A DNA stretch of 64,000 nt from Coemansia sp. RSA 487 (lineage: Eukaryota; Kickxellomycota; Kickxellomycetes; Kickxellales; Kickxellaceae). Positions 1 through 64,000 of this stretch are shown here, piece after piece. Made by a program: the position numbers and the translations under genes. The first letter of the stretch is position 1. Every line of letters starts with the position of its first letter. The stretch is taken from positions 37,093 to 101,092 of the forward strand of contig JANBRJ010000061.1 of NCBI GenBank assembly GCA_027577595.1, read 5' to 3'. Under the pieces are notes generated by a model. The model was not told the DNA's origin, searched no databases, and saw nothing but the letters and a program-made list of their open reading frames with translations.

Positions 1-114
1 AACCAGCGGCTGGCTGATGTTGGGATTGAGAATATGGAGGAAAACAAGGACAAAATTGAGAACATTGTAAAGTCTCATGCATTCACGACACAAGAACAGG
101 AGCTGCCTCTGTAA
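1..114 (+). CDS. 3' end of an unrecognised gene (partial)
   Basis: An open frame enters from the left edge and ends at TAA 112-114. The visible 37 residues are hydrophilic and rich in Glu, Lys and Asn (for example ENMEENKDKIENIV), with the look of a helical C-terminal tail. A (TG)n tract and AT-rich sequence follow at once, as expected of a 3' UTR. I do not recognise the family. It could also be the last exon of a spliced gene. The frame is supported only by its continuity from base 1 and the abrupt change in composition after the stop. Confidence 0.5.
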   Translation, partial: NQRLADVGIENMEENKDKIENIVKSHAFTTQEQELPL

Positions 115-173
115 GCAGACGAATAGCAAGGAAATGAGATGAATGGGAGCAGCGTAGTACTCGGGAGACAAAA

Positions 174-195
174 TGTGTGTGTGTGTGTGTGTGTG
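174..195. repeat. (TG)n microsatellite
   Basis: About 11 uninterrupted TG dinucleotides lie 60 bases after the stop of the left-edge gene, probably in its 3' UTR or just beyond. Confidence 0.9.
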
Positions 196-940
196 GCTCT
201 TTCCATGTTTCCATGTTTTGTTCTTTTTCTTTCCGGTTTTACCACTTCCAAATCCCAAGTTTAGTGTATTTACAATGACTAGATGATGCAACAAAATTAT
301 TATGTAATAAGAGTTGATCTCATTAGAGTTTCCAAAAACGCCAATTGCTTTGTGGCTATTTACAGACACACCCCAAAAAAGCTAAAATAAATCTTCCAAT
401 ACGTTCTTTTGAAGTGGAAACACAAGATTCTCAGTTTCTGGCTCTGCTTCTGAATTCCGTATCCATACGCCAAGAATGACAAGCAAACACAACGATCCTC
501 TCTCCCTGTCGTAGTTTGGATGTTTCAAGTGCACAGGAAATCTTGATCTCGCATATTCAGGCTATCTTTGCGACCGATCCTGCCAAGAGCAGTGTTCACG
601 AATTAGGAAGCAGAGGAAAACAGAAAGAAAAATGGGGCAGTTCTTGGCTTCTATTTCTCTGAGTGATCTGGTTGTGCTATAGGCCAAAAAGGCTCTTTGT
701 GCTGGCGAACATCCCAGAAAATCCCAAAACAAAAGTATTCTCTTTTCGTTCATCGTCGTGCACATTCCCCTACGACACTCAACATTTGCTCTTTGTTACA
801 TCTTGTGGCAAAAAAAAAAGAATAAACTTGTAATGATTGAAATAGCAAGCTCCCCGGATAAGAGGCGCCAAGGCGTTTTGCCTTGGCAGAAGATTTCAGG
901 TCTTTCCTTTTTCGCCGAGTTCTCCTTCTGGCTAAATGCA

Positions 941-950
941 TATATAAAAG
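941..950 (+). promoter_or_regulatory. Distal TATA box
   Basis: The sequence is TATATAAAAG on the plus strand, a full-consensus TATA box. No convincing coding frame starts within 400 bases downstream. It could therefore drive a long-leader or spliced form of the 1908 gene (donor-like GTAAGT at 1330) or a noncoding RNA. Confidence 0.5.
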
Positions 951-1443
951 CCCGGCGTATTTTTAGAACGGAATGACTTCAATGTACCACAAAGAGGTGT
1001 GTGATCGGAGGTGGGAGGAATGAATGCCTTTGTAGGAGCAAAAGGGGAAGCAGAAGAATCCTTTTCCGAAAGCGGTCTTTCAAATAGAAAGGGACCGCTT
1101 TCATACAATATTTCCTTGTCAGCCCGATTGTAAAAAGGGGAATATTTTCTTGGAAAAGGAGGTGATGGTGTCTTTAGATTATTGCAGGTGCAATGGCCAT
1201 GCCATCTGTACTCCATATTTGTCCTGGTAAGAGCGAGTGTTTATTTTTCTCAGACACATTGTACATTGTGGAAACGGAAACAGGAATAGAGTTTCTTTGC
1301 ATTCTCGCCACATATCATTGGTATATTTGGTAAGTTTTTCTTATCCACCTTGACCCCCTTGTTTCCTTTTCTGCTTCCATGTTAGCTTTATTTTTATTTT
1401 TCGCCCTTTGCATACCTGCGCTTCCCTGGAAAAATAAAAAAAC

Positions 1444-1451
1444 GTATATAA
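1444..1451 (+). promoter_or_regulatory. Proximal TATA box of the small Cys-rich gene
   Basis: GTATATAA is followed by a C-run and then about 450 bases of T/C-rich leader to the ATG at 1908. A TATA box plus pyrimidine-rich leader is the pattern seen before other genes in this window. Confidence 0.5.
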
Positions 1452-1907
1452 CCCCCCTTCAGTAGCAAGAGGGAAGAACGTTTCTTGCATCTATTCACCT
1501 TGCATTCACAAGTTACCCTTACTTTTTTCTTCTTCTATATAGCAACCTGGCTATTATCTCCCTCCCCTTTCAATATAATTTAATGATGAGCCAGTGGTTC
1601 TAGCGCATTTAGAAGACCAATTTGTATAATTTTTCATCAACTATCTGCATCTTTCAACTGCATCCACTCTTCCATTCACATTGCATTTTCAATCTGTATT
1701 TCATATCGCATCTCTTTCTTACGTCACACATTCTTTATCTTTTTATTTCTCATTTCTCTAGCATCAACATTTAAAAAAGCTTTTCCACCCATTACATTGC
1801 TGCATCCGTTCCATCACCGGTCGAAAACATTTTTCCACCAGGCACATCAACAAACATACTGTGCACTTTCCTCAAGCATATTCACAAAAAAAAAAAGCAA
1901 AATAACA

Positions 1908-2069
1908 ATGCTTACACCAACCAGAAACGCCCTTGTAAACATGGATTTTGGCGTTCGGTGTGCATGCGACCATGCTTCGTGGTCGATTCATTGGTGCAGT
2001 TCGTGCCAAACAAACATATACCAGTGCCTGCGTTGCAGTAGTCTGTTTAACAAATGTCCTTGCAAGTAA
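1908..2069 (+). CDS. Small 8-cysteine protein, 53 aa (unrecognised)
   Basis: I do not recognise this protein. It has eight cysteines in four close pairs with a symmetric order: C18-x-C20, C30-xx-C33, C40-xx-C43, C50-x-C52. This suggests a small zinc- or copper-binding module rather than a disulfide toxin-like peptide, since there is no signal peptide. The ATG at 1908 has a favourable AACA context and follows two TATA boxes and a T/C-rich leader. The longer frame opening at 1797 would add 37 leader-encoded residues of low complexity, so I prefer 1908. At 53 codons, chance survival of an open frame is possible. The regular cysteine spacing and the promoter are the evidence for a real gene. Confidence 0.5.
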   Translation: MLTPTRNALVNMDFGVRCACDHASWSIHWCSSCQTNIYQCLRCSSLFNKCPCK

Positions 2070-2494
2070 ACATTTTCTCGATCATGGCTGACATTTTTTT
2101 CATTGTATTTTTCACCTCACTTTTTATACTACAATCCACGCTTTTTCTTAGAACTCATCTTCATTTTTAATTATTATTTTTTTTTGCCAATCGTTGCATT
2201 TCAATTTATTTTGTATAATTAAACAGATATCAGCACCTTCATATACAAGTCTTTCATGAAATGTTGTTACATAATCCGCCCAGCTGGGGTTGAGTATTCA
2301 AATAATGACAAATGATAGGAGTAATTTAACCGATGTATTGTGTGTTTAGTGTCATTTCTATATTAAAGTTACGTTCTAAAAAAAAAGAAGATAAACTTTG
2401 TTACCAACTGAATTAAATGACTTTAGGGATTCATAGAAAAGAGGAGCACAAGCGTGCTACTCCCGTCTAAGATCAAGAGAGATAGAGATGGCGC

Positions 2495-2839
2495 TTACAT
2501 GTGGCTGTCCATGGTGGTCTTGACAACGTTCATGATACCGGTCCTGATCTTGGCGCGGGTATCGGGGGTCATTGCCTGCTGGATGGCCTTGAAGGTCTCA
2601 TCGGCAACCTTGTGGGAGGTGGACATGAACTCCTCGATGGTGGGGCGCATGCTGCGGACAACCTGGCTGGCGACCTGGACGACAGGAACGCTGGCGTCAT
2701 GGATGGAACGGTCAATGTTCTTCACCTGCTCGGTGGTGATACCGAACATGCGCTCGACGATGTTGGAGTTGGTGATAACGTCCAGAGTAGCGGTGGCCTG
2801 GCCAATGGCGGCTGCGATAACGATGGTCTTGAGTTGCAT
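2495..2839 (-). CDS. Small secreted cysteine-free protein, 114 aa (unrecognised)
   Basis: The N-terminus looks like a signal peptide: MQLKTIVIAAAIG then a short Ala/Thr stretch, with a likely cut near residues 17-19. The mature ~95 residues are amphipathic, helical in appearance and free of cysteine. Codons are strongly biased to C/G-ending forms, as in highly expressed genes. Overlapping frames exist on the plus strand, but only this one has a signal peptide, a TATA-like ATTTAAATA at about 2930 and a short pyrimidine-rich leader. No family is recognised. It may be an abundant cell-surface or extracellular protein; that role is inference. Confidence 0.65.
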   Translation of the reverse strand: MQLKTIVIAAAIGQATATLDVITNSNIVERMFGITTEQVKNIDRSIHDASVPVVQVASQVVRSMRPTIEEFMSTSHKVADETFKAIQQAMTPDTRAKIRTGIMNVVKTTMDSHM

Positions 2840-3749
2840 TTCTTGAAAGTGTTTTAAGTGGTACTAACTAGTTAGAAGAGGGGGGGTTGAACTTTGTAAG
2901 TATTGCTTTGGATGAAGGGGGAAGAGGGAATTTAAATATGGTGACTTTTGGAGGGGAAGACCAGCGCCTTGCTAATTTATACAACTTTTTTTTTTTGCAA
3001 AGCCTAGGTTTTGAATGTTAGGTATGTAAGCATGAATGCCTCTATATTTCATCTCCATTTTTTCTTTCCCTCCTTTCTCCCTGCAAGCTGTCTGTCACCA
3101 AAGATTAGGGAGACATGGCAAACGCAGCATTAGTGTCATTTCTCAAACAAGCCACCTTTTTTTACACGCTATATACATATAGCCTATGTAAAATGTTTAT
3201 TCTCCTTTGGCATCTATTGCCGTATATTAGATACCCTTCAAATTACATGTGCAATTCAACTTCTTGATTGCTTTTTATTTTCCATATACTAGGTTATTTG
3301 TAAATGCGATGCCCATATTACAAATTAATGCATAATGTAGGCCATGCATTATTAGTCTAGTTAAAAAAAGGCGATAAGAGAGTGCCATGCATAGCTACAG
3401 CGATATTTCATGTGCCTTTGTGCCGAGGCTATAAAGGAGAATAGGCACGCCATGCACAAACGTTGCGTTGCTATACCGATATTCCACTGGAATTACATAT
3501 GTAATCATTCTATTGTAACTAAAAACGCGTGCGATAAAAGTTGGTGTTTTACTGATAAAAAAAAGAGATATAATACAGCCAGATTTTCTGCACACATACA
3601 TGATGCATGGCTAGATGGAATACTGCAATTTCGGCTAAAGCAGAAATCATACAACAGTAACGAGAGGCGTGTTTCAAAGGTACTAATCGCCACACGATGC
3701 GCTATCATCTGAATATCTCGGCAAATACGCCATATTGGCAGCCAGCACC
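2840..3749. other. Intergenic region, AT-rich
   Basis: This lies between the start of the small secreted gene and the stop of FEX. The first ~100 bases carry the secreted gene's leader and TATA-like element. The rest is AT-rich with short palindromic words (for example GCCATGCAT near 3340 and 3380) and frames without recognisable content. No RNA gene is seen. Confidence 0.5.
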
Positions 3750-4931
3750 CTAGCATACAGTATAATCAACTGTAGCCGATTTAAAATAAACACCATCGAT
3801 AAGGAGAAAGAAGATCTGGGTGGCAACGACAGATGCAGTGGTGTAGGCCACAGAGCGGCGTCTACTCAACGCAGACACCTCTGCTGCAAAAGTAGACACC
3901 GTGGTCAGACAGCCACAAAAACCATCGGCCATTGCCGCCAGAACATAGCATGCGGCAGCCGACGGCAACACAACGACGCCGGTCTGCAAGATGTGGACGA
4001 TGGCTAGCACCATGGATCCCAGCACGTTTGCGGCAAGCGTGCCCAGCGGAGAGCCGATAAGCGCGGTGGGCATGTGCTGCTTGAGCCACGGGTGCGGAGC
4101 ATTGAAGGACGCCAGTCGCCAGCGGATCAGCGTGCCCACGGGTCCAAACAGCAGTGCAATGCTCACGCTGCGCGTACTGCGTGCCAGCGCGACCACAAGA
4201 ACCGCTGCCACAAGGGACGCAAGGCCGGCACCGACTAACACAAGATCCGTGGTCCGCCACCGGTCCCAGCCAAACCACCCCCGATGACCACTGGCGTATG
4301 AGCCGCCCAATAGTTTTGTGTTGATCCGGTACAGCGGGTCTGGGTCCTCGTCCCTAGTTGCGCGCAAATACCGGTTGACCAGGAGCCGCGTCTCCTCGCC
4401 CGCCATCTGGCCGAGCCGAAGCGCACCCATCGCGCACGCCATCGTCGACACAAGCACGCCCAGTCCTCCAAGAAAGTTCTTGAACCGGATATGCTGGCCG
4501 TGCTCTGTGTTGAAGAACTGCTGGTACACCAGGAGCTGCCACGACGAGAACGTCGTAATCGACCCGCACAGGCCCGTGGTGAGGCCCGTGTTGAGGGCCG
4601 GCGAGAAGCGCAGGAGCACGCCCTTTGTGCGCATGCATACACCCATGATGAAACATCCTATCATTTGCACCCACAGAAGCGCGTACGTAGGCTGCTTGTC
4701 GTATGTTAATAGCCGCGTCACATGGACGCGCACCAGCACCCCAAGCATCGAGAAGAACACGAGCGACAGAACTACAGGCTCCATGTACAGATACGCAGGC
4801 GCTGTGTGTCCGCGGAACCGGCCCTCTCCCACATACTCTTGCTGCACTGTTGCGGGCGGCTCTTCCACCGGCACTCCCGTCACCTGCGAATCGGAAAGCG
4901 GCTCATTGGCTTCAGCTATCTCACTACTCAT
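3750..4931 (-). CDS. FEX1: Fluoride exporter FEX (two CrcB domains)
   Basis: This is a plasma-membrane fluoride channel/exporter that protects the cytosol from fluoride toxicity. Bacterial CrcB/Fluc is a dual-topology dimer; the eukaryotic form fuses two copies, as here. The first copy has G64-xxx-R68 and the signature GLCGSITTFSSW (residues 120-131). The second has GTLIRW (266-271), N302 in AANVLG, and GFCGCLTTVSTF (337-348). About nine hydrophobic segments are visible, and residues 1-45 form an acidic cytosolic tail. The conserved pore Asn survives only in the second half; in the first the equivalent stretch reads QMIGCFIMG. Such halves often diverge. I start at 4931 (MSSEIAE, 393 aa); the frame also runs 41 codons upstream through poly-T leader. 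Confidence 0.9.
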   Translation of the reverse strand: MSSEIAEANEPLSDSQVTGVPVEEPPATVQQEYVGEGRFRGHTAPAYLYMEPVVLSLVFFSMLGVLVRVHVTRLLTYDKQPTYALLWVQMIGCFIMGVCMRTKGVLLRFSPALNTGLTTGLCGSITTFSSWQLLVYQQFFNTEHGQHIRFKNFLGGLGVLVSTMACAMGALRLGQMAGEETRLLVNRYLRATRDEDPDPLYRINTKLLGGSYASGHRGWFGWDRWRTTDLVLVGAGLASLVAAVLVVALARSTRSVSIALLFGPVGTLIRWRLASFNAPHPWLKQHMPTALIGSPLGTLAANVLGSMVLAIVHILQTGVVVLPSAAACYVLAAMADGFCGCLTTVSTFAAEVSALSRRRSVAYTTASVVATQIFFLLIDGVYFKSATVDYTVC

Positions 4932-5231
4932 TCTGCTGTCAGCAATTCCTGTGGCTGCTAGGCAAGCATAATTCAACAAGTGGAAAAAAAAAACAATTTC
5001 ACCAATAGAAAAACAAAAAAAAAAAAACTCTGGTCTGCCTAAAGATGGAAGCAAGATAAAAAAAAAAAGACCCTCCCCACTAGGTTTCTATTCTTTCCTT
5101 CCTTTCCCTTCCCTTTACATTGCACTTGTTTTATAAAGTACGCATTTGTAGTTCCCTTTTTATTTCAAACTCTCCCTGGTAGGAGACGCCGCGAAAGCAA
5201 AACAAAACCAGAACGAAGAGTATATGAGATA
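4932..5231. promoter_or_regulatory. Divergent FEX / CTK3 promoter
   Basis: This 300-base region lies between two divergent starts. It has long A-runs on the FEX side, a T/C-rich tract at about 5085-5120, and TATAAAG at 5132-5138, placed to serve CTK3 about 95 bases downstream. Confidence 0.5.
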
Positions 5232-5963
5232 ATGGACGAAATGGACCCGTTCGAAGCACGGCTGCTGTTTGGAAACATGCTCGACAACTTGACAGGCGCA
5301 CAGCCAACGATAGACCGGGTGTCGGGATTCGCCGTGAAGAACAGCAGCATGGCAGACAATCTCCTGGACTGCATAACCGAGAAGCTCGAGAAGCTTGCGG
5401 TCCCGCCACGGCTCAACATACTCTTGGTCATCGACGCGATCCTCCTTTCCATCAGCCGAACGTCGTCCCGCAAAGGCAGAGCCGCTGGTGACAGTGAAGA
5501 GACGCAGAACTGGATGGACTTGATCAAAAAAGACATTGTTCAGCTGGTAAAGGAAGTGGTTCCAGAGACGCCGGGCGGGGATGGCAACGTGCCGCAGGTG
5601 CGCAAGGTCGTGGCCGGCTGGAGGCGCAAATCAGTCTTCGACAAGAAAATCCTGGGTGACGTCGAGAAGCTGCTGGCGAATAGGGCAGGAGCAGATACGG
5701 GTACGTCAACAGAGTCCGGGATGAAGCATCAGGAGATCCTCAAGCGCATCGAGGAGGACCGTGAGCGCCACAAGCGCCACAAGGAGGATGCGTGGATCCG
5801 CCCGCCCAACGATGCGCCAGAGAACGAGCTCGAATCGTATTGGGAAACCACCAGCGACTTTAACGACGCAGATTGGTTTGAAATCACTGCCGAGAACAAC
5901 GAGTACCGCCATGAGCTGGATCTCGTGAAAACATCACTGGGGCTTCATGAAAGCCTGATTTGA
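5232..5963 (+). CDS. CTK3: CTD kinase subunit gamma (Ctk3), CID domain
   Basis: This is the noncatalytic gamma subunit of CTDK-I, the nuclear complex (Ctk1 kinase, Ctk2 cyclin, Ctk3) that phosphorylates Ser2 of the RNA polymerase II CTD during elongation. The N-terminal ~135 residues form a CID-like helical domain: DPFEARLLFGNMLDNL, PRLNILLVIDAILL, DIVQLVKEVV, then KVVAGWRRKSVFD. The C-terminal Ctk3 motif follows with IEEDRERHKRHKEDAW (about 170-190). At 243 aa the length fits fungal orthologs such as S. pombe Lsg1. The start MDEMDPFEA agrees with the family N-terminus and lies about 95 bases after a TATAAAG. No introns. Confidence 0.88.
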   Translation: MDEMDPFEARLLFGNMLDNLTGAQPTIDRVSGFAVKNSSMADNLLDCITEKLEKLAVPPRLNILLVIDAILLSISRTSSRKGRAAGDSEETQNWMDLIKKDIVQLVKEVVPETPGGDGNVPQVRKVVAGWRRKSVFDKKILGDVEKLLANRAGADTGTSTESGMKHQEILKRIEEDRERHKRHKEDAWIRPPNDAPENELESYWETTSDFNDADWFEITAENNEYRHELDLVKTSLGLHESLI

Positions 5964-6122
5964 TCTTGATACTCTTGGCTATTTTTTAATGCGCAGCAGC
6001 CGAAAGTAGGTGGGGGATATCGATCTGTTTTCGTTGCGTTTCTTTTTCGCTTTCCTTTTCTTATTTCGCAATTGCATAACCTGTATTTACTATATATTTC
6101 CTTTGACATTCACATTGGCGAA

Positions 6123-6848
6123 ATGCAAAAGCACCAAAAGGAGATTGAGCGGCGGCGAAGCATGGTTCTAAAACCGTTCAAGTCGCCTGCACGGCAAACA
6201 GCAGAAGCAGCGTTGCCGAAGTCGGTGCCAGCGACGCCATCTGCACGCAAGCGACCAACGCCCGAGGAAAAGACCACGCCGCTACGTAGTCTGCTGACAC
6301 AGAGCGCCAAAAGACGGCGCTACCAGACAACCGCATCTTCCAAATCCACAGGCATTCCGCTTAGCAAGCAAGCGCCGCCTCCAATGCTAGCGGTGTCTGC
6401 TGCTAGAGGAGGGAGTGGCGGAAGCGGCAGCGGCAGCAAGGAGACGCAGAAACTAGTCCAGGAAAAGACGCAGCTGATGCGCCAAGTGGCTCGGATCAAG
6501 GAGGAGATAGCGTTGATCGAGAGGGCGCGTGTGCTGGAGACCAAAAACGAGGCCAAGGTTGTTGGTGCGCTCATCGCAAAGTGGCAGGTCGCTTGCTCAA
6601 CCGCTAGCGACGATCTTTTCGAGCTGCTGAAGCCGGCGATGGAGGCGCAGCGGCAGGCGGCAGTGGCCGAGCGGATGTTTGGGTCTGCCTGGGGCAACAC
6701 AGACGATGACCGTGCTGCGCTGCCGCGAGAGCAGGCGAGTGGCAGCGACCAGAGCGAAGAAGACGACGGCCCCGCTGATGATCCGGATGCAGACATTGAC
6801 GTTCCGTACATGCTCAAGCAATTCGGCATCGACGCAGAGCTCTTTTAG
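6123..6848 (+). CDS. SFR1: Swi5-Sfr1 complex subunit Sfr1/Mei5-like
   Basis: Sfr1 (Mei5 in budding yeast) pairs with Swi5 to stabilise Rad51/Dmc1 filaments in homologous recombination. The first ~110 residues are basic, disordered and S/T-P rich, opening with the KPFKSPARQ-type motif typical of Sfr1 DNA-binding N-termini. The C-terminal half has a coiled coil (KETQKLVQEKTQLMRQVARI), then the Mei5-type core LIAKWQVACSTASDDLFELL, and ends YMLKQFGIDAELF, close to the family's terminal helix. Length from ATG 6123 is 241 aa. A start at 6072 would add an unlikely hydrophobic stretch from the leader. The family call rests on motif memory, not a search. Confidence 0.7.
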   Translation: MQKHQKEIERRRSMVLKPFKSPARQTAEAALPKSVPATPSARKRPTPEEKTTPLRSLLTQSAKRRRYQTTASSKSTGIPLSKQAPPPMLAVSAARGGSGGSGSGSKETQKLVQEKTQLMRQVARIKEEIALIERARVLETKNEAKVVGALIAKWQVACSTASDDLFELLKPAMEAQRQAAVAERMFGSAWGNTDDDRAALPREQASGSDQSEEDDGPADDPDADIDVPYMLKQFGIDAELF

Positions 6849-6913
6849 TAGCGCATGGAATTGAAGTTAATGGTATTGAACAACAAGGGGCTGCACCAGC
6901 AGTGAAAACAGAT

Positions 6914-7540
6914 CTACTGCAGCGGCTGCTGCGGCTTTGGCGGAGCCATGGTTGAAGTGGACGCGTTGTCGTTGCGGTTGTAGGCCTGGGGCATGCCGCC
7001 GCTCATCATCATAGGCTGCTGGGGGCGGACCTGGCCTGTGGCGGCGGTGTGGTTGCTGATGGCGGACGGCGGTCTGCTTGCGTCCATGCCCGGGAATCCG
7101 GACGGTGGCATCGGCATCGGCATGGTCATCTTGGGGCCGCTGTCGGCCAGCGACGGGGGCACATCATCCATGTGCATAGAGTTGGTGTTGGACAGAGCCC
7201 CCTCGGAAATGACCTCGATGCGGATGATGTCGCTGCCGCGCGTCTCGTCAAACATGATGCGCAGCCCGCTGTCGTCGTTGACCATGATCTTGGTTTCGTC
7301 AAAGTCTGTGTACCGGATGTACAGGTCCGTCGACGGGATGCTGAACAGCACGCGCAGCCCGTTGACTAGCTTGCTCCATGTCAGCGTCTCTGGGTGTGGG
7401 AAGAAGTACCGGAAGTACAGCTTGCCGCCGTTGTTGGTGAACTTGAGCACGCGTCCGCCCGACTCGAGAACCCGTGCCTTTTGCTCCGCGCGGATGGTTC
7501 CTGTTACCTTGCCGATAAACGCTTCTTTTGAATTCATCAT
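6914..7540 (-). CDS. PB1-like domain protein, 208 aa
   Basis: Residues about 28-110 look like a PB1 (ubiquitin-fold) domain. There is a basic first strand (RVLKFTNNGGKLYFRYFF) with KLVNGLRVLFSIP as the helix. IRYTDFDETKIMVNDDSGLRIMF then follows as the acidic OPCA-like loop, and IIRIEVI as the last strand. PB1 domains mediate oligomerisation in polarity and signalling scaffolds. The remaining ~95 residues are Met/Pro/Gln-rich and disordered (PMPMPPSG, PQQPMMMSGG). No catalytic domain is attached, unlike Cdc24, Bem1 or p67phox, so the function is unknown. The protein starts MMNSKEAF; either Met is possible. It converges with SFR1, with 65 bases between the stops. Confidence 0.7.
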   Translation of the reverse strand: MMNSKEAFIGKVTGTIRAEQKARVLESGGRVLKFTNNGGKLYFRYFFPHPETLTWSKLVNGLRVLFSIPSTDLYIRYTDFDETKIMVNDDSGLRIMFDETRGSDIIRIEVISEGALSNTNSMHMDDVPPSLADSGPKMTMPMPMPPSGFPGMDASRPPSAISNHTAATGQVRPQQPMMMSGGMPQAYNRNDNASTSTMAPPKPQQPLQ

Positions 7541-7945
7541 GGTCCCTCCGCTGCGTATGCTTTTTTTTTGCTTTGTGGGATATATCTGAGGACGACGAAT
7601 GATAGAAAAAACGAACTGGGGAGAGAAAAGAAAAGAAAGACTCGGATATAAAGTGCTTTGCAGTCAGGTAGAAGGACAGCAAAAGACAATACAATGCATA
7701 CTATAAAGATTATAAGAATCTGCTCACATGTCCGAGATAAAAAGGTGAAATGTAATTTATTACTACACCTCGCTTGTTCGCTCGCTCAGTGAGTGTCATC
7801 TGCTGTGCAGCCAAAACTCTCATGGAATCCCCCTCCCCCAAAACAGTGAAATGCGCTGCTGTCAATTCTTCTGCACGCAGCTCTCTGCTTCGCTTGCTAC
7901 CGCTTTGTCTTGGGATTGGGTGGAATTGAGCGGAGGAGGAGGAGC
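7541..7945. other. Intergenic: PB1-gene promoter and J-protein 3' end
   Basis: The bases nearest 7541 are purine-rich on the plus strand, which is the pyrimidine-rich leader of the PB1 gene. The remainder is the 3' flank of the J-protein gene. Nothing else is recognisable. Confidence 0.5.
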
Positions 7946-8968
7946 TCACAGCGCCTTGGAGTCACCATCCGAAGGCGATGACGACGGCTGGTCCAAAAGG
8001 TATTTGCTAATAACCCTGTCGCTCGCCAGCGCTCTGCGCACAGTGTCGCGGCTCTTTGCGACGTCGGGGTCAGCAGCGACCTGCCTCCGGGCATCCACGC
8101 CACAGAGCTGCCTATCGCTCAGCAGCGCAACAAGCCCCAGCCCCGAGCCGTGTGGCCACAGCCTGCCGAACTCTGGGCCAGCAGCCCTTGTTGTAGCACC
8201 GCCGTCCATCTCAGCGGCCCTTCTCAGCCGCCGTGCCTCATATTCTTTCATCTGGCCGGGCGGCACCTCACGCATCCTCTCGCGCGCCCGTTCCCTGGCG
8301 TTCTCCAGAGCATCAACTGACCTGAAATGCTCGACCTCGTGCATCCACTGCATATCGTCGTACTGCAGTAGCTTCTGGAACACGCTCACCAGAGCCAGAA
8401 CGCCAACGAATCCGAAAACGCCCCACGTCAGCCGCCAGTCGTTGATCGCCCGCTCTTGCGATCTCTGTCGTCGCCAGTACTCTTCGTAATATCCATATGG
8501 CCGCTCCGATGCCCATGGATCATTCGTGTGGTGCTTGCCGCCAGACCGTACGTGGATATTGTATTTCTGGCGCAGCCCAGGGTCTGACAGCACTTCGTAT
8601 GCGCTGGTCACCATGACGAACCGCTCGTGCATGGCGCGACGGCGTTCATCGGGCTTCATTTGCCGCCACTCTTTTTCACCCAAGACCGAGGGCTTTGCTT
8701 TGCTATTCATATATGTGTCTGGGTGCAGTTCTCGGCAAAGCTTGTAGTACTGTTTCTTTATCTCGTCGCCAGTACATGTGGGCTCGAGCCCTAGAATCCG
8801 GTATGCGTTGTCGCCTAGCTTTGCAAACATCTGGTGCGCCTCGGTCCAGTTGTGCGCAGCCCGCACGTGGCTGCAAGCATGCGGGGGCTTATGTCCATGC
8901 CGATACGTGGCGCTAATCGTTTGCTGGAGCAGTCCTGACGCCGTCCATCGCTTGTGCGCACGGTTCAT
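7946..8968 (-). CDS. Mitochondrial-type J-domain protein (JID1-like)
   Basis: This is an Hsp40 co-chaperone that would stimulate an Hsp70 ATPase. The J domain covers residues about 53-140: NAYRILGLEPTCTGDEIKKQ, then HPD at 82-84, then YEVLSDPGLRQKYN. A 20-residue insert separates helix II from III (NSKAKPSVLGEKEWRQMKPD). One hydrophobic segment (about 181-199) follows, and the C-terminal ~140 residues are charged. The first ~45 residues are basic with few acids (MNRAHKRWTASGLLQQT), as in a mitochondrial presequence. This fits a single-span mitochondrial J-protein such as yeast Jid1. I use the ATG at 8968 (340 aa) rather than 8992 because it begins the presequence. The assignment below the J-protein level is inference. 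Confidence 0.75.
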   Translation of the reverse strand: MNRAHKRWTASGLLQQTISATYRHGHKPPHACSHVRAAHNWTEAHQMFAKLGDNAYRILGLEPTCTGDEIKKQYYKLCRELHPDTYMNSKAKPSVLGEKEWRQMKPDERRRAMHERFVMVTSAYEVLSDPGLRQKYNIHVRSGGKHHTNDPWASERPYGYYEEYWRRQRSQERAINDWRLTWGVFGFVGVLALVSVFQKLLQYDDMQWMHEVEHFRSVDALENARERARERMREVPPGQMKEYEARRLRRAAEMDGGATTRAAGPEFGRLWPHGSGLGLVALLSDRQLCGVDARRQVAADPDVAKSRDTVRRALASDRVISKYLLDQPSSSPSDGDSKAL

Positions 8969-9335
8969 AGGAGGAAAAAGAGATATTAACAAGAGTAGAG
9001 CTTGTGCGAAGCAAGCGGAAAAGAAAAAGGTCAGAGGGGCATGGAGCTTGTGCGCTTGGGGGTAGCCTAGACTTTTACGGCACTGGAACGAGAGGATATG
9101 ATATCAAGTAAATACAAGCTGAAGCGTCAGAAAGTCTATTGCCCATTATACAGAAGAGAAAAACGAATGGAAAAAAAAGGTCTAAGTTGCTTTTGCAATA
9201 TTGAAAAAAGGGCAATTTGATTAGTTGGTGGGGCAAAGAACACATCAAGGCCTCACACCGCTCTTTCTCTCTAGAGAGAACGAAAATAAATTAGTAACAG
9301 CACAAAGTGGAGGGGGGAGAGGAAGAAGCTAGGAC
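8969..9335. other. Intergenic, J-protein promoter
   Basis: This spans the J-protein start and the stop of the S/T-P-rich gene. It is AT-rich with short A-runs and TCTCTCTAGAGAGA at about 9265, a perfect short inverted repeat. No gene is seen. Confidence 0.5.
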
Positions 9336-10574
9336 CTAGCTGTTCATGGAAATGGCCATGTATCCGCGAAGATCCATGGGGCTGAGCTGCGGCTGGCCAA
9401 TGTGGTCAAAGATGGTTTTCCGCAGGCTCGACCCTGACTTTGGCCACGGCGGCGTGCATGGAGCCAGCGAAGCCGAACCGCTCTGGTCAGCTGACCCAAC
9501 TGCTGCGGAGGTTTCAATTTTAGTGCCGGGCACCTGGGGAGTTGGCGGCGTGATGAAGAACGTGGGCGCCCACGCGGCTGGCGACGGAGTGCGCTGCGCG
9601 AGGAACGACGGGCTGACCTCGCCATATGCCGAGCAATCGCTGAGGATGCCAGAGAACCCGCTGCCTCCTGGAGTCTGCGGCATGCTTGGCGACATCGGCG
9701 ACAATGTCAGACCAGCCGATGGCAGCCCGACCATCGCTGTGTTTGCTGCGTTTCCCAGCGCCAGCGCCGGCGGCCGCGAAAAGCCCGCGGGCTGTTTGCG
9801 CAGCGGTGTCGATGTGGTGGGTGGGCTGATCAGCCCTGTCGGCGCAACGCTGAGCTTGGACATCTTGCCTCCCAGCACCGGCTTCTTCTGCTTCTTTGCA
9901 GGCGCTGTCTTTTGCAGTCTGAACGTCATCGGCGGCGGCAGCGGCTGTGTGACGCTGTTTGTGTTGTTGTCGGTTGGTGGCGATGCAAGTGCAGTGGGCG
10001 CCATTGGTGCGGCAGCTGGCGTGTCCTGCTTTGTAAGCTGGAGACCAGATGGCTTGGGCTTTTTGGTCTTTCTCAGAGGGAACGGATTGTTGCTTGTGCT
10101 TACAGGCCTTTTGTCATCGTCCTTGGCTTTGCTGTTGAGGTTGCTGAGGCTGTTTATTTTCAGCGGCGACCCAACCATACTTCCACCAAACCCGTTCCTG
10201 CCAAGCGACAAGCCCTTGACGATGGGCGACAGCCCAGTGCTTCCCATCGGCGACGACACGCTTGCTGTTGCAGGGCCAGCGCTGTCCGGCTGTGTCTTGG
10301 CCTTGGCCTTGGCGACCATCAACGGCGTGGGCGGCGCCTTCTTCATTCTGCGCGACGCCAGCGTCGATGCCTGCGGGAACTGCAGCTTCTTTGCGTTGGC
10401 GGCTCCAAGCGTGGTGGTCGGCTTGATCGCCATGGGCTGGTCAAGCTTCACCCGCTTGCCTGGGCTTTGCAAAGAAAGCGCATACACCGACCAGCGGTTG
10501 CAGCCCTTTTGCCTTGGTGAGAATATGGGCCCTCTGGGTGTGGAAGGTGGTGATAGTGCGGATATCGTAAACAT
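9336..10574 (-). CDS. S/T-P-rich disordered protein, 412 aa (unrecognised)
   Basis: No domain is recognised. The protein is almost entirely low-complexity and basic, with many Ser-Pro/Thr-Pro sites (SPPSTPRG, FSPRQ, SPGKR, SPIV) and Lys/Arg-Pro patches (RKTKKPKPS), as in CDK-regulated nuclear proteins. The more ordered segments are NRWSVYALSLQ near residue 26 and the C-terminal SLRKTIFDHIGQ...SPMDLRGYMA. A plus-strand frame of similar length (9346-10602) overlaps it. I choose the minus frame because it is followed upstream by a long pyrimidine-rich leader and has the composition of a real disordered protein. No introns are needed. A cell-cycle or transcription role is only a guess. Confidence 0.6.
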   Translation of the reverse strand: MFTISALSPPSTPRGPIFSPRQKGCNRWSVYALSLQSPGKRVKLDQPMAIKPTTTLGAANAKKLQFPQASTLASRRMKKAPPTPLMVAKAKAKTQPDSAGPATASVSSPMGSTGLSPIVKGLSLGRNGFGGSMVGSPLKINSLSNLNSKAKDDDKRPVSTSNNPFPLRKTKKPKPSGLQLTKQDTPAAAPMAPTALASPPTDNNTNSVTQPLPPPMTFRLQKTAPAKKQKKPVLGGKMSKLSVAPTGLISPPTTSTPLRKQPAGFSRPPALALGNAANTAMVGLPSAGLTLSPMSPSMPQTPGGSGFSGILSDCSAYGEVSPSFLAQRTPSPAAWAPTFFITPPTPQVPGTKIETSAAVGSADQSGSASLAPCTPPWPKSGSSLRKTIFDHIGQPQLSPMDLRGYMAISMNS

Positions 10575-12842
10575 TGTGTATTATAGACAGAGAATGATAT
10601 AAAAGAATATAGATAGGAAAATGTAATGCGGGATTGTAGGATGGAGACAAGAAAGGAAATAACACGAGAGATGTTTTGCAAACTAAACCAGAGTAGAAAC
10701 TATAGTGTTGTATACAGAGGCTGGATAGAATGTAAATGTATAGAAAGATGATGAAAAACAGAAACCGATAAAGATACACCCTAACAGTACCTTGAGTATA
10801 AGGACGCTAGTGAAATTATAAGCTGCAAGGGAAAAGACAATGTGTGTGCGGTATAGAACGTACAACGAAGACACAATGGATGCAGATATATGGAAGATGC
10901 AATAAAGGCAATTTGGAATGCGAGAAAAGTGATCTTTATAAAAAGTGAAGCAACCGGCAATGAGATCTTTTATATATAAAAAAGTTGCAAAAGAACTTGA
11001 GATAGGATTGTGAAAATGGCTAATGGTGTTGGAGAAGGAAAGGGTGAAGGATAAGCAGATATGAACCAAAAAGTGCAATGTGATATGTAATGCTAGAAGG
11101 ATAAAGGTTTTACAAAAAACCAAATGTAAAGAAAAAGTTGCTGAAAAGACACAAAGGAAAAGAAATGAGATGAAATAAAAACGTGCACAGGTTGGAATGG
11201 AGAGGAGGGGTACAGTATATATGGATGAACGTGAGGGGGCCGTGCATGAGCTGTATGCCAATGCAATGGTTTTTTTTGCTTCTGCCGGTTCCAACCTCCG
11301 CTTTGCGCCTTTTCCTGCATAAGTGTGTCGTCGAGACCGCTAACAGAAGTGTATGGCGGTTTGTGTGTCACTGCGAGCATGTATAGAAAATAAGACAAAA
11401 AACTTTCAGGTTTTCATGGCAAATCGTTGTTCTCCTTGGGAAGAACTCACAACTGCCCCCCCCCCAATTTCTGAATTGAATGCTCGGTCTTTGTCTCATT
11501 CTCTGCATGACCTGGACTGGGCGTGTAAATCTCTCCTGCTGCGCGCGCAAGACACAAGAAATTATACACTAAAAATAGTGAATCTGGTGACGCTTGTCTA
11601 CGACAATCCCCGCACTCTACCTTTTATTTTTTGGAATCCCTTGCTTGTCTCAGCCAAAATAAGAAGTCTGACACACACAGCTTTTCAAAGCCAAGCCTAC
11701 AAAGAAGCCAGTTGTTTTCTTTGCAAGGAAAATACCCTTGTAGTGTCTAAAAAGGAAATCCCGCAACTGCACTTTGTTCCTTTTCCTTTCGCTCTTTGTA
11801 TACAAAGACTGCACTCATGTTTCCGGATATTGCAGGTTTCCCACAGTTGATTGGATATGCAAATTGTAATAATGCATGCCTGACACAAGCACACGCATTC
11901 CTTTGCGTTTGCTGAGTCGGTCTGCAAACGGTCCACACAAGCTTCTCCCCCAACCCTTACATGCAACATCCATTTCTACATCCCCTCTCTGCAACACATT
12001 CCAAATGTTTGTTTACCTTTTCGATCGCTGAGCCAGAATCCCGCACAGCTGCCAACTGATCTGTACATGTTCCAGGCACACACCCCCCACCATATGGCTG
12101 CATGTGTTTTCTGGAATTTCTTTTTAGATATCCAAACACGTTTTTTGGCGACCTCCGTCTTGGAATGACTCAGGGTTAGAAAAGTCAAATACTACACAAC
12201 ACAAACCGTAAACAATAGCAACAATACATGCTAAGTACAATGTACTATTTGCACGCATGTGTCCAACTCGTGCCTGTTTCATCTACTCGACGCCTCCCTG
12301 TCTTGCTGTTCCATTCATTATGATGCTTGTTTACGCCAAAAGTGTCAACAACCACAATACAATCCAAAGACAAAGCTAGCATAGGATTTTCTAATATCAA
12401 TTGCCACTAAACAATCCTACATCTCTACAAAGGACTGCTCGGACAACTGCCAGTTCCTGCTTTGAAGGCAAAATTCGTATTTCTCCTATTCTCTCTAAAA
12501 ATAACAACAACCCAAAGAAACCTACATCACATCATTGTCAGCACCTTATTCGGTATAGTAGAGAATATTCCTTGTTTCGTTTTTTTCCTTGCAAGCTATT
12601 CTCCTGGAAAAAAAACATCTATAGTATAGTAACAAGTAAGCGTTACCACACGTAAAACTCTAAACTGATTCATCGCGTTTCAGGCAAGAAAATAAACTGC
12701 AAATTGTAATCCATCTTAAAGTATATTTTGAAAAAGAAGACAGGAAAGATCTGAAGCAAGAAAAAAAGACACTTGATCCACAGAATATGGTGCTCACTAT
12801 CCAATTGGTATAATATTAAAACCAAAAAAAGAACACTCAAAC
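10575..12842. other. 2.3-kb intergenic region with long pyrimidine-rich leader
   Basis: From 10575 to about 11200 the minus strand is T/C-rich, the leader of the S/T-P-rich gene. This bias creates a spurious 203-codon frame (10683-11294). The rest is mixed sequence with a C10 run at about 11457-11466, GTAAACA-type forkhead words near 12010, 12208 and 12329, and the 3' flank of RPS27. No tRNA or protein gene is seen. Confidence 0.5.
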
Positions 12843-13735
12843 TTAGTTGATCTTCTTTCTGAAGGAGCAGCCCTCGGTCAGGCGGGCACGGCCACCAGTG
12901 GGCTGGCACAGAACGGTCGAGCAGCCGGGGCAGGTAACAACGCTCTGCGAGTTGCTGAAAACAACGGTGATGTTGAAGCAGCCCGAGCACTTCACGTCCA
13001 TGAAGTACGAGTTGGGCGACTGCACGAGGCGCTTAAGCTTGTGCTGGCGCTTCTCGTTCTCGAGAGTAGGGTTAAGGAGGTCGACCGCAAGCTATAGCGA
13101 AAATTGCACGTAAAATAATACAAGAATTGTTAGCATAACGTTTGGCACTTGTTTCCTAAACAAAAAGGTGCAGTATATGCGTATGTGTTTGTGGCTGATG
13201 ATTCAAGATCCAAGCAAAAGAGCAACCATAGTATGCGTGGAGCAGCTGCGATAAGCATGGTTGCGAAAGAATACAGCAAGCAAACAGCGCTTCCGACGAA
13301 TACTATTTAATTGTTGTGGAACGCAGCGTCTGCAAATTCGTGACCTGCTTGAATCTGCATCCAATTCAAAATTCAGGCTTGCTTTTACTCGCTCAACTCA
13401 ATAACAACCGCTGTTCTGACTCGCCGTGCAAATCCCTCTGCGGCACGAATTGGTGCAAAGAAAGGTCCAGAGCTTCGTTTATCTCAAAGTCAACTGGGAA
13501 ATCGAGAGAAAGCACGCCAACTTGGAAGTGGGTGGGAGTTGACTGTCAGTCCATGCTCACTTTCGTCTCTCTGTAGATGCTCCTTCGCATTTGTCACTGT
13601 CCACGCATTCCGAGTTGCTCTGTCTGTCTCCCTGAATCTTCGATAAACACATTCCATATATGCGCATTTTGTGAATTTCACCACGAATTCCGTTTGGCCT
13701 CAACGAAGAAAAAAAGTCGAAGTACTTACAACCAT
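12843..13735 (-). CDS. RPS27: Ribosomal protein eS27 (two exons)
   Basis: This is a component of the 40S subunit. The coding sequence is join(12843..13091, 13730..13735) on the minus strand. Exon 1 is only ATG GTT (13735-13730), followed by the donor GTAAGT. The 638-base intron ends in CTATAG, and exon 2 opens [20 protein letters not shown], exactly the eS27 N-terminus. The zinc finger is CSGC...CPGC, and the protein ends GCSFRKKIN. Total 84 aa, the usual length. No other ATG gives the conserved N-terminus, so the split start is well supported. A long first intron right after the start codon is common in ribosomal protein genes and may carry expression-enhancing elements. Confidence 0.93.
13092..13729 (-). 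other. RPS27 intron 1 (638 nt)
   Basis: Donor GTAAGT at 13729-13724; acceptor TATAG ending at 13092. I looked for a C/D-box snoRNA (RTGATGA with CTGA) on the sense strand and found none. An H/ACA RNA cannot be judged by eye. Confidence 0.85.
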
Positions 13736-14516
13736 TTTGACTATAGTGTGGTGAAAAAGCCGGTTTAGATGGATGCAAAATAAGCAAAAAGAAACAGATA
13801 TTTAGTAGTTGTGCTAAATCGGTTGAAAAATTGCAAACGTTGTGGATGGATGCGTCTGGTGTAGTATCCTTTTCTAAACTTTTCCAAAATGATGGATGCG
13901 ACGTACCAGTATGTATATAAGAGTCGAGGTAAAAAAGCGAAAGGAGTGAATCCAAAGTTGCACTCTGCTTGCTGGGTGAGTATATTCTTGCGCCAGGCGA
14001 TTTTTCGTCACTGAAAGAGTGTGCTTTTTCCGTGGCTGCCACACAATCATGAAAAGTGCCCAAAAGAGTAATGGATTCGAAAAAAAACATTTAATCACGT
14101 GCTAACCTGTAAAATAAAAGCACTAAATTATGCAAATCATTTACGATCAGCAGATCAAAATATGGACAATAAGCTAGGCGCAAAATTCATTGGAAAGGAA
14201 TCCTATAGTTGTCGAATAGAATGGCTCATAGTTTTACATGATCATTTACGATCGGACAGAGGCAGCCTCTGTTTCCACCAAATACTTGCACTTTTTAGCT
14301 TTCCGCTGTTTCAGTAATGTAGTGCTAGTGCGCGATCATGTAGTCGATTTGGACCAAACATCTCCAGGCTATTGAACATGCTTGAATATGTGCCATCACA
14401 GAATCGTCTCCAAATAAAACTGATATACAGCAGATGACATGTAGAAAGTTAAACACTCATGTAACAGGATTGGGGAGGGGTGGCGGTTTATTGGATCACA
14501 ATATAAAAATGGACAC
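13736..14516. other. Intergenic, RPS27 promoter side
   Basis: This lies between the RPS27 start and the stop of the TOM20-SET gene. It is AT-rich. The repeated phrase CATTTACGATC occurs near 14138 and 14241. No gene is recognised. Confidence 0.5.
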
Positions 14517-16454
14517 TTAGTTTTCGTCTTTGGAAGACTCGTGCTCCGTAGTTTCTGCCTTCTCGTTTTCCTCAGCCGTTGCTTCCACTTTCTCCTCTTT
14601 GTCTGCTACAGCAGCAAGATCGGCCTTGCACTTGTCACATTCGCAGGTAAAGCGGTACGAGTTCTTCAGAAGCTTCTGCCTGGTCTGAACATCAAGCGAT
14701 GCATCGACGAAAGAGACATGCAGCTCGTCACCCTTTGCAACGGGCTTGAGCGTCTTGATCGCTGCTTTGGAGGTGTTGTCAGGGAACACAATCTGTACGT
14801 TAGGATCGCAGCTATGTGTAACATGCGACGATATCAAGTAGAGCGAAATGCCAACGGGGCTGGCCGAATGGTCGTCCCTGATAGTGTCCGATACGTGCGT
14901 AGCTTCAGTCTCCGCAGGGACATCGACGTCCTGGGCATTGTGGACGGCAAACGCGTTGTAGTCAAGCTTTCCCTTGAGCATCGTATAGCGTTCGCTGGTG
15001 ACAAACTCGGTAAGCCCAGGGACGCTGCTGCTCATAAGCTCGCCAAGCTTCTTCAGCACCTCTGCGTCGGCGGCCGATGGGACCAGCTCCAAGTAGCGCA
15101 TGCACTCCAGGTGCTCCCAGGTCGTGTATTCGTCAGCATCGGAGTCACCGGCGCCGTCCGATCCGCTGAGAGCGCCCAGAGCACGTGCAAGCTCCTTCTT
15201 CTTTTCGCGATCGACCAGGATGCCAAAGAACTTTGCAATCAGGATCGGCGCTAGCTCGTGTGTCTCCTTGACCAGTTCAGCAAACTGGCGTGCTTGAGCG
15301 CTGTCGCTCTTGGTGCACAGGAACTGGTGGTAGGCATCATAGGCGTCCTGGCGGCATTTTTCCGAGCAGTAGACTGCTTTGTGGCACTTGTCGCACTCGA
15401 GTGCATTGCTGCTGCTGCTGCCCTTGATCTCCTTTGTCTCTTCGGATTTTTCAGACCCGGAAGTGGCGTTATTCTCAGAAGCGTCCTTGAACTCGTCCTC
15501 TGTTTCAGCAGTGTTTCCCTCTGATTCCTGAGCATCCTCGTTTTTCTTTGCTTCGATCAGAGTATCGGTCTTTTCCCCCTCTACCTCCTTATCCTCTTCG
15601 GACTTCTCGGTAGCGTTTTGCTCTTCGCTGTCCTCCTTTTCAGCAGCTTCAGGATCGGATTTTTCTTCCGAGCGTGGCTCTGCGCTAGGAATAGACTTCA
15701 TACAGTGGTCGCAGAACTGGCCGTTTTGTGCGCGTGGCAGTAGCGTGGAAACCACAGCCTCCTCTTCATAGATGGTTTCGCCAGCATCAAAGTCCTTAGT
15801 CGAGAACAACGCGCGGTTGGGAACAATAACGTCGCTACCATTATCCGATTCGGCAGATAAGGGCTTCTTTGCCTTTGTCTTACCTTTGGGCTTTGCATCT
15901 GCCTTGTCCTTTTCAGCATTGTCTGTCTTGTTCTTGTCTTTAATCTGGACGTTCTTGCCCTTGGCCGGGAAGACATCAAAATAGCGCAACTGCTTTTGCC
16001 GGACCTCCTGGGCCATCATGGCCATCACTAGCTTGAAAACCTCGGGAGGTGTGGTCTTTTGGTAGATCATTACTAGCTCAACTGGATTCGGATACACCTT
16101 CAGCGCCTGGTAAAAGTGGCAGGCAGCCGACGAGTATGCCGAAGGTCCAGCGCTGCACAGAGTTTCTCCCTTGGACACCTGGGTCATGAAGAATTGTTCC
16201 TTCTCCTCAGGCGAGGCTGGAAGCTTATCTTTTGCAACTTCGTTCAAAAGCTCCATCGCAATATCGTTGATCGCATCAGGCGAGGTCTTATTGACATCGT
16301 CAGCCTTCTTCTCAACCTTCTTGCGATCGCGCTTCAGCTTGCGCCGGAACTTGCGGTCGTGGCGGCGCTTATAGTCGAAGTAGGCGATGTAGCCCAGTCC
16401 CGCAACAGCAGCGGTAACTGTGGCAGCAACAGCAATCGTCTTTCCGGTAACCAT
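14517..16454 (-). CDS. TOM20: TOM20 receptor fused to a SET/MYND (SMYD-type) methyltransferase
   Basis: One uninterrupted 645-codon frame joins two known proteins. Residues 1-150 are fungal TOM20, the outer-membrane receptor for mitochondrial presequences: N-terminal anchor (about 8-25), FDYKRRHDRKFRRKLKRDRK, SPEEKEQFFMTQVSKGE, then the TPR-like YQALKVYPNPVELVMIYQKT. Residues 209-610 are SMYD-like. They contain SET-N (NRALFSTKDFDAGETIYEEE), a MYND finger (C248, C251, then C354, C357, C363, C367, H376, C380), SET-C with THSCDPNV (546-553) and GDELHVSFVD, and a post-SET cluster C604-x-C606-xx-C609. An acidic ~100-residue insert splits the first MYND cysteine pair. If expressed whole, the methyltransferase would sit on the cytosolic face of mitochondria. 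Substrates are unknown. Confidence 0.88.
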   Translation of the reverse strand: MVTGKTIAVAATVTAAVAGLGYIAYFDYKRRHDRKFRRKLKRDRKKVEKKADDVNKTSPDAINDIAMELLNEVAKDKLPASPEEKEQFFMTQVSKGETLCSAGPSAYSSAACHFYQALKVYPNPVELVMIYQKTTPPEVFKLVMAMMAQEVRQKQLRYFDVFPAKGKNVQIKDKNKTDNAEKDKADAKPKGKTKAKKPLSAESDNGSDVIVPNRALFSTKDFDAGETIYEEEAVVSTLLPRAQNGQFCDHCMKSIPSAEPRSEEKSDPEAAEKEDSEEQNATEKSEEDKEVEGEKTDTLIEAKKNEDAQESEGNTAETEDEFKDASENNATSGSEKSEETKEIKGSSSSNALECDKCHKAVYCSEKCRQDAYDAYHQFLCTKSDSAQARQFAELVKETHELAPILIAKFFGILVDREKKKELARALGALSGSDGAGDSDADEYTTWEHLECMRYLELVPSAADAEVLKKLGELMSSSVPGLTEFVTSERYTMLKGKLDYNAFAVHNAQDVDVPAETEATHVSDTIRDDHSASPVGISLYLISSHVTHSCDPNVQIVFPDNTSKAAIKTLKPVAKGDELHVSFVDASLDVQTRQKLLKNSYRFTCECDKCKADLAAVADKEEKVEATAEENEKAETTEHESSKDEN

Positions 16455-17403
16455 GTTTGCTCTGTCGTATTTATGCTTCAGTCCAAGTTAGTACACGAAG
16501 CGGTAATCACCTAATTGCAAGAAATTCTGGAGAAAGATGTCGTCGTATTCGCCATGTGCTCTGGCTTAGTGAAAAGTTCGAAAGGGGGTACACCACCGTT
16601 GTTGCTGTGTCGATATCGTTAAGGATACAAACCTAAGTGTATTTGGCGAGCTGAAGTTTAGCGTGAGAATAGTAAAATATACGAAAGAAGGCAGAAGAAA
16701 AGAAGCGAGCAATGTTTTGTTGCCTCCAACTTGTGTATCAAATCCTGATGCTCTTGTGATTTAGATAAAGAAAATTACGCATAAGCTATCTTAAGAACAG
16801 CCCTAACCCGCTGAAAGTTTTTTCTTTGGCCACATGCTAATCTTGATACTTGATTAATCACGACATACGATCAACGTAAACCAAAAAAAAATACTCCGCT
16901 ATACGGAACAATTCGGAAATTGTTGAAGGGGAGAACAATTCACAAATAAGATTTGTCCATTTTTCAGCTTCGTGCTTTTTATTGGCTGAATGAACCACCG
17001 ACCCCTTCTTCCCCTTTTTCTCTTATGCACTGACCAAGTGTATAATCACAATTGTTTTTTTCTCCTGATCGATGGGATCGATGTGGTTGCATATTTCTGA
17101 TCATCACTTTTTATCTTTATTTAAAAAATTCCTCCGCTTCTCATGATAAAAATATTGACTCGGTGGAATGTTGGTGTTTTTCAACAATCTCTAAAATCCA
17201 AAAAAGCCAATATCTGAAACAACAACAGGTGGAATGGCATGTTCGGAACATGTATAAAAGAAATAGTGTCAAGATATGCAACAAATAAAGAATTTACGTG
17301 TATACTCAATTCTCACATGACAACAGAATGGTAGACAAAAATTTACTAAAGGTTCCTGTGGCATCTCACCGGAGGAAGCTGACCAACGGCGGTTGCAGGT
17401 TTT
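16455..17403. other. Intergenic, TOM20-SET promoter
   Basis: This lies between the TOM20-SET start and the CTU1 stop. It is AT-rich. The first 200 bases should hold the promoter, but no clear TATA box is seen. Open frames here are short and without content. Confidence 0.5.
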
Positions 17404-18558
17404 TTACGCAGTGCTGTCTGGAATGCACGCACATGCTTTTCTTTCTCCGCCGCATGCGGCAGATGAGCATGGGGATGCACCAGCGTGTTTCAGCCGCCGG
17501 TCGCGCATAGCCTGGGCCTTCTCACGCAGCCGTTCAAAGTGCACTGGCTCCACAGCTTTCCCAACATTGTGCACGGTAGGCTCAGAAGCAAGGATCTCCT
17601 GGGCATGGCGTGCCGACTTGGCAATCCCAAGCTTGGGCAACCCGCGCTCCAAGCCTTCAAGCAGCACGCATGCCTTGCACAGGGCGTTAGACGAGATGTA
17701 TCCGCACTTCTCGCACTGCGTCAGCGTGGGCAGCTGGACGTCCGACGCCACGCGCATTGCCTCACCCGAGTGGATGATGTCGAGAATGGCCGATGGGCGG
17801 ACAAACTCCAGATCCTTGAGGAACTCACGCGCGTAGCCGCGGTATGCGTTGGGCGAGTACGTGCACTCTGTCGAGAAGTAGTCGAGGCGCCTGAGATACG
17901 CGTACATGACGATCTCCTTCTCGTACGCGTACTTGAACGGCTTTGACCGGGCAATGTATCCGTCGCCGGCAGTAGTGATCTCAGTGCATCGGCTCAGGCG
18001 CGGGATGTCTCCGCGGAACAGATTCATCAGAATTGTCTCGGCAACATCGTCTGCATTGTGGCCCGTGACAATGTGGTCGAGATCGAGCATCAGTGCACCG
18101 CGATCGAGCGCCTGGCGCCGGAACACGCCGCAGAACGTGCAGTTGTTTTTGCGCCCCACTGTTTCCACGATGGCGTCCATCGACCATCCATACAACTGCT
18201 CGTACGATACAATGAGTAATGGCAGCCCGTACTGCTCCTTGTTGCGCTTGACTGTCTCCAGCGAATCATCGCGGTACCCCGAGATGCCCTCGTCCACAGA
18301 GAGGAGATACAGCTCAAGCCCGTAGTCATGCCGTTCATTCAGCGTCTTCATCACATACGCCAGCACCGTCGAGTCCTTGCCACCTGATGCGCCAATGCCG
18401 ACGCGGTCACCCCGCCTGAACAGCTTGCTCTCGACTATGGTGTTGTGGATCTCCGTTTCAAACACGTAGTAGAAGCATTCATTGCATATGCGCTGTCCAG
18501 TCTTGGGCCGCCGCAGGATAGCCCTTGCGTCGTGGCATATTTCACACTTGCGTGGCAT
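17404..18558 (-). CDS. NCS6: Cytoplasmic tRNA 2-thiolation protein 1 (CTU1/NCS6)
   Basis: It thiolates the wobble uridine (mcm5s2U34) of tRNA-Lys, Glu and Gln in a complex with Ctu2/Ncs2, using sulfur carried by Urm1. Visible features are an N-terminal zinc site (C5, C8, C25, C28), the PP-loop SGGKDST (58-64), the catalytic C140-xx-C143, [19 protein letters not shown] (167-184), and a C-terminal zinc site (C282, C285, C294, C297). The start is ATG 18558 ([10 protein letters not shown], 384 aa), which matches the family. The frame runs 36 codons further upstream, but that part is leader. Residues 360-380 form an extra Cys-rich tail. It is divergent from the Zn2Cys6 gene, with a 1.2-kb shared upstream region. 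Confidence 0.93.
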
Positions 18559-19767
18559 TTTCCTTCGTATTGCAAATGAGCTGGATTTCGATGTGGGATG
18601 TTGCAAGATATGCGCTGATTGTGTTGTGCTGTGTGGTGACTCAAATATACAAATATCCCTGTCCACTCGATCAAAGTCGGACGTTTATTTTCTTGCTGGA
18701 GAGATCCAGAGAATGTCGAGCGATGTGGCAATATAAACAAAGCAGTAAGCGGAGAATTCGCGCTTTGAAGGCAGCAGTAGATTATTAAAAAGCGTTCGGG
18801 AAAACAAGGGACTATAGGCGCTGGTTGTGCAAATAGCCAGCTATGGCCAGCCAGAAAATATCCTTGCGCACCTGCTCTTGTGTACAGGATTATGGTGCGT
18901 GTGTGCCCTATCAGAAATTCGCCTGCTTTTCCTTTTGGCAAACCCGTGCGGCAATTTCCTTGGTCTGACCCGTTGTTCCAGAGAGATTCATGGTTTGTGA
19001 AAATAACAGGACCACGCAAGAGCGAGCTCTGCCTTTGCTTGTTTCTCTCTCGAAATGGGCACATGCGCTACTGTGGCACGTCTTTACGCAATTAATCGGC
19101 TGCAGTCTGCGGCACTGGTCACCAAAGTCTCCTCCGCCTTTTCCTCCCTCACCACCAAACACAATGCCCAAGCTTTGGCAAATGCCTCGACTTTTCCGCT
19201 CCACACAAGGCAACCGGCGGACGTTGTCTCACACGCTCAGAAGTAATGAAAAATGGATGGAGGCGGCCCGGAATGACAAGCAGCAAACAAGGGAGAAATG
19301 TCAAACAACGGGGAAATTTCACACCTGGACAATGATCAAAGCGCCTCCCCTCCCCACTGGGGGTGCTCATCACCCACCCATTGCTCCCTCCGTGCACGCC
19401 CTGTGGACGCTTTTCCTCCGGCTGATGCGCTCCTGTCGGGAATTTTTGCCGCTGCCATTGCCAAACATCCTCCCCCATCTTTTTTCCCACTCCCAGTCAT
19501 GCCAAAAAAAGTCCCAGAGTTCTGCCCCGCCCGCATTGCCCTCTCCCTCTCTGCGATGTTTAAATAAGCTCATGAGCGGCTTGTTATTAAAAACCAGCGC
19601 TATTTCCCCCTGTCCTCAGCTGAGCTATTATTTCTCTAACTATTTCCCTTTCTCCTCTTGCTCTGCACAAACTTTAGGTAGCATCCCATCTTTTCCTTTT
19701 ATATTGCTTGTGTCTGGTTTCCTATTCTTATATTTTCCACATAAACACAACATTGCTTGTAAATAAT
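18559..19767. promoter_or_regulatory. 1.2-kb divergent CTU1 / Zn2Cys6 upstream region
   Basis: No gene is supported. The half near 19300-19620 is C-rich on the plus strand, with CCTCCCCTCCCCACTGGGGG at about 19347 and several CCACCC/CCCCT words, candidate C2H2 zinc-finger sites. The last 150 bases are a T/C-rich leader for the Zn2Cys6 gene. Confidence 0.5.
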
Positions 19768-21423
19768 ATGGATGCCGTCAAAGAGACCAGCCCCTGTGAG
19801 CAGGTCCCATCCACAGCCACGGCTCACCAGCCAGCCCCAAAGCCCCCGCGCAGTGGACGCGGCGCAAAACCCCATGTCCCAAGCGCTTGCACAAACTGCA
19901 AAAAGGCACACCTGGCATGCGATCTCCAGCGGCCCTGCCGCCGTTGTGTCAAATCTGACAAGTGTGACACGTGCAAGGATGTTCAGCACAAAAAGCGTGG
20001 CCGCCCACGCTCAAAGGACAAGAAGGTACTGGCAGGCAGCTCTGAAAAGTCGCAGATGGAAGGCCAGATGTTCCAGTTTTCCTTTACATCGCCTGCTGCT
20101 GCCAACTCTTCCTCCTCCTCCTCTGCCAGCAGCGGCGCACAATGCAGCAGCGTGTCTGCCACATCGGTCTTATCGCCGGCATCGCCCTTATCGCATGCTT
20201 CATCGCCAACCGCCACTACCCCTGTTTCAGCCATAGCATCGACAGGGACAACAGCCGTCTCTTCAGCTCCATCAGCAGCCACCGCTGCCATCTCCCACGG
20301 ATCCCTTCCACCGTCTCCAGTGCTGCATCGCAGAGGCGCTGTTCCGAAGTATCCCACGGCCAGCCGCGCACAGGCCCCGCTGCCGCTACTCTCATCAACT
20401 GCCGAAGAATCCGCCGCTGCCCCTGCCCCTGCCCCAAGCACTCCCACAACATCCTACCTTTTCCTGACGCCGGCACTGCTCTGTCTGCGTCTTGAGGAGC
20501 TGAGCAGAACCGGCGGCAACGCGCTTCTCGGCTACTCGCTGCTCAGTCTTATCAACCGCAACGTGATGGATTTTATGAGCGAGCACGACAAGCACAGTGT
20601 ATTCAACACCTTTGAAACTATCAGACAGAAGCTGTCATCTCGCCTGGCGCAGAGCCCGTCACGGGTGTATTCCCACGCAGTCCTCGGCCATCCACCTCCT
20701 GCTGTCGATCCCAATACTTTCCAAGCGCTGCCGGTTGACCGCCTGTTGCAAAGAGTATGCGCCGATGTGAGCGGAAATGTGCGTGCTCACATGCGCACAG
20801 CTGCTGGCTGCTACGACCTATTTGATATTCACATTTATGTGGGCGCCGTCTCCAAGCCCCCGTCGTTGACTGCAGCCACCAAGGGCGTCGCCGGTCTCAC
20901 CCTCGACGAAGTATACTTTGTCTGCCGCATCGCAAAATTCGATGCGCTGAGTGCTGTTGCATCCTCGCCGCACGCTGCTTCGGCTGCTCTGCCGCACATT
21001 GCCCCACATCAGCCCATGTTCCGCGGTTCTATCCGCAAGAACAGCTTCGAGGACCAGCACCACGTGGACTTGATGGCAAGCCAGCACCAAGCCAAGCGCC
21101 ATCGCGTTGCAGAGACTGCCGCAAACCCCAGCGCACTCTATCTGCTGGCTACCGTGACCGATAGCAGCAGCAGCAGTGCCTCTAGCAATGCAAGCGACAA
21201 GCAGTCGAATGCATCGTCAAAGTATTCTACCGTGTCGTCGTCGCCGATGCTAACCACTCCTTCGCCTTCGCTTGTTGCTTCTGTACCTCCACGCGTCAGC
21301 ACATTGCCGCCGCTGTCTGATCTGCTGAAGCTGCTTGACACCACCGGCAAACCTCAACAGCAACAGCAGCAGCGCTGCTCGTTGCCATCATCATTCCATA
21401 CAAAGAGCTTCATCTCTCTGTAA
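19768..21423 (+). CDS. Zn2Cys6 transcription factor with AT-hook-like motif and PAS-like region
   Basis: This is a nuclear DNA-binding regulator. The binuclear zinc cluster is C41-x2-C44-x6-C51-x5-C57-x2-C60-x8-C69, followed by the AT-hook-like KKRGRPRSK (75-83). A long Ser/Ala/Pro linker follows. A region at about 265-400 (LRLEELSRTGGNALLGYSLL, INRNVMDFMSEHDK, LTLDEVYFVCRIAKF) resembles a PAS fold. The C-terminus is Ser-rich with a short Q run. The CTNCKKAHLACD...RPC core resembles AcuK/ERT1-type regulators of carbon metabolism, but target genes cannot be deduced. ATG 19768 gives 551 aa; the upstream 20 codons of open frame are leader. Confidence 0.8.
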   Translation: MDAVKETSPCEQVPSTATAHQPAPKPPRSGRGAKPHVPSACTNCKKAHLACDLQRPCRRCVKSDKCDTCKDVQHKKRGRPRSKDKKVLAGSSEKSQMEGQMFQFSFTSPAAANSSSSSSASSGAQCSSVSATSVLSPASPLSHASSPTATTPVSAIASTGTTAVSSAPSAATAAISHGSLPPSPVLHRRGAVPKYPTASRAQAPLPLLSSTAEESAAAPAPAPSTPTTSYLFLTPALLCLRLEELSRTGGNALLGYSLLSLINRNVMDFMSEHDKHSVFNTFETIRQKLSSRLAQSPSRVYSHAVLGHPPPAVDPNTFQALPVDRLLQRVCADVSGNVRAHMRTAAGCYDLFDIHIYVGAVSKPPSLTAATKGVAGLTLDEVYFVCRIAKFDALSAVASSPHAASAALPHIAPHQPMFRGSIRKNSFEDQHHVDLMASQHQAKRHRVAETAANPSALYLLATVTDSSSSSASSNASDKQSNASSKYSTVSSSPMLTTPSPSLVASVPPRVSTLPPLSDLLKLLDTTGKPQQQQQQRCSLPSSFHTKSFISL

Positions 21424-22025
21424 ATGCCATCCCACCCCCTTCTCACATGTAGTATTTTCTAGCCCTTAATTGCACATTAGCTATAGCCTAGCTTTTTCTC
21501 TATTGGCATCATGTATAATTTAACTCTTTTTTGGAATCTATCGGGTTTGCGAAAGTGTCGGCGATTTATGCAGCGTGAGCCAGGAAGGATCAAAGGTCTT
21601 TGAAAGTGAAATTCTCCGCGTTTGCTCTTATGGAAAATATCGCCCGAGTTGCCTTATTTGTAGGCCGCCAACTTTTTCTAATGCAATGGGCAGTAGTTTT
21701 GCGACAGATCGGAAGATAACGGGTGCGCGATTTTTCAGCTCGCATTATATTGTATTTTCAATGGATCTGCGTGAGACCCAGAGAGATGGACCTATCGGAG
21801 AAATCCACACCGCACAGAAGCGCACTCGATTCCATGCACCCGATTCCATGCACCACCGAGCTGAAAATGTCGGTTTCGGAACATTTCTGAAATGGCAGCA
21901 CATTGTACAGTTTGATTCGTAAGGTGGATGGCATGTTACTTTTTTTTTTTTGGATTTTCAAGTAGGCAAAATGATGTCTTATTTTTATAAATGCATTTAT
22001 GAAAAATCATCCGCATTCGGCACTA
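21424..22025. other. Intergenic between convergent Zn2Cys6 and SLD5
   Basis: 3' flanks of two convergent genes. There is a direct repeat of CGATTCCATGCACC at about 21827 and 21841. No gene is recognised. Confidence 0.5.
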
Positions 22026-22884
22026 TCAGATCAGCTCCACTTTGCCGTTTTCAAGAAGATTGCGGATTATGCTGTACCGAGTGATGAAGATATTGTTGCG
22101 CTTCATAAAAATCGGGTCCTCGCTACACAAAAACAAGCAGAACACAGGTGATGCCACACATATAATATTAGCCATGTGTAATTGGCTAAAAAAGAAGGAT
22201 TACAATATATACACAGCTAGCAGCTGTTGCTAGGCTTGTAGCAACTTACCTTGCTTCAAACTGAAACTCGCCAACGTTTGCGCGCACCTTGCAAAACACT
22301 GCAGAATCCAGGTCCGGTTTTCCCACCATATCGAGTCCCTTGATACCTGACTCGTTCACGTCACGCAGATGTGGAGGAAGCTGGTCAAGAAATGACCTCC
22401 GAACATGCTTGTCACCCAGCTCCACAAAGCCACTTGCGTAATCGAGCTCATTCTGCGACAACCGTCCCCTGTATACTGGGTCGTTGGTGTAATGACGCGC
22501 ATACTGCTCGATCTTGTAGAGCCTTGTTCTCAGATACGACCGGACTAGGTATTTTACGCGATCGACGTCCATTTTGAGAATGTTGGCGACGAGTGCAGGC
22601 TGTGACGGGATCCTCTGGAGCTGAAAGTCCGCCAGCTCCATTAGGTTTTCGATGGCTGTGCCCTCGTATTCGAGTATATCTGGCGCTGCGCGCTCGTTGG
22701 TCAATGCACGCGTCAGTATGGTTAGGTCATCTTCCATCAGGTCCTCATATTCTTCCTCTTCCTCTTCTGTTTCTGCCCGTTCGTCGGCTGGGGCGTCGTT
22801 CTCGATATCCATTGTATCTGGTGCTGATGCGTTCATATCAGTGGCGGAATCGCCACCAAAGCCAAGGCTGTCTTCGTTATCCAT
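22026..22884 (-). CDS. SLD5: GINS complex subunit Sld5 (two exons)
   Basis: Sld5 is one of four GINS subunits (with Psf1, Psf2, Psf3) of the CMG replicative helicase. The coding sequence is join(22026..22122, 22250..22884) on the minus strand, 243 aa. An acidic N-terminus is followed by the GINS A domain (DLTILTRALTNERAAPDIL, YLVRSYLRTRLYKIEQY), then KPDLDSAVFCKV. Exon 1 ends at a perfect GTAAGT donor (22249) and the 127-base intron ends TGTAG. Exon 2 supplies the B-domain end DPIFMKRNNIFITRYSIIRN and finishes GKVELI, the family C-terminus. Without the exon the protein would stop at EAR and lack this end, so the intron is required. It is divergent from ARPC5. Confidence 0.92.
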
Positions 22885-23266
22885 TAACGTGTCCTCTGTA
22901 TGGTTACGCTATGAAATTACGCTAAATACAGCAAATGTAAACAAAACTAAGAAAACGCACAAATTAAAAGTTAATGCAAAGCTTGCTCGATACCTCCAGA
23001 ACTTTTATCTGTTGTGGTGAACAGGTAGAGAAAATCCACAAAGGGGCAAAAAGCCATACTATTCGTAAGACGGCTTCCTTGCTTGCCAAACTCTAGCCTT
23101 CTTTACAGCTTTTCATTCTGTGTCTTTGTATTTCATTTCTCTGTTTTTTTTACTTTCGTGTGTACTTTTTCTTTTTCTTTTTACTCGATTTCAGGACAAC
23201 GTTTCATCCATTCCTATCTCTACTAGCTCAATCGAATCAGGCTTTCAACAACAAGACAAATACGAA
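22885..23266. promoter_or_regulatory. Divergent SLD5 / ARPC5 promoter
   Basis: 382 bases. A GTAAACA forkhead-type word lies near 22938. The ARPC5 side is a T/C-rich leader with an acceptor-like TTTCAG at about 23190, so a leader intron is possible. Confidence 0.5.
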
Positions 23267-23728
23267 ATGGCGCATCGCAAACTTGCAATTGATGGCTTCG
23301 ATGAGGAGCACCAGCAGATAGCTCAGCAAATGCAATACCTGAGCACAAAGTCGGGCTCTGAAGTAGCGTCGTTGGTCGACCAAAAAGCATCTGCCGTGCG
23401 TGCTGCCATCACCCGCGGCAATTCGGCTGAAGCCCTGGAAAAGGCACTCTCTGAGCCGCCATACGGACACGGACTAGAAGCGGCGCAGTCAGCAAACGCC
23501 CTTCTTGTTGCCGAAGTGCTGATGGCCACTAGGACGCAGGAAGTCAACGATGTTGTGACCAGTCTTTCCGAGGACAATCGTGACGTTCTGCTAAAGTACA
23601 TCTACCATGGGCTTGCGCATCCGGCAGAGTTCAACTGCGGTGTGCTTCTGAGCTGGCACGAGCGTGTGGTCGAGGCAGGCGGTCTTGGCTCCATCGTCCG
23701 TGTGATGGCTGACCGGAAATCCATCTGA
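23267..23728 (+). CDS. ARC15: Arp2/3 complex subunit 5 (ARPC5, p16)
   Basis: This is the smallest subunit of the Arp2/3 complex, which nucleates branched actin at endocytic patches. Family features run through the whole protein: ALEKALSEPPYG, AEVLMATRTQEVNDVVTSLS, DVLLKYIYHGLAHP, GVLLSWHERVVEAGGLG and the ending SIVRVMADRKSI. The start at 23267 (MAHRKLAIDGFDEE) gives 153 aa, the usual size. The upstream 49 codons are a hydrophobic translation of T-rich leader and are rejected. No coding introns. Confidence 0.92.
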   Translation: MAHRKLAIDGFDEEHQQIAQQMQYLSTKSGSEVASLVDQKASAVRAAITRGNSAEALEKALSEPPYGHGLEAAQSANALLVAEVLMATRTQEVNDVVTSLSEDNRDVLLKYIYHGLAHPAEFNCGVLLSWHERVVEAGGLGSIVRVMADRKSI

Positions 23729-24062
23729 TTTTCTTTAATGCTGTTTTTAATTTCTATCAATCGTGTCGTTATAGCTTCATGACATCTGAATGCATTCGAT
23801 GATAACGTTGCGGTAACACTCTTTTGCGTCTTGTGCATGGGGCTGCCTGTTTTGAACACGTATCTGCTACATTTCATAAGACGAACCATGATCAGTGGTA
23901 GTAGTGTCTCAGGATTTTTGTTAGTGCAACGTCACTGTTGATCGGGAAGTATTATAATCTGATTACAAGCTTTGCCAAAAAATTTCGAAACGAAATTTGC
24001 AACCAGAAAAATACTTTGCTTCTATTTTCTGTTTTTCTTGAATAACCAATATTTTTTAAATT
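23729..24062. other. Intergenic, 334 bases
   Basis: ARPC5 3' flank and promoter of the next gene. AT-rich, with nothing recognisable. Confidence 0.5.
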
Positions 24063-25676
24063 ATGTTTAGCAATCCTTCTAAACCAAAGGCATCCAGAAA
24101 AACGCCTGGATGCATGTCAGGGAGGGCGCGGAAAGCCGGAAGCGACTTTTCAAAACACGACAAAGCCAAGGCAAAACGGCCCAGGAAGGAAAACACGCCT
24201 TTCGGGAGCTCGCCTCGAGTTCGCACAAGTACAAAGCCGGCAGGAAAAAGAAAAACAGACTATGAACAATTTCAAATTGAACCAAATTCCAGCAATATGG
24301 ATGCCCTGGAACTCGGCATGCCTTCCAAGTCCAAGTCTACGCCACCCGAGCCTCAGCCAGATTCACAAGATATATCTAGTTATAAGGACAAATCTGGCGG
24401 CACAGTTGACGAAGAGGAACCCGAGAGCATCGCTGAGAAAACAAACAGCGACAATGATATTTGTGATAAAGATCGCACTACAGCCGATAAAACACGGAAA
24501 TCAAGGTTGTTATTTGTCAGGAATCGCTTGATAAGGATGAAAATGGAAGGATCCTGGAATACACTACGTGAAAACCTTGCAAACGAAGCAGATGTTTCGC
24601 CAATAGACCACGCCAACCGTACAATGATGGGGCTACTCATGGATAGAGAGCTCGATATCACACGAAATATAATAATGAACGGCGATTCCAGCTACGGCCG
24701 GGTTACGAATACAAATAAATCGGCGCTAAGGCGATTTAATAACCTGGTTTTATGGCCGGCCACAGATCTCTACAGATACTTGAACGATTTTCCATTGGGC
24801 GACTTTAAGGCAATGGGGATATATCCGCAGGACACCATCAATCAAAAGTACGAATGCATTTCTGTGGAGGAACCTGGAGACGAGCTGGACTCGCAGCGGA
24901 TCAACTTGCTCTACGATGGCGACAAATGCGATCCAAATGCTTGCGATTCTAATGAAAGTAACCGAAATGGCGAGGATGGATATACAGGAAAACATGACGT
25001 TTCAGCAGATGTCGACCCAATCACAGACCCGACGCTTAATGGGGGAATCGGACTGGTCATAAAACGAGTAGATGATCCAAATGTTATTACAGGTACATAC
25101 TGCGACGACAATGTCCAGATTCTGACGAGAAAACATGTCATGGATCCTTGGCTTTTGGCTCCTAGATACTGCCGAGTTCCACTACAAGACGCGGTTCTCA
25201 AAGATGACACTATTAACGATAGCTGCGCTAAGCAGCTGATTGACATGACTCGTGCCCAAGTGCTTAACCAGGTTCTAGCGCACAGGGCCCGAACTAGCGA
25301 GCCAGTTTCACCAGAGCCGCTGCCATTGGCCAAATTCGTCTCCAGCATGGTGGCTGAAGAAGCAGTTGGTGGGATTTCTCGAACGTGGTCCAAAATGAAC
25401 GAAATGCTGCTTAATGGAGTGAAGTCACAATCGGCGCCACAGCCTTGCCCAGGAACTGCTACTACCCAATGGTTTTCTATTCTTGAGGCTGCATTAGCTG
25501 CTGATTTGCCACCCGAGGTCGTTGCAAGATCGTATCGCCGCCTTGAAAAGCTCTGTGACATAATACCAAAAGGCAAAAGTAATGGTATGGCAAGCATTGC
25601 TACAAATTCTGAGAGCTACAACCAGAGAAAATATCCGAGTCGTAGGCTGGATAATGCTACAGACATTCCAAGCTGA
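24063..25676 (+). CDS. Orphan basic/nuclear-type protein, 537 aa
   Basis: No family is recognised. Residues 1-75 are strongly basic with NLS-like clusters (KAKAKRPRKE, KPAGKRK), and 80-140 are acidic and disordered. Residues 145-270 look folded (RLLFVRNRLIRMKMEGSWNT, LVLWPATDLYRYLNDFPL), and a helical C-terminal part covers about 385-510 (TRAQVLNQVLAHRA, WFSILEAALAADLPPEVVAR). A chromatin- or Pol I-factor-like role is possible but unsupported. Codon use is more A/T-ending than in neighbours on the left. There are no introns, and the frame is far too long to be chance. Confidence 0.7.
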   Translation: MFSNPSKPKASRKTPGCMSGRARKAGSDFSKHDKAKAKRPRKENTPFGSSPRVRTSTKPAGKRKTDYEQFQIEPNSSNMDALELGMPSKSKSTPPEPQPDSQDISSYKDKSGGTVDEEEPESIAEKTNSDNDICDKDRTTADKTRKSRLLFVRNRLIRMKMEGSWNTLRENLANEADVSPIDHANRTMMGLLMDRELDITRNIIMNGDSSYGRVTNTNKSALRRFNNLVLWPATDLYRYLNDFPLGDFKAMGIYPQDTINQKYECISVEEPGDELDSQRINLLYDGDKCDPNACDSNESNRNGEDGYTGKHDVSADVDPITDPTLNGGIGLVIKRVDDPNVITGTYCDDNVQILTRKHVMDPWLLAPRYCRVPLQDAVLKDDTINDSCAKQLIDMTRAQVLNQVLAHRARTSEPVSPEPLPLAKFVSSMVAEEAVGGISRTWSKMNEMLLNGVKSQSAPQPCPGTATTQWFSILEAALAADLPPEVVARSYRRLEKLCDIIPKGKSNGMASIATNSESYNQRKYPSRRLDNATDIPS

Positions 25677-25764
25677 TGTAAATATTTGATATACTGCAAT
25701 GGAACATTCATCCCAATAGACATTTCAGAAGAAATTAAATGACAAATGCTACTACTATCGAGAA

Positions 25765-27252
25765 CTAGCTTTTGTAAACGATTGATCTTGCGACATCACG
25801 GTGTCTAGCAGCAGAAGTGTGCGCGCCATACGACCAGGTCAAATTGACAGCTCCTTGGCCAATCCCAGTAGCCAGGTTCCATTCTTCGTACATCTGGCCG
25901 TCACTATCGGTGTGGAATGCAACGCGAGCCATATACATGTCTCCAGCAATCATCAGGTTCGATAGAATTTCAGTAAACACTGCAGAGCCAGAAGTGTATG
26001 TCGTGCCAACAGCATATGTATTTGTATTTGTAAACGGAATACTGTACTCGTCAGTTAGCTGCTTTAAAAAACCTGCAACGGCAGATGTAATTGCAATGGC
26101 GCCCTGTTTGCTCCAGGTTTCTATCAAGCGGTAGTGGTATTCGGCCATTCCTGATGTAGTTAGAGACCATGGGTTCCCTGGACCATCGGAGTTGTAGCCG
26201 TTATACTTGTCCTCTGGATAGCGGCCCAATGCTACTGAAACAGGCATCGTTACAGAATTGATGCTGGCAGAGCTCACATTATTGATTCCGTATAGGGGCT
26301 TAAATGCCGAGACAAGCTTGACAGCTGTTAAGAGCATTTGGTCTGACTCGACAGTATAGAAGCCATCGTCAAGCCCCGAGTGCAATGCAGCAAGCAAAAC
26401 TTGCGCATCCAGATTGGATGTCTTATAATCAAGTCCACCTGAGCGCTTTACTGTGGTCTGTATGTAATTGAGATCACTGTCCCAGAAAGCTGACATGTTT
26501 CCCGAAATATACCCAGCCTGAATATTGTACCAGTCCGCAGCACTAAGATCACCAAGCTGTGATGCCAACTGAGCGCCCTCGATAAGGGCACGGCGCTGGA
26601 TCATGCGGGTGTAAAGATGGTCGCCGCGCACCTCCTCCCATATGTCACAGTTGTTGCTATCAGCATCCCAAGTTCCAGCTACATACTCGAGATCTGTCTT
26701 GACAATGGACGAGGTAGGAAGCTTGCCGTCATAGTAAACGCTTATATCTTCGCCCTTTGCCAGCAAGTAGCGCGCATACCCGATAAACGAAACTGCACGC
26801 ATAGCCGGACCGTCGCGTTGAGGCATGCACCAAGCGCCAGTGTATGGCTCCCCATTCATCATGTACTTTGCGGTGCCCAGACCGTAGGTGCTTGATGTGG
26901 TTTGCAGCTTTCGGCTAAAGGTCGTGTAGGCTTGAAGCTTTATTTTGTACGTATCAGCTGCAGAATTGTCGGTGGTGGTGTTAAGCCAAGTGGACACTTC
27001 GTGGAGCGTTATGCCTGCGTCGCGCACCCAGTTGTACCAGTAATCCGGATTGGTTTGGCTTGTTGCTGCTGCCACCGCTCCAGCGGATGCGCCTGCAGGC
27101 GAGATGTTTGCCAGTAGTCGGGTTTGCGCAACAGAGTTCTCAGCATCGACCCAAGAATTAAGGGCATCAGCGTATGACGGTGCTGTTGCGGCATTACCAG
27201 GTGCGGCTAAGAATATAGCAAGACTGAAATATAGATGAACAGACGGACGCAT
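25765..27252 (-). CDS. Secreted glucoamylase, GH15
   Basis: This exo-acting 1,4-alpha-glucosidase releases glucose from starch-like glucans outside the cell. Residues 1-21 are a signal peptide (MRPSVHLYFSLAIFLAAPGN). The GH15 catalytic domain fills the rest, with WYNWVRDAG (72-80). The general acid is E206 in DIWEEVRGDHLYTR and the probable base is E456 in MYEEWN, followed by NLTWSYGAH; both catalytic Glu residues are present. At 495 aa it resembles yeast-type glucoamylases without a C-terminal starch-binding domain. The frame is intact, with stop at 25765. Codon use is less GC-biased than in the housekeeping genes. Confidence 0.92.
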   Translation of the reverse strand: MRPSVHLYFSLAIFLAAPGNAATAPSYADALNSWVDAENSVAQTRLLANISPAGASAGAVAAATSQTNPDYWYNWVRDAGITLHEVSTWLNTTTDNSAADTYKIKLQAYTTFSRKLQTTSSTYGLGTAKYMMNGEPYTGAWCMPQRDGPAMRAVSFIGYARYLLAKGEDISVYYDGKLPTSSIVKTDLEYVAGTWDADSNNCDIWEEVRGDHLYTRMIQRRALIEGAQLASQLGDLSAADWYNIQAGYISGNMSAFWDSDLNYIQTTVKRSGGLDYKTSNLDAQVLLAALHSGLDDGFYTVESDQMLLTAVKLVSAFKPLYGINNVSSASINSVTMPVSVALGRYPEDKYNGYNSDGPGNPWSLTTSGMAEYHYRLIETWSKQGAIAITSAVAGFLKQLTDEYSIPFTNTNTYAVGTTYTSGSAVFTEILSNLMIAGDMYMARVAFHTDSDGQMYEEWNLATGIGQGAVNLTWSYGAHTSAARHRDVARSIVYKS

Positions 27253-28612
27253 AGTAGTTTATAGAAAATTGCTTCGAGTTAGTAATATAAGTTAGCTTTC
27301 GAGCTGCAAAGACCATTTCAAGAATTCACTGATAAACAATCTGGCGAGATGCGACAAGAGATGTTGGTGCTGTTATCGAGGAAACTGCAATATGACTAAA
27401 TTCACATGCTCGTATAGAAAAACATAAAGTCTATTGTGGGCGGTTTTATACGGAGGCATTAGTGAAAGCCACACAGGGTGGTCTGCTTATTTTTTGGTAT
27501 TCTAATTGTACTAAAGAAGGTTGTTTTGATTCACACGCTGTTGGTTTCATATTTTGCCTGCATCGTCATATGTCATCATTATATGGTAATGCAAATGAAA
27601 TATCAGCCACTGTGGCCGATCACTGACCACGCAACACACATGGAAAGGAGCTAAGCTATGCATTTGCATCAATTAAAGCAATGTAAATCAAGTTATATGG
27701 ATACAATAGTGTCATGTGTAAAAGAAGCAAGATATTACAAAATTATACATGCAGCTACAGCAGTGAGCCAATGTTTTTCCGTGTATAGTATATGAATCGT
27801 GCTCGAGCCCGCAAGACAGTGATCAAAGTAGAAAATTGGCGTGCAAGCCTCGCGAGTGTTGTTTTTGATCGTGGTTTAGCCAAAAAAAAACAGCAAACAG
27901 CGCAGTTGCAAACGATAGAAATTCCACAAAAAACGACCTGACAGTATCTACGTAGGGCAACCATACAAACACTACAGCTTTAATTGTTAAAGAGCATGAT
28001 AAAGCAGGCAATGTCTACAGAACACAGCTACTGAGCTAGCATCTGGTGGCGGATGGTGTTGCTGGCTAGAAAATCCAAGTGGGTTTCCATATGAGAGATA
28101 GTACAATGGGTAGCCAATATTATTTCTGTTCAGCCTTTCTTTTCAGTGACTATCTTCATGTACTTAGACACACCTTCGATTAGTTTGTTGATATCTTTTA
28201 TATCGATATCATTCCAGATAATGGATAATGGATAAGCCATTTTTGTATAGTTTACAAGAATCTAGACAAACAATAAGGGAAGAAAGTTGCAATAGTCGTT
28301 TTAGAAGAATTCCTCAAAAATAAAGGTAACATAGTAAAAAAAAAACACTGGCTCACTACTGTATAATACATGTGATACAAAAGCAAATATGTCGATCACA
28401 ACTCAGCAGCTAGCTATGTCAATATTGTTTTTAACGAGAAATAGCAAACAAATACCAACCGCAATTCAATTGCTATTCGTGGGTATACATTCACTAAAGT
28501 TAAACACTGCCGAAAATGGCAAACAGAAGCTTCAAATTTCCTTTTTGGTCATCAATCAATACAAAATATAGGTGATTGACCTGATTCTGGTATATGCTTG
28601 GATAGGCTTCTT
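27253..28612. other. 1.36-kb intergenic region, glucoamylase upstream
   Basis: AT-rich. It holds the glucoamylase promoter (nearest 27253) and the 3' side of the 28613 pseudogene. Several frames of 60-70 codons are present without domain or codon support. No RNA gene is seen. Confidence 0.5.
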
Positions 28613-29950
28613 TTATCCTGCTGCACGCTTATATCTCACATGTTTGGACAGCTTTTTATCGCGGTACAAGTCGTACAAGTTACTTACACGCATATACTTT
28701 AACCAGCTAATGTACCAATATGACCATCTACGAAGAATATGTACAACCTTTTCATCAATTGTTTCGCATTCAAGCATCGTGCGCAGGTTTGCCGGTGCCT
28801 CTTGGTCGTACGTTGCCGCTGGGATTGCTATTTCATACAGTTCCTTATCATCTACGGCTTCCGTATCATTCAGCAAATCGTAAAGGTAGAACGTCTCATA
28901 GTCGAGTCTTTCTATAACCTTGGCTGCTTCCACCGCTTTTACTCTTGGTGAATTGTGCAAAATTATCAGGATATCAGAAAAGCCAATATATGCAGTTACT
29001 ACCAACCTTGTTGCATTTGTCCAGCGAATCCTAGATATATCTTGCTGCTTATACTCTTGATTGATGTAGACAGTAGTTTCCTTTGCTATTTCCTTATTGG
29101 CAAGCAAATCATTGCTAAAGTCAATCATGTCGAATTTCGTTCTAGCGATATTACAATGCTTTGCAAATACTTCCTTGGAATCCTTTGAAAATGTAAATTC
29201 ACTCATCTCCAAGCACATTTTGTCTTCAATTGAGACAACGAGCCTATCCAATTTGTCGGGCTTCTCTATGCACGAAAGAAACGAGAGCGTATATGAGCAT
29301 GATTCGATGGCTAGGTGGCACAGTTTTGGCAAAACAAGAGCGCCTTTAAACGAACCATCAGTTGTTCTGTTGCCATATATTTCCAGCCTTTCGAGGTTGA
29401 AAGGTTGGTCTGCTAGCTCTTCAACGACATTCAGAACTTTCCAGTGGCATGCTAAACTGGAAAGCTACAGCGCATACCTGTCAACAAGCACGCCAGCAAA
29501 TCTACGCATTACATTGTTGCTCTCAACACTCAAAGCACATATGTACGAGGTAATATTTGGCAAAATAACTGACAACGATTCCGCCAGTTCTTTTACTTCT
29601 ATGGTGCTGTTACCACCAATGATGTTGTCACCAGAGATATGAGACATAAAGTTCCATAATGTGTTGCATCAAACCAGCGTGTTTTTTAGTGTGCCCAGCA
29701 AAGCACGTAGACTATCAACCACGTCATCGCAACGATATAGCTGCAATAAGAGTTTGATAGGAGTCTTTGCAGCCTCAGTGTCTTCGGAAAATAGTCCAAG
29801 GTTTGAGGTTATGGTGTTTCCATTTACACTATTTTGTGAAACCGATATTGCAAGGCAACGCTTTGTCGTAGTGTCCAACACCTGGTTATCATTCTCTTCA
29901 GATAGCAGCATGGAGGCAAACATGTTGGTGAAGGCCGGATCAACAGTCAT
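28613..29950 (-). pseudogene. Nonsense-interrupted LRR/F-box-family-like gene
   Basis: Three open segments on the minus strand (29950-29669, 29668-29465, 29464-28613) all share one frame and read through as a 446-codon protein broken by TGA at 29671-29669 and TAG at 29467-29465. The text between and after the stops continues in leucine-rich style (VKELAESLSVILPNITSYI, FNLERLEIYGNRTTDG, TLSFLSCIEKPDKLDRLVVS). This is like the large F-box/LRR-like families I associate with kickxellalean fungi; that link is from memory. No F-box is visible, so the N-terminus may also be missing. Neither stop has a splice-site arrangement that would remove it in frame. AT-rich codon use. Confidence 0.7.
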
Positions 29951-30208
29951 TTGTATAGTTTATAAATTAAAGAATAAAACAAACAAGTTAGAGAAAAGAA
30001 AAAAAGGCAGTATATGTGCATGGCGGTTTCTTTGGACATTTGCCGTTTCACACTTTACATGGTTGGTTTGCTTTGCGCAAAAGAAAACAACATTAGTATA
30101 AATTTCTAAAGAAACAGGGCTATTATACAAAACATCTCTTTTCATTTGGTGTTGTGTATCTTTCTAATGCTGGCTGGTAAGTTGGCTTATACAATTTAGA
30201 AAAAAAAA

Positions 30209-32458
30209 CTAGATATCTAAATGTTCGTTTTGGATATGGAACTTTGCGTCAGCGTTTTCAATGTGAGAATCAGACTCTGCAGCCTCGCCATCATTGGTCC
30301 ATTTAGAAACCCACGACAGGACTTCATGGTGCCAGCGAAGCGAATTGGCCGGCTTGAGCACCCAGTGGTTCTCATCGGGGAAATAGAGGAACTTTGCAGG
30401 AACATTTTGACGGCGAAGCGCAGTGAACGTGCTCAGTCCCTCGGAAACAACCAGACGGTAGTCCTTCTCACTGTGAATAACAAGTGTGGGAGTCTTCCAA
30501 TTTTGGACAAAGCGCTCTGGTGACCATCTCTCATAGTTCTTGCGTGCCTCGTTGTCGGATGGTATGCCCTCAAACTCAGTTTCCGGGAAGTATAGTTCCT
30601 CCGTACTGTAATAAGTTCCAATTGTTGAAAACATGCCATCGTGGTTTACGAGCGCTCTGAAAACATCGGTATGGCCATTGATCCAGTTGATCATGTAGCC
30701 GCCGTAGCTAGCGCCTAGTGCTGCCATACGGTTGCGGTCGATGTAAGTATGAGTCTCCAGAAGTTGCTCCAGCGACATCATCAAGCTATTGTATGGTTTT
30801 CCTCCCCATTGGTTGCGAATTGCATCTGTGAATTCTTGTCCATAGCCAGTCGAGCCCTGGGGATCCAGCGCGACAGTGACAAACCCAGCAGCAGCAAATA
30901 TGTTGAGGTTCCAGCGGGGACTCCAGGCATCCAGGAAGCTTAACTGTGGTCCACCGTGGATAACAAAGGCAAGCGGGTATTTCTTAGATGCGTCAAACTG
31001 TGGTGGGCGAAGTAGGAATCCATGGATCGTGGCATTGTCTGCGCCAACAAACTCGACATCTTCTGGCACGCTCAATTCAATGCTATTTCCCAGCTCTGGA
31101 TTTGCGTTGGTCACTCTAGCTAAATCTGAACCATCTGTCGAGACGGTGTATAAGTTGTTTGGTGCATCAAGTGCGCTGTAGTTGATCAGAAGCTTGTCGG
31201 TACCTGCAAGTCTTTTGAAAGAGCTAACAGCATGGTTTGCGATGATTGATGTAACATTTCCGGTGGCAATATCGACCTTTGATAGTTTATTGTGGCCATA
31301 CTCGTTGTATGTAACCAGCAAAGTGCTATCATCGTCCCACTTGACTTGTCCTGGGGAACGATCCCAATCAGCGGCAACATTGGTCGTTGTCTTTTCGGCA
31401 ATGTCGTAAATCTTTATCTGGTTACGGTCAGCCTCGTATGTTGGAGCGGCCATTTGGACGTATGCGATCTTTGTGCCATCGTGGTTGAATGAGGGGCTGG
31501 AGCTGGCGCCGCCATTACCAGGATTTATTGGCACAGCGGCAGACCCATCGACATCTGCCAAGTAAACAAAGCTGGTGGTCTTCCACGCGTAATCTTTGCC
31601 CGGCTTCTTGGCAACAAATGCAACCTGGAGTCCGTTCGGTGAAAAGACAAAGGAATCCGAGGCCTCAAGACGCCCGTCGGCTTCTGTGTCCTTAATAATG
31701 TTCCTTGGCTGTCCTTTGGGCTTGAACGAGTTATCGCTGGTGGACACAAGTTTGAGCGTGTGGATTTGCGGGAGCTTTGGAGATGTAAACGTATCCCAGT
31801 GGCGCACCCAAAGATCTTCATACACCCGAGCCGTATCCGCTCGCTCTTGCTCCTGGCGGTCAATGCTTGCCGTGTCCTCCAGCGTTGTGGTCCCGTTGTA
31901 AACGTCTGCGGTGAATGCAAGGATGCCTGACTCGGGGCTGAATTGCACACTTGAAATGGGCACCGGCATGGACACCAGGGGATGCGGCTTTGACCAGCGC
32001 CCCTTGCGTTCTGAGACAGCATAGAGTATCGAACCGCTTGATGAAGTATCGGGTGCTACGAAACCGAGGACTGAGTCGCTGAGCCATACAGGCTGGGAGG
32101 GCTTGAGCTTCTTTTTGAGGCTGCTTGGTTCATCAACATCTTCGCCCTTGGCATCTGAAGCCTCCTTGGGCGGGTTCACGCGAGCATCAGCAGAATGGTC
32201 GACAACATCAATGGGGCTGTCACTGTAGTAGCTGTTGTCGCTGAGTGACTGCACTAGGAGCTTGGTGGTTTGACGCTTGGAATCAATAGAGTATTGAGAC
32301 CGGATATAAGCAACCGCTGTGTTTCCAGGCGAGACGACAGTGTCGCCCAAGCGGTTTGTTTGCACCAGGTCTTCTGGAGTGAACGGCCGTGCCACTGCAC
32401 CAAGCACCGAGACTGTCATTGGCAGCGTTCGCAGAATGCGGTTCACAGACAACGGCAT
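30209..32458 (-). CDS. DPP5: Secreted dipeptidyl-peptidase 5-like serine peptidase (S9)
   Basis: This is an S9-family prolyl-oligopeptidase-fold enzyme that removes N-terminal dipeptides, secreted in filamentous fungi. The first ~23 residues form a basic then hydrophobic signal-like segment. A beta-propeller region follows (SSSPSFNHDGTKIAYVQM, SPGQVKWDDDSTLLVTYNEY). The C-terminal alpha/beta hydrolase carries S584 in GASYGG, D666 in HSEKDYRL and H698 in DENHW, a complete triad. HGGPQLSF is the oxyanion motif. At 749 aa it is near the family size. The transcript leader ends CTTGCAG two bases before the ATG, so a leader intron is possible. It is divergent from the aldehyde dehydrogenase gene. 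Confidence 0.88.
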   Translation of the reverse strand: MPLSVNRILRTLPMTVSVLGAVARPFTPEDLVQTNRLGDTVVSPGNTAVAYIRSQYSIDSKRQTTKLLVQSLSDNSYYSDSPIDVVDHSADARVNPPKEASDAKGEDVDEPSSLKKKLKPSQPVWLSDSVLGFVAPDTSSSGSILYAVSERKGRWSKPHPLVSMPVPISSVQFSPESGILAFTADVYNGTTTLEDTASIDRQEQERADTARVYEDLWVRHWDTFTSPKLPQIHTLKLVSTSDNSFKPKGQPRNIIKDTEADGRLEASDSFVFSPNGLQVAFVAKKPGKDYAWKTTSFVYLADVDGSAAVPINPGNGGASSSPSFNHDGTKIAYVQMAAPTYEADRNQIKIYDIAEKTTTNVAADWDRSPGQVKWDDDSTLLVTYNEYGHNKLSKVDIATGNVTSIIANHAVSSFKRLAGTDKLLINYSALDAPNNLYTVSTDGSDLARVTNANPELGNSIELSVPEDVEFVGADNATIHGFLLRPPQFDASKKYPLAFVIHGGPQLSFLDAWSPRWNLNIFAAAGFVTVALDPQGSTGYGQEFTDAIRNQWGGKPYNSLMMSLEQLLETHTYIDRNRMAALGASYGGYMINWINGHTDVFRALVNHDGMFSTIGTYYSTEELYFPETEFEGIPSDNEARKNYERWSPERFVQNWKTPTLVIHSEKDYRLVVSEGLSTFTALRRQNVPAKFLYFPDENHWVLKPANSLRWHHEVLSWVSKWTNDGEAAESDSHIENADAKFHIQNEHLDI

Positions 32459-33434
32459 ACCTGCAAGTCAATAGTTGCACGAAAAGGATAGTGTGGCTGA
32501 AAGTAGCGTGTTAACCAAAAAAAGAAAGTATAGAGCAGTAAAAGGATGCCAAGAAAGCAGAAAGAAGAAAGCAGAAAGAAACAGGGAGGGCAGCAAAGTA
32601 AAAAGCTCCCCCAGCTTTGTGGGCCATCTAAGTTGGCATGCAGTATTGAAAATCGCTTTTAGCTTTACAGGAACCAAAAGCAAGCACCATATTGCTACTG
32701 CTCTGTGTTGGTTAAAACCTAGCCCAGTCACAAACCACCTAGGCGTGAGAAGAAAAAAAAGACAAGTGGGATCAAAAACTTGAAGGTTCGAATAGTTGAG
32801 TAATCCTGAAGCTGGCGATTCAAATCAGCGTATTTACATTTCCAGAGATCTGTCGGGGTTTCCACCAGAAATGCATGGGTCATGAGAACAGAGCAAAGAC
32901 CCTCAATTGGTTGGTGGAAAGGGGAAATCTGACAGAGTCATCAGGAGAGATGGACGATCAAGGCTAGGTAATGAAAGATATGACGATCAATATATTTCCA
33001 TGTGACAGATATGAAAACTATACCTTCGGGTCTGGGCGATGGGAAAATAGAGCTTCTTTGCGGCTAATCCACATGTGTCAGCCAAGAAGTAACAGATATA
33101 CTGACTGTGAGGAGGGAGATAAATACGCGTAAAATGGAAAAGAAAGGAGAAAAGTTCTTTCTACTTTGTACTCTGAAAGAGAACAATAGCCAATGCTACG
33201 GCCACAAACAAACACAGTAGTCATCCACACTTTCCACGCCTCCGTCTCTGCGCATTGTTTATTTTTTTATTGCTTTCCACCGCTCTTGACAGCAATAAAG
33301 TCTTTTCCTCTTTTCCTCTTTTCCTTTTCTTCACAAGCTAGAAAAATTTCCATCTTATTACCTAAGAATCTCTTTTTTTTTACTATTGTGCTTGGCTGAT
33401 TATTTTCATTCAAGTTTAGTTTTCACACCTAGCA
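32459..33434. promoter_or_regulatory. Divergent DPP5 / ALDH upstream region
   Basis: 976 bases with no gene. The ALDH side (33220-33420) is a T/C-rich leader with CTTTTCCTCTTTTCC-type tracts. The DPP5 side is purine-rich on the plus strand, the mirror image. No clear TATA box is seen. Confidence 0.5.
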
Positions 33435-35054
33435 ATGAGCAAGGAGCATATCACAGTAGCTGACAGCGCCTTGGGCGACTGCGACATGGCGTACACAGCC
33501 ATAGAGTCGATCGGCGGGATAGTGGACGAGATGAGGGAGGGCTTTGCCAGTGGAACAATGCGCGATCTGTCTGTACGCAGGCAGCAGCTCCGTGCGCTTC
33601 TCAAGGGTCTGCGGTCCGAGGAGAAGCGGCTTATAGATTCTGTATACTGCGACTTGCACAGGTCAAAGGAGGAGGCGACGTTGTGTGAGCTGCAGGCAGT
33701 GGAGTACGAAATCGGGCTGTTTCTGGAGAACCTGGACAAATGGGCGCGGCCCGAAGGCAACAGCCTGTCGTCGGAGCAGCCGGCGTTCACGATGAGCCAG
33801 TCGCAGGTGCGCAGGGAGCCACTGGGCACAGTTCTGATCATGGGCGCATGGAACTATCCGATCCGCCTCACGTTGCTCCCGCTTGTTGGCGCGATTGCAG
33901 CCGGAAACACAGTGGTGGTCAAGCCATCGGAGATCTCGATGCACAGTGCTCTGGCGATCGAGCACGTTATAGCAGAGTATATGGACCCACGGATCATCCG
34001 CGTGGTCCAAGGCGGCGCTGACGAGTCAACGGAGCTGCTCAGACAAAAGTTCGACCACTTCTTCTACACAGGCAACGGCACCGTTGGCAGGATTGTTGCC
34101 CGCGCGGCAGCAGAGCATCTTGCCGGCGTTACGCTGGAGCTGGGCGGCAAGAGCCCAGCGATTGTGCACGCAGATGTGGCGGATCTTGTGCCCACTGCGT
34201 TCCGCATCGTCTGGGCCAAGATGGTAAACGCCGGGCAGACGTGCGTGGGTGTCGACTATGTGCTGGTGCACCGGTCGGTCAAGGACAAGCTGGTGCTGCT
34301 GCTGGTTGACGCAGTCAGAGGCATGTATGGCGGAAGTCCGCAGAAGTCTGCCGACTACGGGCGCATCATCAACGGCAGACACTGGAAGCGGCTGATGAGC
34401 GTTCTGGACGCCTCCGAGGGCACCCTGGTGGCTGTTGCCGACGACGAGGCCGACGAGGCCGACCGCTACTTCCCGCCCACAATCGTCGACGGCGTTCGGG
34501 GCGACGACTCGCTGATGCGCGACGAGCTCTTTGGGCCGATTCTGCCCATCGTCACGTACGACACGCTGGAGGAGGCCATTGCCTTTGTCAATGCGCGCGA
34601 CCAGCCGCTGGCGCTGTACGCGTTTGCAGCCAAGGACAGCGCAGAGCATGTCGTTGCACACACGCGCTCAGGCTCCGCTTGCGTCAACGACACAATGTTC
34701 TTCATGGCCTCGCATGCCACGCCGTTTGGCGGCGTCGGACCCTCGGGCGTCGGCTGCTACACAGGCAGGGCGTCGTTTGAGACATTCTCGCACCGCAGAC
34801 ACGTCATGAAGCGCCCGCTGTGGTTCCCGACGCCCGGCCTTGACTCGATGCGTGCCCCGCCGTTTGCGGGAAGCGAGAACGCATGGAAGGCCAAGCTGAC
34901 GCTGGCGATGACGTATCCCAACATCCGCCCGCTGCGGCAGACCATGCTGGGGAAGTTGGCCACATTCATTCCGTTCTGGCGCGTGCTAGTCACCGTGCCC
35001 AGGTTCCTCTGGGCGCTGGTCAGCGCTCAGCCGACCATGCGTCGCCACAAGTAG
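33435..35054 (+). CDS. HFD1: Class-3 aldehyde dehydrogenase (fatty aldehyde type)
   Basis: An NAD(P)-dependent oxidation of long-chain aldehydes to acids is expected. Features include N140 in MGAWNYP, AAGNTVVVKPSE (155-166), the general base E235 in LELGGKSP, the catalytic C270 in NAGQTCVGVDY, and ELFGPILPI further on. There is no long N-terminal extension, as is typical of ALDH3. Residues about 505-535 (LATFIPFWRVLVTVPRFLWA) form a hydrophobic tail anchor, as in ALDH3A2 and yeast Hfd1, which places it on ER, lipid droplet or mitochondrial outer membrane. At 539 aa it fits. Codon use is strongly GC-biased. The HFD1 symbol is by family resemblance. Confidence 0.9.
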   Translation: MSKEHITVADSALGDCDMAYTAIESIGGIVDEMREGFASGTMRDLSVRRQQLRALLKGLRSEEKRLIDSVYCDLHRSKEEATLCELQAVEYEIGLFLENLDKWARPEGNSLSSEQPAFTMSQSQVRREPLGTVLIMGAWNYPIRLTLLPLVGAIAAGNTVVVKPSEISMHSALAIEHVIAEYMDPRIIRVVQGGADESTELLRQKFDHFFYTGNGTVGRIVARAAAEHLAGVTLELGGKSPAIVHADVADLVPTAFRIVWAKMVNAGQTCVGVDYVLVHRSVKDKLVLLLVDAVRGMYGGSPQKSADYGRIINGRHWKRLMSVLDASEGTLVAVADDEADEADRYFPPTIVDGVRGDDSLMRDELFGPILPIVTYDTLEEAIAFVNARDQPLALYAFAAKDSAEHVVAHTRSGSACVNDTMFFMASHATPFGGVGPSGVGCYTGRASFETFSHRRHVMKRPLWFPTPGLDSMRAPPFAGSENAWKAKLTLAMTYPNIRPLRQTMLGKLATFIPFWRVLVTVPRFLWALVSAQPTMRRHK

Positions 35055-35150
35055 CTCCCTATCGGGACACAGCATGCCACCATCCATACTATCATTTCAT
35101 CAACTCTATAAATTATATATGCAAGATAAAACAGCTATTAAGGAAAAAAT

Positions 35151-36716
35151 TTACAATGCTTGGACCTGCATAAGGACCAGCTCAAACGTCTTGCGGATAT
35201 GGCTTGCGTCGGCGACGTCGGCCTGGAGCTGGCGGATCTGCGTCTCCCACGACGCAGCCTTCCTGCGCAGTCTGCAAAGGTCCTTGTCTGCTTTCTGGTG
35301 GTCATCCGGCCCACGCAGCGACTCAACTACGTCGATCTGGCCCATGACGACGTCAAGCGCCTGCGTGCAGCTCTCGAGCTTGTCGACCAGATCGTTCTCG
35401 ATGCCTGTGCTCAGCAGCACCTGGCTGGACACGTACTTGGAGATGCTTGTGGTGGCGTACATCACCATCTGCTCCTTGCTGTACTTGACCACGCTGATGC
35501 CCATTGCGTCCATCATGGGGCGGAGGTCGTCTGATGTGTAGATCGCATAGTCGTCGTAGTGCCTGCGCGCCTGGGCGCTGGACGTCTCGTCGGCGTACCG
35601 GGCCACGATTTCCGCCACCAGCGTCTCCAGAAGTCCCGTCCGCTCAACCGCCGCATGTGCGTCGGTCATCTGCGAGATCGTCGACAGCACCGACTGCGCC
35701 GCCGGCACAAAGTCGTCGTACGCGTGGCTGACGATTGTGTTGAAATCGCTGCCGAACTTGGATGCCATGCGTCCATCGATGTAGCACTGCGGAAGTCCGT
35801 GCAATTCGCTTTCTACGTGCGCGTTCGTGGCAAACAGGAGCTCGTTGAGTGCATTGGTGCACTGGTTCTGCGGCGATGTGTGCGTGAATATAGGGGATGA
35901 CTCGACTGACGACAGACTGAGGAAGGATGGTGACTGCAAGTCCACATGCGGCTGGCGGACCGGTGGTTTATTGGGGATGTGCTGTGCATTTTGCTTATTT
36001 TTGCTGAATAGAGGGCGTTCTTTTTCGGTCCACCCGTTGAAAGTCACGACTGAGCGGTGGTGGTGGTCATCATCCATGTCACCCGATGCTGCTGCTGATT
36101 CCTCGCACTGCTCACGCCCCCGCTTGGTCCCCGCTCCCTTCTGCTTGTACATGGACATCTTGTTTCGCGACCGCAAGCTGCCAAAGAGCGCTTCGCCCGC
36201 CTTCTCCTGCCACTCGTCTTGGCTGTATCGCGCAGACTGGCCTCTAGGCCACGCAGATTGGGCTCTAGGTTGCATCGGCCGCTCGATGGGTCGCGCATGC
36301 ACAGGCGGCTGCGGCTCCGGAATGCGCAGCGGCACATAAACGTCACTATCTCCGTCCCAGCACCCCGTGTCTTTTCCATCCACTGCTCTGCTGTAGCTCG
36401 GTGAGCTACTGGCCGTCCTTCCATCATCATCCTCCTCCCCCTCTCCTTCGTCATCTGTCGCTGTCAACCAATAGTTCATCGGCACATCCACATACCCGGT
36501 ACTCACTTGTCGTGCATGGCAATCTCTGGATTCTTCCATACTTAGATGTACTATTTCCAACTCGCCATGGCCATGGTGATGGTGGTCGCCGGCCGCTATG
36601 GTCGAGGCTCCATCACTGTTGGTGCTGCTGCTGCTGTGGTGTTTGCGCCGTTTCAGCCCGCTAAAATACTCTTTGACGTGCGTTGATAATTTGTTTATTC
36701 TACTATTTGCCGCCAT
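35151..36716 (-). CDS. Orphan protein with disordered N-terminus and helical C-terminus, 521 aa
   Basis: No family is recognised. Residues 1-300 are disordered with a His/Ser-rich start (KRRKHHSSSSTNSD, DHHHHGHGE), acidic stretches and PQ-rich parts. Residues about 315-521 are helical and acidic-basic (ALNELLFATNAHVESELHG, DFNTIVSHAYDDFVPAAQSV, SKEQMVMYATTSISKYVSS) and end in a coiled coil (LCRLRRKAASWETQIRQLQ). I start at 36716 (MAANSRINKL); the frame also opens at 36749 but adds a T-rich-leader hydrophobic peptide. It converges with ALDH (96 bases between stops) and is the downstream neighbour of another orphan on the same strand. Confidence 0.68.
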   Translation of the reverse strand: MAANSRINKLSTHVKEYFSGLKRRKHHSSSSTNSDGASTIAAGDHHHHGHGELEIVHLSMEESRDCHARQVSTGYVDVPMNYWLTATDDEGEGEEDDDGRTASSSPSYSRAVDGKDTGCWDGDSDVYVPLRIPEPQPPVHARPIERPMQPRAQSAWPRGQSARYSQDEWQEKAGEALFGSLRSRNKMSMYKQKGAGTKRGREQCEESAAASGDMDDDHHHRSVVTFNGWTEKERPLFSKNKQNAQHIPNKPPVRQPHVDLQSPSFLSLSSVESSPIFTHTSPQNQCTNALNELLFATNAHVESELHGLPQCYIDGRMASKFGSDFNTIVSHAYDDFVPAAQSVLSTISQMTDAHAAVERTGLLETLVAEIVARYADETSSAQARRHYDDYAIYTSDDLRPMMDAMGISVVKYSKEQMVMYATTSISKYVSSQVLLSTGIENDLVDKLESCTQALDVVMGQIDVVESLRGPDDHQKADKDLCRLRRKAASWETQIRQLQADVADASHIRKTFELVLMQVQAL

Positions 36717-37777
36717 AAGTAAAAAAATACCACTAACAAGGTAGAACAAGTGGCTAGAACTCTATCCTCCTGCTAGATGTGTTGTGTTTGGCTAAATGGT
36801 AAAAGTAGAAAAATGAATTGCTAGGCTCCCTTTAAATGTCTATTAGAAATGTTGAACGTTGGGAGATGATGCAAAAAAATGCAAGATGGCGGAAAGCTGA
36901 TGTATGCCAATATAATGTGTATGTTATATATGAAGACAAGGAGAGAAAAAAAACCACCCTCTTCCTCCTTAAAGTGGATAGAAAATGAAGTTTTTTTATT
37001 GTCCTAGAGGATGCATAAAAGTGGTTGGAAAGGGGGGAAAAGGAAACTAAATCTTTCTTTTTTATTTTTCGTAAAAAGATGAAGCAGGAATGTGAGAGAG
37101 CAAAAACTAAAGGGTTCGCACAAAGAAAGACCATGTATGATTTCTTTTGTATTCCAATATCTCGTGTAAGGAGAGAAGGAAATAGGCAAAGCGCACCCCA
37201 TTTTTCTTTTTATTCTCTTTAGCACAAGACTTTTTATATTTATAGCAAAAAGGGGGCCACACGACTCTCACATTTCTTATTTATCGCAAAGCCCATGGAG
37301 TTAAATACATGATGCATGATATGTGACATTATATCTAGAGTAATATATCAGACCCTGATTGTCCAATTGCAAAAAGTGCCTCTTTTACAGCTGCTATTGT
37401 CGTTTTGGTTAAAGAACAATAAAAAAGACAGGCATCACAAAATGCTGCGCGAAAATCAAATATCATAAAAGTTGCAATGGCACATGACCACGACTGGTGG
37501 TCCATCCTGGAAAAGGGAGGTCAAGCATGGCATCTGAATTATTAACCTATTTGTGCCTTTTGACTCGGTGCATAATATATAAAGAAGTAATTCAGACACG
37601 CCAACCCACACTCCAATACAAACCAGCTATAAAACAAAGGCGCCTCTCCATCCCCGAATAAGGAAAATAGTGAACAAGTGTACATTGCGCAATGTGCAAG
37701 AATTTGATGGAGCAGGAAAAGAAAAATCACACCAGGCAATAACTGGACAGGAAAACACAGAGGAGGAGAAAGTACCA
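36717..37777. other. 1.06-kb intergenic region
   Basis: The part nearest 36717 to about 37230 is purine-rich on the plus strand, the T/C-rich leader of the 521-aa gene. The rest is the 3' flank of the 1109-aa gene. Frames here come from the base bias. Confidence 0.5.
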
Positions 37778-40700
37778 CTATTGCATGCCAGAGCCACCCA
37801 GCAATACGGCCAGGTTGGAGTTGAACGATTCGTACAAGGCTTTGGCCATCTTTTTGCTACCAAGCGATTGCAAGTCCTGGTACGCATCGTTGCTGGCCTT
37901 GAGGAGCTCATCCACGCAAAAGTCGTAGAAATCCTGCTCCGCAATGCGATTGACCTCCAGGCCAACCTTTTGCATGTTTGCAAACACGTGCTCACTCTTG
38001 GTCCACACGTTCTTGTTCTGCGTGCTGAGATATGCAAGTTCGTAGAGCACGCCGCGCACACCTGCTGCACCGACTGCCACGCCTGCTGCCGCCTTGCTGG
38101 TGCTGTTTGAGATCCCCAGCCCAACCTGGCCCTGCGGCATCTTGGCCTTTGGCAGCTCCGGCGGCATGTCCTTGTCCTTGTCCTTGTCTGTATCCTTGTC
38201 CTTGTCATTGTCCTTGACATTGTCCTTTTCCTTGTCCTTCGGCTGCAACGCCTGAGAGACCTGTTTGTCCTTTGGCTTCTGGGCCTGAGAGGACGCATGC
38301 TTATCCTTTGGCGTTTGGTCATCCTTGCTGCGCCCATCGGGCATCGGCGTCTTTGGCCGCTCCAGCGCCGTGCCCTTCGCTAGCGGCTCGTCCTTCTTCT
38401 GCGGCGACGGCAGTCTGCGCCGATTCATCGTGGGCTCATGCGAATGCACCACCATGTGCCCTGCCGTGGACTTTTTGCGCCCCGTGGGCTTACGCATAGC
38501 CAGTGGCGAGATGTTGAATCCCCAATCGCAGTCGCCGTCCTCAGGAATCGGCCGCCAGTCGTAGACAATGGTAAAGCGAAGCTCTGTTGACCCCGAGTCA
38601 CGGCTCTGGCTGCTCTTGGCCGACTGCGCCTCGGTTACAATAGACGCCGACGTGCTGGGCCGGCCCCTGAACTTGTCGAGCGCATCTACCGTCAGCGATG
38701 ATGACCGCGGTTTGTCAACGGCTGCAGGGGTGCGCTGGATCAGCTCAGCATGTGAGCTGAAGTGTGTGATGTTTCCGGGCTTCTTGCCAGCACTCGTTGC
38801 ATCGTGAACGATCCTGTTCCTGGGGTCTATGGCTCCTTTGACGCCCTGGAGGAGCTCGAGCGCCTTTTGTGGTAGCGGCGGAAGATCCTTCATCTGGATC
38901 TCGCGCGTCATTCTAAACGACGAACGTACCGACTCCGTCGATCTCCGTGGCTCGATGGTATCCAGCGATGCCGTGCCTGACGACGAGAAAAAGTTGTGCG
39001 TGTGTCGCCGCGATTTCACTGTTCCTGAACGGGACGGCGGTCTCGATGACGTTGTTGCCATTGTTGCCGATTTCTTTGGCGGAGACGGCGGAAGGTTGAG
39101 ATCCTCGCCGTACAGAGAAGGCGTCTTGGTCTTTGCGATCTCATGGACCGACGGCTGGAACGCCGAAGGCACCGTGAGGGTGGTGCGTCTGCCTGACGAC
39201 GCTGGAGGGGCAGGCGGAGCCGGTTTTTTCTCGACCGTTCTCTTTCGACGCAGCCTGTCCGATCCAATAAACGACCTTGCAACGTCTACTATCGATGGTG
39301 TCTTAGGCCGGGTGTTTGTGTTTGCGCCTGCTGCGTTTCCGTTGGCCATGGATGCAATGCTGTTAGTGTTGTTGATAATGTTGTTGTTGGCGGTGTTGAT
39401 GTTGCTGTTGTTGGTGGCAGTGCTGCTTCGGGTGCTGCTGGTGCCAGAGCTGGCCTCAGCTGTTAGCGGAGGGGTGTTCAAGCCAAGACCCAGGTGCGCT
39501 TGAGATGCTGGCGCATGGCTGTGCTTGTCAAGCTGTGCTGGCAGACGCTGATGCTGGTGCTCTGGCTGCTGTGGCTGTTGCTCGTGGTTTTGTAAATACT
39601 GCTTAATAGACATACTACGGCTTATTGGTCGGGTGTCGGCTGGTTGTTGCTTCTGTTGCTGCTTCTGCCACGATGACGGCGGTGGGGGCGGCAGTAGTTT
39701 TTGCCTCTGCTTATCTGAGTGGTTACTGTCTGGTCTCTCGCTTGCTGACTCTTTGGGGGCTGTCTGTTTAGGTATATCGATGACAGCAGTGGGTTTGGAG
39801 CTCTTCTCAGAAGCATTAGCAGCAGCAGACGACTCCTCCGTGGGAGAGGTGACACCAGAAGCCTTGATGCTGTTGAAGCGGGATATGAGCCAGTCGGCAA
39901 ACTCGGGGTCGATCTCGGGTGCGGCGCCAGGCGTCTGTAGACTGTAGCTCTCGCGAGACCGCATGTCCTCGCCGAACACCATGGTGCGGACCACCTGCGA
40001 GAGTGGTATTGCGCGGGCCAAAACGGGGATATTTTTCTCCTTATCGCCTGCAGTTGCAGCTGAAAACGGGTTCTGCGAAACGAGGATAGTGTTAATGAAC
40101 GCGAGCTCTGCTGGAGACAGCTTGCTCTGGAAATCCTCCCAGACCTCAAGAACCTTGTTAGGAAAGACCTGTTCGAATTCTGACCACTCACCATGATTGA
40201 AATAGTACTTGTATATGGCAGAGCTGAGTATCCGTGTAGATTCGGTTTTGACGTCGGCCCAGCGCCGCTCGAGCCGCTCCAGGCTGGTAAACTCATAATT
40301 CTCTAGCTTCAGCGACGGTATTGGCGGCGCCAGCGCTGCCGGCAGCGAGTGGTTGCGCTTGCCGTTGCTCGCCGCAGACTGGTACCGCATGGTGGCCGAG
40401 CGGTTGGTGCGCGAAAAGGCGTTCTCCTTACCATCCAGGGCGCTGATTTTTCGACGCCTCACGCTCGGGTTTTTTTTCGTTAATGTCTTTTCGGCTGTGC
40501 GTGACGAGTCCGACGAGTTGCCACCTTCATTCTCGCTGTCCAAAGGCCGCAGAAATTCGTCTGTTGCGCGCGGGAAGCGTATCTTTTGGTCGGTACACGG
40601 CGCGTCAAGCAGTGAGGGGAATGAGCTGGGGTGGGCTCCATTGGATACGTGCGGAACAGGTGGGAGCGGAGGCATTTCTGTGGCCTCCCAGTGTTTTGTA

Positions 40701-41107
40701 AAGTCCGGGTCCAGCAAGTAGCTACCCTTCGGCTTTGTATGGCTGGCGCCTGGCGCTCCTGGGATGGAAACTGTGTTTGAGCGGGCACGCTCCGGAAACA
40801 TCGCCTCGTCACTGGGGACCGTGGGCGACTGCAGCTGCTGCAACGGCGGGTCTGCGAGAAACGTCATTACCGGCCGTTTGTTCGGGTGCATGTTTAGACC
40901 GAGACCGCCCCGCCCGGCGCCTCTACTGCGACCAAGACTGCCGCTGCCGTTGGAGCCCAGCGCAGGCGAGTTGCTTCTGCTTCTGCTCCGAGAAACGGTG
41001 TTTGGTGCAGTTTTGGAGGCTGTAGGCGCAGCGATATGTCTGTGTGACCATGAGGACATCATGGAGCCGCTTGTTCCTTGTGTGTGCTCTACCTGCGTAT
41101 GATACAT
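37778..41107 (-). CDS. Orphan large low-complexity protein, 1109 aa
   Basis: No family is recognised. Long disordered Ser/Pro/Asn/Gln-rich regions surround three islands that look folded. One is at about 265-400 (FTSLERLERRWADVKTESTR, AIYKYYFNHGEWSEFEQVFP, KLSPAELAFINTIL). The second, at about 865-895, includes FTIVYDWRPIPEDGDCDWGF. The third is a helical C-terminus at about 1010-1109 (GVLYELAYLSTQNKNVWTKS, LGSKKMAKALYESFNSNLAV). Just before the last island lies a Lys/Asp repeat. Basic RS-like clusters occur near the N-terminus (SRSRSRSNSP) and at about 640. The design resembles a signalling or cytoskeletal scaffold, but that is inference. One uninterrupted frame of this length is certainly coding. 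Confidence 0.75.
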   Translation of the reverse strand: MYHTQVEHTQGTSGSMMSSWSHRHIAAPTASKTAPNTVSRSRSRSNSPALGSNGSGSLGRSRGAGRGGLGLNMHPNKRPVMTFLADPPLQQLQSPTVPSDEAMFPERARSNTVSIPGAPGASHTKPKGSYLLDPDFTKHWEATEMPPLPPVPHVSNGAHPSSFPSLLDAPCTDQKIRFPRATDEFLRPLDSENEGGNSSDSSRTAEKTLTKKNPSVRRRKISALDGKENAFSRTNRSATMRYQSAASNGKRNHSLPAALAPPIPSLKLENYEFTSLERLERRWADVKTESTRILSSAIYKYYFNHGEWSEFEQVFPNKVLEVWEDFQSKLSPAELAFINTILVSQNPFSAATAGDKEKNIPVLARAIPLSQVVRTMVFGEDMRSRESYSLQTPGAAPEIDPEFADWLISRFNSIKASGVTSPTEESSAAANASEKSSKPTAVIDIPKQTAPKESASERPDSNHSDKQRQKLLPPPPPSSWQKQQQKQQPADTRPISRSMSIKQYLQNHEQQPQQPEHQHQRLPAQLDKHSHAPASQAHLGLGLNTPPLTAEASSGTSSTRSSTATNNSNINTANNNIINNTNSIASMANGNAAGANTNTRPKTPSIVDVARSFIGSDRLRRKRTVEKKPAPPAPPASSGRRTTLTVPSAFQPSVHEIAKTKTPSLYGEDLNLPPSPPKKSATMATTSSRPPSRSGTVKSRRHTHNFFSSSGTASLDTIEPRRSTESVRSSFRMTREIQMKDLPPLPQKALELLQGVKGAIDPRNRIVHDATSAGKKPGNITHFSSHAELIQRTPAAVDKPRSSSLTVDALDKFRGRPSTSASIVTEAQSAKSSQSRDSGSTELRFTIVYDWRPIPEDGDCDWGFNISPLAMRKPTGRKKSTAGHMVVHSHEPTMNRRRLPSPQKKDEPLAKGTALERPKTPMPDGRSKDDQTPKDKHASSQAQKPKDKQVSQALQPKDKEKDNVKDNDKDKDTDKDKDKDMPPELPKAKMPQGQVGLGISNSTSKAAAGVAVGAAGVRGVLYELAYLSTQNKNVWTKSEHVFANMQKVGLEVNRIAEQDFYDFCVDELLKASNDAYQDLQSLGSKKMAKALYESFNSNLAVLLGGSGMQ
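38157..38250. repeat. TCCTTG hexanucleotide repeat within the 1109-aa gene
   Basis: Imperfect TCCTTG units encode an alternating Lys-Asp tract (DKDKDTDKDKDKD) on the minus strand. This is a coding minisatellite likely to vary in length between strains. Confidence 0.8.
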
Positions 41108-42758
41108 TTACCTTCCGACTGGCGAGGGAGGGAGAGGAGGATGAGCAAAAGGGGGGTGGGGTAATAAAAAGGAACAAATACAACAATGAGTTAGAGATGG
41201 TGGAAAGAACAAAACAAAGAACACAAGAAAAAAGTTTGTGGAGAGGGAAAAAAGGATGCAAAAGCGGTTTCGATAGGATGCGTCGAACTTGCTGGAAAAT
41301 CAGAAAAACAAAACAAAAATGCGAGTCTGAATGGGATGTATGCCTCCTTTTTTTAGAAACGCCCAAAACAAGAAATGAGACAAAACGATGTGGATTGCTT
41401 GATGAGTGGAAGTGACGGAAAGTTGGATAAATGCGGTTCACTGGGTGTGCAATAAATATAGCGCTGCTCAGCAGGTTCACAAAAAATAAGAGAAAAAATG
41501 AGAGGATGCAGAATGATGTGCAGAGCAAGCGCAAAGCATATAAATGAAAATGCTTCTGGAAAAGCAAGACCAACCTGTAGAGCGGAAATAAGAGTGTTAA
41601 AATGGACTACTATGGAAACGCGTTTAAAGAGGAGAAAAGGAGAGGAACACGACAACAACCGCGCTGTCTCTATCCACACAACACAAGAGGCAGCGCGTTT
41701 GCTAGCATGCAACTTTGGGCGAAATAAATGACAACAGCAGGTAAGTTTACAGTAGTGTTGCCCATTGCGGCAAAGAGAAAGCTGTGGGGCAACCGTTTCT
41801 GTCTTCGCTCTGCTGCCGGCATAATGCAGGCAAGCAAAAAGAGACGTGTTCTTTCTGCCGTATGCCTTGCTTTACCCGCACGTTATTCGCTGTTACCTTG
41901 CCAAAAATTGGAGCCTCTTTGTATGTTTTCTGCAAACAGTCAAGTAGGCAAACTGATGACCATGGGTGTGCCAAGCCCTGGTCCCATTCCATGCTGGATC
42001 GACACTTCTCTCAAGACATCTCTGGCCCTGACCACAAAGAGCACTTTTTAGACCTTTTTTGATGCACACTCTTTTCGCAACCAGCACGCTCGTTTTCCAC
42101 AACTCCAAAATGGGCGAGGCCACGAGGGCGAGGTGACAAATTGCAAATCCGTCTGTAGGGTGTCAGCGGTTCAGGAAAGAAAAGCCCACATCTCCACTCC
42201 AAAAATAAAATAAACTAAAAGACTTGAGTTGGACCGATGGGCCCTATTCCTCTCAAGACCATGGATGGAAACAAATCATTTTCATCGCGCCTCCCCTCAT
42301 CCCATCTCTTTTACTCCGTACTTTGTGTCAACACAATCGCCATCTCCTCAAATTTTCCAGAAAGAAAATGAGGGAAAATCCAAGAGCGGACTCTATCAAA
42401 AGTCAGCTACTCTCTTTCTCTCTCCCTTGCAGTTGGGAGTTCTCACAAGGAAGCAAAAGCTCGCCTATCAATTTCCTTTGTATAGCAAAGAAAAATTAGA
42501 CAGCAAAAATGCAGCTTCTGAACAAATGAGCCTGAAGGCGTTTTTCATCTGTGCCTGCTCAATTACAACCAACAGAATTAAAGTGTATTTCCACACATAT
42601 GGCACGACCAAAAGGTTATCTAATATAAACAAAACTAACACATAAAAAATGTACCACCAGCTGAAGTATTTGACTGTATCAAAGAGGCGGTGTCTATTTC
42701 ATAAACACGATACGAGGCCGACTTAGTACCAAGTAACAGCCATCCGACGTAAAAAAAA
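41108..42758. other. 1.65-kb intergenic region upstream of the 1109-aa gene
   Basis: From 41108 to about 41700 the minus strand is a T/C-rich leader (mirror A/G-rich on plus). The rest is mixed upstream DNA and the 3' flank of the HMG-box gene. Open frames of 90-216 codons here have leader-like composition and no domains. Confidence 0.5.
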
Positions 42759-44891
42759 TCAGTTGCTATTCGGGAATAGCTTGTTGAACATGTCATTCCA
42801 TACATTTTGCTCCATAGCCTGGCTGTCTGGCGACCATTGCGGGCCACTGACATCCAGCTCCGATGGTGTCGCAACTGGAGACGTTGGCTGGCTCCTTCGC
42901 ACTTCGTCAAAGACCTGCTTCAGTGTCGCTACAGTCGCCGATACATGTCGCTCCATATCTGGCGACGTGTGAGCTTCTCCAAGGCTTCTGTCTGACTGAT
43001 CATTACTCGCGCCCAGCTCTACGTTATGTTCAAGCAAAGTTGACAGACTACCGGCCGCCTTCTGCTGGGATGTTGCCATGGCAGGCATAGTCAGCGACTC
43101 GCGAAGGCTCTGCTTGCTGCTGCTGCTGTTATATGTGTCGGACAGCGAACGGGTCATTCTCACCGGTGGTGCCGCTTTGATGGTTGCATTGACGGCCGCG
43201 TCGTGGCAGCCAGCAGACGCCGGTTTCTTCTTGGCCAGCGACTCTGGCGAAAACGAGCTTAGGTCGCGCGAGCACGAGACAACCAGGCTTGGCGGCGGGC
43301 TGGACAGCGACTTTGATGTCTTGCGCTTGGGTTTGGCTTTAGATCCAGTCGCACGAGACAGTTCTTGCAGCGATGTGCTGCCCGGGTTCTTCTGCTCTTG
43401 CTGCTGAAGCAGCTGCTCCTCGCGTTCCAGCCTCCTCTGCTTCTGGCGTGCCAGCAGGCGCTTTTTCTTTGCAAAGTATACCTCGCGGGCTTTGTTGGCC
43501 AGCTCGTGGAACTCTCGTTTGACCTCTTCGGGCTCCTCGCGCCAGAATTTGCCAATCACGCCGGACGCAGTCTCAACGCTAATTCCTGGCCGCTCGGCAC
43601 GCAGCTTCTCGTTCTTCATCCTCCTGTACAGAATAAAGGCGTTTGGCGGCTTGCGCAATGGCTGGTCGTCATCGCCGTCTTCGTCTTCTGGCAGCAGTTT
43701 CATTTTAGTACCCGTTTCCTTGTCGGCGCTGGCAGCGCTGGTAGCGGCACTGATGCTCTTACCGTTGTTGCTGCTGCTGGCTGTGCTCATATTGTCATCG
43801 TTGTTGCCATCTCCATCGTACCCATCGTCCACATCCATTGTGCTGTCGCCATCATCGCTCCTCAGCGCCTGGATACGCGAATTCGATGTATCTTGCCTTG
43901 TAATTGATCCTGTGTCTGGATATGGCATCGAGTTTTGCTTGCGGGCCATGGACCGTGAGACCTTGCGCTGCGCAGAAGTGGATACCTTCCTTGTGTGTTT
44001 GCTACTAGCGGATCCTGCCAGGGACAGCTGTGGCGACGGCACGGCCTCCTCTTGCGTAGTAGAAGGTGGGAGAAGCGAGCTGCCAAAGTCGTGCGAATTG
44101 GTGTAGGATGAGGACAACGACTGGGAAGGCGATGACATGAGGCCAAGATTTCCACTGATTGCCGCGGGTGTGCTGGGAATCGCAGAGGGCATGGATGCTG
44201 TTGTACTTGGCAACGGGAACCCAGGCAGAGAGGCCATGAACGACGCTGCTGCGTTTGACTGGTCGTAGAGGCCCTGGCTTGGAACTGTGGTGAAGAGCGA
44301 GGATTCGTAATACGACATGTTTGGTGCTACCTGTGAGGACGAGAACGATTCATCTGGCCCTGGGCTCAAAGGCTCGCTTGTGGTGCTGAACTGGTCGAAT
44401 GGCGAAGGACCAAGCGGGGCCATTGGTGGGCTCGTTGGATTGCTGGTGTACGGAGGCGACGCAGGTTCCATTGGCTGGTACCGAGAGCCCAGCAAACTAG
44501 AACCCAAGGACCCAAATGCAGGCGGGAGCCGGACGTCATGGACAATAGTGCTGGTACTGGAGGCCAAAGAGCTCAAACTCCTGGGCGTGTCCGGCGGCGA
44601 CTGTGCCTCTCCTCTGAGAGACCGAATGTGCTGCGGCAGGTTCTCTGCAAGAAACGTCCGTACGATGGTGACCATGTGTTCTGGCACCAGAATTGGCTGG
44701 AATCCCTGGCGCACCTCTAGATACCTCCGGTTGTCATACTTGATCAGGCTCAGTGGCGGCTGGCCACCCGGCTTTGGGACGTGCTGTTCCCGGCGTATCT
44801 CCAGGACGCGCATCTGCTGGATCAATGCCAGCTCCTGGACTGTGACCTGGTCCAGTGTCAGGGTTGGCTCTTCTTGTGACATGGTTGGCAA
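42759..44891 (-). CDS. HMG-box (MATA_HMG-type) transcription factor 1, 710 aa
   Basis: This is a sequence-specific HMG-box regulator of the MATA/Sox-like class. The box covers about 413-480: LRKPPNAFILYRRMKNEKLR, ISVETASGVIGKFWREEPEE, REFHELANKAREVYFAKKKR, with the Pro-Asn-Ala-Phe-Ile start typical of mating-type and Ste11/Rfg1-like factors. A basic coiled segment (LLARQKQRRLEREEQLLQQQ) follows. Residues 1-95 form a separate ordered region (TVQELALIQQMRVLEIRREQ, RRYLEVRQGFQPILVPEH); the linker 100-400 is Ser/Pro-rich and acidic. Its upstream region is 8.3 kb long, the largest gap in the window. Homology to a sex-determining gene cannot be decided from the box alone. Confidence 0.87.
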   Translation of the reverse strand: MPTMSQEEPTLTLDQVTVQELALIQQMRVLEIRREQHVPKPGGQPPLSLIKYDNRRYLEVRQGFQPILVPEHMVTIVRTFLAENLPQHIRSLRGEAQSPPDTPRSLSSLASSTSTIVHDVRLPPAFGSLGSSLLGSRYQPMEPASPPYTSNPTSPPMAPLGPSPFDQFSTTSEPLSPGPDESFSSSQVAPNMSYYESSLFTTVPSQGLYDQSNAAASFMASLPGFPLPSTTASMPSAIPSTPAAISGNLGLMSSPSQSLSSSYTNSHDFGSSLLPPSTTQEEAVPSPQLSLAGSASSKHTRKVSTSAQRKVSRSMARKQNSMPYPDTGSITRQDTSNSRIQALRSDDGDSTMDVDDGYDGDGNNDDNMSTASSSNNGKSISAATSAASADKETGTKMKLLPEDEDGDDDQPLRKPPNAFILYRRMKNEKLRAERPGISVETASGVIGKFWREEPEEVKREFHELANKAREVYFAKKKRLLARQKQRRLEREEQLLQQQEQKNPGSTSLQELSRATGSKAKPKRKTSKSLSSPPPSLVVSCSRDLSSFSPESLAKKKPASAGCHDAAVNATIKAAPPVRMTRSLSDTYNSSSSKQSLRESLTMPAMATSQQKAAGSLSTLLEHNVELGASNDQSDRSLGEAHTSPDMERHVSATVATLKQVFDEVRRSQPTSPVATPSELDVSGPQWSPDSQAMEQNVWNDMFNKLFPNSN

Positions 44892-47800
44892 AGTGGCACC
44901 TCTATCCCGCTGATGCAGTACAAGCAGGAGTCAGTGCTAAACACAGGGAGGAGAAATGTTAAAATGTATGTATGTGTGTGTGTGCTTGTCACTCTGCTGC
45001 CTTGATTCTGTCGTGGAAGAAAGCTGCTAAAACGAAGCAAAGTGAAGGGAGAGAAAAAGCTCTATTGCGGAGTTTGAATGTGTATATTGTTTCTGGACAG
45101 CAAACGTGAATTGGTTATGCACCCTGACAGTGTATTAATATGTCCTTTATCTTTTTCGAGACGCAACGTCTTTGAGACTTTATCTGTGCACAAGCGCAAA
45201 AAAAATAAAGAAATAGCGTAATGCTTTGTAAAGGAGCAATATACCAAGACTACAGAGAGCGATACGCGCAATGCCAGAGTTACGGGTGTGGTTTATTACG
45301 AAAAAAGGGCTTTTTTAAACTAAATACAATGGGTTGGAGGTAAAATGGTAAAAGATAAAAGAGTATATAAATATAGGATAGTTGTTGTCCACACAAGGCA
45401 ATGCGTGTTTATAATAAGGTATGGCCAAGCAAATGAAGAAGGCTATTTTCAGTGCGAAAAATAAGAGAATAAAACCCGACATATCCAACAACGATGAGGA
45501 CGACTCCATCCTCTTTTTATTTAATATGCAGTGTCGTTATTGCCTTTGCTGAGACTGCCCCTCTTTTCTGGGCTAGGTCACCTTCTGCTCGCTGGAAAGG
45601 GCAGGCGAAGAATAAACCCACCGCGTCTCTTGCCTTGTCGGTAGCCCAAGAAAACATGCAGGCGTAGCGAAAGGGTGGCAAGGAACGACGCGCTCTTGTG
45701 TCGAATAAGAGTATAGGAAAATGCCAACTTCCTTGCAGCACAGCAAGCGTTATGCACACAATCACTGAGGGGTCACACATCCGGGCATGGGGGGAGGTTG
45801 GTGAACATGCAATTGTGAACAGAGTTCGAACATTAATCCACAACCGCCGCCAAGTGCATGGCACCTTCCGATGATTGCGAGAGGAATGAGCGGCGAATCT
45901 TTTTGAACGAACTCCAAAACCGGCGACGATAGAACAGTAAAAAAGCCTGTTCCTGAATAGTCGAGTGCAAAAACAAGGAGAGGGGTGGGTAATGCATTGG
46001 ATGAAAGGGGGGTTGCGTCCAACCGCCAACGGCTATTCGCTTGCAAGGCGCCTGCATATCTGCCAGTTGGTCGTTATAAGCTTGAGAATTCGCCTTCCCT
46101 GTTCTTGCACTTCCATCGGCTAACCCGACGGAGGTACAGGCGTGATCGCTGTTTCTTTGTTGACTGTATGTATCCCTTTGTGTGCATTGTTTATTCTCTT
46201 CTGAACCAGTGCCAAATTAGGAAAGGCGAAGGGATATCCTCTCACCACGCTTTACAAATTCGAACATCTCTTAGATTCCATGCTGGAAATAGCATGAAAT
46301 AACCCAATTTGCAGTGCTCTGCCAGTTATTCACTTGAATAGATGTTATTTGCAAATGGGCGGCAATGTTTCTGCGGTCACTCCTACCCGCATATACCATC
46401 CTTTTTTCGGAGCAGCACTTGCCAACTCGCCATTCGCAAACAAGCGCATCTCCAACTAGCAAACAAACGCCCTATTATCGACGAGCACGGCCGTCTCAAA
46501 ATCCAAACAATGAAAGACGGCTTATTCCAGGCAATAATCAAAGGTATGTGTGGAATAGACAAAAGTGTCACGTTTTAACCATGCCCATGTCTTTTGTCAG
46601 TGCATCTTAGACGACGCTGTGTGCGCCGCTTGGCCACTTTCTTTTGTGCACGCAATCACGCAAGAATGAAAGTTGAGGCAAGTGGATAAAGAGGCTTTCA
46701 TTTTCTGGGTTTCATGACCAGATGATACAAGAAAAAAGTCTCATGTTTGCATGTCCTGCACGCTCTAATCCGCAAGATATGCACTGAAACTCCAGGCAAA
46801 CAACAATCAGAGTCTAGCAGGGCGGATCTTGTGGTTGGGATATATGCGAGTTGGAAAGACCAGCGTGTGGTTGTCACGTTCTCCTTTAGATTCTGTGGGA
46901 CATCGAGATTGTGTACGGTGCTCTCGGACATGCGCCTTTACGACAGAAGATACTGTTAGTGTTGAGCTTGTTGCAAGCAAACAGAAAAAGAGGTTGCTTG
47001 CTGTTCACAAGTTCCATGTCTGTTTCTCCTCCTGCCTCTTGTTTCAATCGGGCATGCTCTTACATTTCGAATCATAGTCCGCAGTGTGCATGTACTCCGA
47101 CCTTCATCCACGGAATTAAGTACCAACAATAGAAGAATTGATAGACCATGCCTCTGTTATTTTTTGTCCGTATATGCCAGCTGCATTTTGTCATGTCAAA
47201 GGCTTCCGAAACAATACCCTATTGTCTGTGTGCAGAATCTCGCTGTTCGCAAAAAATTGGGATGTGTCCGTTCTTCCAGATTGCCATTTGCTTTTGCTGT
47301 ACGCTATCTTACTCGTGGTATGTATTGCTGACTGCAAAAGATTATGAATAAACAAACCAACATTCCGTAAAAGCCTATGTGCACATCGTGAAATACGACG
47401 AATTCACAAATGCTCACAGTAAAAGCAAGCAGTATTTTTGAACGTCAAAAGAAAATACTTGTGTTATTCTATTAAAAGAGCGTTTTGGCCATGAACATAA
47501 CAATCCTCGTATGTGAAAGCGCACATTTTTGCATGCAAATGACCTGAGCAACAAACGCTAAGTTTGCATCGCTAATATTAGAGAATACCTATTTGGGTTA
47601 TTCGTAAAACGCAACATCCCCCTTTCCATGTTGCAATTTGCAAGTCTACATGTAAGCATTCATTATAGGGTATTTCCATTATTTAAATTTATCCTTGTTG
47701 CAGCTGCACTGTCCGTGTTGCAGAATAAAAACAAGCACTTTGGCAACATCCGTAAACAGGCATCGGTGCAATGGAAAAATAATAGAGGCATTTTTTGTTT

Positions 47801-50800
47801 ACATATAAGCTATTGTCGTCATTTCTGCACAAAACAGGAGTTGCTGGGGGGTTTCCACTGTCGTGAATAGATAGCTCATTATTTTGCATAAGCCATTTTT
47901 CGTAGCATGGTATGAATTTTTCCAACACGGATCCAACGACTGGTTCGCAATTTGGATTTACTTGTACTGCGCGTTGTTGATGCCGAATAAATCCTATTTT
48001 TCAAACAAATACGTTTTGAATCCTCACAGTCATGCAAGCAGCCATTGCAAGTTTTGAACAGCAGAGAAAAAAGACATTTTTCTGCATATCCGTTGCTTTC
48101 ACGACACTGCCAACAAAACACACCAAGAGTAAATTTGCAAAATACTTTAAAGATCTGTCTTTTGGAAAGCAACATTCCGTTCACTGCTATGTATAATTTT
48201 CAGTGCCCTTTTCTCTCTATTTTTCTGAGACACGAGAATTGGCAAGTGTCAAGACAATGACCATTCAATGCGAGCTCGCATACTATGCATCCAATATGTC
48301 CATCTTACATATAACAAAGTGCAAGCTGGTGGATATTAAGTTCAAAGGAAAACAACGAAAAGACGAAATGTGCATGATGTTTTTCTGGGACAGCTTACGG
48401 CTAGTTTGTTTTCTTGCTGCCTCGTGAAACATGGCTGACACAAGAGATCGCCAAAAGACATTGGATTTGGATTTTATATGCATTTTCTTTCAACAAGGGC
48501 GCGCCTTGACGTCTTTTGTTGTCAAATATGGATACTCCAGATAATACACACACCACATGAGTATTTGCATGGCTCATGGGATTTTAATTTGTGCTATATC
48601 TTTGCATAGAATACATATTTCATATACAAATCGTTTTTTCATTAGCTGCTTGCCGATCGTGTTTTTAGGACCATATGCCGTCGTGTAATGTTTTGGTTTA
48701 CGCGAATGTAGCCTTTGGTCCAAGCAAAAGGCAAAAAAATAGATAAACATGACAATGCCAACCACCTGACCCTACACGGAATGTAAACATTGCGCTTTTT
48801 ATAAATGAAATGAGGATATACCTCTGAATGAATCCCCGGATAGCTCCTTATGTGCTGACAGCTGACATGGCGCAACAATGTGTCTTGGGTGCTCGGTGTC
48901 CAGATAACAATGACTAGTCGCTGATCGGGTGATCCAAGTGGCTATCTATAGTCTGGTGCTGTTTTCCGATTGTTTGGAGATTTGTGCAAAAAAGACGGGA
49001 CAGCCGATGATTCGGTCTCTATTGAATTAGAAAACATTGCAAATTACACTACAGCTCAATATAGCTCTGTTTGCATACGTGGTCTTTAAAATAAATTTAA
49101 TATTAGTATTCTGGTTTTTCTTTTCACCGCCAGGTATTTGAATTGTGAACCGGACAATCACCTGCTGGTCTGCAATTATTATTTCTAAATAGTCTTATTA
49201 AAAAGTGAATATTGTTTTCACATATTGCTAAAAGTTATGAAGAAACAAAAGGTAATGGATTGTTCTTGTTCTGTGGACAAGCTTTGACATTTGATTCTGT
49301 GTGTCTAATTATCCACATAGAACGCATATTATAAAAGTCCGTAAAATAAAATAGATGCTAATACAAATGTATCCATAGTACTTGGTAAAACAGGTTTTGG
49401 TTTATGAGTGCATGTCAGGTTCTACAATGGCTTGATTGAAACAAATGCTTGTCTGCTTGAAAGGGGTGTCCATTTTACAATTTATTTTATATAAAATTGA
49501 TGATGCACAGTTATTCCGATTGCCGATTATTAGTATTTTTATTTGGAAATTGCAATCAGCCTGTTTAAATGACACCTTGCTAATTTTTAAAGGACTCAAA
49601 GCTGTAAAACAAGAGACTGTGATGATTCTAATGCAACATGTATTAACATGTATGTACGTATAGGAATATCCCTCCCCAGCACATCGTTTGTTTTCATTTT
49701 GTTTGCAAACAAATAGGAAAAAAGGCAAAAAACGTTCAAAACCTCGAGAAACCAAAATGGAACAACTTACCTATTCTGCTTTTCCGATTATAGTCATACT
49801 TTACCTTTTGTTCGCTTAGAGAACATGGTTATAAGACCCCCTGAACAGTACTCTCCTTTCCATGCAAGTTCAATAGTCGGTGTCTGCATACTGTTGCGTG
49901 CCTTTGCATGATTTTGTGGATTTCCCTTTCCCTGTTGCTTTGCGACAACAGCACGGGTGCCACTGTAGAAGGTAGCTGTGGCAAACAAAGCGTTCGTGTT
50001 TTCTGCTGGTGGGATATCTGTGGTCGAAATGGATGGCTAGTATTGCACGATTTATTCGTGCGTCTTTGTTTGCTTTTGTCCTGCAAGATCGATACAGAGG
50101 AATGTGCTGATGCATGAGTGTATCATTATTATGCGTATGCTTTTTTTCTAAAATGAAAAGCCGCAGCTTTTGGCTTGCCGAGACAAGCGTGCAACACTCC
50201 TTGCATATCGAACTGTAGTGGAGGATATGTCCAATGCTGGATTCCATGTCCAAAGCGTCAGAAATCACTGTTTCTGTGAATGCCGGTCATATAGCGTTTA
50301 CGATGGATGTGTTTGCATTTCAAATTCACATACACATGCAAAATAAAAACAGCAGTGTACACATGCAGATGTTAGCAGCTGGCACATGAACGATAAATAC
50401 CCCTTCTCCTCATCCATATAACTCGTAGTTGCCATGAGAATATTGGCTTGAGACTTTGTCAAGCCAAGCGAATCCAGGTACACTTTTAAAAATCGAATGT
50501 AATCCCATGTGATGCACTGCGGAACAGCAATTGCAGAGCGCAGACGGAAATTTCTTTCAAAGAGAAATGACTTTGTTTCCTTGTCGTTTTGGGAGGGCTT
50601 GTCTCTATGGATAACATCGTCAACTGAGTGTGTATTCTAACTGCAATGTGTGCAGCTCCTGATGATGGGAAAATTATCTAATTGGATGGGATATATCTGT
50701 ATTGGAGGAGGGATTGCCTTTTCCATTGCATCTGTTTGATTTTAAAAAAAATGAATTCCATGTCTTTTGCATGCTCACGCAAAGCCCAAATTATTCACTA

Positions 50801-53170
50801 GCAGCTGATTGCAACAAATGAAAGGAAAATTTTAAAGGTCAGCTTGTATGCGTTTATCGCTGCAATCCCAGAAAAGCCAGATGACCCTTCCAAGAGAAAT
50901 GTAAATAGCAATGTCGGTACAAGATTGAAAAAGACATGGAGGGATATGGTAAATGCAGACAAGCTAAAAAATGGAGACCTACGATGCAAAAATAATGGAT
51001 GACGACAGACAAACCAACAGGTGGTATACCTGTGCAGCTGCAGACAAGCACATATTGCACTGACAGCGGAGAAAAGTAATCTGGCGAGATAATACAAATA
51101 TCTTTTTTGTCAGTTCATTTCTTAATATTACCTGCTGACAATGCTGGGCGGGGATGAAGAAACAGAGGAGCGGCAACCAAAGGAAAAAAATGAAATATCA
51201 TGTGTACCATACATGCATAGTGAACAAGAAAGAAAAAGAAGCTGACATATACATGATTGCTGGCAGATGTATTGACGGAGGAAGGTAGGAAAATGCCGCA
51301 CGTACAAACAGGGATTTGTGTTCCAACAACAAGGAAATGAAAAATGAAAATGAGAAATGAAAAGTTTTGTGACGAGTAGGAAAAGGATGGAAATGAGAAA
51401 AGACATTTACGCATCAGGGTAGGTTCCATGTGCATGTTAAATTAAAAGTTTTAATATAATCCAAACATCAATTGATGATTCGAAGGCGGATATAATGAGC
51501 ATTAGTTTGAAGTTGAGATTACTAATCTGTATTATCTCAATCTATCAGCGTGAAATTACTTTTTGAGTGTGCATTCAAGTAAGCCCATTGCAGCTACACA
51601 CTGCCTAAGTTCGACATATGTAAACCGTGTTAGAATAAGGATGTGTGAGACCTGGTTTTATCGAAATATATGTAATCTGCGTGTCCATAAAACAGAATAT
51701 AAAAGAAATAAAGTATAAAATAAGAAAGTGATAGAAAAAGATAAATCTAAACAGCAACAAGAAAATAAAGGGGAAAGGGGAGAACAGAAAGAAAAGAAAA
51801 AAGAAAGAGAAAAGGATTAAGAAATATTTCACCCGATAAAAAGGACGAGTGCGAGAAATGGGAAGCGGTCGATTATATATACAATTGACGAACCTGGTAG
51901 CAGGATAACCTCCCAAGGGATAAAATAGCACTCGGTAGAATTTGTCTCACAATCCTGCACTATAGAAAAAGGAAAGGTCATCAAATATTTCTACAATTAG
52001 CAATCAACAGCGCTGTGCGTTGTAATATAAATACAATGTACCAAAGGGATAGCGAGTGATTGTAACCGTCTTGGTTTTTGCAAACAACTATTTTCTCCAG
52101 CTGCTGCACAATTTAGAAACCTGACAACAGTCAAATGGGATTTTAAATTAAGCGAAAAAGTTGGAGGTAGCACCAACAGGTACAATTGTACAAGAGCTAG
52201 ACAATTGGTTAATTAATGACATGCACACACATTAGAGCTTGCGATTGCATTATAGAACAAAAAGGTGGCTGAGTTCAGCCATGGTGGTAGAATCAATGCA
52301 CTACTCGTGGTAGTGGGTACATACTGTTTCCGCAATATTCTTCCATTCTACAATTGTATTGTCCAGCAATTGTAACGGCGGATGAATGATTTACTAAGTA
52401 TATCATTTGATATCCCTGCCCCGTCTATTCTAGCTGCCATTCAACCGTAAACACACAGCTTTTCCTTAATTGCATGTCTAATTTATTGTGCAAAACAACT
52501 ACTCATCATACCGTAGATAATGGATGAGATACTGAGCAGAATGTTCAATTATGTCTTTATTTTGCAGCCTTTGAGATCACTATTTTGTGCTGCTCTATTC
52601 AATTCAAAAGAACGACTAGCTATGACAGAGAAAAGAGCATGCCAAGATAAAGTAAAGATCATGAAAAGTTATATTTTAGAGCAATGCCGTTTCCTGTTCT
52701 TGTCGACTATTGTACAAAAGGCAAAAAAAGCATTGTCAATAGTGGTGATGTTTACGCTGTTTACTATGTGCACACAATTGCCATCTGGTTTTCCACTTGT
52801 AGGACTATATAAAACAGACTTTTATACATGATATCCAATTTTAGGTTACAAAGCATTTCATTCTTCGGTTTCTCTTTATTTCGCAAAGTATTTTACTTGT
52901 TCATTAAACAAGGATAATTTATCCTAGCTACCTTTCTTTTATCGTGCGTAAAATGAAAAACTTTCCTTACGAATGACAATTGTGCCTAACAATAAACTTC
53001 ATATACATTCTAAAAATAATACCTATTTATAATGGAACAAGAAAAACAAGCTCAAGAAAATGCAATAGACAAGGGTTGAAAAATGTTAGAGTACAGCAAT
53101 GAAAATGGGCTGCTAATATAAAAAAGAAATAAACAATAAAAGTGCAGCGCATAGTATAATATGTAAATGC
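44892..53170. promoter_or_regulatory. 8.3-kb gene desert upstream of HMG-box gene 1
   Basis: No frame in this stretch has domain content or the GC-ending codon bias of neighbouring genes. It lies between the starts-side of HMG gene 1 and the 3' end of HMG gene 2, both on the minus strand, so most of it is upstream of gene 1. Two T/C-rich (minus strand) leader-like tracts occur, at 44900-45500 and 50800-51950. Strong donor-like sites on the minus strand lie at about 49770 (AG|GTAAGTTG) and 51130. These could belong to distal noncoding exons or an upstream noncoding RNA. At least 16 forkhead-type GYAAACA words are present. No tRNA or transposon ends are seen. Confidence 0.45.
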
Positions 53171-55240
53171 TTAATTGTGACGAGGGATAGAATAAGTAGG
53201 CAGAGCTATCGTGTTTGATGCGTCTATGATCTCGATTTCCGGAATAGTTGAGAGTGCCCCGGCCAAACTATTTGGAGTCGTATTTGCCCTGCTTCTATTT
53301 GCAGAATGGGATGTGCTGCTGGCCAATTCGAGCCCTTGGTGTCCAGGTAGAATAGGAAACTGGTTTCTTATGGTAGCACCTGAAACCAGTTGCTGCTGTT
53401 GCTGATGTTGATGTTGATGTTGATGCTGATGCTGATGCTGATGCTGATGCTGTTGCATATATAATAGCGGCTGTGGATGCGATTGCAATTGTGGCGTGGA
53501 GGAATTGCTGAGCGCCGCATATAACGCATTATTGGAAAGCTCATCGGCAGATGGTGCCATGTTGTTGATTGTGTTTAAAAGCGATGATATTTCTTGCCAC
53601 GATTGCTGTACATGTTCTGGCGAATGTGAGTAGGTTGCAGAAAGCGTTGGGGTATGCTGATAATGGCCTGACTGTTGCTGGCGCTGATGCTGTATCTGTA
53701 TCTGTTGTTGCTGTATCTGTTGAATTTGGTTGTGAGCATTCGACATATAGTTGATCATGCCGGGATGGTAGATACTTGGATGAGGATACATCTGCATTTG
53801 TATTTGCGGTTGCGACAGACTCGGACTAGATGCAATGTAGGAATTCACTAATGGCGATGCAGACACTGCCGCAAGCGGGGCAGTCGAGGAAACAGCGGAT
53901 ATTGTTTGCTGGTTGCCATAGTCAATAGACACCTTGGCCGGCTGGGCAGAGTTCTCGGGGGAAGAGACAGCATTTGGATCTGCTGATATAATCGTTGGCT
54001 CGTTGAATAGAGGCGATGTGTGAACAGCATCTGCAGGGGTGACAGTGGGCATTCTGGAAATAAAGGATGCAACATCAAACCCGCAGACTGTGGAATCGCT
54101 CGTCCCAGCAGACAACGAAGCCGGTGTTTCATTCGGTTGGCTAATCTTGGCGCTGTAGTTGCTGTTCAAATCGATGTTTGGAACAGCGGCAGAACACTGC
54201 ACATTCTGTGTTTCGCGCTTGTCAGACGAGCTGTCCGATACCTTTAGCTTTTTGTTATCCTGTTTTGCTAGCTCCTTATAAATCTTAATAGCCCGCTTGT
54301 ACCGCAAAGTGTCTTCTGCAGCCAGTTCTTTGTACATTTCTTTCGCGTGGTCGGGCATTGCGTTCCACTCGTCAGCTGCAACCCCAGAAATGTTTTTGGC
54401 TTTTAGGCGCTCTCCTTTGGCGTTCATGCGCTTATGAAATTCGCAGCGGAAAAAGAAGAATGAGTTGCGTGGCTTTTTGGGCCTCTCCATCTCGACACCA
54501 TCAGGATCCTCAAGCGGCCGTTTCCGTGAGCCAGAGCGGCGTTTCCTTGTCTCTACCGCCAAAGGATGCTGCTGTGGCTGCTGGCTGCTGCGGCCGGTAT
54601 TGGTGGACGGTGCCTCGCTGTAAACCTGGCTCCCCAAATCATCGACGTCTTGACCGTCGTCCTCCGAGTTGAAATAACCAACAGGCGTCCCAGTACTAAC
54701 CACATAGTCGCGTGTTTCGCCCTCAGGAGACGCCTCCTCAAGGACGGCAGGCGCCATCATCCACCCAACAGAGAAAGGATCGCCGGGATGTTCAACGCCC
54801 AGGACATTTACCCCGCTCTGCGTTGGCTTATTTTGTGTGGCATTGGAGCTGGGGAGCCTGATAAATGAGCCGCTTTCCCCTGGCACAGAAATAGCGCTTT
54901 CTAGCCAGATGCTGGGCGTAGATGAGGCCTGCTGCGTGTCTTTTGCCACAACTGCTGGGATATGTGCTGCAGCGCTGATTGAGGCGCCTGCATTTGTGAC
55001 TCTCTTGTCATTGTCGCGTTTGGCATTGTTCGTCGGCGCCAGAAGGAAGGTTGTGATGGTGTCGTTCGTCGGCACAGGAATAGTGCTAGGGATAAGAATC
55101 AGCTGCATGTCGGACGGTATTAGAACGGTCGTTTTTGTGTAGGTGACCCCGGGTCTTTGCGGAATGGAGCTCTGGTCGATATCATCGCCAGTTAGCGGAT
55201 ACTCCGCTGTCACCAACGTCTGCTGCTGCACAGAAGACAT
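53171..55240 (-). CDS. HMG-box transcription factor 2 with poly-Gln/His tracts, 689 aa
   Basis: The HMG box is at about 252-325: ERPKKPRNSFFFFRCEFHKR, KAKNISGVAADEWNAMPDHA, KEMYKELAAEDTLRYKRAIK. It is preceded by a basic NLS-like run (RKRRSGSRKRP). This is a MATA_HMG-type DNA-binding domain clearly diverged from that of HMG gene 1. Residues 1-250 are mixed and acidic. The C-terminal half is Gln/Ser/Pro-rich with QIQQIQQQQIQIQHQRQQQ and a His-Gln repeat at about 595-620, typical of activation domains. A probable 224-base leader intron lies upstream at 55294-55517. It sits on the same strand as HMG gene 1. Confidence 0.87.
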   Translation of the reverse strand: MSSVQQQTLVTAEYPLTGDDIDQSSIPQRPGVTYTKTTVLIPSDMQLILIPSTIPVPTNDTITTFLLAPTNNAKRDNDKRVTNAGASISAAAHIPAVVAKDTQQASSTPSIWLESAISVPGESGSFIRLPSSNATQNKPTQSGVNVLGVEHPGDPFSVGWMMAPAVLEEASPEGETRDYVVSTGTPVGYFNSEDDGQDVDDLGSQVYSEAPSTNTGRSSQQPQQHPLAVETRKRRSGSRKRPLEDPDGVEMERPKKPRNSFFFFRCEFHKRMNAKGERLKAKNISGVAADEWNAMPDHAKEMYKELAAEDTLRYKRAIKIYKELAKQDNKKLKVSDSSSDKRETQNVQCSAAVPNIDLNSNYSAKISQPNETPASLSAGTSDSTVCGFDVASFISRMPTVTPADAVHTSPLFNEPTIISADPNAVSSPENSAQPAKVSIDYGNQQTISAVSSTAPLAAVSASPLVNSYIASSPSLSQPQIQMQMYPHPSIYHPGMINYMSNAHNQIQQIQQQQIQIQHQRQQQSGHYQHTPTLSATYSHSPEHVQQSWQEISSLLNTINNMAPSADELSNNALYAALSNSSTPQLQSHPQPLLYMQQHQHQHQHQHQHQHQHQQQQQLVSGATIRNQFPILPGHQGLELASSTSHSANRSRANTTPNSLAGALSTIPEIEIIDASNTIALPTYSIPRHN
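53404..53453. repeat. GAT-G(C/T)T hexanucleotide repeat (His-Gln tract)
   Basis: About eight ATGCTG/ATGTTG units on the plus strand encode alternating His-Gln in HMG gene 2. A length-variable coding microsatellite is likely. Confidence 0.85.
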
Positions 55241-58200
55241 AGGGACAATGTGATATGCCGCAAAAGGGGTGGCTTTTACAGAAGGTCGAATGACTAGAAA
55301 TGTATGAGAAATAATAGGATATCAGGTCGCTACCGCTTGTAAGTAAATCAAACCAAATGGGAAGAAAAGAAACTGCCAGCAACGCTTGTCAGATGGAGTG
55401 AAAAGACGGGATAATGGCTATATAAAAGTTGACCAAGGAAAAATAAGATATAAAACAGATGTAATGTAACTAAACAATCAATTCGTTGCGATTCGGTAAG
55501 TTGAGGAGAGGCCTTACCTTTGTTCCTTTTATATGAAAGACAAATAGGGGAAATTGAACTTGTCAAAAAGAAAAGTCCTGCGCGTAATGTAACAAATGTA
55601 ATAGATGCAGAACAAGTACAATTCCAATTGCTCTCGATGCTATCCAAGTATTGATTCAAAAAGCGTTAGCAAAGCAGTATATAATTAACACTATTGATAT
55701 AGATGTGGAAAGGGTACACGAGCAATGCGATGGTCTGGTCGCATGTAGAAATAGCAAGACGGTTTGCAATGACAATGTTTTAAAATAGAACGGTCTATTG
55801 TCATTAAAGACGGCAGGGATGTTTACAGAGACTATTTAAAATGCCTTGGAATGTAATAGGCAATAGATGCGAGGAAGAAAAGAAAAATGAAAAATAGGAC
55901 CGTGGAGGAATAGGCTTTTACGGTGCGTGTGTGTTGTTATTAAACCTAAAGTTTGGAGAAAGACAAAGAGAACATGGAGGAAGTGGGGAGGTGGAGAGGC
56001 TTAATGTTTAAGCAAAAATGGAAATAAAATGATGAGAGGAAAAAGCAGAAAGATGATTCTTTGCCAAGTGCATTGCCTCACTCCCCAAAAAAACAAGTAT
56101 ATTCAGGAAACCAATACTGGCGATGGTGGACAAAAGGGGGAAAAGGAGGGTGTTTATCACCTTGACAGTTTTTTAGTTTGCTTCGAGTGGAAAGAGGAAA
56201 GGTGAGCTGCGAGTTCAGAGCAACGTGCTTTTGCTTGCGGAGCAGAGAGGGAGAAAGAGCAAAGAACAGATGTTGGGTGGTCATAAAGGGACGCGTTGGT
56301 CAAAGGGAAGCTGGCGGGTGACAAAGAGTCTTTTTTTTTTTTGCTTTTTGAGCAAACAAGTTGCAAGAGCAAAGGCGCAAGAGAAGCTGCATGCCATGGC
56401 AGATACGGAAAGAAGGCATTCAAGCGTCTGGCATGCCAAACATTTACTTATTTCGACGACGCAACAAAAACGACAGAGTCAGGTGACTGAGGAAAATTTC
56501 GAACAAAGGAGCGGCGGTGACCATCGCCAACATAATCGCTGCCCGTGGTGTTCGCTGGATAGCCTGCAAATTTTTCTTCGTCATCAAGCGTCGCAGGCTC
56601 CTTCATCGGACTCGCCTGCCAGAATTTAATCTCGGCACATAGATGAAGCGTCGGGCATAGAGGGGGTGTAGCCAAGACCCAGCTTACCTGCCCCCTGCAT
56701 CCTTTTTCCGTTTTGCCTGAGCATTATGCAGCGGTCATAACCATTGCTGCGCTTACTCGATTGTTTGTGAATACACAAGCTCTCTGCTTCGCCCATACAG
56801 GATTTTTGCGTCCGGAATGCGCCATAGGTCTGTCATAGAGCACGATCGCCGTAAAAGCAGAAAATCCAGTGAGTGCCCACTCTGGTCACAGCTTTCAATC
56901 GACTTGGCATGGTATCTCAGTCTGTACACTGTGCTGGCTGTAGACGCAGGAATCGCACGACATGCGCAAAATGCAATCCAATGTTCGAACGGCGAGAAAT
57001 GAAAATTTGAGGCTTTGTTATTTTTTCATCAATTACTCGCTGCTGATAATCCCAATGTATCTATTAAAATTTCCCTTTTAAGGAATCGCCCTGCAAGTGT
57101 GTTTGCATAACTGTGTGAATCCCTCTTTTCCAGAATGATGTCCTTTGTTGTTTTCACTGAGGTTTGGCACAGGAGGGCAAGGAAAACCGCATGACAAAAA
57201 CTTTCTCTTGCCAATTCGGCCCACTTGCCTTGGATGAGCAGCATTGCAGTCATTTCTCAGTATTGTTGCTCTTTTTCATTCAACTTGCAAAAGTGTGTTT
57301 GTGGGGTTCCTTTCAGAATATGGCAGGTATTAATTTCCATTGCACTAGACAAAGGAGAAAGGCAAATTCACTTCTTTCTTGCTTTGAAACAATACATGCT
57401 CTCAACGTAAGCAAGTACTCTATATTTAGCACTAAACAAAATGTATGCTCAAGATTGGTATTGATATGGAGTGTATTTTGGCTGCCTTTTTATTTATGCC
57501 CTACTTCTTCACACACAAATATTTGGCTAAGGTATCATATCGGTAGCGATTCCTTGGGTTTGGACAGAACGGAATACTAGGAAATTATTCGATTTTATCA
57601 GATCAGGATTTGCATCTATGTATTGCGGATACCACTAAATCCTCGCATATATTGAGGGGGGATCATCAACAGGTAAATCCATGATGAGCTATTTGAAGTG
57701 CTGATCCAGATGTGCTTCCTTGGCCATGTTATGAATAAAATAAAAACGCTTTGGCGCTCTTAATTTTTGATTTGAAAGAAGAAAACCGGTCTGGAACAAT
57801 AGATGCTAAATATATTCTAACTCACCTCACACTGCATATATATGTACACTGCTAAAGTGTGTGTTTACAATAGTTTAAAAATACAGACATGGTCAAATAT
57901 CCTAATTTCATTTCAATGACAACCCATGTGCTATTTTTTGCGTATTGTTTGGTGTTACTGCATTTGGGTGATAATAAATCTGACAAATTGAAATACCAGA
58001 CAGTTTTATTGTGGTGTAGATACAAAAACACTGACAATGTTTAACACGCCCATCATCCAAACTGCCTAATTAGAGTAAAAAAGCCCCTCCCCACGACTAA
58101 TTGCTGTCTTACCAAGAAATACGATTTGTGATTTTAGCAATTGTCTTTCTGTTGCAATATTTCCAACATGGATTTCAGGAATTGCATGCATATTGATCGT

Positions 58201-58637
58201 CTTTGTTTATATTACAATTGCGCAGAATAAGTGAGGTAATCATAGAGAGAAGGCGAGAAAAATGGCATCCTGCAGAGATATCATCATACCCCTCCCTTTC
58301 TTACAAGAATAGCAAATGCAAACAACCAATCGGAATATGCTAAAAAAAAAACTAAACAGCATCTAGCGCTATAATGCTTTGTTCGTTTACAAGGTGAAAA
58401 AGAAGGTACAATATTGCACACTCTCTACATTACTGGTTTCTGATGTCAGGAAAAAGCAAAACGACTAAGACAGGAAAATACAAAAGACTGCAACATGCAT
58501 GCATATGTCTGGGATGAAGTATCACCGATCAAGTTTCCGCTTTCGGTGATGCAGAACAAGAAGCAGATATACGCTGTAAGGAGAGGAGTTGCCAAAATTG
58601 GGAATAGCAGAACGAGCGGCATGCAACACGGCATTTG
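55241..58637. other. 3.4-kb intergenic region upstream of HMG gene 2
   Basis: The first ~800 bases are leader-like, T/C-rich on the minus strand. The remainder is AT-rich DNA without convincing genes; the 138-codon frame at 57164-57580 lacks domain content. Forkhead-type words occur near 55813, 56359, 57107, 57867 and 58320. Like HMG gene 1, this regulator has an unusually long upstream region. Confidence 0.45.
55294..55517 (-). other. Putative 5' UTR intron of HMG gene 2
   Basis: Donor AAG|GTAAGG at 55517; acceptor CATTTCTAG ending at 55294, 54 bases before the ATG. The length (224) is plausible for a fungal leader intron. Transcript data would be needed to confirm it. Confidence 0.35.
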
Positions 58638-60968
58638 TCACTGGTTCGTGCATTCGATCGGCTTTTGCGACATCTGCGATCCCACGTAGATCTCGTCGAC
58701 CTCAGCGACTGCAGCATCACTGCTCTTGTCGTTGTTTGAGGTAGTGGTGGCGATACAGGGTGCTTTGGCGGGTGTAGCTGCTTTGTGTGCAGTCGCCGCT
58801 AGTCCCAAAGACCGCTCACGAGCAATGGTGGCCGATGCGTGTGCGGCGCCCAGTGTGCCCAGCCAGGACTTGAGTCCTCGATCGACTGCGCTGTTCAAGT
58901 CTGACAGCTCACGCTCTTGCTTGACAGCCTTCGTGCTGCTGCCATATTCTTCCGTATCCGAGTGCGTACCGCGTTCTGGAAGCTGCTCTGCTGGGCCATT
59001 CTTAGTATCATCCCTTAAACCACTGTCGTCCTCGCTGTTGCTGTCGTTGATGTTGTTTTTGCAATCAATATGCTGTTTTTTCTTTGGCGTTATAGGCCTT
59101 TTCTTTTGATGGCTCTGTTGATCTGGAGACCGCGATGGCGAATGGGGCTTGCCGGCTGATGATGACTCCTCGTTGATAACAAAGGCCAGGCTCATGGGTC
59201 CTCTCTTTTTAGGTGCAGGGCTGCTACTGCCGCTGACGGCAGATGATACACTTCTGGTTCGTGTGCGTTTGCGTGGCGGCAAAGATAGCTGCACAGAGGC
59301 GTCAGGCGACGCAGCAGCTGGGTCCTCCTTCCTTTTGCGACGCAATGCATCACAATCGGACCGAAGAGCGGTGATATTGCCCATAGCGCGGCGCAGTTTC
59401 GTTTCAGCCTCGGCTGCCTCACGCTCCAACTCGCCAGTGCGTTGAATCTCATTGGCACGCAGCAAATGTGCGGTTCGCAGCTCACGCTGGGCCTGATCGC
59501 GATCAGCAAGCGCCTGCTTCAAGCGCGCACGTAAAGTCAGTACAAGCGCGGTGCCGTCAGCAGAGTTGTTGCCGCTGCTGCTACCGGCAGCGGCAAAAGA
59601 GTCGAGTCCATTCAAAGATGTGGCATGACGCTGATCCATAGCAGCCCACAGAAGCGCTTGGCGCTGGCATTCAGCTTCACCTAGAGCTGCTTCTAGGCGC
59701 TTCATGCGCGCCTCGCTGGCACCGGTCGCTGCAAGCTGTGTGAGCCGCGCAACCTGCTGCTTCATACGGGACTGTGAGTTCAGAACACGGGAATAAGCGC
59801 GTTTCAATGCCGCATGCTCGTTCTCCAGCGCACGCTGTTGCAGTTCTGCGCGGCGGCGCTGCGTGTCAACTTCGCCGAGGATGCTTGTGGTAGTTTTCTG
59901 CGATGCCAGATGCGCCACCGAGCCGACCACTGGACCACGATCAAGCTCAGTCAACCGCGCCTCCGCCTGTGCTAGAGCCTCGCAAGTGCTCTGGTGCGTC
60001 TCTTGCATCTCTTGCAGAGCCTCTTCGCACGCCAGCCAGCGGCTACGCATCGGCTCCCACTCGTTAATACGTTCCTCCTCCATACGCTGCATTTGCGAAC
60101 GTAGCAACTCCAGCTCCGCCTGCACCGCGCTGTGCCGTATCTGTAGATCATCTGCGCGCCGTTCCGCACGCAGCCGCGCTGCTGCGTCGTCAGCTACCTG
60201 CGCAGCGTTCTGGTTCGTGGCGTCTGAGGAATCTTTGCACTGCATCTTGTGATCGGCCCATCGCTTAGCCCACATGTCTCGCTGATCCTGGAGCTCCTCC
60301 TGTAGCCGGGCTTTATCTTCTTCAGTCGCCTCAAGCCGTCGCCGTGCATCGTCTGCCGCTGCAACAGCCTCGGCTATCCTGCGCTGCGCTGCCGTGTGCT
60401 CTTGTCGCAATGTGTGTTTTTGCGCCATCATCTCCTCACGCTCGACTAGAAGATCATCTGTGCGCTCTTGTGCTACTTGGAGTTGCATCTTTAGAGGTTG
60501 TAAATGCGCCTTGATCCATTGCTGCTCGCGGGACGAGTCATCCATGTGCCCTTCCTCTGCACGCTCCTCGCCACTACCTTGTTCCTCGTGTTTTGTCGCC
60601 GCCATGCTTCGCCGTCTACCATGCAGGCGCGACTCCTCTTCTCTCTCCTCGGCTGGCGTTTTGCCCAGTCGTTTAAGTCTCTCATGTGCTTCGGCAAGCT
60701 CGTCGCGCACACTCATGTAGCTGTCCTGCAGCTGTTGGTTGGTGTCAACCAGCTCCTGGCCAACAGACGCTGCCAGAAACAGATTCTTCTCCTTTTCCTT
60801 AAGTAGAAAGTACGCCTCACGCAGCCGGTCCCTCAGCGCCCCCTCGCCCAGGTTGCGCAGCGCTGGAGAGCTGAACGCCGACGCACTGTGCCTGCCACTC
60901 GAGGGTGGTGTCTGCTGCTCTTCCATGTACTGTTTCCGCCTGGTCTTTGTTGGCGTTTCGGCTTCCAT
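58638..60968 (-). CDS. Coiled-coil protein with CC1-box and Spindly-like motif (candidate dynein adaptor)
   Basis: The protein has 776 aa with nearly continuous coiled coil from about 45 to 530, then a basic, S/T-P-rich tail with NLS-like PRKRTRTRS, PKKRGP and KKRPITPKKK. At residues 64-77, FLAASVGQELVDTN matches the CC1 box (A-A-x-x-G-x-x-L-x-x-x-N) by which BICD, Spindly and HAP1-type adaptors bind dynein light intermediate chain. At 361-367, TSILGEV followed by DTQRRRAEL resembles the Spindly motif that binds the dynactin pointed end. Both lie in the order and rough spacing known for adaptors. The two motifs are seen; the adaptor function is inferred. Alternatives are a spindle-pole or nuclear-pore coiled-coil protein. 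It shares an upstream region with DUT1. Confidence 0.8.
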   Translation of the reverse strand: MEAETPTKTRRKQYMEEQQTPPSSGRHSASAFSSPALRNLGEGALRDRLREAYFLLKEKEKNLFLAASVGQELVDTNQQLQDSYMSVRDELAEAHERLKRLGKTPAEEREEESRLHGRRRSMAATKHEEQGSGEERAEEGHMDDSSREQQWIKAHLQPLKMQLQVAQERTDDLLVEREEMMAQKHTLRQEHTAAQRRIAEAVAAADDARRRLEATEEDKARLQEELQDQRDMWAKRWADHKMQCKDSSDATNQNAAQVADDAAARLRAERRADDLQIRHSAVQAELELLRSQMQRMEEERINEWEPMRSRWLACEEALQEMQETHQSTCEALAQAEARLTELDRGPVVGSVAHLASQKTTTSILGEVDTQRRRAELQQRALENEHAALKRAYSRVLNSQSRMKQQVARLTQLAATGASEARMKRLEAALGEAECQRQALLWAAMDQRHATSLNGLDSFAAAGSSSGNNSADGTALVLTLRARLKQALADRDQAQRELRTAHLLRANEIQRTGELEREAAEAETKLRRAMGNITALRSDCDALRRKRKEDPAAASPDASVQLSLPPRKRTRTRSVSSAVSGSSSPAPKKRGPMSLAFVINEESSSAGKPHSPSRSPDQQSHQKKRPITPKKKQHIDCKNNINDSNSEDDSGLRDDTKNGPAEQLPERGTHSDTEEYGSSTKAVKQERELSDLNSAVDRGLKSWLGTLGAAHASATIARERSLGLAATAHKAATPAKAPCIATTTSNNDKSSDAAVAEVDEIYVGSQMSQKPIECTNQ

Positions 60969-61969
60969 TTCTCTGCTACAAAGACTGTCGTCGCAGGGCT
61001 AAACGTCTATAGTTTTCTGGTCTCTATAATACAGTATCATATAATGCAAGGTACTTCCGTGTGTATGCTGTTTCCAAATAGCGTCGTCTGGCAAAGTGCA
61101 AGGGCTGTGCCAATGAATATTTGTAAGAGAATAACAAGTAAAAAAAACACAGAATGCTTTGGTGTAATTTGGGCTGCTTAATGAAAGAAAGATGTATTCC
61201 GAGGCCAGACTTTTGCTGCCAGGCAGCTGCTATTCCTCAAATAAACAACCGGCTCCTGGCTCGCTCACCAGACCAACACTGTTTTGACGCCCCCTCATTC
61301 GGGTTGCTTGATGCACCTTTTTTATCGGAAGCGCCGTAGGTGTCCGGCTCTACCTCCGTATTTTACCAGTGTCTGTCCCCAAATCTTGTTTGGCTTTCTG
61401 TTTGCTGACTCGAGCCGAGCATTGCCAGAGTCGCCGAACCAGTTGCCCGATTTTGCTCTGGCCAATCAACACGCGTACTTATTATAACTAAGTGTATTTC
61501 AACTTTCCTTTTTTTTGTCGCGTAGTGAAAAGAAAGGACGGCTGGCACGCTGGATAAGCGCGACAAAGTGGCTTGAAAAGCTGCCTTTCCACGATCAAGC
61601 AGGCTAACAATTATTTCTATGCACTGAAACGCGCACAGCCAAGCTTGGCCCATCTCCCATTCGTGCTGCTTCGCGCGTCCAGCACAGGTAGGAAACATTC
61701 ACAAAGCCTTTCCAGGCCACCACAACAACGCCAACCACTTTAGCCAATCTTTTCGCGCATCGTGTTTTCGTTGACGGTTTGCTGCGTATAAAAGGCTGGA
61801 TAAGGTCTCATCTCGCCTTTGCTCTGTTGGGCTTTTTGCGGGTGCTTTAGACTTTTTTTTTGTTTCCTCACGCTTTTAGTTTGTTTTCAGCTACAGCCTA
61901 CTATCTTGCAGCTCCTCCTTCTTTAACACATTTTCAGCCATACTTTGATATAACTTTTTTTTACCTACA
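60969..61969. promoter_or_regulatory. 1-kb divergent promoter with MBF/E2F-like sites
   Basis: No gene lies here. On the DUT1 side are ACGCGT (61471-61476, an MCB box), GAAACGCGCAC (61626-61636), TTCGCGCGTCC (61670-61680) and TTTTCGCGCAT (61750-61760). Two CCAAT boxes (61462, 61744) and a TATAAAAG box (61787-61794) are also present, 176 bases before the ATG. MCB/E2F sites drive G1/S transcription of dUTPase and other replication genes in fungi. Confidence 0.65.
61787..61794 (+). promoter_or_regulatory. TATA box of DUT1
   Basis: TATAAAAG, followed by a long T/C-rich leader to the ATG at 61970. Confidence 0.6.
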
Positions 61970-62431
61970 ATGCGCACACCAAACTACTCGCTAAAGCAGC
62001 CGTTCTTCCGTGTTGCACGCCTCAGCAAGACGGCCAAAATACCAAAGCGGGGATCACTGCTTTCCGCTGGGTACGATTTGTACGCGTCCGAGCCCATGGT
62101 CATTGAGGCGCGCAGCCGTGGGGTGGCCAAGACCGGCATCCAGATCTGTATCCCGGTGGATACGTACGCACGCGTGGCTCCACGGTCTGGGTTGGCTGTC
62201 AAGCACGGGATCGATACCGCTGCCGGCGTCATCGATGCCGATTACACTGGCGAGATCCTTGTTGCTCTGTTCAACCACGGCGACGAACCTTTTATCATTA
62301 ATCCGGGCGACAGGATTGCGCAGCTGATCTTGGAACGCATTTACACACCAATTGTGGAGGAGATCATTGGCGATGATGTCCCAGAGACCGAGAGAGGCGC
62401 AAATGGGTTTGGATCCACTGGCACGTTCTAA
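61970..62431 (+). CDS. DUT1: dUTP pyrophosphatase (dUTPase)
   Basis: It hydrolyses dUTP to dUMP and PPi, keeping uracil out of DNA and feeding dTMP synthesis. All five trimeric-dUTPase motifs are present in order: SAGYDLYAS, APRSGLAVKHGI, GVIDADYTGEILV with the catalytic Asp, GDRIAQLILERI, and the C-terminal ERGANGFGSTG flap. 153 aa, complete and without introns, with good start context (ACA before ATG). The MCB/E2F-like promoter fits S-phase expression. Confidence 0.96.
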   Translation: MRTPNYSLKQPFFRVARLSKTAKIPKRGSLLSAGYDLYASEPMVIEARSRGVAKTGIQICIPVDTYARVAPRSGLAVKHGIDTAAGVIDADYTGEILVALFNHGDEPFIINPGDRIAQLILERIYTPIVEEIIGDDVPETERGANGFGSTGTF

Positions 62432-63073
62432 CGCTATTCTATTACCAGTACACTGTCCAACTCTCTTTTATTCTCTTCCTTTCTACACATCAATCTCTAC
62501 GTCATGGCCTGTATGCTCGCTTTGTAGCGTTGGCTCCGACCACACTTTTCCTTGTAACCTTTTCAATTTTAAAATCACGCTTATTAACATACAGACCAAT
62601 TGGAACAATATTCCATATCCTTCGGCTTCGGTTTTATGCATGGCGCGCTTTATCTTTAAGAAAACTGTTAGCACTTTAGCCTGCTTAATCATCGTTTGGA
62701 CACAGCGAGTTGGTTTGCAGCCTGATTCGTTTCCAAACTTGAGGCCATATCCGTAATGCACCACCAATATGCAATAAACTAGCTGGATGTATACGTGCAT
62801 CCCCTTCCTGCAATTTCAACACTCTATCTAAACAGACACGCTTGTGATGCACTGTGCTTATCAGTTTGTGCGAAAAGCGCTGTCAAGAGCGAAGTGCTTT
62901 TGCGGATGTCTAGTGTACTTGCATCAAAATGTCCCACATTGAACTTTGCAGAGATAAAGCGTTTGTGGGATGGATATAAATACAATATCGTATGACCATT
63001 GCTCCCTCAAACCTTTGTTCTTGTCACCTACATTTATAATTCGTTTCATCTATTCGAAGCCGTTTTCTTAACA
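62432..63073. other. Intergenic, 642 bases
   Basis: DUT1 3' flank and the presumed promoter of the NmrA-like gene. AT-rich, with no gene recognised. Confidence 0.5.
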
Positions 63074-64000
63074 ATGATCCAAACTGCAGCAATTATCGGA
63101 GCCACTGGCACTTAAGGCGGCAGCGTCCTCCGCGCACTGCATGCGACCGGAAAGTACAGACTCATTGCGGTGACCCGCGATACCACCAGTGCGTCGGCCA
63201 CCAAAATCAAGTCCAGGTATCCTGACGTCGAGTTGGTCAAAGCTGACCTCGCTGACGTCGAGTCTCTCAAGAATGCCTTTAAAGGCGCTGATATTGTCTT
63301 TGGTGTCACCCTGTTTGCCCAACCTGATATATTAAATCAAGTTGCTGCTGGCAATGTTGATGCCGAATTTAACCATGGCAAGAACACTACCGATGCTGCA
63401 ATTGCAGCCGGTGTCAAGGACATCATCTTTAGCACCATATACTCGATGATTGAGCTCACTGGAGGCAAATACTCGATGGCCCTTCAATTTGAGGGTAAAT
63501 ACAAGATCGAAAAGTATATCAAATCGAAGAATTCAGAGATCCGCGGCGCCTTCATTCATCTTGGGCTCTATATGGAAGACTTCATAGGCTATTCGCGTAT
63601 TTCGCCTGAGGATAACAAGACTGTTGAGTTTACACTACCGCTTAAACCGACTACCAAGGTCCCGCTCGTCGATGCTACCAACGATACCGGCGGCGTTGTC
63701 TCCTACATGCTTGACCATTTTGACGATTTTGTCGGCAAAACCGTTGAAGTGAGCGGCGGTTACTACGAGGCTCAAGAAATAGCAAAGGCGTTTACTGAAG
63801 TCACTGGAAAGCCTGCGCGCTATGTTCAGCTCCCCTACGAGTCCGCTAATAGCATTACTGCAGAGCAACTGTATAGGGGCCTTGACGAATTCGGATACTT
63901 TGGGTGGAAGACCGACTTTTTGGAGCTCAACAAGAAGATGGACTACAAGCATACCACGCCTACCGAGTTCTGGAAGAGCCGCGGATGGACCGGGCCGTCG
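63074..64000 (+). pseudogene. NmrA-like NAD(P)-binding protein with an early stop codon
   Basis: The frame starts MIQTAAIIGATGT, then TAA at 63113-63115, then GGSVLRALHATGKYRLIAVT and 295 further codons, open to the window edge. The stop falls in the Rossmann GxxGxxG motif, where relatives have Gln (CAA), so one C-to-T change explains it. Downstream the NmrA-family features are intact: VKADLADVESLKNAFKGAD, FNHGKNTTDAAIAAGVKDII, KYKIEKYIKSKN and ending near TPTEFWKSRGW. Such proteins are redox-sensing or isoflavone-reductase-like dinucleotide binders. Either a very young nonsense allele, a sequencing error or readthrough is possible. The gene is also cut by the window end. Confidence 0.75.

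Follow-up and report, generated by a model that had tools for sequence, protein, structure and literature searches.

The locus at positions 14517 to 16454 of the window, by which we mean the whole stretch of 64,000 nucleotides analyzed here, raises the question of why a TOM20 presequence receptor should share one reading frame with a SET/MYND protein, and what the appended part does there. Translation of the minus strand yields 645 residues without interruption (Table 1), in which a Pfam scan places MAS20 at residues 13-144, SET at 214-581, with a long insertion, and MYND at 349-380, all above cut-off, so that the single frame proposed in the earlier note is borne out. Coding-like composition continues across the junction, and the closest solved structures by sequence (phmmer) are the Tom20 of the Chaetomium TOM holo complex (E 3e-28) and human SMYD3 and SMYD2. 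At the level of sequence, anchor, basic neck, presequence receptor and SET/MYND lobe form one polypeptide and, in structure comparison of the predicted model, the SMYD-like fold begins straight after the last TOM20 helix.

Table 1. Features of the TOM20-SMYD gene (window coordinates; residue numbers refer to the encoded protein)
Feature	Position	Strand	Remarks
Whole gene, single-exon ORF, TOM20-SMYD fusion	14517..16454	-	645 aa
N-terminal membrane anchor helix, residues 4-32	16359..16445	-	helix 4-32 in model; Pfam MAS20 begins at 13
Basic neck, residues 28-60	16275..16373	-	net charge +10
TOM20 TPR-like presequence receptor domain, residues 60-150	16005..16277	-	Pfam, phmmer, structure match
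Conserved junction, residues 151-180, motif YF.vFPp..(M)NV	15915..16004	-	runs into first strand of SMYD fold
N-SET half, residues 206-240	15735..15839	-	SAM-site GxG replaced by N-R-A (213-215)
First MYND half, C248/C251	15687..15725	-	family alignment
Acidic disordered insert within MYND finger, residues 257-346	15417..15686	-	net charge -21; pLDDT <50 over 279-340
Second MYND half, residues 350-383 (C354, C357, C363, C367, H376, C380)	15306..15407	-	Pfam, alignment
I-SET helical region, residues 384-500	14955..15305	-	family alignment
C-SET half, residues 531-585: THSCDPN (T546 for Asn), SFVD (F582 for catalytic Tyr)	14700..14864	-	
Post-SET, residues 586-612	14619..14699	-	zinc cysteines C604/C606/C609 kept
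Acidic C-terminal tail, residues 613-645	14520..14618	-	net charge -8; SMYD C-terminal lobe absent
AATAAA polyadenylation-like signal	14487..14492	-	24 nt past stop of the ORF

Either a splice signal yielding two separate proteins or a sequence error hiding a stop codon could have undone this reading. No GTRNGY splice donor was found anywhere within the frame, and hence the long form alone is expected from this gene. A sequencing error or chimaeric gene was rejected because homologs from many genera share the same junction.

The surroundings of the gene invite some observations in their own right. On the same strand, the next gene upstream (17407-18666, minus) encodes a PP-loop/zn-ribbon_14 protein, which we take to be CTU1/Ncs6-like, and a Coemansia RSA 1836 model (P0034) joins MAS20 with zn-ribbon_14, hinting at a conserved neighborhood with that gene. 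About 9 kb from the fusion and on the same strand lies a CrcB-domain gene (3753-5087, minus), presumably a fluoride channel; in an Ambispora model (P0071) TOM20-SET runs into a CrcB domain, which may reflect an old gene neighborhood or chance. Two HMG-box genes (42762-44930 and 53174-55321, both minus), about 8 kb apart, are possible mating-type candidates, and positions 9336-10602 hold two long frames (414 and 420 aa) on opposite strands that overlap almost fully and neither of which matches Pfam.

The TOM20 half is complete, as the earlier note had claimed. Besides the predicted anchor helix and the basic neck, its MAS20 match scores 136 bits against a curated cut-off of 27 and covers profile positions 2-131 of 132, while the match to TIGR00985 (133.9 bits) lies below that model's cut-off of 163.55. 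The Chaetomium Tom20 chain 9i7s_K matches residues 19-154 in structure comparison, with the fold of the receptor domain. The anchor, neck and TPR-like domain of TOM20 from Ascomycota and animals (PDB 9i7s, Chaetomium; 7vc9, 1om2 and 2v1s) align with the N-terminal 150 residues, but these proteins stop after the receptor domain, whereas the window protein adds a lobe of more than 400 residues. The available part of PMC12305020 provides context on Tom20.

The added lobe presents a SET domain split by a MYND finger and followed by a post-SET, as in SMYD proteins, the finger coordinates and zinc cysteines being those of a family alignment of the fusion proteins. Unlike SMYD1, SMYD2 and SMYD3, however, it lacks the C-terminal TPR-like lobe, the match to SMYD structures ending at chain residues 277-305 with only the acidic tail beyond; its MYND is split by the acidic insert, and SAM-site and catalytic residues are replaced. 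Within the Kickxellales, conservation of the lobe is about equal to that of TOM20, whereas spacer, insert and tail are drifting, and 13 of the 35 alignment columns after residue 160 that are conserved in at least 85% of rows fall in I-SET, across phyla. In the Mucorales fusions, which lack the post-SET zinc cysteines, the fold still seems to be kept in the predicted model, that of Phycomyces leaning on relatives with a post-SET, since its input alignment included them.

The genome itself bears on whether this fusion serves as its TOM20. The assembly (17.8 Mb, 184 contigs) yielded a single MAS20 match, the fusion, and no second, unfused TOM20, as searched in one draft assembly without intron modelling. 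It also contains one TOM22 and a 603-aa TOM70-like frame (463 bits, below the model cut-off of 757). With no other MAS20 match found, and with TOM22 and a TOM70-like gene present, the fusion appears from these searches to be the TOM20 of this Coemansia. Loss of TOM70 was considered as an explanation and rejected, the TOM70-like frame being present, if below cut-off. Among 120 listed of 440 short-TOM20 matches, no complete unfused protein is named as belonging to the Kickxellomycotina. Seven of those 120 (P0150-P0155, P0158) we class as fragments that continue into the junction; the four that bear the name Coemansia, each marked partial, are among these seven. The other 113 belong, where named, to Mucorales, Basidiomycota and Ascomycota, many rows (P0211 included) having no readable name.

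The earlier note had read the lobe as a SMYD-type lysine methyltransferase coupling import to methylation; its SET/MYND/post-SET layout holds, whereas the working enzyme finds no support in the active site. According to the available text of PMC3136521, SMYD3 activity is lost on mutating G15, G17, F183, C186, E192, H206, Y239 or Y257, and that of PMC1524980 reports that Y239F in SMYD3 or Y240F in SMYD2 kills activity. The corresponding residues of the window protein are N213, A215, F502, H505, P533, H547, F582 and Y600, and the Asn of NHSC (N205) is T546. Six of the nine positions compared by phmmer and family alignment are thus replaced, both SAM-site glycines and the catalytic Tyr among them, the columns of G15, C186 and E192 being less surely aligned than NHSC and Tyr, and those of C186 and E192 adjoining an insertion. 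Because these active-site residues are lost, we infer that the lobe of the window protein no longer transfers methyl groups, although SAM might conceivably still be bound through an unusual glycine loop.

The erosion extends, to varying degrees, over the family. Counts cover 137 of 149 proteins, 12 partial or non-MAS20 rows being left out. G15 is kept in one and missing in 136, and C186, E192 and N205 are kept in three, two and seven, respectively. Position 17 is Gly in 81, H206 is kept in 105 and Y239 in 85, with Phe there in 50; an aromatic residue occupies position 183 in 116 and position 257 in 105. No row of the 137 combines G15, N205, H206 and Y239, and five (P0028, P0029, P0100, P0104 and P0143) combine the last three. 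The window protein has Phe for the catalytic Tyr, as do 21 of 28 Kickxello rows. No row among 26 from Mucorales and three from Harpellales has all four post-SET zinc cysteines, and none of 32 rows from Basidio-, Blastoclad- and Glomeromycota has an intact second MYND zinc site, while 31 of these keep the first. As a control, all 13 other SET loci of the same genome were read, with the NH-motif Asn present in 10 and Tyr at the catalytic place in 12. One of these (L007) reads RRSC, as described for Set3, its Tyr position lying beyond the stretch read; another (L013) reads QHNC, without the Asn, yet has the Tyr, and a third (L012) shows no clear motif. Yeast Set3, said in the available part of PMC9692433 to be inactive through a change of NHS to RRS, resembles the window lobe in retaining a SET domain after loss of NHS, but belongs to another SET family and to a histone deacetylase complex, and is not mitochondrial. 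At least four Mortierellomycota species possess two fused copies (P0059/P0073, P0063/P0091, P0049/P0077 and P0052/P0068), of which one type has SHSC and Phe at the catalytic place and the other mostly MHSC and Tyr; their sequences suggest that the two copies have divided roles.

The explanation that we consider probable is that this Coemansia-like fungus (Kickxellales) carries on its TOM20 a conserved pseudo-SMYD lobe, a binding or scaffold module beside the presequence receptor. The protein would sit in the outer mitochondrial membrane as a working TOM20, beside TOM22 and TOM70, and the lobe would have been retained for its shape, offering a cytosolic docking or peptide-binding platform to a putative partner next to the receptor. 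The acidic insert and tail would add negative charge and could attract basic presequences. By comparison, a lobe that works as a lysine methyltransferase anchored at the mitochondrial surface seems unlikely. Many family rows do keep the catalytic Tyr, the His and the zinc cysteines, and because of these, and of the five that combine Asn, His and Tyr, some members of the family may be active. In the window protein, however, the equivalents of G15, G17, C186, E192 and N205 are gone, and the Tyr to Phe change that it shares with most Kickxello rows is the one that kills SMYD2 and SMYD3 (PMC1524980 and PMC3136521, in the text available).

Nor does it seem at all likely that the lobe has no function and is decaying, carried along solely by sharing a gene with an essential receptor. 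The losses of active-site residues, of one MYND zinc site and of the post-SET zinc cysteines are what such decay would leave, but the lobe has held in the Kickxellales while the spacer, the insert and the tail drift, its 13 I-SET columns persist across phyla, and nothing would have prevented its loss in the Mucorales, which have a separate short TOM20 and yet retain it. We regard as equally improbable that the long frame is made and then split, by cleavage or in another way, into TOM20 and SET proteins free of each other. Ascomycota do manage with a short TOM20, and both forms appear to be made in mushrooms; against this, the window ORF lacks a GTRNGY donor, the junction is conserved with the SMYD-like fold beginning directly behind the receptor, and among the 120 listed of 440 short matches no complete unfused TOM20 is named as Kickxellomycotina, the four Coemansia rows being partial. 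The pseudo-SMYD scaffold remains our preferred reading.

The notion of a local oddity did not survive a check of fungal proteomes for MAS20 combined with SET, an architecture found across many phyla. In the first protein search, 40 of 46 matches carried MAS20 with SET and/or MYND; of the others, five were marked partial and P0046 lacked MAS20. A profile search matched 146 proteins, and the 120 listed all carry MAS20 and, apart from five (P0115, P0136, P0137, P0141 and P0149), a precomputed SET or MYND. A fresh Pfam scan of 78 members found MAS20 and SET in all 78 and MYND in 52. By record name, the fusions come from Coemansia and allies, Harpellales, Dimargaritales, Zoopagales, Basidiobolus, Mortierellomycota, Glomeromycota, Mucoromycota, Blastocladiomycota and Agaricomycetes, and thus from the Kickxello-, Zoopago-, Mortierello-, Glomero-, Mucoro-, Blastocladio- and Basidiomycota; apart from seven taxa that were looked up, the named organisms were placed in the lineages to which we take them to belong. 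Two distant metagenome proteins (P0044, P0045) have the same architecture, and no Ascomycota are named among the listed fusions (120 of 146 in the profile search, 46 in the first). The fusion architecture is, therefore, old in the fungal kingdom, and it is as such already known from annotation and from one survey of fungal SET proteins (PMC9692433, J Fungi 2022), which in the part available devotes one sentence to a Group 25 with MAS20 upstream of SET, absent from Ascomycota. By that description, rather than by sequence, Group 25 has the architecture of the window protein; the passage gives neither a function nor a look at catalytic residues, and "TOM20" does not occur in the main text as available. 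Beyond this survey, no relevant paper naming the fusion as TOM20 or discussing its active site was found in open-licence PMC, and subscription papers may hold such. What is added here is that the fusion is the only TOM20 found in this genome, its degraded active site, and a probable splice switch in mushrooms. The database name histone-lysine methyltransferase, borne by some entries (one as SET5), is probably misleading for these genes.

The relation between fused and short forms was addressed with a TOM20-domain tree of 60 rows, a selection from 269 proteins. In this tree the two forms interleave among Basidiomycota; a fused Marasmius pairs with a short Paramarasmius (100/92), two Tulasnella pair with each other (100/98), and Auricularia pairs with Exidia (100/99). 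The tree calls for 8 fused/unfused switches. An ancient fused/unfused paralogue pair was rejected on it, since a topology that keeps all 19 unfused rows in one group is worse by 311 log-likelihood units (p-AU 1.4e-122), and one that does so for the 8 unfused Basidiomycota alone by 179 (p-AU 3.9e-69); these constraints were picked after a quick first tree had shown the interleaving, and were not pre-planned. In a SET tree rooted with other SMYD genes the outgroups form very long branches, one (L011) falling among Basidiomycota, and the root is weak; a single origin of the SET part is favored because architecture and junction are shared, and not on the strength of that tree.

Protein models point to how the two forms may arise in mushrooms. 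A pattern search, which missed or misplaced the site in four rows or more, finds D/E-V-S near the point of divergence from the fused proteins in 38 of 113 short rows. A loose SS..W tail fits 35 of the 38, and the stricter PPS[ED].SS..W fits 27 of 116 rows. Left unspliced, a GTNAGN donor would be translated as V-S. D-V-S also stands at this point in 4 of 11 fused Basidiomycota models (P0138, P0142, P0144 and P0145) and in no others among 149 proteins. Three of them (P0142, P0144 and P0145) carry the full short-form tail and then directly the SET part, while their close relative P0128 skips from LD to VKDRVEGYY; hence, the tail sits between TOM20 and SET within one gene model. The simplest reading that these models suggest is that alternative splicing of a single locus gives mushrooms both a short TOM20 and TOM20-SET. 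In the short rows listed, 120 of 440, no name matches any of the 11 fused Basidiomycota species. The Mucorales differ in that their short TOM20 is a separate gene, paralogous to the fused copy: both forms are named, among the matches listed, for Apophysomyces ossiformis, Circinella minor, Rhizopus microsporus and Hesseltinella vesiculosa, and in the tree their short rows group as a single clade (98/81) within the Mucorales.

A broader proposal, tentative but in our view quite possible, is that the TOM20 of the fungal ancestor (at least that of Blastocladiomycota and terrestrial fungi) had a built-in pseudo-SMYD lobe, from which it was later freed along lineage-specific routes, and that this lobe is an unrecognized regulatory module of TOM in most non-ascomycete fungi. 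Ascomycota, mushrooms and Mucorales have probably given up the fused architecture or made it dispensable; on this proposal, the routes would be outright loss in Ascomycota and some Basidiomycota lineages; duplication in Mucorales, with one copy truncated and the fused copy then losing its post-SET; and, in mushrooms, alternative splicing of one locus, giving TOM20-SET and a short TOM20 whose tail is distinct and conserved.

What is known of the TOM complex comes mostly from Ascomycota and animals, in which TOM20 is a small receptor. If it is true that the TOM20 of most other fungal phyla holds, at the import pore, a pseudo-enzyme lobe exceeding 400 residues, then within the fungi the textbook TOM20 would be a reduced form, and an import partner or regulatory step would await discovery. 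The TOM20-pseudo-SMYD architecture, common to many non-ascomycete fungi, hence merits functional study.
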